Shown in pieces: positions 1 through 24,294 of a DNA stretch of 24,294 bases. Location of the stretch: positions 1 to 24,294 of the IMG/VR virus record IMGVR_UViG_3300042514_000052. The stretch is one strand, 5' to 3'. This stretch comes from a virus. The notes under the pieces are model-generated. The model did not search any database, had not been told where the DNA came from, and saw nothing but the letters and a program-made list of their open reading frames with translations. Both the position numbers and the translations under genes were made by a program. How positions within the stretch are numbered: position 1 is the first letter of the stretch; each line of letters begins with the position of its first letter.

Positions 1-1
1 T

Positions 2-427
2 CTTCCTAAAATATTTAGCGAAATAAACCCGTTACTACAAAAACACGGATTAGGATTCACGCAACTAATAAACACTAAAGAAGGCGTTAACTATTTAGCT
101 ACGGTAGTATTTCATGTAGAAAGCGGGGAACAAATAGAAAGTAACTGCATGATACCGTATGTACAACTAAAAGGAATGAATGATTTTCAAAGTTTCGGTT
201 CTGGCGTTACGTATTTTCGTAGGTACTGTTTGAGTTCTATTTTAGGATTAGTTACCGACAAAGACACGGATGCTTCAGGAGAACAAGAAAAGCCTAAAAA
301 AGAAACGTTAGATAATAAAAGATTTACCGATGCTTTAAAGGCAATTAACGAAGGTAAAATAACTATCGAAAAGTTAAAAGAGAAATTTCAATTAAGTGAA
401 GCACAAGAAAAAGCATTATTGTTATGA
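2..427 (+). CDS. erf: ERF-family single-strand annealing recombinase (5' partial)
   Basis: The reading frame is open from the first codon of the window, so the N-terminus is missing. The visible 141 residues have the hallmarks of the ERF superfamily: an N-terminal stretch with 'INPLLQKHGLGF', a beta segment with HVESGE, and the signature around 'GSGVTYFRRYCLSSILGL' followed by DKDTDA. The 3' part is charged and lysine-rich. ERF proteins anneal complementary single strands during phage recombination and genome circularisation. The stop overlaps the start of the next gene (ATGA), which encodes a PD-(D/E)XK exonuclease, so the two probably form an exonuclease/annealase pair. An internal ATG at 149 is not the true start, because the ERF similarity extends upstream of it. 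Confidence 0.85.
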   Translation, partial: LPKIFSEINPLLQKHGLGFTQLINTKEGVNYLATVVFHVESGEQIESNCMIPYVQLKGMNDFQSFGSGVTYFRRYCLSSILGLVTDKDTDASGEQEKPKKETLDNKRFTDALKAINEGKITIEKLKEKFQLSEAQEKALLL

Positions 428-1098
428 AAATACGTTGTTCACAAATCGGAAAAATAATGAGTAACCCCCGAACAAAGGGGGAACGTCTTTCGCTAACTAC
501 TAAAAGCTACATTTTAGAATTAGCAATACAAGAAAAATACGGAATACAAAAAGAATTTTGGAGTAGATACACGGACAAAGGTATTGAAGTAGAAGACGAA
601 GCCATTAAGTTAGTAGGCGAAGTTTTAAACGTAGGCTTTATTTACAAGAATGAAGAACGAATAACGAACGAATATATAACTGGCGTTCCTGATGTAAACA
701 CGGACGTATTAATCGATGTTAAAAGTTCTTGGGATGCGTTTACGTTTTTTGAAAAGGTAGTAGAAGACGAACTAAAAAACAAAGATTATTACTATCAACT
801 TCAGGGTTATATGTGGCTAACGGACAAACAACAGGCTTTATTATGCTATTGTTTAGTTGATACGCCTTTACAAATAGTAGAAGACGAAATAAGAAGGGAA
901 CACTGGAAACAAAACTTAATTAGTGAAAGTTCCGATTTAAGAGAGTTTGTAGAAGACAAGCATACATTCGGACATATACCTATGGAAAAGCGCGTTAAAA
1001 CGCACGTAGTAAAGCGTGACGATGAAGTTATCGAAGCTATTAAAACACGAATAGAAGAATGTAACGAATATTATAACGAAATAATAGACTTAATATGA
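424..1098 (+). CDS. YqaJ/lambda-type exonuclease (PD-(D/E)XK nuclease)
   Basis: This 224-residue protein fits the PD-(D/E)XK phage exonuclease fold. Visible motifs are KGIEVEDEA (residues 52-60, with Glu57 in the conserved GxxxExxA position), GVPD (Asp90), IDVK (Asp98 and Lys100, the metal-binding D-x-K) and 'YYYQLQGYMWL' (Gln125 and Gln127). Such enzymes resect double-stranded ends and hand the single strand to the annealing protein, here the ERF protein encoded immediately upstream with a 4-base overlap. The length is normal for a compact YqaJ-like nuclease. The alternative, a Cas4/RecB-like nuclease, is less likely because there is no cysteine cluster. Confidence 0.82.
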   Translation: MKIRCSQIGKIMSNPRTKGERLSLTTKSYILELAIQEKYGIQKEFWSRYTDKGIEVEDEAIKLVGEVLNVGFIYKNEERITNEYITGVPDVNTDVLIDVKSSWDAFTFFEKVVEDELKNKDYYYQLQGYMWLTDKQQALLCYCLVDTPLQIVEDEIRREHWKQNLISESSDLREFVEDKHTFGHIPMEKRVKTHVVKRDDEVIEAIKTRIEECNEYYNEIIDLI

Positions 1099-1256
1099 AC
1101 CCCGAAGTAAACCAAGAAATACAAGACTTAAAAAAAGAACTAAAAGAAATAAAGCAATTAATAGAAGCTTTAACTGCGCTAACTGATGAAGGCGGTACGG
1201 TAAACGTAGATTCTTTAATAGTTAAAATGTTAAAAATAAAAATAAATAAAAAGTAA
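1095..1256 (+). CDS. Small coiled-coil protein
   Basis: A 53-residue ORF starts at an ATGA overlap with the exonuclease gene and ends two bases before the next ATG, so it fits the operon exactly. The first half is a heptad-like helix ('EIQDLKKELKEIKQLIEALT'), followed by a short turn and a basic C-terminus (KMLKIKINKK). No family is recognised. The placement between the exonuclease and a small DNA-associated protein suggests an accessory role in recombination or replication, but that is inference from context only. Confidence 0.6.
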   Translation: MNPEVNQEIQDLKKELKEIKQLIEALTALTDEGGTVNVDSLIVKMLKIKINKK

Positions 1257-1257
1257 A

Positions 1258-1491
1258 ATGGAAAAAAGAGACAACAGCGGAGCGTTATTTACAAACGACA
1301 AAAAGACGAAAGAAACGCACCCCGACATGAACGGTAAAATAACAATTTTAGGACGTGAATTTTACATAAGCGCTTGGAAAAAACAAAGTAACAACGGTAA
1401 AAACTATTTAAGCCTGTCAATAAAGCCAGCTGAAGAACAACAAGCGAAGCCACAAAGCAATGATATTTCCGATTTCTTAAATGATTTCTAA
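1258..1491 (+). CDS. Small conserved phage protein with SSB-like acidic tail
   Basis: A 77-residue protein. The centre (residues about 25-57) reads as a small beta domain: NGKITILGREFYISAWKK, then NNGKNYLSLSIKP, resembling DUF736-like proteins by eye. The C-terminus is a flexible Gln/Pro segment ending in DISDFLNDF. This acidic-aromatic tip resembles the C-terminal tail by which SSB proteins recruit partners. It follows the recombination genes and overlaps the HTH gene downstream by one base (TAATG). A single-strand-binding or replication-accessory role is inference; the sequence shows only the fold-like core and the tail. Confidence 0.6.
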   Translation: MEKRDNSGALFTNDKKTKETHPDMNGKITILGREFYISAWKKQSNNGKNYLSLSIKPAEEQQAKPQSNDISDFLNDF

Positions 1492-1700
1492 TGAAAGCAA
1501 GTAAAATAATAGCAAATAGCGACGAGTTAACGCGTAAAATGTTACTGGAGTACCTACAAAAACACGAACTATCATTGAATGCTTTTTGTTTAGATGCTAA
1601 ACTTCATCAAAGTAATATTCACACGTTTTTAAATGGTAAATCTTTAACAAGTAAAACAATTCAACGGTTGGCTAAATACCTAAACGAAAAAGGAATGTAA
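1491..1700 (+). CDS. Small XRE-type helix-turn-helix DNA-binding protein
   Basis: A 69-residue basic protein that is almost entirely one HTH domain. 'LSLNAFCLDAKLHQSNIHTF' followed by LNGKSLTSKTIQRLAKYL matches the helix pattern of Cro/XRE domains (recognition helix near QSNIHTFL). It is the last gene of the operon and is followed 22 bases later by a strong terminator. It could be a Cro-like regulator of early transcription; its operator is not established. The start is fixed by the TAATG overlap with the preceding gene. Confidence 0.72.
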   Translation: MKASKIIANSDELTRKMLLEYLQKHELSLNAFCLDAKLHQSNIHTFLNGKSLTSKTIQRLAKYLNEKGM

Positions 1701-1722
1701 CTCGGCTCGGCAAAGTCAAAGG

Positions 1723-1753
1723 TGCGGAACGTAAAAAATTCCGCATTTTTTTT
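1723..1753 (+). terminator. Rho-independent terminator of the recombination operon
   Basis: A perfect 7-bp stem TGCGGAA/TTCCGCA (1723-1729 and 1739-1745) encloses a 9-base A-rich loop and runs directly into eight T residues. It sits 22 bases after the HTH gene stop and just before a new promoter, so it separates two transcription units. Confidence 0.9.
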
Positions 1754-1762
1754 CTAAAAGTG

Positions 1763-1792
1763 TTGTTTATTTAAAAAGTTATATTAATTTTG
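1763..1792 (+). promoter_or_regulatory. Bacteroidetes-type promoter
   Basis: TTG at 1763-1765, a 19-base spacer and TAATTTTG at 1785-1792 match the Bacteroidetes primary sigma consensus (TTG...TAnnTTTG). It lies immediately after the terminator and about 25 bases before the start codon at 1817, predicting a leader of roughly 20 bases. It should drive the sigma-like and terminase region. Confidence 0.8.
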
Positions 1793-1816
1793 AAGAAATA
1801 ATTAAAACAAAGCACT

Positions 1817-2167
1817 ATGAAAACACGTAATTGGAAAATTGAAGCGGTAGATTTTTACAATAGAACTGGTTATTTCGACATTAACCTTGGTAGATTTGGT
1901 TACATGGAGTTACAATTTGAGGTAGAATTTACCCGTGACGGTAACGAAGTAGAAGAAGCACAAGTGTATTTAACGAGATACGATTTATACGATGCTGATT
2001 ACAACTACGTAAAACACGGAATACTTAACAACCGTAATTCAAAACTAATTTGTGAATCATTACAGGAACTAATTTACGACAACCCTACTGCGTTTGGTTT
2101 TGAGTACGAAGACGAAGCTGAAGAACTTTTATACTGGCAGGAATTACTACGTGATGAGAGATATTAA
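1817..2167 (+). CDS. Hypothetical acidic protein
   Basis: A 116-residue acidic protein, first gene of its transcription unit, with a consensus promoter just upstream. The N-terminal 50 residues look like beta strands (GYFDINLGRFGYMELQFEVEF). The C-terminal half is helical and rich in Glu, Asp, Tyr and Trp. No family or catalytic motif is recognised. Acidic charge and position next to a sigma-like gene would be compatible with a host-takeover or regulatory protein, but nothing in the sequence shows this. Confidence 0.65.
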   Translation: MKTRNWKIEAVDFYNRTGYFDINLGRFGYMELQFEVEFTRDGNEVEEAQVYLTRYDLYDADYNYVKHGILNNRNSKLICESLQELIYDNPTAFGFEYEDEAEELLYWQELLRDERY

Positions 2168-2177
2168 AAAAAAAGTA

Positions 2178-2185
2178 TAACTTTG
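2178..2185 (+). promoter_or_regulatory. Possible -7 box just before the membrane-protein gene
   Basis: TAACTTTG at 2178-2185 matches TAnnTTTG exactly, but no TTG lies at the expected distance upstream. If active, transcription would begin at about 2190-2192, on or within the predicted GTG start codon, giving an essentially leaderless message. Confidence 0.5.
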
Positions 2186-2189
2186 TAAT

Positions 2190-2390
2190 GTGAGATACAT
2201 TCTACTATTACCGTTTTTTATAGCCTTGTTCATTTTGGACAGGGCTTTTTTGGTTTTGGTATATTGGAAAAGTGTTCCTAAATTTGAAGACTGGGTATAT
2301 AAAGACGAATTAATATTAGAGTCTATTCATCGTGTTTGCGTAGGGTTATTAGTTTTGTTACTTGTTGAATATTCAATTTCAATTTTTTGA
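2190..2390 (+). CDS. Small membrane protein, two predicted helices
   Basis: A 66-residue protein with two hydrophobic segments: residues about 3-24 (ILLLPFFIALFILDRAFLVLV) and about 50-65 (VCVGLLVLLLVEYSISIF), joined by a charged loop of about 25 residues. The start is GTG at 2190, because the ATG at 2188 meets an immediate stop. The 3' end overlaps the sigma-like gene by four bases (TTGA), implying translational coupling. No family is recognised. The pairing with a sigma-like gene makes a membrane-bound regulator conceivable. Confidence 0.55.
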   Translation: MRYILLLPFFIALFILDRAFLVLVYWKSVPKFEDWVYKDELILESIHRVCVGLLVLLLVEYSISIF

Positions 2391-2923
2391 GTAATATATT
2401 TTTAATAGAATTAAGCAAGCATCATAACGAATGGGTAAAGATTGTTTCTACTTTTGGCGAAGATTATTACTGCGAAGATATCGTTCAGGAAATGTATTTA
2501 AAAATGGCAAAGCTGGATAAAGTCGAACGGTTCTACATAAACGGTAAGCTGAATAAAAACTTTGTTTGGACTGTATTACGTAACATGGCTTTTGACTATA
2601 AAAAAAGCAAGTCAAGAATAGTAAAGGTTAATTTAACTGAAGCTATGCAACTAAAAGACGAATACCAACCCGAAATATTAGAAGCGAAGAAACGTTTTGA
2701 AATAAAAATGATAGCTGAAATAAAAAGCTGGCACTGGTACGATCAACTGCTATTTGATTTGTATAGAACTTCTGGAATGAGTACACGACAAATTGAAGGC
2801 GTAACGGGAATAAGTTTTAAAAGCGTATGGAAAACAATTAAGATTTGTAAAATACGTTTAAAGGAGAATGTAGGGGAGCATTATGAGGATTTAATTAATG
2901 AAGATTACGAATTAATAAAATAA
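2387..2923 (+). CDS. Sigma-70-family (ECF-like) RNA polymerase sigma factor
   Basis: This 178-residue protein has the two-domain layout of a small sigma factor. Region 2 is at about residues 24-73, with YYCEDIVQEMYLKM (matching the common EDxxQExxL motif) and FVWTVLRNMAFDYKK. Region 4 is at about 118-160, where LLFDLYRTSGMSTRQIEGVT and GISFKSVWKTIKICKIRLK form the HTH that would contact the -33 element. The start is TTG at 2387, overlapping the upstream membrane-protein stop. Position just before the terminase and structural genes suggests control of late phage transcription. The alternative is a sigma-fold DNA-binding protein without polymerase function, as some phage homologues may be. Confidence 0.75.
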   Translation: MSNIFLIELSKHHNEWVKIVSTFGEDYYCEDIVQEMYLKMAKLDKVERFYINGKLNKNFVWTVLRNMAFDYKKSKSRIVKVNLTEAMQLKDEYQPEILEAKKRFEIKMIAEIKSWHWYDQLLFDLYRTSGMSTRQIEGVTGISFKSVWKTIKICKIRLKENVGEHYEDLINEDYELIK

Positions 2924-2926
2924 AAA

Positions 2927-3100
2927 ATGGAGTATATATTAAAAGTATTAAACAGAGAATTAGAAAAACGTGAAAAAAGAGCAAAAGAAAATTTTGAACG
3001 GCTTTGTAATTTAGAAAAAGAAATTGAAAGGTTACATCAAGAAAACGAAATGCTTAGAAAAGATTTACAAGAATTAAGTAGGGAACACTTTAAAAAATAA
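2927..3100 (+). CDS. Small coiled-coil protein
   Basis: A 57-residue ORF filling the gap between the sigma-like gene and the next CDS, with three bases upstream and four downstream. Almost all of it is a charged heptad helix: LNRELEKREKRAKENF, then LEKEIERLHQENEMLRKDLQ, with Leu/Ile at regular a/d positions. It probably forms a parallel dimeric coiled coil. No specific function can be assigned. Confidence 0.6.
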   Translation: MEYILKVLNRELEKREKRAKENFERLCNLEKEIERLHQENEMLRKDLQELSREHFKK

Positions 3101-3104
3101 AAAC

Positions 3105-3503
3105 ATGACAAGAAAAAGACGAACAAAAGCCGAAATATTAGCGGCTAAAAGCGAAGGATTAGGGGACACAGTAGAAAAGGTTTTAGAAGCTACTGGAGTG
3201 TCAAAAGTTGCTAAATGGTTACTTGGTGAAGACTGCGGTTGTGATGAGCGTAAAGCAAAGTTAAACGAGTTATTTCCGTACCGTAAACCGCTATGCCTAC
3301 AAAAAGACGAACACGAATATTTACAAGAATGGTTTAGTGAAACACGTCACTCAATGAAACCAACTGAACAAAAGGAACTATTAAGAATTTACAACCGAGT
3401 ATTTAAAGTAAATATGCAACCAACAAGCTGCGGTTCTTGTCTACGTGATGTAATGAATAAATTAGAGATATTATTTAACACGTACGAAGATGCCAATTCC
3501 TAA
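3105..3503 (+). CDS. Conserved cysteine-pair protein of Bacteroidetes phages
   Basis: A 132-residue protein with a basic N-terminus (MTRKRRTKAEIL). Cysteines are paired: DCGC (Cys44, Cys46), Cys64 in PYRKPLCL, and SCGSC (Cys109, Cys112). The motif GEDCGCDERKAKLNELFPYR looks familiar from Bacteroidetes phage proteins next to small terminase genes (recollection, not searched). The spacing of the pairs suggests zinc binding or a redox pair. The gene overlaps the next small ORF by 14 bases. No function is known to me; a packaging- or transcription-related role is a guess from the neighbourhood. Confidence 0.65.
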   Translation: MTRKRRTKAEILAAKSEGLGDTVEKVLEATGVSKVAKWLLGEDCGCDERKAKLNELFPYRKPLCLQKDEHEYLQEWFSETRHSMKPTEQKELLRIYNRVFKVNMQPTSCGSCLRDVMNKLEILFNTYEDANS

Positions 3504-3666
3504 ACCACGAAAAGACGAAAGCAAAAAAGACTTCGTTCAAAGATGCATGACAGACGATACAATGACTTTTGAATACGAAGATATAGACCAACGTTTAGCG
3601 GTATGTTCAACAACTTATGAAGAAAACTTAACAAAAGACGAATTAAAAAATGGCAAAAGTAGGTAG
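3490..3666 (+). CDS. Small phage protein overlapping the small terminase gene
   Basis: A 58-residue ORF that begins inside the preceding gene and ends 17 bases inside the small terminase gene. It starts with MPIPKPRKDESKKDFVQRCM and continues with FEYEDIDQRLAVCSTTYE. The combination of a Pro-rich basic start, F-x-x-RCM and QRLAVC is a pattern found at the N-termini of several phage packaging and head proteins, so this may be a stand-alone version of that adaptor segment. Good codon usage and snug placement support translation; function is unknown. Confidence 0.6.
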   Translation: MPIPKPRKDESKKDFVQRCMTDDTMTFEYEDIDQRLAVCSTTYEENLTKDELKNGKSR

Positions 3667-4078
3667 ACCAAGAAACTTAGATAGTCCTGAACAATTATAC
3701 GAACTATTTAAAAAATACAAAGAAGACGTAAAAGCGAACCCGAGAATAAAAAGCGTATTCGGAGGTAAAGAGTTTGAAGAAAGAGCCGAGCCACTTGAAA
3801 GACCTTTAACAATGGAAGGTTTCGAGATATTTTGCTGGGATATTGTAGGATGCGTTGAAGACTATTTTAAGAATACGAATAAAGCGTACGAAGATTTTTC
3901 TCCTATCTGTTCACGTATACGCAAAGAAATACGCGAAGATCAAATAACGGGCGGTATGGTAGGACAGTATAACGCAAGCATTACACAACGTTTAAACAAC
4001 TTAAAAGAGCAAGTTGAACAAACGAATATCGAACAACCTTTATTTAAATTAAGTGATAATAACGACAGCAATTCGTAA
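3650..4078 (+). CDS. terS: Terminase small subunit (gp3-like DNA-packaging protein)
   Basis: A 142-residue protein placed directly before the large terminase. The N-terminus GRPRNLDSPEQLYELFKKY and the block 'RPLTMEGFEIFCWDIVG' resemble the DNA-packaging protein gp3/terminase small subunit family common in Bacteroidetes prophages. The C-terminal 'MVGQYNASITQRLNNLKEQ' is also typical. The protein should recognise the packaging start and load the large subunit. Its last 26 bases overlap the large terminase gene. Confidence 0.8.
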   Translation: MAKVGRPRNLDSPEQLYELFKKYKEDVKANPRIKSVFGGKEFEERAEPLERPLTMEGFEIFCWDIVGCVEDYFKNTNKAYEDFSPICSRIRKEIREDQITGGMVGQYNASITQRLNNLKEQVEQTNIEQPLFKLSDNNDSNS

Positions 4079-5210
4079 AATAGAAGCTTTAAAAAAACGA
4101 ATTAAAATTATTCAGGGCGGCACAAGTGCGGGAAAGACGTACGGAATATTACCGATTCTAATTACAAAGGCGGCAACGTACTCGAAAACGGAAATAAGTG
4201 TAGTTGCTGAAACAATACCGCATTTGCGTAGAGGTGCTTTAAAGGACTTCTTACGTATCATGAAAGACACTGGTAGGTATTTTGACGAACGCTTTAATAA
4301 ATCGCTTCTACGATACGAATTTGCCAATGGTAGTTACATTGAATTTTTTAGCGCTGACGATTCAAGTAAATTAAGGGGTGCAAGGCGTGACGTTCTATAT
4401 ATAAACGAATGTAACAACGTAACCTTTGAGAGTTACAACGAACTTGCGATACGTACAAAGAAAGCCATCTATTTAGACTTCAACCCCGCTAATGAGTTTT
4501 GGGTACATACTGAACTAAAAGACGAACAGGATTCCGACTTCTTAATTCTCACGTACAAAGACAATGAAGCACTTGATAATAGTATTGTACAACAAATAGA
4601 AAAGAACCGTTTAAAAGCCGAAACAAGCGCATACTGGGCTAACTGGTGGAGGGTATACGGATTAGGTGAAATAGGAATGTTAGAAGGCGTTATATTTAGT
4701 AACTGGAAAACTATCGATATACTGCCTAAAGAAGCGAATTTAATAGGTATTGGATTAGACTTCGGTTACACGAATGACCCTACGGCAATAATAGAAATAT
4801 ACAATTACAACGGGCAACGAATAATAAACGAACTAAAGTATCAAACGGGAATGTTAAATAGCGATATTGCAAACGCACTACCGAAACACGTACCTGTTTA
4901 CGCTGATTCAAGCGAACCTAAAAGCATTGAAGAAATAAAACGCTACGGAATAACAATTAAAGGCGTTACAAAGGGCAAGGATTCAATAAACTACGGTATT
5001 GATGTTATGCAACGTAATGAGTATTTAGTTACTTCAAATAGTACCAACCTAATTAAAGAACTTCGGGCGTATTGCTGGGACACGGATAAGCAAGGCACAC
5101 GCCTAAACAAACCGATTGACACGAATAACCACGCTATTGATGCGCTGCGTTATCACGAAATGGAAACGTTAGGGATGAATTCTAACTACGGTAAGTATCA
5201 CATTTGGTAA
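4053..5210 (+). CDS. terL: Terminase large subunit (PBSX/Terminase_3-like)
   Basis: A 385-residue motor protein for DNA packaging with both enzymatic domains. The ATPase has a Walker A GGTSAGKT (residues 22-29) and a Walker B-like VLYINE (114-119, Glu119). 'LDFNPANEFW' (141-150) fits the coupling segment. The nuclease has Asp236 in LDFGYTNDPT, Asp285 in ADSSEPKSIEEI and Asp363 in NNHAIDALRYHE, the usual acidic triad. GVTKGKDSINYGIDVM is also characteristic of this family. The start is GTG at 4053, overlapping terS by 26 bases. The length is slightly short but complete. The portal gene is not next to it but about 12 kb downstream. Confidence 0.93.
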   Translation: MIITTAIRKIEALKKRIKIIQGGTSAGKTYGILPILITKAATYSKTEISVVAETIPHLRRGALKDFLRIMKDTGRYFDERFNKSLLRYEFANGSYIEFFSADDSSKLRGARRDVLYINECNNVTFESYNELAIRTKKAIYLDFNPANEFWVHTELKDEQDSDFLILTYKDNEALDNSIVQQIEKNRLKAETSAYWANWWRVYGLGEIGMLEGVIFSNWKTIDILPKEANLIGIGLDFGYTNDPTAIIEIYNYNGQRIINELKYQTGMLNSDIANALPKHVPVYADSSEPKSIEEIKRYGITIKGVTKGKDSINYGIDVMQRNEYLVTSNSTNLIKELRAYCWDTDKQGTRLNKPIDTNNHAIDALRYHEMETLGMNSNYGKYHIW

Positions 5211-5221
5211 ATAAATAATAT

Positions 5222-5245
5222 TTTGCACCTGTTCAAGTATGCAAA
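5222..5245. repeat. Inverted repeat in the terL-chaperone gap
   Basis: TTTGCA (5222-5227) and TGCAAA (5240-5245) form a perfect 6-bp inverted repeat with a 12-base spacer in the 91-base gap after terL. A partial -7 box (TATATTTA, 5256-5263) follows, with no well-spaced -33 element. It could be a weak hairpin or an operator beside a weak promoter; chance is also possible. Confidence 0.3.
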
Positions 5246-5301
5246 TAGTGTGAATTATATTTACAAACTACAAAAACACGAATTAAAAGTTAATATATAG
5301 A

Positions 5302-6027
5302 ATGAAAACAGAAATTGTAATCCCTACTTCATTAAGTGAAATACCGTTAAAGAGCTACCAAGAATTTATGCGGTTGGTTGAAAAGTCGAATGACGAGGAA
5401 TTTATAGGTCAAAAGACTATCGAAATATTTTGCGGCTTACAAATGAAAGACGTTGTTAAGGTAAAATGGAGTGACGTTAAAGAGTTAACTGTACATTTAA
5501 ACGAAATATTTAAAGCGAAGCCTAAATTTCAAGCAACGTTTAAAATTCAAGATACTGAATTCGGCTTTATTCCTAATTTAGAAGATATGAGTTTCGGAGA
5601 ATACATTGATTTAGAAAGTAATATTTCTAATGTAGAAACTTTTCACAAAGCGATGGCGGTAATGTATAGACCTATCACAAAGAAACACAAAGAGCGGTAC
5701 GAAGTATTTGAATACACGGGAACGGATGAATTTTCGGAGCTAATGAAATACGCACCGTTAAATGTTGTCATGGGCGCAACGGTTTTTTTTTCGAGTTTAG
5801 GAAACGACTTAGTACAACATACGCTTACTTATTTGGAGAGCCAGATGAAGACGAACAAGAAGTTAATGACTACAGCGAAAGAGCGCAATTTAATAAAAGA
5901 TGGGGATGGTATAATTCAATCTATGCAATTGCTCAAGGCGACCTTACAAAATTTGATGAAGTTACCCGACTGGGAGTTCGAAAGTGTCTTACATGGCTTA
6001 CCTACGAAAAGCAAAAACGAGAAATAG
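5302..6027 (+). CDS. Tail-assembly chaperone-like protein, zero-frame product
   Basis: The zero-frame product is 241 residues. The N-terminal 150 residues include 'IPLKSYQEFMRLVEKSNDEE', IFCGLQMKDVVKVKWSDV and 'FGFIPNLEDMSFGEYIDLES', which look like a conserved tail-gene protein of Bacteroidetes phages. At residue 163 the gene crosses a run of nine T (5783-5791). Beyond it the zero frame continues for 78 residues while the -1 frame is also open. Glu codons are 15 GAA to 4 GAG before the slip but 1 to 4 after it, so the zero-frame tail has unusual codon use, as expected when the sequence is constrained by another frame. Role by analogy with lambda gpG: a chaperone that loads the tape measure during tail assembly. 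Confidence 0.65.
   Translation: MKTEIVIPTSLSEIPLKSYQEFMRLVEKSNDEEFIGQKTIEIFCGLQMKDVVKVKWSDVKELTVHLNEIFKAKPKFQATFKIQDTEFGFIPNLEDMSFGEYIDLESNISNVETFHKAMAVMYRPITKKHKERYEVFEYTGTDEFSELMKYAPLNVVMGATVFFSSLGNDLVQHTLTYLESQMKTNKKLMTTAKERNLIKDGDGIIQSMQLLKATLQNLMKLPDWEFESVLHGLPTKSKNEK
5784..5790 (+). promoter_or_regulatory. Predicted -1 ribosomal frameshift site (T TTT TTT)
   Basis: In the zero frame the codons are GTT TTT TTT TCG. The heptamer T TTT TTT allows both the P-site and A-site tRNAs to re-pair perfectly after slipping back one base. The run is nine T long (5783-5791). I see no convincing stem-loop or Shine-Dalgarno-like stimulator around it. A homopolymer sequencing error is the main alternative explanation. 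Confidence 0.65.
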
Positions 6028-6065
6028 AAGAAAGGGAAATTAAAAGAATGACAAAAAATGGCTAA
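5790..6065 (+). CDS. -1 frame extension of the tail-assembly chaperone (GT-like fusion)
   Basis: After a slip at the T run the -1 frame encodes 91 residues, giving a 254-residue fusion (163 + 91). The frame is open back to the stop at 5727-5729. It contains no ATG, GTG or TTG before a Met five residues from its end, so independent initiation is unlikely. The protein has a coherent sequence, with KRWGWYNSIYAIAQGDLTKF, then FDEVTRLGVRKCLTWLTYEK, then a charged helix. Codon use is typical for this window (Glu 10 GAA to 2 GAG). By analogy with lambda gpGT this domain would contact tail-tube subunits. The stop lies 8 bases inside the next gene. Confidence 0.68.
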   Translation, partial: FEFRKRLSTTYAYLFGEPDEDEQEVNDYSERAQFNKRWGWYNSIYAIAQGDLTKFDEVTRLGVRKCLTWLTYEKQKREIEEREIKRMTKNG

Positions 6066-6513
6066 TTATTACACGATACTTGACACGCTTAAAAGCAATT
6101 TAGATAACGATCCGTTTATTAACACGGTAACGCAAGGCGATATTTTTGCGGTTGACTTGGCTAAACAAACTATATTTCCTTTGTGCCATATTATAGTAAA
6201 CAATGCAACTTTTGAAAGCAATATAATTCGTTTTAACGTAAGCATTATGGCGATGGATATTGTAAACAAGTCAAAAGACGAAGACACAAATGTATTTGAC
6301 GGTAACGATAATGAGATTTACGTACTAAACACAATGCTATCGGTATTGAATAGGTTATACGAAGAACTACGTAGAGGTGATTTATTTACTGATGCTTTTC
6401 AAGTAGACGGTAACCCTACATTAGAAGCGTTCGCTGAAAGGTTCGAGAATTATTTAGCTGGCTGGACAATGACCTTTGATATTTTAGTTCCTAATGAAAT
6501 GACTGTTTGTTAA
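6058..6513 (+). CDS. Putative tail terminator/neck protein
   Basis: A 151-residue protein between the chaperone gene and an HK97 gp10-like gene. The sequence is mixed alpha/beta: an N-terminal helix (YYTILDTLKSNLDNDPFINT), a strand-rich centre (FPLCHIIVNNATFES, IIRFNVSIMAMDIV) and a helix with VLNTMLSVLNRLYEELRRG. Size, order and the loop containing KDEDTNVFDGND fit the tail-terminator type of neck protein seen in siphoviruses, but no diagnostic motif proves it. It overlaps the -1 frame chaperone product at its 5' end and the next gene by one base (TAATG). Confidence 0.55.
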   Translation: MANYYTILDTLKSNLDNDPFINTVTQGDIFAVDLAKQTIFPLCHIIVNNATFESNIIRFNVSIMAMDIVNKSKDEDTNVFDGNDNEIYVLNTMLSVLNRLYEELRRGDLFTDAFQVDGNPTLEAFAERFENYLAGWTMTFDILVPNEMTVC

Positions 6514-7028
6514 TGAGTGAAAGATTAAAGGCGCTTGAAAAGTTTCGTGATTTAGTAGTTGCTGAAGCGAAAGCTAATTTACAAAGGATGGGTAAAAATT
6601 CAAGCGGTAAATTAAGCAATTCAATAAAAGGCGAAGTAAAGGAAATGCCTAATTCAATAGGTATTTATTTCGAGATGGAACCGTACGGTAACTTTCAGGA
6701 TAAAGGGGTTTCAGGAACTGAACGAAAATTTGACACGCCTTATTCGTATACTACTAAAATGCCACCACCAAGTAAGTTGGATAAGTGGATTGTAAAAAGA
6801 GGAATAGCACCTCGAAATGTTACGGGACAATTTCAAAGTAGAAAAGGAATTCAATTTGCAATAGCTCGAAGTATATTCAAATACGGAATAAAACCAAGCC
6901 TATTTTTTACGAAGCCATTTGAAGCCGCCTACAAAACACTACCCGACACGTTAATAGATAAGTATGGTTTAGACGCTGAAAAGCTTTTAACACAAATATT
7001 AGATGAAAATTTAAAGACTAAAAAATGA
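6513..7028 (+). CDS. HK97 gp10-like tail completion/head-tail joining protein
   Basis: A 171-residue protein. The frame opens at TTG 6507, but the ATG at 6513, in a TAATG overlap with the preceding gene, is the more natural start. The N-terminal helix (LKALEKFRDLVVAEAKANL) and SSGKLSNSIKGEV, then YGNFQDKGVSGTER and 'GIKPSLFFTKPFEAAYK', follow the pattern of HK97 gp10-family neck proteins (SGxLxxSI near the start, YGxFxxxG in the middle, FFxxPFExA near the end). These complete the tail end that joins the head. The gene ends in a 4-base ATGA overlap with the next. Confidence 0.65.
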   Translation: MSERLKALEKFRDLVVAEAKANLQRMGKNSSGKLSNSIKGEVKEMPNSIGIYFEMEPYGNFQDKGVSGTERKFDTPYSYTTKMPPPSKLDKWIVKRGIAPRNVTGQFQSRKGIQFAIARSIFKYGIKPSLFFTKPFEAAYKTLPDTLIDKYGLDAEKLLTQILDENLKTKK

Positions 7029-8101
7029 GTATTTTCGCACGTTCGCCTTATATAGTAGAAATATCCGAAACTGGACAAGACGGTTCTAAATTAGAAGTAT
7101 TTATTTGGAACGGTACGGGAAGCGCACCCGCAACCCCTACTTACACTTTGAGTAAATTAATACCCGCTTCAAACAACCTAAAGACGTATTATAATGTAAG
7201 CCCGTATATTCGTGAGTACATTACGTGGAATACAAGACAAGAAGTTTATAATACTTTTGCCGCAACTGACACTAACCAATGGTGTAACGTTCAATTGAAA
7301 AGGTACAAATTAGACAGCGGTACATATACCTTATTAAGTACAAATTCATACGTTGCTTATGACGGTTTCGGTTGGTATGAAAACGGTAGTAATTATTCGC
7401 CTACGTACGATATATTACACGACGAAGGAACGTTTTTTTATTACTACGATGGCACAAGCCCAAGTTCAAATTCAAGTAGAAGGGCGGGTCATATAATGGT
7501 TAAAACTTTGACAACGTATAAAGCGAAATATACCAACCTGGTAACGGCTGCTACATTCACGCAAAATTTAACAAACAATTCAATTTTAGACGTACCGAGG
7601 GTATATGAAAATTATTATGCTGCTGGGAATAAGTTAGAAATAATTATAAATATTTTAGGTAGTGATGTTACCGTTTGGACTGGTTATTTCAAACCGTTTG
7701 AACTTTGTAGATATACGCCTGTTTTATGCGACTTTGTAAACCGTTATGGATGCTGGCAAAGAACGTATTTCTTCGCTGCAAGTAACGATATATTTAGCGT
7801 TGAAAACACGGAATATAATTTGATGCAAAGCACGTTCCCTAATTACAATACATTAGAAGGTCAAAGAAAGGTGTTTAACACAACGGCAAAAAGAAGCATA
7901 AAAGTTAATACGGACTGGGTAACTGAAAGCTACAATGATTTACTTGAACAGCTGATGGCAAGCGAACGAATATTGTTAAATAGTTTACCCGCTAAAATTA
8001 ACACGAAGCAAACCGAGTTATTCAAAAACATAAATCAAAAAATGATTAACTATACTTTAGAGTTTGACTTTGCTTTCAATGCAATAAACAACGTAATATG
8101 A
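7025..8101 (+). CDS. Putative tail structural protein
   Basis: A 358-residue, Tyr/Thr/Asn-rich protein dominated by predicted beta strands (FARSPYIVEISETGQDGSKL, then LEVFIWNGTG; later AGNKLEIIINILGSDVTVWT). The C-terminal 60 residues include 'AKINTKQTELFKNINQKMIN' and end in a strand. It overlaps the large tail-tip gene by 4 bases and lies in the tail-tip block upstream of the tape measure, so a distal tail or baseplate component is likely. No enzymatic motif or named family is recognised. Confidence 0.55.
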   Translation: MSIFARSPYIVEISETGQDGSKLEVFIWNGTGSAPATPTYTLSKLIPASNNLKTYYNVSPYIREYITWNTRQEVYNTFAATDTNQWCNVQLKRYKLDSGTYTLLSTNSYVAYDGFGWYENGSNYSPTYDILHDEGTFFYYYDGTSPSSNSSRRAGHIMVKTLTTYKAKYTNLVTAATFTQNLTNNSILDVPRVYENYYAAGNKLEIIINILGSDVTVWTGYFKPFELCRYTPVLCDFVNRYGCWQRTYFFAASNDIFSVENTEYNLMQSTFPNYNTLEGQRKVFNTTAKRSIKVNTDWVTESYNDLLEQLMASERILLNSLPAKINTKQTELFKNINQKMINYTLEFDFAFNAINNVI

Positions 8102-10428
8102 GGCAAGTACAACTTTATATTGAAGGTCAAAAGGTTGAACTATTTGAAGACGAACAAATTAATGTTACTTCGAGCGTTCAAAATATTAGCGATATTTCAA
8201 AAGTATTTACGGACTTTTCGCAAAGCTTTACCGTTCCCGCTTCAACGGTTAATAATAAAATATTCAAACATTTTTACCAATCCGATATTGGTGATCCGTT
8301 AGACCCTACTACGTTATTCGATTACAATATTCGTAGGAGCGCATTATTAGAAATTGACTTAACTACTTTTAGACGTGGTAAAATATCAATTGAAAAGGCG
8401 AATATAAAAAATGGCTTACCTGAAAACTATCAAATAACTTTTTACGGTGAAATACGAACGCTAAAAGATTTATTCGGTGAAGATAAATTAAATACATTAG
8501 ATTTAAGCGCCTACGAATTTACATTTAGCGCTACGGAAATTTACAATAGAATAACGGACTTAACAACGGATTACAGCGTTAGGTATCCTTTAATTGCAAG
8601 TAGCAGATTATGGCAATACCACCACGGTACTGAAGACGTAACAAACAATGCGCACGCAATACATTACGATGAATTATTTCCAGCTATAAAAATAAGTAGG
8701 TTATTTCAAGCTATTGCAAATGATTACGGCGTTACTTTTACGGGAACGTTTTTAAGTGATACAAGGTTTAACGAAGTTTTTTTATACGGCAAAAATACAA
8801 CGGAATACACTTGGATAAGTGAAGCAAGTACTATTGATATTGACCAAATAACGGCAACGGTAGTTGATCCGAGTTTACCGAACCCCGCGAATTACGTAGA
8901 TATATACGGAAGCAAAATAAACATTGAAGAACTTTCTGGAGTTTATGCACACATTATAAGCTTTGATATTTTAAGTCAATCGGTTGCGGGTACATGGTAC
9001 ATTGATATTTTTCAAGACGGTAATTACTATCAAACTGTGCAAGGTACTACGACGGGAGTTTTCGGAAATGTAACTTTTATAAATACAAGTGGCTTGGATA
9101 CGGACGTAACTTTTCAATTACGTGCTGATGCAATAATGGATGTAGATATGAATATTATCTACCAAATAAACGGAAACAACGGTGTAATTAATTACGCTCA
9201 AATGAGTACGGTTACAACTTCGCTTTCAGGTAACGTAAATATAAATAACGTTTTACCCGATATAAAAGTTAGTGACTTCTTTTCGGGCGTGTTAAAAGAG
9301 TTTAATTGTACGTGCGTAGCTACTGATGTAAACACTTTTGAAATACTACCTTTAGAAGATTGGTATTCACAAGGCGCTATTGTAGATATTACGCAATACA
9401 CGGATGTAGATTCAATTGATATTGAACGTATTAAGTTATATAAAAAAATAGCTTTTAAATACCAACAAAGTGAGTCCTTTGCAAACAAGAATTATTTTAA
9501 AACATATAACCAACAATACGGAGATTTAGAATATCAATACAATTACGACGGCGACGAATACACAATTGAAGTTCCTTTTGAAAATTTATTGTTTCAAAGG
9601 TCAATAGATAATTCAGGTAATTACGCTATTTTCGGTTATACGTTAAACGAGAATTTTCAAGCGTACACGCCGAAGCCTATATTACTTTATTTGTACGGTG
9701 AAAGTGACCCTTTGCCACATGATATTAAATTCTATACTGGAGCAACGCATTTAAACATTGATACGTTCGCTTTATTTGGTCAAGACCTTACATATCAAAA
9801 CACGAAATATAGTTTAAATTTCGGTGCTGATAATTCTATAATTCATTTAGAAACAATTCAACAAGGCTTATTCGCTGAATATTATTTTTCGTATTTAATT
9901 AATTTGTTCAACCTTAAGAATAGGCTGGTTCACGTAAAGACGAATTTACCTGTTTCTTTACTTACGAACCTTCAATTAAATGATCGTCTTATTATAAGAG
10001 ATAAACGCTATATAATAAACGAAATGAAAAGCAACCTAAGTACTGGACAAGTTGACTTTAGTTTGTATTTAGACTTTCGACCAATTACAAGCGGTAGACC
10101 TTTAGTGCCAAGTTTTGACGCACAATGTTTAGACGTTCCGATTACGTTTGTGAACGGTGCGGTTAGTGCTGATATAACAACAACGTTTGGCGGTGTTACA
10201 ATTACCCCGAGTACAATAACAAGTAGTCAATCTATTACGGTTTGTATTCCTGAAAACACGAATTCACCGCAAAACATATTAGCCGAAAACTCGGATAGCT
10301 TAATTACTGAAGAATTTCAAAACTTAATAACTGAAAATTCAAGCACGCAAGTTATAATTTTAACGGTTACTTACACTTTAGGCAACGGGCAACAAGTGGC
10401 AAATCAAATAACAATATTACAAGAATGA
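8098..10428 (+). CDS. Large tail-tip/baseplate hub-like protein
   Basis: A 776-residue, mostly beta-structured protein. The N-terminus (VQLYIEGQKVELFEDEQINV, then SDISKVFTDFSQSFTVPAS) resembles large tail proteins of Bacteroidetes siphoviruses. A middle part (about 260-380) resembles an inserted beta-sandwich or carbohydrate-binding module (GVYAHIISFDILSQSVAGTW). Residues 400-500 contain DFFSGVLKEFNCTCVATDVN, a tail-hub-like segment. The C-terminus is Thr/Ser-rich with DITTTFGGVTITPSTITSS. The position between tail and tape-measure genes suggests a central tail hub or distal tail protein that may carry receptor-binding modules. Domain boundaries are by eye. Confidence 0.6.
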   Translation: MRQVQLYIEGQKVELFEDEQINVTSSVQNISDISKVFTDFSQSFTVPASTVNNKIFKHFYQSDIGDPLDPTTLFDYNIRRSALLEIDLTTFRRGKISIEKANIKNGLPENYQITFYGEIRTLKDLFGEDKLNTLDLSAYEFTFSATEIYNRITDLTTDYSVRYPLIASSRLWQYHHGTEDVTNNAHAIHYDELFPAIKISRLFQAIANDYGVTFTGTFLSDTRFNEVFLYGKNTTEYTWISEASTIDIDQITATVVDPSLPNPANYVDIYGSKINIEELSGVYAHIISFDILSQSVAGTWYIDIFQDGNYYQTVQGTTTGVFGNVTFINTSGLDTDVTFQLRADAIMDVDMNIIYQINGNNGVINYAQMSTVTTSLSGNVNINNVLPDIKVSDFFSGVLKEFNCTCVATDVNTFEILPLEDWYSQGAIVDITQYTDVDSIDIERIKLYKKIAFKYQQSESFANKNYFKTYNQQYGDLEYQYNYDGDEYTIEVPFENLLFQRSIDNSGNYAIFGYTLNENFQAYTPKPILLYLYGESDPLPHDIKFYTGATHLNIDTFALFGQDLTYQNTKYSLNFGADNSIIHLETIQQGLFAEYYFSYLINLFNLKNRLVHVKTNLPVSLLTNLQLNDRLIIRDKRYIINEMKSNLSTGQVDFSLYLDFRPITSGRPLVPSFDAQCLDVPITFVNGAVSADITTTFGGVTITPSTITSSQSITVCIPENTNSPQNILAENSDSLITEEFQNLITENSSTQVIILTVTYTLGNGQQVANQITILQE

Positions 10429-10580
10429 TACAACTAATTTTAGAACTACTTAAAAGCGATAATTTCTTTGGGGTAAGTGAAATTGTAGACGTGGCAAAAG
10501 GAAAACACGAACTAACAGACGATATTAAAAAAGTTTATAATCAAAAAAAGCGTAAACAATGGCAGAAAAACGGACAATAG
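10425..10580 (+). CDS. Small hypothetical protein before the tape measure
   Basis: A 51-residue ORF in an ATGA overlap with the large tail-tip gene, extending 22 bases into the tape-measure gene. It starts with a hydrophobic helix (MIQLILELLKSDNFFGVSEI) and ends very basic (YNQKKRKQWQKNGQ). It exactly fills an otherwise empty 130-base gap. No homology is recognised; it may serve assembly of the tape measure or simply couple translation. Confidence 0.5.
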   Translation: MIQLILELLKSDNFFGVSEIVDVAKGKHELTDDIKKVYNQKKRKQWQKNGQ

Positions 10581-12667
10581 AATTAGAAATACAAGACAAT
10601 AGCAAAAGTTTAAAACAACAATACCGTGAAGCCGTACAAGAATTACAAAAGCTTTCACAACAATACGGTGAAACTTCGGAGCAAGCGGTTAAGGCTGCTA
10701 AAGCGGCTGCGGAATTAAAAGACCAAATTGAATTTAGTAAGGACTTAATAGCTGGCTTTAATCCTGATGCTAAATTTACGGCGGTTGAGGGCGCTATTAA
10801 CGGCGTAATGAATGGCTTTCAAGCGTTCGAAGGTGGTTTAGCATTGATAGGTGTAGAAAGTGAGAAAGTTGAAGAGGCGTTATTACGAGTACAGTCCGTA
10901 ATGGCTTTAACGCAAGGTATAAACGGCGTTATGGAAGCTGCGGATTCGTTTTCAGTTTTAGGGAAAAAAGCGGGTGACGCTTTAAAAGGAATTAAAACTG
11001 GTTTACTTTCTACTGGTATTGGTGCGTTTGTAGTTGCTTTAGGTACGGTAGTTGCATATTGGGATGACATAAAAGGAGCGGTAAGCGGTGTTAGTGCTGA
11101 ACAAGAAAAACTAAACAAAAAGACGAGCGCAAATTTAAAAGCAAGTGAAGATAAAGTTAACGCCCTAAACAAACAAGACAACATTTTAAAGCTACAAGGT
11201 AAAAGCGAAAAAGACATACTTAATTTAAAAGTAGCTGCTTTAGATACTGCAATTCAAAACGCTAAAATAAACGTAGCAAATCAAAAAGCCACTAAAATAG
11301 CACAAGTAGAAGCAGCAAAAAGAAATAAAGAAATACTTGAAGGGATTATAATGTTTATTACGATACCTATTCAAACTATTTTAGGAACTATTGATGCTGT
11401 TTCTGAAGGGTTGGCTTATATCGGTGCAATTGATAAAAGTTTAAGCCTGCGCGCTGATATGACAAATTATTTAGCAAATTTAGTATTTGATCCCGTAGCA
11501 ACTGCAAATGAAGGTGACGCAGCAATAAAAGCCGCTGAAGATAAATTAACGGAATTAATAGACCAACAAGCCGCGTTTAAAATACAAATAAAAAATATTG
11601 ATAAAGAAGCCGCAAAAGGCAGCGTTAACACCGAAAAAGCAGCGGCAAAAGAAACACTTGATTTAGAACGTCAATTAATTGACCAACGTTTAGCTTTAAT
11701 GAGTGAAGGCGAAGCTAAAGAAAAAGCAATAGCTGAAGAAAAAGCAAAGCGTGACAAAGAAGATTTACTTAAAAGTTCAAAGGATAAAATTGTAGACGCT
11801 CAACAATTAGCTGATGCGCAAAAATTAATAGACGATAATTTACAAAAGGATTTACAAGGTATTACGGATAAATATGACAAAATAGAATATGAAGCTTTAG
11901 TTAAAAAAAATGAAGAGCGAATAAAGTTAGAAGACGAGCAATATAATTTATTACAAAAATCAACTAATTCTAAACGTGACCAAGAGTTATTTGAATTGAT
12001 GCAAAGTTACGATGCTAAATTTGAAGCGGCTAAAAATAATGCTGAATTAGAAAAGGCTTTAACGGAACAATTTGAAAAAGAACAAACGGATATTATAAAA
12101 AAATATGCCGCTGAAGAACAAGCTATTAAAGACGCTAATGACAAAAAAGAGCTTGAAAGAAAAATAGCATTAAGACAAAAAACGCTTGAACTTGCGGGAA
12201 ATACTTTTAGCGCTTTAGCTGATTTAGCGGGTTCGTTTAATACTAAAAACGAAAAGGACGCACGTAAACAATTTCAAATACAAAAGGCTTTTAATTTAGG
12301 CGCTGCAATTACGAATACTGCAATGGCGGTAACGGGTGCGTTAACTGCTGGAGGTAACCCTATTAAATTAGCAACGGGACAACAATTTGTTGAAGCTGCA
12401 ATTGCTGCTACAATCGGTGCGGCTAATATAATTAAAATTGCAAATTCTAAATTCGGTGGTGGTGGTAGTAGTTCAAGCGGCGGCGGTGGTGGTTCAAACG
12501 CTCCAGCGGGTGTGCCTATGACTGCTAACTTTAACACAATAGGTTCAAGCGGTATAAACCAATTAGCGCAATTACAACAAACGCCTACACAAGCCTACGT
12601 AGTTAGTGGCGAAGTAACAAGCGCACAAGCTTTGGATAGAAATAGAGTACAAAACGCAACTTTATAA
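10559..12667 (+). CDS. Tail tape-measure protein
   Basis: A 702-residue protein, mostly helical and rich in Ala, Lys and Glu. It begins with a long coiled coil (KSLKQQYREAVQELQKLSQQ). Hydrophobic segments follow at about 148-168 (GLLSTGIGAFVVALGTVVAY) and about 265-285 (IIMFITIPIQTILGTIDAV). A long charged coiled coil spans about 370-560, then an Ala-rich hydrophobic region and a Gly/Ser linker (FGGGGSSSSGGGGG). This is the standard tape-measure composition: it sets tail length and is ejected with the DNA. At the usual 1.5 angstrom per residue it would specify a tail of roughly 100 nm, an inference only. It is separated from the tail-tube gene by the head module. Confidence 0.85.
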   Translation: MAEKRTIELEIQDNSKSLKQQYREAVQELQKLSQQYGETSEQAVKAAKAAAELKDQIEFSKDLIAGFNPDAKFTAVEGAINGVMNGFQAFEGGLALIGVESEKVEEALLRVQSVMALTQGINGVMEAADSFSVLGKKAGDALKGIKTGLLSTGIGAFVVALGTVVAYWDDIKGAVSGVSAEQEKLNKKTSANLKASEDKVNALNKQDNILKLQGKSEKDILNLKVAALDTAIQNAKINVANQKATKIAQVEAAKRNKEILEGIIMFITIPIQTILGTIDAVSEGLAYIGAIDKSLSLRADMTNYLANLVFDPVATANEGDAAIKAAEDKLTELIDQQAAFKIQIKNIDKEAAKGSVNTEKAAAKETLDLERQLIDQRLALMSEGEAKEKAIAEEKAKRDKEDLLKSSKDKIVDAQQLADAQKLIDDNLQKDLQGITDKYDKIEYEALVKKNEERIKLEDEQYNLLQKSTNSKRDQELFELMQSYDAKFEAAKNNAELEKALTEQFEKEQTDIIKKYAAEEQAIKDANDKKELERKIALRQKTLELAGNTFSALADLAGSFNTKNEKDARKQFQIQKAFNLGAAITNTAMAVTGALTAGGNPIKLATGQQFVEAAIAATIGAANIIKIANSKFGGGGSSSSGGGGGSNAPAGVPMTANFNTIGSSGINQLAQLQQTPTQAYVVSGEVTSAQALDRNRVQNATL

Positions 12668-12678
12668 GTTTAATAATT

Positions 12679-13584
12679 ATGGCAAAAGTTGAAATAATAG
12701 AACTACTAATTGACGAAACAAAATTAGAAGCGGGAATAAATGCGGTATCCGTTGTTGAAAGTCCAGCGATCGAGGAAAACTTTATAGCTTTAAAAAAGCA
12801 CGAAGTTGAACTAAAAGAAGTAGATGCGGAAAAACGTATTTTGATGGGTGCGGCTTTAGTGCCTAATAAACAAATTTACCGTAGAAACAAGGACAAAGAG
12901 TTCTATATTTACTTTAGTGAAGACACAGTACGCAAAGCAAGTGAATTATTTTTGATGCGCTCAAATCAAAACAACGCAACTTACGAACACGAACGCAAAA
13001 TGCTTGACGGAATGAGTGTAGTTGAAAGCTGGATAATTGAAGACGAAAAGACGGATAAAAGCCGATTATATAACTTTAATTTACCAAAGGGAACTTGGAT
13101 GATTTCAATGAAAGTAAACAACGATGATGTTTGGCAAAAGGTAAAAGACGGCGAAGTAAAAGGATTTAGTATTGAAGGTCACTTCGTAGATCAATACGAA
13201 ATGAGTTTACAAGAAAACGAAGAAGAACGGTTAATAAACGCTATTCGTGATTTAATACTAAAAGACGAAGAATATAAATTAGAAACGTATAACGACTATC
13301 CTAAAGAAGCAAGCGAAAACGCGAAGATAGCATTACGCTACGCTGAAGAAAACGGTTGGGGTGACTGTCTTGAAGCAACGGGAAAAGCACGAGCCAACCA
13401 ACTTGCTAACGGCGAAAATATAAGTAGGGAAACAATTTCACGCATGGCTTCATTTGAAAGGCATAGACAAAATTCACAAAAGGAATTAGGAGATGGCTGC
13501 GGAAGATTGGCTTGGCTTGCTTGGGGTGGTGACGCTGGTATTGAGTGGGCGCAAAGAAAGTTAGAACAAATAGATAATAAATAA
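12679..13584 (+). CDS. XkdF-like prohead protease with extra C-terminal domain
   Basis: A 301-residue two-part protein. Residues about 50-180 match the XkdF/peptidase S78-like prohead protease: 'GAALVPNKQIYRR', YIYFSEDTVRKASELFL, TYEHERKM (likely catalytic His104), VVESWIIEDEKTDKS, LPKGTWMISMKV and GEVKGFSIEGHF (likely nucleophile Ser164). It would cleave scaffold and capsid subunits during maturation. Residues about 205-298 form a second domain with YPKEASENAKIALRYAEENG, ATGKARANQLANGENISRET and RLAWLAWGGDAGIEWAQRK. This second module looks familiar as one fused to phage head proteins in Bacteroidetes; its function is unknown to me. Confidence 0.8.
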   Translation: MAKVEIIELLIDETKLEAGINAVSVVESPAIEENFIALKKHEVELKEVDAEKRILMGAALVPNKQIYRRNKDKEFYIYFSEDTVRKASELFLMRSNQNNATYEHERKMLDGMSVVESWIIEDEKTDKSRLYNFNLPKGTWMISMKVNNDDVWQKVKDGEVKGFSIEGHFVDQYEMSLQENEEERLINAIRDLILKDEEYKLETYNDYPKEASENAKIALRYAEENGWGDCLEATGKARANQLANGENISRETISRMASFERHRQNSQKELGDGCGRLAWLAWGGDAGIEWAQRKLEQIDNK

Positions 13585-13779
13585 ATGAGAACAGCAAGTA
13601 AAGTTAGTCCCCGTGGTGGTAAACGTGGATGCCTATGTAAAGACGGAAAATACCACAAAGATTGTTGCGACGGTAGTTTAGAAGCGCAAGGAATAGGCAA
13701 AACAGCCAGTGTAACGCCGCAAAATGTAACGATAACAGATAACAACGGGGTACGCACGATAGTACGGCAAAACGGCTAA
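13585..13779 (+). CDS. Small cysteine-motif protein
   Basis: A 64-residue basic protein starting one base after the protease stop. The core 'RGCLCKDGKYHKDCCDGSLE' continues into AQGIGKTASV. The C-x-C...CC arrangement could bind a metal ion. The second half ends in strand-like 'QNVTITDNNGVRTIVRQNG'. The motif looks familiar from small genes in Bacteroidetes phage head modules (recollection only), but no function is known to me. An alternative role is a minor virion component. Confidence 0.6.
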   Translation: MRTASKVSPRGGKRGCLCKDGKYHKDCCDGSLEAQGIGKTASVTPQNVTITDNNGVRTIVRQNG

Positions 13780-13816
13780 AAAAGGAACAAGTAAAAATTT
13801 TAAAAGTTAATAAGTT

Positions 13817-14212
13817 ATGAATACACTAAAAACAGTTTTCGGAAAGTTGTTTAAAGAAGAAACAACAAATTTAGCTTCGCACGAAGTTGAACTTGCATTA
13901 AGAGATGACATTATAGCAAGTTTTCAAAAGTATTTAGGGCAAAGAGATGTAGCAAAAAAAGTATTAAATAAAGCTGAAAATGCTATTATTGAAGCTTATA
14001 ATAACTATAGTGCTATTGCAGCTTTTGGAAACGCTACGTTACAAGATATGGAAGCATTAAAAGCAAAAGCAAAAGAAATTGGTTTAGGTTTAGACCCGCA
14101 AATGGAAAGCGTTGAGAAAAAAGTAAAATCTGAAATTAAAGGTTATATGAATAACGCTAAAGCAATTGGAGATTTAGCCAAAACAATGAGTAATTATAAA
14201 ACATCATTATAA
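13817..14212 (+). CDS. Hypothetical helical protein in the head module
   Basis: A 131-residue, almost wholly helical protein. Blocks such as LASHEVELALRDDIIASFQK, KVLNKAENAIIEAYNNYSA and KKVKSEIKGYMNNAKAIGDL suggest a helical bundle or coiled coil. It lies between the protease and scaffold-like genes with short A-rich gaps. It may be an assembly factor or part of the scaffold; no family is recognised. Confidence 0.55.
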   Translation: MNTLKTVFGKLFKEETTNLASHEVELALRDDIIASFQKYLGQRDVAKKVLNKAENAIIEAYNNYSAIAAFGNATLQDMEALKAKAKEIGLGLDPQMESVEKKVKSEIKGYMNNAKAIGDLAKTMSNYKTSL

Positions 14213-14223
14213 ATAAAATAAAA

Positions 14224-14808
14224 ATGAAAAATAGCCTAATCAATCAAATCAAAACTTTACTTGGAATGGAAGTAAAACTTGAACAAATGAAACTAATGGA
14301 TGGCGTAACAGTTCTTGAAGCTGATATGTTTGAAGCTGGTAACGAAATTTTCGTAGTAACGGAAGACGAACAAAAAATACCCGTGCCGGTAGGAGAATAC
14401 GAAATGGAAGACGGTCGTATGCTAATCGTTGTTGAAGAGGGAATTATTTCTGAAATTAAAGAAAAGGTTGAAGAAGAAGAAGAAGTAGAAGTTGAAGAAC
14501 CTATCGAAGAAGAAGCGAAAAAAGAACAAGAAATGGAAACGGCTAAAAGCAACCCTAAAAAAGTAGTTGAAAGCACAATTAAAGAAAGTTTCTTTTCGGA
14601 AATTGAAGCGTTGAAAAAAGAGAACGAAACGCTTAAAGCTGAATTAAGTAAATTGAACGAGGTTAAAGAAGTTGAACTATCAAAAGACGAAGAAGTTAAA
14701 CCAATTTCTTTTAACCCTGAAAACGAAAATAAAGTTGAAATATTTAAGTATGCTACAAAAAGACAACGTACTATAATGGATTCAGTTTTAAACAAACTAA
14801 ATAAGTAA
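14224..14808 (+). CDS. Capsid scaffold-like protein
   Basis: A 194-residue acidic protein. The first 75 residues form a small beta domain (KLMDGVTVLEADMFEAGNEI, VPVGEYEMEDGRMLIVVEEG). A very acidic linker follows (KEKVEEEEEVEVEEPIEEEA), then a coiled coil (FFSEIEALKKENETLKAELS), and the C-terminus is basic with KYATKRQRTIMDSVLNKLNK. An acidic coiled coil plus a basic C-terminal helix just upstream of the capsid gene is typical of phage scaffolds, whose C-terminus binds capsid subunits. It is a likely substrate of the XkdF-like protease. Confidence 0.65.
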   Translation: MKNSLINQIKTLLGMEVKLEQMKLMDGVTVLEADMFEAGNEIFVVTEDEQKIPVPVGEYEMEDGRMLIVVEEGIISEIKEKVEEEEEVEVEEPIEEEAKKEQEMETAKSNPKKVVESTIKESFFSEIEALKKENETLKAELSKLNEVKEVELSKDEEVKPISFNPENENKVEIFKYATKRQRTIMDSVLNKLNK

Positions 14809-14829
14809 TAATTTAAAAAACAATAAAAA

Positions 14830-15252
14830 ATGAGTACAACATTAACAAGTATCTCAAATGATTCTTTACGTCAAGTAGGTGTAATTGAAACATTGACGGG
14901 TGCAACAACTTTGACTGCTGAAGATAGCGGTAAAGTATTTATCTTAAACGCTGCTGCTGGAGCGCAAATTACATTACCAGCGGTTGCTGATGGCGCTGGA
15001 CAGTCTTACAAATTTGTAGTAGGTGCGTTATTCGCAACAACTGCTTGGACTATTAAAGCTGCTACAAATAAAATCCAAGGCGGTGTTATCGTAAACAGTA
15101 CTAACGTACCTGGAGCTGATGAAAACACGATTACTTTTTCTGCTTCTGCTGATACAATTGGCGATTTCGTTGAATTAGTAGGTGACGGAACAAACTGGTA
15201 TGTTTTCGGACTTGGAACTTCTGCTGGTGCAATTACTTTAACCGTAGTATAA
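14830..15252 (+). CDS. Putative capsid decoration protein
   Basis: A 140-residue, Ala/Thr/Gly-rich beta protein immediately before the major capsid gene. LTAEDSGKVFILNAAAGAQI, then TLPAVADGAGQSYKFVV and GDFVELVGDGTNWYVFGLG, follow a small beta-barrel pattern seen in phage head-decoration and fibre proteins. Codon use (GCT and ACT rich) resembles the capsid gene, suggesting high expression. A related pattern (edge strands plus NxWYxxG) recurs in the protein at 19881. Decoration is the best guess; a head fibre is the alternative. Confidence 0.55.
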   Translation: MSTTLTSISNDSLRQVGVIETLTGATTLTAEDSGKVFILNAAAGAQITLPAVADGAGQSYKFVVGALFATTAWTIKAATNKIQGGVIVNSTNVPGADENTITFSASADTIGDFVELVGDGTNWYVFGLGTSAGAITLTVV

Positions 15253-15257
15253 ATAAA

Positions 15258-15275
15258 ATAAAAAACTAAATAAAA
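15258..15275 (+). promoter_or_regulatory. A-rich leader before the capsid gene, repeated before the tail-tube gene
   Basis: ATAAAAAACTAAATAAAA (15258-15275) directly precedes the capsid ATG. The same 18 bases recur at 16296-16313, where the last A is the first base of the tail-tube ATG. Bacteroidetes ribosomes rely on A-rich upstream regions rather than Shine-Dalgarno pairing, so this is probably a strong translation leader. Confidence 0.6.
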
Positions 15276-16241
15276 ATGGAAAAAATTAACCTATCAACTA
15301 CTCAAAGCATTACTACAACGTATGCTGGTGAGTTCGCTGGAAAATATATTGCTGCTGCTTTATTAAGCGCTCCAACCTTGGAGAAAAATGGTATTACAAT
15401 ATATCCGAATGTAAAGTACAAACAAGTAATTAAAAGAGTTGCAACTGATGACATTATCAAAAACGCTACTTGTGATTTCGATCCTACTTCTACAGTAACG
15501 TTAACTGAAAGAATTCTACAACCTGAATCTTTTCAAGTTAACTTACAATTGTGTAAAAGTGATTTTAGACAGGATTGGGATGCAATTCAAATGGGATATT
15601 CTGCATTCGATGTTTTACCTAAATCATTTGCTGATTTCTTAATCGCGCACGCTGCTGAAAAAGTTGCTGCTGGAATGGAAACTTCAATCTGGAGAGGTGT
15701 TAACGCAACGGCTGGACAGTTCGCTGGTATCATGACACAATTAACTACTGATGCTTCTTTGCCAGCTGCTCAAGAAATTGCTGGTACTACTGTTGATGCT
15801 ACTAACGTAGTTGCTCAATTAGGTTCTATCGTTGACGCTTTGCCAGCTGCTTTGTACGGTAAAGAAGATTTAACTTTGTATGTTTCAAATAACATTTATA
15901 GAGCTTACGTTCGTGCTTTAGGTGGCTTCGCTGCTTCAGGTGTAGGTGCTAACGGTTACGACAACAAAGGAAATAATCAAGTATTAAATGACTTGTATTT
16001 CGACGGTGTTAAAATATTCTTGGCTAACGGACTTGCTGCAAATACTGCGTTACTTGCTCAAACTTCAAACTTATACTTTGCGACTGGTTTAATGAATGAC
16101 ATGAACGAAGTTAAAGTTATTGACATGGGAGATATTGACGGAAGTCAAAATGTACGTGTAGTAATGAGATTTACTGCTGATGCGAAATACGGTTTTGCTT
16201 CAGATTTGGTTACATACGGAATCACAAATAACGCAAATTAA
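15276..16241 (+). CDS. Major capsid protein (HK97-fold type)
   Basis: A 321-residue protein in the position expected after protease, scaffold and decoration genes, and followed by a strong terminator. Features include an N-terminal helix region (TTTYAGEFAGKYIAAALLSA), the block FQVNLQLCKSDFRQDWDAIQ, a long helix (FADFLIAHAAEKVAAGMETS), NNIYRAYVRALGG and a C-terminal strand region (NVRVVMRFTADAKYGFASDL). This layout matches capsid proteins of Bacteroidetes siphophages. Codon use is strongly biased to GCT, GTT and ACT, as for a highly expressed gene. It has an 18-base A-rich leader shared with the next gene. Confidence 0.85.
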   Translation: MEKINLSTTQSITTTYAGEFAGKYIAAALLSAPTLEKNGITIYPNVKYKQVIKRVATDDIIKNATCDFDPTSTVTLTERILQPESFQVNLQLCKSDFRQDWDAIQMGYSAFDVLPKSFADFLIAHAAEKVAAGMETSIWRGVNATAGQFAGIMTQLTTDASLPAAQEIAGTTVDATNVVAQLGSIVDALPAALYGKEDLTLYVSNNIYRAYVRALGGFAASGVGANGYDNKGNNQVLNDLYFDGVKIFLANGLAANTALLAQTSNLYFATGLMNDMNEVKVIDMGDIDGSQNVRVVMRFTADAKYGFASDLVTYGITNNAN

Positions 16242-16259
16242 AATAACATAAACTAAAGT

Positions 16260-16288
16260 AAGGCGGTGCAATAAACGCCGCCTTTTTT
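16260..16288 (+). terminator. Rho-independent terminator after the capsid gene
   Basis: AAGGCGGTG (16260-16268), a 7-base loop and CGCCGCCTT (16276-16284) form a 9-bp GC-rich stem with one T-G pair, followed by T residues to 16288. There is no recognisable promoter between it and the tail-tube gene at 16313, so it may act as a partial terminator or as a 3' stabiliser of the abundant capsid message. Confidence 0.88.
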
Positions 16289-16312
16289 GTTAAACATAAA
16301 AAACTAAATAAA

Positions 16313-16885
16313 ATGAGTTGTGATATAACAAACGGTCGTATAGAACAATGTAAAGATTCGGTTTCAGGATTGAAAGCGATATACTTTATTAACTACGACG
16401 ACTTAGACGCTTCTGCGGTTACTTACGTTGGTTCAACGGATGAGATTAGCGACTGGACGCCTGTCTCAGCTGGTGCTTTACAATTGTACAAATACGAATT
16501 AAAAGGTGCTAATAGCTTTGAAACTACAATTAATTCAAGTAGAGATAACGGTACTACATTTTTTCAACAAACACTTACTATTCAATTAAAAAGACAAGAC
16601 CCTACAACGCATAAAAACGTAAAACTTTTAGCTTATGGTAGACCGAGAATAGTTGTAAGAACAATGACCGATCAATTCTTTTTGATGGGACTTACACAAG
16701 GCTCTGATGTTACTGCGGGAACTGTTTCTTCAGGAAGTGCTTTAGGTGACTTTAACGGTTATAATTTAACCTTTGAAGCTATGGAAGTTTCACCCGCTAA
16801 TTTTTTAGACGTTTCAACTGAAGCTGGTTTAAAAACTTTATTTGAAGATGGCGCTGGAGTAGACGCTCAAATAGTTACTGCTTAA
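16313..16885 (+). CDS. Major tail (tube) protein-like
   Basis: A 190-residue beta-rich protein. It begins MSCDITNGRIEQCKDSVSGL and then LKAIYFINYDDLD, with core blocks ELKGANSFETTINSSRDNGT, TFFQQTLTIQLKRQDPTTHK, 'PRIVVRTMTDQFFLMGLTQG' and GDFNGYNLTFEAMEVSPANF. The pattern (NxSRDNGTxFFxQ, a MGxxxG turn and an E near the end) resembles tail-tube proteins of Bacteroidetes siphophages. It shares the capsid gene's leader and is enclosed by two terminators, consistent with an abundant structural protein. It lies 3.6 kb after the tape measure rather than before it. Confidence 0.7.
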   Translation: MSCDITNGRIEQCKDSVSGLKAIYFINYDDLDASAVTYVGSTDEISDWTPVSAGALQLYKYELKGANSFETTINSSRDNGTTFFQQTLTIQLKRQDPTTHKNVKLLAYGRPRIVVRTMTDQFFLMGLTQGSDVTAGTVSSGSALGDFNGYNLTFEAMEVSPANFLDVSTEAGLKTLFEDGAGVDAQIVTA

Positions 16886-16910
16886 TTCCTTTCTTCTATA
16901 TACTTGCGCA

Positions 16911-16939
16911 AAAGACACTTACTTCGGTAGGTGTTTTTT
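16911..16939 (+). terminator. Rho-independent terminator with TTCG tetraloop
   Basis: ACACTTAC (16915-16922), loop TTCG and GTAGGTGT (16927-16934) form an 8-bp stem (one T-G pair) closed by the very stable UUCG loop, followed by six T and preceded by AAAG that can extend the stem. It is closely similar to the terminator at 22211-22240. Confidence 0.88.
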
Positions 16940-16964
16940 GTTTAAGGACAAATTCGTACTTTTG
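16938..16964 (+). promoter_or_regulatory. Bacteroidetes-type promoter before the portal operon
   Basis: TACTTTTG at 16957-16964 matches TAnnTTTG. A TTG at 16938-16940, at the end of the terminator T tract, lies 16 bases upstream, slightly closer than the usual spacing. Initiation near 16970 would leave a leader of about 8 bases before the ATG at 16978. Confidence 0.65.
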
Positions 16965-16977
16965 ACGTTTATAATAT

Positions 16978-17310
16978 ATGATTATTCTAACTACTTCGAC
17001 AAGCGCTCAAACAATTGTGTTTATACCACGTAGTTCGTCTTTTAATTACGTAGCAATTACCGACGATCAAACGAATGAAACGGTACAAATTACGGGTTAC
17101 ACTTACACGAATGGAGAATATTACGACACGTTGCAAGCTACTTTTAATTTAGAAGAAAACCACTTTTACGATTTAGTAATTGTAAACGGTGCGGTAGTAG
17201 TTTATAAGGATAGGATATTTTGTACTGACCAAAGTATAGTAAACTTTTCCGTAAATAACGGACAATATACGGCGAATAGTACTTCAAACACATTTATAGT
17301 TTATGAATAA
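16978..17310 (+). CDS. Conserved small virion-module protein upstream of the portal
   Basis: A 110-residue beta-rich protein, first gene after a terminator and promoter, overlapping the portal gene by 8 bases. Pattern: MIILTTSTSAQTIVFIPRSS, a central Tyr-rich region (YTYTNGEYYDTLQATFNLEE), then FYDLVIVNGAVVVYKDRIFC and a C-terminal FIVYE. It resembles small proteins I associate with portal genes in Bacteroidetes phages (not searched). It has no known catalytic motif; a minor head-tail or fibre component is plausible. Confidence 0.6.
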   Translation: MIILTTSTSAQTIVFIPRSSSFNYVAITDDQTNETVQITGYTYTNGEYYDTLQATFNLEENHFYDLVIVNGAVVVYKDRIFCTDQSIVNFSVNNGQYTANSTSNTFIVYE

Positions 17311-19084
17311 TATACACGTTTTAGAATTAAGTTCTTACACAACGCCCGTAATTCAAGAGTCTAAACGAGATGCTTGGGTTGAATTTGGAGTAGATAATAA
17401 CTACTTTCAATTTATTATAGATAGGTACGTTAATTCGACTACTAATTCAAGCGTAATAAACAATGTAAGCCGTTTAATTTACGGTCGTGGGTTAAGTGCT
17501 TTAGATGCAAGTAAAAAGCCTAACGAGTACGCTCAAATGATGGCTTTATTCAATCCTGATTGTATTCGTAAAATTGTACTTGACAGAAAAATGTTCGGAC
17601 AGTTTGCGATGCAAATACATTATTCACAAGATCACAAAAGAATTTTAAAGGCTTATCATATACCCGTGAATTTATTACGTGCGGAAAAGTGTAATAAAGA
17701 CGGAGAAATAGAAGGGTATTATTATTCGGATAATTGGTTAGACGTAAAAAAATACGCACCTAAAAGAATACCAGCTTTCGGATATTCAAACGAACAAATA
17801 GAGATTCTTTATTCTAAGCCGTATGCGGTAGGAATGAAATACTACGCTTTGCCTGATTACCAAGGTGGTTTACCGTATGCAAAGTTAGAAGAAGAAATTG
17901 CTGATTATTTAATTAATGAAGTTCAAAACGGTTTTTCGGGAACGAAAGTAGTAAACTTTAATAACGGCGTTCCTACTGAAGAACAACAAAGTATAATTAA
18001 AAGCAAGGTGTTAAGCCAGTTAACGGGTTCGAGAGGACAAAAAGTTATTGTAGCTTTTAACAACAATCAAGAAAGTAAAACAACGGTAGACGATTTACCG
18101 TTAAACGATGCGCCTGAACATTACACTTATTTAAGTGAGGAATGCGTTAAAAAAATTATGTTAGCGCATAACGTTACAAGTCCGTTATTATTCGGTTTAG
18201 GTTCTGCAAATGGTTTTAGTTCAAACGCTGATGAATTAAAAAACGCTTCTATTTTGTTTGATAACATGGTTATTAAGCCTATTCAAGACCAAATTATAGA
18301 AGCTTTTAATAAAATTTTAGCGTTTAACGGAATTACATTAAAGTTATTCTTTAAAACGTTACAACCGTTAGAATTCGTTGATTTAGAAAACGCACAAAAC
18401 GAAGAACAAGTAGCTGAAGAAACGGGAACGGAATTAAGCAAAGTAAACACGGAATTAGAAGAAATATTAAACGAAGTTGATGCTAACCAATTAGGCGAAG
18501 GCTGGGTAATGGTAGACGAACGAGAAGCTTCAGAAAATGACGAAGAATTAGATTCGCAATTAATTAAAGCTGAATTAGATTTAGAGCCTAAAACAACGCT
18601 TTTAAGCCGTTTAATTAACCTTGTTCAAACTGGTAACCCTCAACCCGATAAAAAGAGCGCACAAGATAAAAAAGTAGGAGATTTAAAATACTTTAAAGTT
18701 CGTTATAAATACACGGGAAATAAAGCACCCGACCGTGACTTTTGTAAAGCAATGATGTCAAAAGAAAATAGGTTGTTTAGAAAAGAAGATATTGATGCAA
18801 TGAGTAGAAGGGCGGTTAATCCGGGTTTTGGCGAAGGCGGTGCAAATACGTACGATATATTTCGTTTTAAAGGTGGGCCACGATGTCACCACAAATTTTC
18901 AAGGGTAACTTTTATGTTAGATTTAAACGCTATTGAAAAAGGTTATTCTGAAATAGGAACAAGAGCGGCAGAAATTAAAGGATATAAAGTAACGAACCCT
19001 TACGAAGTTTCAATATACCCTAATAATTTACCTTTAAAAGGGTTTAGCCCGCGAAATAAAAATTTACCTTCAGACGTAATATAA
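17303..19084 (+). CDS. Portal protein with extra C-terminal domain
   Basis: A 593-residue protein. Residues 1 to about 360 are portal-like: WVEFGVDNNYFQFIIDRYVN, SVINNVSRLIYGRGLSALDA, CIRKIVLDRKMFGQFAMQIH, 'YQGGLPYAKLEEEIADYLIN', and near 280-330 'MLAHNVTSPLLFGLG' followed by 'GFSSNADELKNASILFDNMV'. The portal dodecamer forms the DNA channel and anchors terminase and connector. A linker of about 90 acidic residues follows. The C-terminal domain (about 465-560) has KVRYKYTGNKAPDRDFCKAM, FRKEDIDAMSRRAVNPGFGE and FRFKGGPRCHHKFSR, a Cys/His-containing module like those ending some head-morphogenesis proteins. The length is about 150 residues above a minimal portal. Confidence 0.85.
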   Translation: MNNIHVLELSSYTTPVIQESKRDAWVEFGVDNNYFQFIIDRYVNSTTNSSVINNVSRLIYGRGLSALDASKKPNEYAQMMALFNPDCIRKIVLDRKMFGQFAMQIHYSQDHKRILKAYHIPVNLLRAEKCNKDGEIEGYYYSDNWLDVKKYAPKRIPAFGYSNEQIEILYSKPYAVGMKYYALPDYQGGLPYAKLEEEIADYLINEVQNGFSGTKVVNFNNGVPTEEQQSIIKSKVLSQLTGSRGQKVIVAFNNNQESKTTVDDLPLNDAPEHYTYLSEECVKKIMLAHNVTSPLLFGLGSANGFSSNADELKNASILFDNMVIKPIQDQIIEAFNKILAFNGITLKLFFKTLQPLEFVDLENAQNEEQVAEETGTELSKVNTELEEILNEVDANQLGEGWVMVDEREASENDEELDSQLIKAELDLEPKTTLLSRLINLVQTGNPQPDKKSAQDKKVGDLKYFKVRYKYTGNKAPDRDFCKAMMSKENRLFRKEDIDAMSRRAVNPGFGEGGANTYDIFRFKGGPRCHHKFSRVTFMLDLNAIEKGYSEIGTRAAEIKGYKVTNPYEVSIYPNNLPLKGFSPRNKNLPSDVI

Positions 19085-19085
19085 A

Positions 19086-19820
19086 ATGGCAGAAGCACTA
19101 CTCATAACACGACAGGACGTTGTTAAATTCACTGCAATGAATGGCAACGTAGACACGGACAATTTTATTCAGTACGTCAAAATAGCACAAGACATTCACA
19201 TACAAAATTACTTGGGTACTGATTTACTTGAAAAATTAAAGTCCGAAATTATTTTAGCCTATTCGGGAATACCAACAGCCATTACAATAAGCAACCAAGG
19301 AACGGGATATACTACGGGAACTGCTATAAATACAACAAGCACAACGGGAACGGGCTTAAAGTTAAATATTACGGCGGCGGGTGGTTTAATTACTGCAGCC
19401 ACAATTAACACGGCTGGCACGGGTTACACGGTAGGAAGTACGGCAACGGTAACGGGCGGCACAAATGGTGCGGTTACAATAAGTTCAATTTACGATATAC
19501 CTACAAACTATAAAAACCTTTTAGTTACGTATGTAAAGCCTATGCTGATACATTGGGCTATGGTTGAATATTTGCCATTTGCGGCTTTCACGATAGCGAA
19601 CAAAGGAGTGTATAAACACAATTCGGAAAACGCTACTAACGTTGAAAAAGTAGAAATTGATTTCTTAATAGAAAAAGAGCGTTCTATTGCACAACATTAC
19701 ACGGAAAGATTTATTGATTATATAGCATTTAACAACGACTTGTTCCCGGAATATAATAGTAACTCAAACGGGGATATGTACCCCGACACAAATAACAATT
19801 ATACTGGCTGGTATTTATGA
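19086..19820 (+). CDS. Head-tail connector protein with inserted beta-rich domain
   Basis: A 244-residue protein directly after the portal. The flanking parts are helical and connector-like: LLITRQDVVKFTAMNGNVDT, IQYVKIAQDIHIQNYLGTDL, 'NYKNLLVTYVKPMLIHWAMV' and 'VEKVEIDFLIEKERSIAQHY'. Residues about 61-134 (bases about 19266-19487) interrupt this with two related beta units sharing TGYTxGx: ITISNQGTGYTTGTAINTTS and 'ATINTAGTGYTVGSTATVTG'. Without the insert the protein would be about 170 residues, a usual adaptor size. The insert has Gly/Thr-rich composition unlike its host domain, suggesting acquisition of a surface-exposed module. Confidence 0.7.
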   Translation: MAEALLITRQDVVKFTAMNGNVDTDNFIQYVKIAQDIHIQNYLGTDLLEKLKSEIILAYSGIPTAITISNQGTGYTTGTAINTTSTTGTGLKLNITAAGGLITAATINTAGTGYTVGSTATVTGGTNGAVTISSIYDIPTNYKNLLVTYVKPMLIHWAMVEYLPFAAFTIANKGVYKHNSENATNVEKVEIDFLIEKERSIAQHYTERFIDYIAFNNDLFPEYNSNSNGDMYPDTNNNYTGWYL

Positions 19821-19924
19821 AGAACTACAAACCAAAAGACGAAAACATAAAGAAATTATTAACGTATTTAAGTAAGCAAAATGGCAAACGTAAAGATAAG
19901 TCAATTAACAGCGAAAGGAAGTAA
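19817..19924 (+). CDS. Possible short basic peptide
   Basis: A 35-residue ORF starting at an ATGA overlap with the connector gene and ending 44 bases inside the next gene. The sequence is Lys-rich (YKPKDENIKKLLTYLSKQNG, then KRKDKSINSERK). The junction and codon use suggest translation, but it is short, has no recognised relatives and may only couple translation between its neighbours. Confidence 0.35.
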   Translation: MKNYKPKDENIKKLLTYLSKQNGKRKDKSINSERK

Positions 19925-20324
19925 TTTAGAAGCTTCAGATCGTTTAGCAATTGCACAAGACACGGGCGGAGGTACGTTCGCAAGTAAGTACGTAACTGGT
20001 GCTGAAGTACGGAATAGAGCAAGAGCAACGTACACAAGCCAACACACGTTAGTTTTAAGCGATGCGAATAAGGTTGTTGAGATGAATATTAGTTCAGGTA
20101 GTAATAATTTAATAGTTCCTACAAATGCAAGCGTTCCTTTTCCGAGTGGTACGATAATAACTTTGTCACAATATGGCTCGGGACAAGTTAATATAATAGG
20201 AGATACGGGAGTGACTTTAAGAAGTAGCGGCGGTAAAAACAAAACTACTGCGCAATATTCGGTTGCTACTTTATATAAAAGGGACACGAACGAATGGTAT
20301 TTATACGGTGATTTAACAACTTAA
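19881..20324 (+). CDS. Fibre- or decoration-like structural protein
   Basis: A 147-residue protein. The N-terminus MANVKISQLTAKGSNLEASD with RLAIAQDTGGGTFASKYVTG is a common start of phage tail-fibre and structural proteins (KISQL followed by D-x-x-x-x-x-Q). The C-terminal 100 residues form a beta domain: TYTSQHTLVLSDANKVVEMN, 'PFPSGTIITLSQYGSGQVNI' and DTNEWYLYGDL. The end pattern parallels the decoration-like protein at 14830. It lies between connector and fibre-like genes, so it is likely a virion fibre or appendage protein. Confidence 0.55.
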   Translation: MANVKISQLTAKGSNLEASDRLAIAQDTGGGTFASKYVTGAEVRNRARATYTSQHTLVLSDANKVVEMNISSGSNNLIVPTNASVPFPSGTIITLSQYGSGQVNIIGDTGVTLRSSGGKNKTTAQYSVATLYKRDTNEWYLYGDLTT

Positions 20325-20334
20325 TTAAAATAAT

Positions 20335-20994
20335 ATGGCGAATGATATAGGCTGGGGTGAAGGAGCGTGTAATAACGATATAGGCTGGGGAATAGCACAA
20401 GAATATTTTTCATGTAGTGGTGCTGGTGAAGCACCCGTAGGAGCTACATTAATGAAAACGGGACAAACTACTTCGTATAGAACGGGCGACGATGGGGATT
20501 TAGAAGCGGGTAGGGCAACTGATTTCACAACACTTGAAAGTAATAATCCTTTCGGAAATACGAATAGATTTACGGACACTTTAGGCGGTACGTCTTATGC
20601 TAATAATATTGTGATTGACTGGAGTACGTATAACGGAACTACGGTTTTAGGATACAAAAGAACTTATCAATCTAACGCCTTGTGGGCTGCTTCAATAGAC
20701 GGTTGTTTAACAGTTAGTATAGGAGCGTTTACAAGCGGCTGGAGGATGTGGAATATTTTAGAATTTATAAATATTTGTAACTTTTCACAATCCGATAGTA
20801 ATCCTTTACCCGCTGCATTTAGTACGCCAAATACATATTTATGGACTTCAAACACAAATAACACGGATACTACGCAAGCGTACATGGTAGCTTTAGAAAG
20901 CATGATTACTTATAGAAGATTACCTAAAACGGGCGCTTCAATACCAACGGTAGCGGTTCGTGATTTCACAGTTTCAGGAACAACTTTATCTTAA
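20335..20994 (+). CDS. Tail-fibre/receptor-binding candidate with Lcl-like domain
   Basis: A 219-residue protein. It opens with a repeated motif, NDIGWGEGACN followed by NDIGWGIAQ, a short-repeat pattern seen at the start of Bacteroidetes phage fibre proteins. A collagen-like-protein (Lcl/DUF1566-type) C-terminal domain seems to follow: MKTGQTTSYRTGDDGDLEAG, NNPFGNTNRFTDTLGGTSYA, 'NNIVIDWSTYNGTTVLGYKR', then 'CLTVSIGAFTSGWRMWNILE'. Lcl-type domains bind glycans in some proteins, so a receptor-binding role is plausible. No signal peptide or chaperone domain is visible. Confidence 0.55.
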   Translation: MANDIGWGEGACNNDIGWGIAQEYFSCSGAGEAPVGATLMKTGQTTSYRTGDDGDLEAGRATDFTTLESNNPFGNTNRFTDTLGGTSYANNIVIDWSTYNGTTVLGYKRTYQSNALWAASIDGCLTVSIGAFTSGWRMWNILEFINICNFSQSDSNPLPAAFSTPNTYLWTSNTNNTDTTQAYMVALESMITYRRLPKTGASIPTVAVRDFTVSGTTLS

Positions 20995-21005
20995 TATATA
21001 AAAAA

Positions 21006-21242
21006 ATGGCAACTTACAAATTCCCTCAATTCAACGTAACAATAACGAACCCCGTAGTTACGGTTGAAAAAATAAACGATTTAATAAACGAAAAAAATTG
21101 TAGCGCTGATGTGCTATTAACAACTGATTCTGCAATTTTCGGTGTAACATTTTCAGGTTTTACTTACGTTGAAAGCTGGGACGACCAAGACGTAATAGAT
21201 TGGGTTAATAATGTAGAACTACCGAAATACCAAGTTAAATGA
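21006..21242 (+). CDS. Hypothetical small beta-rich protein
   Basis: A 78-residue acidic protein: MATYKFPQFNVTITNPVVTV, a short helix (EKINDLINEKNCSADVLL), strands (SAIFGVTFSGFTYVESW) and a helical WDDQDVIDWVNNVELPKYQV end. It sits between fibre and lysis genes and overlaps the holin-like gene by four bases. It may be a minor tail or fibre-associated protein; no family is recognised. Confidence 0.55.
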   Translation: MATYKFPQFNVTITNPVVTVEKINDLINEKNCSADVLLTTDSAIFGVTFSGFTYVESWDDQDVIDWVNNVELPKYQVK

Positions 21243-21490
21243 AAATGATACCTATTACACAATTTATTGAAGTTATAAAAAAACAAGGCGCTATCGGAGT
21301 TTTAGCGTTATGGCTTGCTTATACGCATTTCGAAGTACAAGACGTAAAAGACCGTTTGTATAATTGTTTAGATAAAAACGAATACTACAACAGAAAACCT
21401 ATTGAAGAAAAACAACCACAAGCGCCCGTGTTAAAAAGTGATACGGTTGCGGTAATTGAAAATAAAAGCCGTAAATTAGCGAAAAAATAA
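21239..21490 (+). CDS. Holin-like membrane protein
   Basis: An 83-residue protein with one hydrophobic segment at about residues 16-31 ('QGAIGVLALWLAYTHFEVQ'). It is flanked by a short N-terminal helix and a charged, Lys/Glu-rich C-terminal half ending SRKLAKK. One membrane helix plus a charged tail directly upstream of a peptidase endolysin fits BhlA/UviB-type holins. The alternative is an inner-membrane spanin component, but no lipoprotein partner is seen. The start is ATG in a 4-base overlap with the preceding gene. Confidence 0.55.
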   Translation: MKMIPITQFIEVIKKQGAIGVLALWLAYTHFEVQDVKDRLYNCLDKNEYYNRKPIEEKQPQAPVLKSDTVAVIENKSRKLAKK

Positions 21491-21493
21491 TTT

Positions 21494-21868
21494 ATGAAGC
21501 TAACTAACAATTTTAATTTAAACGAGTTCAATAAGCATAATTTCCCGCTTACTGAAACTATTTTACGTAACATTCAAGAACTTGCTAAGAACTTACAAGT
21601 TTTACGTGATGAGGTAAAGAAGCCTATTAAAATAACAAGCGGCTTTCGTGATCCGTCTTTTAATAAGAAAATAGGCGGTGCTACTCAATCGCGTCATATT
21701 ACGGGCGAAGCTGCTGACCTTAAGATTGAAGGTTACACGCCTAAACAAGTAGCGGCAATAATTGAAAAGTTAATAGCTGCTGGTAAAATGAAACAAGGCG
21801 GTTTAGGAATATATAGCACGTGGATACATTATGACGTGAGAGGAACAAAAGCACGTTGGACTAAATAA
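21494..21868 (+). CDS. Endolysin, M15-family D-Ala-D-Ala carboxypeptidase-like
   Basis: A 124-residue protein with the full M15A peptidase signature. Near residues 48-55 is TSGFRDPSFN. SRHITGEAADL supplies the zinc ligands His68 and Asp75 (SxHxxGxAxD), and IHYDVRG supplies His112 with the H-x-D-x-RG ending. There is no signal peptide, so export needs the holin-like protein encoded just upstream. It would cut peptidoglycan peptide cross-links at the end of infection. The size is normal for a single-domain phage M15 endolysin. Confidence 0.88.
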   Translation: MKLTNNFNLNEFNKHNFPLTETILRNIQELAKNLQVLRDEVKKPIKITSGFRDPSFNKKIGGATQSRHITGEAADLKIEGYTPKQVAAIIEKLIAAGKMKQGGLGIYSTWIHYDVRGTKARWTK

Positions 21869-21874
21869 ATAATT

Positions 21875-22159
21875 ATGGCAAAGAAAAAAATAAACATTGA
21901 CACGGATAATTTAGACGTGAATTTAGAAAAAGACGGAACTAACATTAAGTTAGACATTGACACGAAGAACTTAGATATTCAGGTAGTACGTGACGAAATA
22001 AACAAAGAGTTTAATTTAGACGGTAAAAATATAGATATTCACGTGAAGAAAACCCCGGAGGGCGTGGAGGTGAAAGTCGATGCCAAAGGGGTTCTTTGGA
22101 AAGCAATTGCTAAAAGAATAGTAAAATTTATTTTAAGACGTTTCAAAGTAGGAAAATAA
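21875..22159 (+). CDS. Unknown protein with cationic amphipathic C-terminal helix
   Basis: A 94-residue protein six bases after the endolysin stop, last in the lysis unit. Residues 4-63 contain three similar units sharing (D/G)xxN(L/I)DI or V: INIDTDNLDVNLEKDG, 'IKLDIDTKNLDIQVVRDE' and FNLDGKNIDIHVKKTPEG. Residues about 71-94 form a strongly cationic amphipathic helix, with 9 Lys/Arg and no Asp/Glu (KGVLWKAIAKRIVKFI, then LRRFKVGK). This resembles membrane-active antimicrobial helices, and phage 'disruptins' are known to use such helices to break the outer membrane. The function here is inference from position and helix; a DNA- or membrane-binding structural protein is an alternative. Confidence 0.6.
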   Translation: MAKKKINIDTDNLDVNLEKDGTNIKLDIDTKNLDIQVVRDEINKEFNLDGKNIDIHVKKTPEGVEVKVDAKGVLWKAIAKRIVKFILRRFKVGK

Positions 22160-22164
22160 TTTTT

Positions 22165-22172
22165 TATATTTG
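22165..22172 (+). promoter_or_regulatory. -7 box after the lysis genes
   Basis: TATATTTG (22165-22172) matches TAnnTTTG, six bases after the last lysis gene. No TTG is visible at the usual distance. Initiation would fall near 22178, only about 35 bases before a strong terminator. Confidence 0.5.
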
Positions 22173-22177
22173 TACGC

Positions 22178-22240
22178 ATTTCATACGATGCTTTGTTTAA
22201 TTTATGATTGAAAGACCTCTACAACGGTAGGGGTTTTTTT
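22178..22240 (+). ncRNA. Candidate short RNA between promoter and terminator
   Basis: A consensus -7 box ends at 22172 and a strong terminator spans 22211-22240, with no ORF of note between them. If the promoter is active it would yield an RNA of about 60 bases made of a short unstructured 5' part and the terminator hairpin. The -33 element is missing, so the hairpin may simply end the lysis transcript. Confidence 0.3.
22211..22240 (+). terminator. Rho-independent terminator after the lysis genes
   Basis: ACCTCTAC (22215-22222), loop AACG and GTAGGGGT (22227-22234) form an 8-bp stem (one T-G pair), extended by AAAG against T residues, followed by T to 22240. It ends the late transcript and is nearly the same as the hairpin at 16911-16939. 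Confidence 0.88.
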
Positions 22241-22250
22241 ATGCCATTTC

Positions 22251-22262
22251 GTTGACGTCAAC
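22251..22262. promoter_or_regulatory. Perfect 12-bp palindrome, possible operator
   Basis: GTTGACGTCAAC is a perfect palindrome in the gap between the lysis terminator and the promoter at 22306. Its lack of a loop and of a T tract makes it a likelier protein-binding site than a hairpin. It lies 43 bases upstream of the -33 element, suiting an activator or a looping repressor such as the HTH protein at 1491. Confidence 0.4.
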
Positions 22263-22305
22263 AATATGCTTTTAAAACTTTTTTTAAAATATTTCGTTCA
22301 GATAG

Positions 22306-22335
22306 TTGTTATATTAATTATTTATATTAAATTTG
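22306..22335 (+). promoter_or_regulatory. Bacteroidetes-type promoter of the small-gene cluster
   Basis: TTG (22306-22308), a 19-base spacer and TAAATTTG (22328-22335) match the consensus with the same spacing as the promoter at 1763. The start of transcription would be near 22341, about 17 bases before the ATG at 22358. It should drive the early-type gene cluster that runs to 24053. Confidence 0.8.
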
Positions 22336-22357
22336 TTGAAATATTTAAACAAGCATT

Positions 22358-22504
22358 ATGAAAAAACGAACAGGAATTTTAATTAACTCAATAATTATTT
22401 TGTTGGGTGCTAACTACGAAAGCTATTTATTATTAGGTGCTGGCGTATTATGTTTATCTTTAGTATTAATTTCTAAAACTAAAAGAGATGAAGTCAAAAA
22501 TTAA
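22358..22504 (+). CDS. Small membrane protein
   Basis: A 48-residue protein, first in the cluster downstream of a consensus promoter. It has a basic start (MKKRTG) and two hydrophobic stretches, about 7-18 (ILINSIIILLGA) and about 23-39 (YLLLGAGVLCLSLVLIS), then a charged tail. This could be a helical hairpin in the inner membrane. Small membrane proteins in early phage clusters often serve in exclusion or host takeover, but there is no motif to support a specific role. The gene overlaps the next by 17 bases. Confidence 0.55.
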   Translation: MKKRTGILINSIIILLGANYESYLLLGAGVLCLSLVLISKTKRDEVKN

Positions 22505-22658
22505 AAACGCGGTTAATACGTATTTTCCGCACCGTCCGAACGTAGTTTATTTAAGCCGCAAGTGGAAAACAAAAATTTGTCCTGAAGATAAAGGCGGTTC
22601 GTTCAACGAAAAGCTATATTTAGATTATTTAGATGCAATACTAAACTTTACAAAATGA
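22488..22658 (+). CDS. Small hypothetical protein
   Basis: A 56-residue basic protein that starts inside the membrane-protein gene and ends in an ATGA overlap with the next gene. It reads MKSKIKNAVNTYFPHRPNVV, then YLSRKWKTKICPEDKGGSFN, and an acidic-hydrophobic end (LYLDYLDAILNFTK). No family is recognised. Overlaps on both sides support that it is translated. Confidence 0.5.
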   Translation: MKSKIKNAVNTYFPHRPNVVYLSRKWKTKICPEDKGGSFNEKLYLDYLDAILNFTK

Positions 22659-22924
22659 ACGGTAACGGCGGTAAAAAACGAACAAAACGAGTAAGTGTTA
22701 CTTTCGAGTGGACAGTACAAACCGATTTAAGGCTAATTTTAGACGAATTAAAGGACTTAATAGGCTCGGGAATAGAAACGTATCACAATCAAAAGAAAAG
22801 CATTCTAACGGAAGATAAATGGCACGAAATAGAATTTAGCCAAAAGTACGTGGATAAAATTCACGAAGAAGTAGAATCCGATATTAACGGCGAATTAAAA
22901 TTAGTAATTAAAAGTAATTTTTAA
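22655..22924 (+). CDS. Hypothetical protein
   Basis: An 89-residue protein with a basic N-terminus (GGKKRTKRVSVTFEWTVQTD), a helix (LRLILDELKDLIGSGIETYH) and a charged C-terminal half with strand-like 'ELKLVIKSNF'. It lies in the small-gene cluster and ends just at the first copy of a 19-base direct repeat. No family is recognised. Confidence 0.55.
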   Translation: MNGNGGKKRTKRVSVTFEWTVQTDLRLILDELKDLIGSGIETYHNQKKSILTEDKWHEIEFSQKYVDKIHEEVESDINGELKLVIKSNF

Positions 22925-22938
22925 ATCAGAATAGAATG
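22920..22938 (+). repeat. 19-bp direct repeat, copy 1
   Basis: TTTAAATCAGAATAGAATG occurs at 22920-22938 and again, identical, at 23294-23312. In both places its final ATG is the predicted start codon of a gene (22936 and 23310). The two copies bracket a two-gene segment. Confidence 0.7.
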
Positions 22939-23142
22939 GAAATACAGAAAATAAAAAAGCGGTTACAGACAATTGAAAAAGAACTTGAAAAAGTAAGAAA
23001 TTATAGTGCTCAAACTGATGGCTGGCAAACACAACGCTTTGCAAAGAAGTCAAGGAAATATGATTATTTAGCATTAGAAAAATTTGAATTACAGAAAAAA
23101 CTTGAAGAATATGAAAACAGCAGTAGAATGGTTAGGATATGA
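22936..23142 (+). CDS. Small coiled-coil protein
   Basis: A 68-residue charged protein. The N-terminal heptads 'IKKRLQTIEKELEKVRNYS' and a C-terminal helix (YLALEKFELQKKLEEYENSS) flank a short polar middle (AQTDGWQTQRFAKKSR), suggesting a helical hairpin or dimer. Its ATG is the last three bases of the first direct repeat. The gene overlaps the next by 32 bases and probably arrived together with it. Confidence 0.5.
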   Translation: MEIQKIKKRLQTIEKELEKVRNYSAQTDGWQTQRFAKKSRKYDYLALEKFELQKKLEEYENSSRMVRI

Positions 23143-23308
23143 AATAAATAAAATATACACAGAATTTCCCGATCAATTATTTTATGATGTAGCATTGTTA
23201 TTACAAAAAGCCAAAGAAATGGAGAAAGAGCAAATTAATAATGCACATTATGAAGGTAGTGAAAATTACAGGAGACAATACTACAACGAAACCTTTAAAT
23301 CAGAATAG
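23111..23308 (+). CDS. Conserved small helical phage protein
   Basis: A 65-residue protein with the start taken at the ATG at 23111 (MKTAVEWLGYEINKIYTEFP). The frame also opens at 23084, but the MKTAVEWL start is a pattern I recall from many small Bacteroidetes phage proteins, followed by LLLQKAKEMEKEQINNAHYE and a Tyr-rich end. Function is unknown. It overlaps the upstream gene by 32 bases, and its last codons lie inside the second direct repeat. Confidence 0.6.
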   Translation: MKTAVEWLGYEINKIYTEFPDQLFYDVALLLQKAKEMEKEQINNAHYEGSENYRRQYYNETFKSE

Positions 23309-23312
23309 AATG
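23294..23312 (+). repeat. 19-bp direct repeat, copy 2
   Basis: Identical to 22920-22938. Here the repeat encodes the final residues and stop of the gene ending at 23308 and then provides the ATG of the next gene, whereas copy 1 begins at the stop of an unrelated gene. Confidence 0.7.
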
Positions 23313-23498
23313 AAGCCAAAAGAAAAAGCAAAGGAAATATACACGAACGCAAGTAAGTTGTTTAAGCCCGAAGAAATAAAAACGCAAGCGTTAATTTCTG
23401 CTCGAAACATTTACGAGTTAGCGCCTTACAATAAGACGGAAGCTAAAAATAAAGAGTATTGGATTGAAGTAATTAAACATTTAGAACGTTATGCCTGA
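23310..23498 (+). CDS. Small helical phage protein
   Basis: A 62-residue protein (MKPKEKAKEIYTNASKLFKP, then 'ALISARNIYELAPYN' and 'EYWIEVIKHLERY'). The frame opens earlier, at 23241, but that extension covers the upstream gene. The repeat-supplied ATG, one base after the upstream stop, and the typical M-x-PKEKAKE start argue for 23310. Similar small proteins are familiar from Flavobacterium phages, without known function. It overlaps the next gene by 8 bases. Confidence 0.6.
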   Translation: MKPKEKAKEIYTNASKLFKPEEIKTQALISARNIYELAPYNKTEAKNKEYWIEVIKHLERYA

Positions 23499-23586
23499 AG
23501 AAGCAAAAATGGCTTTACTACTTTTCACGGTAGGAATAGTATTAATAGGAATAGGATTAATAAAAAAACATGGAGAAGATAATTGA
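23491..23586 (+). CDS. Tiny single-helix membrane protein
   Basis: A 31-residue ORF with an 8-base overlap upstream and a 17-base overlap downstream. It is a short acidic start (MPEEAKMA), one hydrophobic helix (LLLFTVGIVLIGIGLI) and a charged end (KKHGEDN). The composition is that of a single-pass membrane peptide. It is short, so translation is not certain. Confidence 0.4.
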   Translation: MPEEAKMALLLFTVGIVLIGIGLIKKHGEDN

Positions 23587-23962
23587 ATACATAAAAGCAA
23601 ACGGTTTAGACGGTATTAAAAAGGATCGTAACAGTTGTTACCAGCGTTATTACTTGTACAATATACTACGTGAACACGGATTAACTTTGTACGAAATAGG
23701 GGATATGTTTAACAAGTTACATTGTACGGTAATTTACGGTATTAGGATGCATAAAATGTACGAAGAAATGAATGATGTACTTTATAAAGAGCATACTCGA
23801 ATGGTTCGTGTTTTGTTCGACGTACCCGCTAACGGTTTTAGTTTAGAACACGATGTATTAAAATGCAATACCGTACGTAAGTTAGAATTAATTAAGTTAA
23901 GAATAAGATGTAAATACTATGAAAAAACGAATGAAGAAACGCCGCAACTTGACACGGTTTAG
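23570..23962 (+). CDS. DnaA domain IV-like helix-turn-helix protein
   Basis: A 130-residue basic protein. Residues about 25-68 (YQRYYLYNILREHGLTLYEI, GDMFNKLHCTVIYGIRMHKM) resemble the DnaA C-terminal DNA-binding domain, including the conserved sequence of helix, IGxxF turn and a DHSTV-like recognition motif (here LHCTV). There is no ATPase domain. The remaining C-terminal part is basic and Cys-containing. It may bind origin-like DnaA boxes to direct or hinder replication, or act as a transcription factor. Position among early-type genes fits either role. Confidence 0.6.
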   Translation: MEKIIEYIKANGLDGIKKDRNSCYQRYYLYNILREHGLTLYEIGDMFNKLHCTVIYGIRMHKMYEEMNDVLYKEHTRMVRVLFDVPANGFSLEHDVLKCNTVRKLELIKLRIRCKYYEKTNEETPQLDTV

Positions 23963-24053
23963 AAACACGCCTTTAACAGTTAGGAATTTAAGAGTAGCAA
24001 AATACTGGAGAAGAAAATTAATAATAAAAACAATAAACAACGAATTTGACTAA
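23919..24053 (+). CDS. Small, highly basic protein
   Basis: A 44-residue ORF overlapping the DnaA-like gene by 44 bases. Nearly a third of residues are Lys or Arg (MKKRMKKRRNLTRFRNTPLT, then LRVAKYWRRKLIIKTINNEF). It could bind nucleic acid. The long overlap and small size lower confidence, although it fills the gap up to the next promoter exactly. Confidence 0.45.
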   Translation: MKKRMKKRRNLTRFRNTPLTVRNLRVAKYWRRKLIIKTINNEFD

Positions 24054-24054
24054 A

Positions 24055-24070
24055 TAAATTTGTATATTTG
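24055..24070 (+). promoter_or_regulatory. Tandem -7 boxes before the ParB-like gene
   Basis: Two exact TAnnTTTG boxes lie end to end: TAAATTTG (24055-24062) and TATATTTG (24063-24070). A TTG at 24046-24048 is 14 bases from the second box, closer than usual. Initiation near 24070-24076 would give a leader of more than 100 bases before the ATG at 24182. Confidence 0.6.
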
Positions 24071-24076
24071 TATATA

Positions 24077-24161
24077 GTTCGTCTTCACATTATAGAACTA
24101 AAAGAAGTTATTAAAGCCCTTTAATGAATTCGGACGTGAAGACCCGAAGGAGTTAAGGGGT
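24077..24161 (+). ncRNA. Structured leader RNA or small RNA before the ParB-like gene
   Basis: An outer stem GTCTTCAC/GTGAAGAC (24081-24088 with 24136-24143, 8 bp) encloses a long inner hairpin at 24104-24131. That hairpin is built on ATTAAAGCCCTTTAAT, extended by further pairs around one mismatch. A third possible stem, CCC/GGG (24143-24145 with 24158-24160), is followed by TTTT. GTTC/GAAC (24077-24080, 24095-24098) could add a pseudoknot. No ORF covers this segment. It may be a regulatory 5' leader, attenuator or separate RNA. Confidence 0.5.
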
Positions 24162-24181
24162 TTTATATTTAAAAAAAAATT

Positions 24182-24294
24182 ATGATAAAAAAAATTAGTG
24201 AAATTGTATTAAACGACAATCGTAGAAAAGTAGATGCGGCGAAAGTTAAAGAACTTGCTGAAAGCATAAAACAATTAGGTTTAATTAACCCGAT
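24182..24294 (+). CDS. ParB-like N-terminal domain protein (3' partial)
   Basis: Only 37 residues are visible before the window ends: ISEIVLNDNRRKVDAAKVKE followed by LAESIKQLGLINP. This is the typical start of the ParB/Srx N-terminal domain (N-x-R pattern, then L-x-x-S-I-x-x-x-G-L-x-x-P). In phages such proteins are partition-like factors or accompany DNA methyltransferases. The ATG follows an A-rich run, and the long structured leader upstream suggests dedicated control. Confidence 0.75.
   Translation, partial: MIKKISEIVLNDNRRKVDAAKVKELAESIKQLGLINP

Follow-up and report, generated by a model that had tools for sequence, protein, structure and literature searches.

The lysis cassette in this viral record ends with a small gene for a protein of 94 amino acids, here called P94. 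Within the window, that is, the whole stretch of 24,294 nucleotides analyzed here, the cassette is arranged in the order holin-like protein, endolysin, and P94, and all features are collected in Table 1. According to the ORF coordinates, 6 nt lie between the stop of the endolysin and the start of P94. The holin-like protein of 83 amino acids matched no family of Pfam, PHROGs, or NCBIfam, and from the layout and its position we infer a holin function. As a strong intrinsic terminator stands downstream of P94, this gene closes the late operon. The hairpin was found by folding, whereas the terminator scan had missed it, and of 75 relatives, 50 have a terminator-like hairpin within 250 nt of P94. 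Scanning the window with Rfam gave no hit. Just past the terminator (positions 22358–22504), an ORF of 48 amino acids that has two hydrophobic stretches (MKKRTGILINSIIILLGANYESYLLLGAGVLCLSLVLISKTKRDEVKN) is retained in the relatives G002 and G007 with 63–90% identity and could encode either an early membrane protein or an alternative holin.

Table 1. Features of the lysis cassette and their positions in the window.
Feature	Position	Strand	Basis
Holin-like protein, 83 aa, a single modest hydrophobic segment	21239..21490	+	Layout and position; 78/80 P94 loci
Endolysin, M15 peptidase type	21494..21868	+	PF08291, E 2e-21; PHROG 894 endolysin, E 2e-34
P94, 94 aa, final lysis-cassette protein	21875..22159	+	ORF; 60 variants; relatives on ~100 IMG/VR contigs
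Three 20-residue repeats (residues 5–24, 25–44, 45–64)	21887..22066	+	Offset-20 self-match; strands in low-confidence models
Degenerate fourth repeat (residues 65–84), entering the C-terminal helix	22067..22126	+	Same 20-residue register
Cationic C-terminal segment (residues 71–94)	22085..22156	+	Sequence, 18-mer comparison, variants, models
Intrinsic terminator, operon end	22210..22239	+	13-bp stem, −14.2 kcal/mol, z −4.25

P94 starts with MAKK, continues in a 20-residue register with KINIDTDNLDVNLEKDGTNI, KLDIDTKNLDIQVVRDEINK, EFNLDGKNIDIHVKKTPEGV, and EVKVDAKGVLWKAIAKRIVK, and finishes with its C-terminal end. A previous sequence-only reading had described it as three short acidic repeats fused to a 24-residue helix with nine Lys/Arg and no acids. 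The repeats were reproduced, as the offset-20 self-match score of 91 was matched at any offset by none of 5000 shuffles. Their acidic character turned out to be mild, with 16 D/E versus 12 K/R in residues 1–70 (net −4), and a degenerate fourth copy follows them. The composition of the C-terminal segment also held, since residues 71–94 (KGVLWKAIAKRIVKFILRRFKVGK) comprise nine K/R and zero D/E, but the helix predicted by the low-confidence models covers only approximately residues 74–90. Among the 6671 18-mers in the listed proteins of the window, no other one combined a charge of at least +6 and the absence of D, E, and P with a comparable moment. Throughout all 60 variants, the charge of the segment is +7 or +8, and 59 of them are free of acids in this part. 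The gathering of aliphatic and aromatic residues on one face proved weaker than described, as the hydrophobic moment of 0.45–0.56 was not above that of shuffles of the same composition (p 0.16–0.23) and R89 and L87 fall off their respective faces on a hand-drawn wheel at 100 degrees per residue. The term amphipathic thus rests on the composition and a wheel with two off-face residues.

With regard to membrane signals, lipobox and hydropathy scans, which are simple rules rather than trained predictors, detected no lipobox in P94 and no transmembrane segment either (maximum hydropathy 0.85 over 17 residues), and no signal peptide was found in it. Hydrophobic residues alternate in the strands at positions 13/15/17, 24/26/28, 53/55/57, and 64/66/68 and remain hydrophobic in 60 of 60 variants. 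Structure models built from 14 and 28 close sequences reached pLDDT values of 53.5 and 57.5, which is low confidence and too low for reliance. Both place helices at approximately residues 35–46 and 74–90 and suggest that the C-terminal helix is buried in a small alpha+beta domain. The repeats are probably beta-rich, and the alternation of hydrophobic residues in the strands would form a sheet for which a lid is required. We infer that the second helix of a small alpha+beta domain packs onto the sheet by its hydrophobic side and turns its conserved cationic face outward. The earlier suggestion that the acidic repeats keep a free helix inactive was not supported as it stood; the repeats resemble beta strands whose hydrophobic face needs the helix as a lid. 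Fold searches returned only common alpha+beta arrangements, which were not taken as kinship (best VIA-align Z of 7.0, KEOPS Pcc1), and the best BFVD match, with an E value of 0.06, was likewise read as a common arrangement without relationship. A sequence search of the PDB with P94 gave nothing better than E 0.4.

P94 is a real, conserved gene. Its relatives all lie on environmental contigs, and the 60 distinct proteins show a median dN/dS of 0.13, with 0.11 in the repeats and 0.14 in the helix. When P94 and the 83-aa holin-like protein were searched by tblastn against 50,697 phage records, no match was obtained at E values up to 1. Likewise, no family in Pfam, PHROGs, or NCBIfam matched P94 above the cut-off, and this includes peptidoglycan-hydrolase domains as well as nucleic-acid-binding families. 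The best PHROG, 644 (unknown function, E 0.004), was below the cut-off and taken as compositional, and the sole match of one scan of bacterial genomes, a Legionella protein with 23% identity, was taken as a coincidence of repeat composition. Ten loci with the motif of the cationic helix in other contexts resolved into four P94 members, one unrelated ORF, and five cases without an ORF by the rule used. Judged by the terminase, the closest isolates are phages of Flavobacterium psychrophilum (55% identity), which makes a flavobacterial host likely, and the hosts of the uncultured P94 phages are probably Flavobacteriia.

Across 80 P94 loci, the gene follows the lysin directly in 74, at a distance of either 6–7 or 1–2 nt. 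The upstream gene is the M15 endolysin in 52 loci (6–7 nt gap), five of which carry an HNH homing endonuclease in between, and an unrelated lysin of 180–195 amino acids in 27 (1–2 nt gap), where P94 is kept; the one remaining locus is on a truncated contig. NUMOD4/HNH genes lie between endolysin and P94 at L036 5452–5994, L052 4159–4701, L057 4679–5215, and L067 1467–2003. Examples of the replacement lysin are found at L008 4127–4675, L026 3279–3866, and L064 5451–5999. This lysin matches PHROG 3000 (unknown function; E 2e-22 for the L026 version) and also an endolysin PHROG (E 1e-8), and its place in the 27 loci suggests that PHROG 3000 contains endolysins. A YkuD-like class is only putative for this lysin, as an H...SxGC pattern is the sole ground for the label and neither Pfam nor the PDB returned a match. 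Cassettes lacking P94 were considered as well, but all holin-like loci without P94 sit on contigs that end before the P94 slot.

The same cassette is carried by phages with different backbones. In G001, G003, and G007, the best terminase family is phrog_38 or phrog_2 instead of the window's phrog_5653, and the portal families differ from that of the window, as do the major head families where these were found. P94 of the same three relatives is 74–80% and the holin-like protein 58–90% identical to the window's proteins. Given that the cassette recurs in phages whose head and packaging genes are unrelated, it behaves like a unit that moves between phages. The assignment of P94 to the lysis unit was hence borne out by its fixed slot, its movement together with the holin-like and endolysin genes, and its persistence across the lysin swap. 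This strict linkage and persistence, together with the spanin slot that P94 occupies (see below), make it likely that P94 has a role in lysis.

The discovery of a spanin gene elsewhere in the genome had been named beforehand as a refutation of the proposed outer-membrane function. Eight of ten longer records from relatives have matching or overlapping ends (75–127 bp perfect, or 1.0–1.3 kb at 89–97%) and were taken as whole genomes of approximately 29–33 kb, with completeness judged from the end repeats only. Every coding-strand frame was scanned for a lipobox, and lambda Rz1, Bor, and T1 gp11 were recovered as controls. Using these simple lipobox and hydropathy rules, no credible spanin was found in any of the eight. 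The coding-strand scan gave no lipobox ORF at all in G001, G002, G005, G009, and G010, and a 65-aa lipobox ORF in G006 was judged spurious. In G004 and G008, a cysteine-rich lipoprotein without a transmembrane segment is encoded more than 1 kb downstream, in a set of small genes of early type. Of the two records whose ends do not overlap, G007 contained no lipobox ORF and G003 had two, of 35 and 29 amino acids, that are unlike spanins. The window's own record is incomplete; G009, whose terminase, portal, and major head protein are 98–99% identical to those of the window, has no spanin that could be found, and the phage of the window therefore probably has none either. Two relatives (L447 6866–7108, L453 13255–13503) encode, within a group of small genes of early type, a phage lipoprotein rich in cysteine (MKKVFIIAIACLSLTSCKKECNCGTI...) that perhaps acts in superinfection exclusion.

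In the isolate Fpv5, a Flavobacterium phage, the cassette slot that corresponds to the one of P94 holds a gene with the appearance of a spanin. Gp18 (L232 19301–19885) follows directly after a lysozyme-like gene, has LIIGC as its lipobox and a transmembrane segment at the C-terminus, and, while annotated as a hypothetical protein, is likely a unimolecular spanin. No lipobox ORF was detected in two stretches from other isolates, 7 kb around the P12024L endolysin and the hemulen6-1 late region, which indicates that spanins do not occur throughout this phage neighbourhood. Bacteroidetes phages have been reported with unimolecular spanins only (PMC12596118). A spanin could not be identified in 91 of 677 phages, and some spanin-less phages may require no outer-membrane protein whatever (PMC6139136).

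Based on these results, our preferred reading, to which we assign a probability of roughly one half, is that P94 is a third component of the lysis cassette that acts on the outer membrane in place of a spanin, its membrane activity being putative. Having neither signal peptide nor transmembrane segment, P94 would accumulate in the cytoplasm, folded as a small alpha+beta domain, its C-terminal helix packed with the hydrophobic side against the sheet. Upon opening of the inner membrane by the holin, P94 would enter the periplasm, and once the wall is cut, its cationic surface (+7 or +8) could bind the anionic lipid A/LPS. The helix would then leave the sheet and destabilise the outer membrane. 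The disruptin mechanism is one version of this outer-membrane reading. Arguing against it, P94 is conserved throughout and not in the helix alone, which fits a globular protein equally well, the helix moment does not exceed its composition, the models stay at pLDDT 53.5 and 57.5, and there is no detectable homology to the disruptin gp28 of phage phiKT. A more far-reaching proposal, which we regard as tentative and rather improbable, is that P94 founds a new non-homologous class, a "latent disruptin", in which a beta domain hides the cationic helix until LPS contact and which replaces the unimolecular spanin in a widespread group of Bacteroidota phages. Such a protein would meet LPS after the action of holin and endolysin.

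Other functions were weighed against the same observations. P94 might help the holin and set the timing of lysis, with the cationic helix on the inner leaflet of the inner membrane either promoting or restraining holin triggering, and the outer membrane left to mechanical rupture or another factor. The cassette linkage serves this explanation equally, P94 lacks an export signal, the inner membrane is anionic on its cytoplasmic side, and P94 co-occurs with the holin-like protein despite the change of endolysin. Nevertheless, we consider it unlikely, as P94 comes last, in the slot that holds the u-spanin-like gene in Fpv5, and no other outer-membrane component was found. Alternatively, P94 could be a folded alpha+beta protein with another late function, e.g., binding of nucleic acids or host proteins, that stands at the end of the late operon by chance. 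An ordinary alpha+beta domain that buries the helix face would fit the alternating hydrophobic strands and the low-confidence models, and cationic helix faces are common in nucleic-acid binders too. However, P94 travels with the lysis genes across unrelated backbones, is kept when the endolysin is exchanged, and matched no nucleic-acid-binding family, which renders this option quite improbable.

That P94 nearly unchanged accompanies two unrelated lysins speaks against a specific enzyme partner, and it is very unlikely that P94 serves the endolysin as an accessory subunit, i.e., a cationic helix on a separate protein that helps the enzyme to reach or cross membranes. For such a role, the genes are adjacent, 1–7 nt apart and probably co-translated, and cationic C-terminal helices, predicted to be amphipathic, have been described for membrane-active endolysins (PMC6139136, PMC10053066). 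There, as for P94, the helix has been suggested to pass through the outer membrane or disrupt it, but P94 has no detectable catalytic domain and carries the helix on a separate protein.

In comparison with known lysis proteins acting on the outer membrane, P94 comes close to the disruptin phiKT gp28. As far as its sequence and the citing literature (PMC12819732) describe it, gp28 is like P94 small and cationic, has no signal peptide or membrane anchor, and is encoded beside the endolysin; phiKT also appears in the list of spanin-less phages (PMC6139136). P94 is larger (94 versus 56 amino acids) and, unlike gp28, possesses a conserved 70-residue repeat domain and concentrates its charge in the C-terminal segment. 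The gene order differs as well, with endolysin, gp28, and holin in phiKT versus holin-like protein, lysin, and P94. The two proteins gave no BLASTP alignment at E values up to 100, and hhalign returned a probability of 0.15%. Of the traits of disruptins, P94 shows the location in a lysis cassette with endolysin and holin (provided that the 83-aa protein is one) and, by the simple rules applied to the eight relatives with matching ends, the spanin-less phage, while of the short cationic amphipathic helical peptide only the cationic segment is clear, which is part of a 94-aa protein, has a moment not above shuffles (p 0.16–0.23), and is helical in low-confidence models. Owing to the lack of detectable homology and the extra conserved domain, we describe P94 as disruptin-like in function without counting it among the disruptins. 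Unimolecular spanins such as T1 gp11 and proteins resembling Fpv5 gp18 share with P94 the last position in the cassette and the expected action on the outer membrane, but P94 has neither a lipobox nor an N- or C-terminal transmembrane segment, which sets it apart from unimolecular and two-component spanins. Its low hydropathy and the lack of a transmembrane segment also separate it from holins.

Few disruptins have been characterised so far, and P94 bears on the question of how phages that lack a spanin get through the outer membrane of Gram-negative hosts. It provides a specific and widely conserved candidate, probably from Bacteroidota phages, and comes with natural controls, namely its pairing with either of two unrelated lysins and a relative in which a spanin-like gene takes this slot. 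With this candidate and these controls, the question becomes directly testable by spanin complementation. A cationic helix with such natural shielding would moreover be a new design of a phage-encoded antimicrobial protein. Another small basic protein was observed in the phages L436–L445, where a conserved, very basic protein of 43–44 amino acids (MAKIVSVKIEKKKVKRPNVHAKTKSSKIKSSKLYKKKYKGQGR; L437 3363–3494 and equivalents) had no NCBIfam match. In these phages, the M15 endolysin is 54–55% identical, and the cassette ends with a protein with two transmembrane segments followed by the basic protein.

Follow-up and report, generated by a model that had tools for sequence, protein, structure and literature searches.

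A phage leader RNA in which a 5′ hairpin kisses a terminator-like hairpin: a candidate transcription attenuator in phages of Flavobacterium-type bacteria

The window analyzed here comprises all 24,294 bases of a virus record. Its last 240 bases encode an RNA leader with an 8-bp kissing helix between two loops, that of a 5′ hairpin (P1) and the apical one of a terminator-like hairpin (P3/P4). The leader is real, far beyond chance. We favor reading it as a transcription attenuator that acts in cis on phage early and replication genes, an interpretation to which we assign a probability of roughly 0.6. Leaders of this kind precede early genes in many viruses of Flavobacterium-type bacteria, and the pairing of a 5′ loop with a terminator seems to make them an on/off gate of a sort not described before. 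To our knowledge, gene control in Bacteroidota phages has been little explored. If the reading is correct, a loop–loop contact to a terminator would represent a new form of termination control as well as a compact, modular part. The question is testable now, since the leader is found in cultured Flavobacterium phages, namely FL-1 (by covariance model), FCL-2 (by architecture) and the FCV-1 group (by eye).

A kissing helix joins the 5′ hairpin to the terminator-like hairpin

All features described below lie on the plus strand of the window. Hairpin P1 (24076–24099) pairs AGTTC (24076–24080) with GAACT (24095–24099) around a 14-nt loop that holds kissing strand 1, GTCTTCAC (24081–24088). A conserved single-stranded linker, AAAAGAAGTTATTAAA (24100–24115), leads to the terminator-like hairpin (24116–24161), in which P3 pairs GCCCTTTAA (24116–24124) with TTAAGGGGT (24153–24161), P4 pairs TTCGG (24129–24133) with CCGAA (24144–24148), and the apical loop presents kissing strand 2, GTGAAGAC (24136–24143). 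P1, the kissing strands, P3 and P4 are all supported by covariation. With pseudoknots left out, the window leader folds more stably than expected from shuffling its dinucleotides (z = −2.93), a stability reached by 2 of 200 shuffles, and when both strands of the window were scanned with our architecture detector, this leader was the sole match. No tRNA or tmRNA was found in the window. The AAGGAG at 24147–24152 lies partly in a stem and partly in a conserved GGA(G/T)TT internal loop.

An exact 17-mer from the leader picked out four further leaders, nearly identical to it and located in other phage contigs, together with one unrelated chance match. The genes that follow these four begin MLEIKEEF…, compared to MIKKISEI… in the window, so the leader is conserved independently of the coding start. 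The element of contig L002 differs from that of the window by one base while the downstream proteins start differently. Neighbor-protein searches were made with the MT-A70-domain fusion of L002 and with a second protein of that contig, which we named RecA-like in the present analysis (80 loci each), and nhmmer yielded many divergent copies of the leader. Covariance model R1 was built from 18 sequences and comprises P1, P3 and P4, with the kissing strands left out; after a wider pattern scan, it gave at least 132 retained matches in phage contigs, at least 76 of them distinct. These counts were made after dropping partial matches (L017, L161, L240), weak ones (L065, L115, L134, the second in L130, L152, two in L236, the second in L207 and in L214, L215), one at a contig end (L251) and duplicates (two in L087, L088, L157). 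When whole records were searched, 15 of 27 virus records contained one or two R1 matches each. The match in cultured phage FL-1 has an E-value of 1.9e-12; this copy was reached only by protein search, architecture detector and covariance model, and blastn with the window end and two relatives against 50,697 phage records produced no real match. In cellular genomes, a search limited by its pattern gave 58 pattern matches and no covariance-model match below E 0.15, and four genomes searched directly gave no leader among the 150 candidates scored in each, out of several thousand from a first look.

Covariation was measured on an alignment of 78 matches (76 distinct rows), with P1, the kissing helix, P3 and P4 supplying the pairs. 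Standard pairs filled 98.4% of 1975 cells, compared to 75.4% after shuffling, and the covariation score was 0.656, compared to 0.202 for shuffled and at most 0.122 for slid alignments. The earlier note, which was made from the sequence of the window alone, had held that a lack of compensatory changes in homologues would speak against the leader; among the 76 distinct rows, both sides had changed in 23 of 26 pairs. Compensatory changes affected 5 of 5 pairs in P1 (100% of cells paired), 6 of 8 in the kissing helix (96.7%), 8 of 9 in P3 (98.7%) and 4 of 4 in P4. The kissing-helix pairing arose even though the kissing strands are absent from R1, the model that made the alignment. In a structure-blind ranking, the top 19 column pairs all belonged to P1, the kissing helix, P3, P4 or an adjacent extension of P3, the last of these accounting for one pair. 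No alternative or antiterminator pairing was present among the strongest covarying column pairs.

The spacing between these parts is nearly constant: the linker measures 15–16 nt in 73 of 78 relatives, kissing strand 1 is separated from the 3′ arm of P1 by 6 nt in 72 of 78, and P4 is separated from kissing strand 2 by 2 nt in 77 of 78. Such spacings would fit a compact intramolecular kissing complex. With respect to what had been read from the window at first, a leader is present at 24055–24181, where both TAnnTTTG boxes and a fold were found. The pairing of 24081–24088 with 24136–24143, taken for an 8-bp outer stem, holds as a pairing but is a loop–loop helix, and the 5′ hairpin AGTTC/GAACT that surrounds GTCTTCAC had gone unnamed. 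The inner hairpin proposed on ATTAAAGCCCTTTAAT was not borne out: its ATTAAA/TTTAAT pairs are missing from the strongest covarying column pairs, and GCCCTTTAA engages in helix P3 instead.

Promoter, T-tract and placement before genes

Approximately 106 leader bases separate the TAnnTTTG boxes from the start of the ParB-like gene at 24182. The box at the family-conserved spacing is the second of the two, the −7 promoter box TATATTTG (24063–24070). The letters of the window contain a further match, TAAATTTG (24055–24062), which has no counterpart in the upstream sequences of some relatives; the tandem boxes described in the earlier note are thus present in the window but in only part of the family. 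Among relatives, a TAnnTTTG box ends 3–6 nt 5′ of P1 in 74 of 76, most often at a distance of 5 nt (65 of 76), and the background frequency of such a box is 98 in 3800 random 30-nt windows. According to passages of PMC6847099 and PMC9723704, Flavobacterium promoters carry TTTG/TANNTTTG, with 4–5 nt from box to start. The box spacing and this published distance place the predicted 5′ end of the RNA at the foot of P1 (24075–24076).

At the other end of the element, the 3′ side of P3 abuts a T-tract, with a T frequency of 0.87–1.0 at positions +1 to +6 and 0.70 at +7, falling thereafter. A T-rich tract (at least 6 T in 8 nt) ends 76 of 76 elements, compared to 290 of 3800 background windows. In the window, the tract TTTTATATTT (24161–24170) is weaker than in the relatives and is interrupted, as it is in the FCV-1 group. 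The weak terminator suspected from the window alone is therefore weak there but clear in the family.

An ORF starts 4–25 nt beyond the model end in 74 of 76 elements, with a median of 22 nt; the distance of 4 nt found for six of the 76 may stem from spurious upstream ATGs. The ATG of the ParB-like gene lies 17 nt beyond the end of the modeled element in the window. No TAnnTTTG box occurs between element end and gene (0 of 76). The hairpin and U-tract accordingly sit between the promoter-inferred start site and the first start codon, which is the layout of an intrinsic-terminator attenuator leader. Downstream genes encode MT-A70 fusions, DUF6291 proteins, one NUMOD4-HNH protein and others without a clear Pfam family. 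The ParB-like gene of the window (24182–24294) is cut by the contig end after 37 codons, which alone match no Pfam family; it probably encodes a ParB_N/MT-A70 fusion like that of contig L050, whose protein matches PF02195 and PF05063.

The contig begins inside an ERF gene (1–427) and ends inside the ParB-like gene. In L002, by comparison, the MT-A70 fusion is at 1462 and an ERF-like gene at 6351, so that an early region of approximately 5 kb seems to be missing from the window and its phage genome to be incomplete. The last listed ORF of at least 50 aa ahead of the leader, at 23570–23962, encodes a small protein with a weak match, under the curated cut-off, to the C-terminal helix-turn-helix domain of DnaA (PF08299, E 1.9e-4).

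Two further arrangements were considered and rejected. For a leader-peptide attenuator, the ORF from a conserved ATG varies in length (10 codons in 31 of 76 elements, 4 in 28 of 76, 2 in 10 of 76, with the remainder differing again), and there is no conserved short ORF. For an antisense promoter over the leader, TAnnTTTG boxes, the only kind of promoter counted, were found in 9 of 75 elements, compared to 450 of 2280 background windows.

The kissing architecture beyond the R1 family

To look beyond R1, we took the upstream regions of 148 MT-A70-fusion homologues, of which 147 were long enough and 92 had a terminator called by script; these fell into 26 sequence clusters. The interior of the terminator had a perfect complement of at least 7 nt in the preceding 85 nt in 19 of 26 clusters, compared to 45 of 650 swapped combinations, although some clusters are related to one another, so that the 26 are not fully independent and the swapped figure is raised. 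Seven of the 26 clusters failed this loop-match test; in one of them, L035, the hairpin called by the script differs from that chosen by eye. The cluster test is a less biased version of one on 18 hand-chosen leaders, in which, with the bias of choosing examples, 17 of 18 had a match of at least 7 nt of their own, compared to 6 of 306 swapped. In a shuffle control on hand-chosen and likewise biased examples, an equally good match arose in 1 of 60 shuffles for L037 and in 2 of 60 for L069.

A group of 22 sequences, designated type 4, combines P1, a 7-bp kissing helix formed by 8-nt loops, a further hairpin and a strong terminator. Pairing in this kissing helix extends to 100% of cells, with both-side changes in 6 of 7 pairs. 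R1 gave nothing at E 1 or better in type 4 loci L039, L041, L047–L049, L051 and L075, and sequence similarity between type 4 and type 1 is not evident from the sequences compared; the conserved single-stranded blocks of type 1 have no counterpart in the type 4 sequences compared. That one tertiary contact recurs in sequence-unrelated leaders is an unusual case of architecture outliving sequence.

The architecture detector, which requires box, P1, loop complement and terminator, was applied to 120 of the gathered loci and returned 95 matches (68 distinct), compared to 5 (4 distinct) on reversed sequence. In cultured phages, it identified FCL-2 37475–37582 and FL-1 18920–19022, each upstream of an annotated gene. 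The FCL-2 copies in nine records are at least 99% identical and thus offer no natural covariation. Five records of the FCV-1 group, read by eye, showed a different loop pair, GTAGAGAG/CTCTCTAC. Several phages carry two leaders with different loops before different genes.

Several additional observations were made in these scans. A further leader group with kissing loops of the GTTACGG/CCGTAAC type lies 12 nt before ORFs beginning M..EIWKDV.GYEGLYQ (L130 5086, L184 8415 on the minus strand, L209 2697, L229 5908 and L232 7069, both minus, L089 3827 and L101 7100); a similar ORF in L238 is NUMOD4-HNH. In GC-rich phages L078, L079, L080 and L086, apparently outside Bacteroidota, a long complement between terminator loop and upstream sequence (14 nt in L079) seems to precede an MT-A70 fusion. 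The detector also matched Riemerella phage vB_RanS_PT15 (L417) at 8176–8318 and FL-1 (L416) at 3691–3799, with complements of 12 and 8 nt; these two are unproven, since the reversed nulls gave 2 and 1 matches.

Proposed function, alternatives and known systems

In the mechanism that we propose, host RNA polymerase would start at the TAnnTTTG promoter and the RNA would begin at the base of P1. Eight nucleotides of the P1 loop pair with the apical loop of P3/P4, a hairpin that runs into a U-tract approximately 20–26 nt before the start codon. P1, the kissing helix and P3/P4 are mutually compatible and, given the near-fixed linker lengths, would assemble into one compact complex while the terminator leaves the polymerase. 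By default, transcripts would stop at the U-tract and the gene would be expressed only upon read-through. From the observed structure and placement we infer regulated termination at this site, with an efficiency that the kiss may set. Since no alternative antiterminator fold covaries, the expected switch is a factor or an RNA that targets either the kissing complex or the polymerase, rather than refolding in cis. A broader proposal, which we find doubtful, is that Bacteroidota phages share an undescribed class of device in which a 5′ hairpin of the nascent RNA kisses the apical loop of a terminator, sequence turning over completely while the architecture is kept, with leader-specific loop codes for each early gene. 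Such codes could act in trans, so that accumulated leader RNA might report phage dosage or confer RNA-based immunity to related phages.

The same structure might instead protect the mRNA or enhance its translation from the 5′ end, the U/A-rich stretch being a ribosome landing site without any termination. The element does sit at the inferred 5′ end, the stretch up to the ATG is A/U-rich, and passages of PMC6847099 report that mRNA structure close to the start codon tunes translation initiation in Flavobacterium. However, a sharp T-tract against the hairpin base in every one of the 76 elements suits the need of a terminator rather than a landing site, and the pairing with the terminator loop would be left unexplained, which makes this alternative unlikely. 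We also regard as improbable a stand-alone phage small RNA of approximately 90 nt that acts in trans, the gene being expressed by some other read-through. Promoter, compact fold and U-tract end are all complete, and the sub-threshold Rfam matches of the type 4 leader are mostly terminator-ended small RNAs, but the short, box-free interval between 3′ end and ORF start (at most 25 nt in 74 of 76) argues against it, as does the unchanged position that highly dissimilar leaders occupy ahead of one and the same gene. Of the options raised in the earlier note (attenuator, protein-sensing leader, separate RNA), the compensatory changes, the terminator-like end, the fixed place before starts and the lack of an Rfam match at threshold favor a structured leader acting in cis as an attenuator; it might sense a protein.

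A leader resembling the put RNA of phage HK022 would have the kissing complex bind the elongating polymerase and make it resistant to terminators, its own included. Such a role requires no alternative fold, and the leaders lie right after phage early promoters, much as put, according to the abstract of PMC9378689, acts in early transcription. That abstract mentions for put no terminator of its own with a loop engaged in the fold, and the conserved single-stranded blocks of type 1 are not seen in type 4; we consider this quite improbable. Least probable, and by our estimate highly so, is that the loops pair chiefly in trans between leader copies (dimerization or dosage sensing), with the intramolecular pairing secondary. 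Covariation cannot separate pairing within an RNA from pairing between copies, and in the cases listed, phages with two leaders carry different loops before different genes. Near-constant linker lengths nonetheless fit one folded molecule, and phages with two confirmed leaders are few.

The attenuator reading was compared with described systems. None of 4227 Rfam 15 families matched at the gathering cut-off in the window or in 14 relative loci, where sub-threshold matches alone occurred; this is the search that had been suggested as a check of novelty. Titles and abstracts on structured RNAs and leaders of Flavobacterium phages, on kissing loops, attenuation, pseudoknots and intrinsic terminators, and on FCL-2 transcriptomes, a scope that excluded preprints and most subscription papers, contained no such leader, and the main text of PMC8040213 has no occurrence of ParB or pseudoknot. 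The leader looks to be of the attenuator type, with a kissing-to-terminator architecture that we did not find described in the literature covered.

Classical attenuators and many riboswitches are expected to have a mutually exclusive antiterminator; a classical two-state attenuator was rejected here, as no such fold appears among the strongest covarying pairs. The preQ1, fluoride and ZTP riboswitches likewise combine a pseudoknot with a terminator in a 5′ leader, but the present leader has no Rfam match at threshold and no competing antiterminator covariation, and the genes behind it are phage early genes rather than those of a metabolic pathway. The rep genes of plasmids pT181 and pIP501 are controlled by antisense-dependent attenuators, and RNAI and RNAII of ColE1 form kissing loops. 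Kissing loops and attenuation before replication genes are common ground with these plasmids, whereas here the pairing partners lie in one transcript and antisense boxes are not enriched. The c4 system of phages P1 and P7 is one that we take to be a close known system, alongside the CI RNA of satellite phage P4. In phage P4, passages of PMC4825925 describe premature termination, under short RNA complementarities of the same leader, that keeps replication genes off; the CI RNA/seqA–seqC leader thus resembles ours in RNA-controlled premature termination before phage replication genes, but it involves a processed antisense RNA, whereas here a 5′ hairpin loop joins the loop of an intrinsic terminator approximately 50 nt away. 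HK022 put, as described in the abstract of PMC9378689, is similarly a structured RNA of phage early transcription; it suppresses termination by binding the polymerase, whereas the present leader carries a terminator-like hairpin and a kissing helix.

A minor observation concerns the MT-A70 fusion itself (L050 2323–3570, L002 1462–2613, window 24182–24294), which appears behind kissing leaders with exchanged N-terminal domains. The ParB_N domain of L050 resembles the 37 residues of the window and the N-terminus of L002 differs, while the C-termini are approximately 93% identical.
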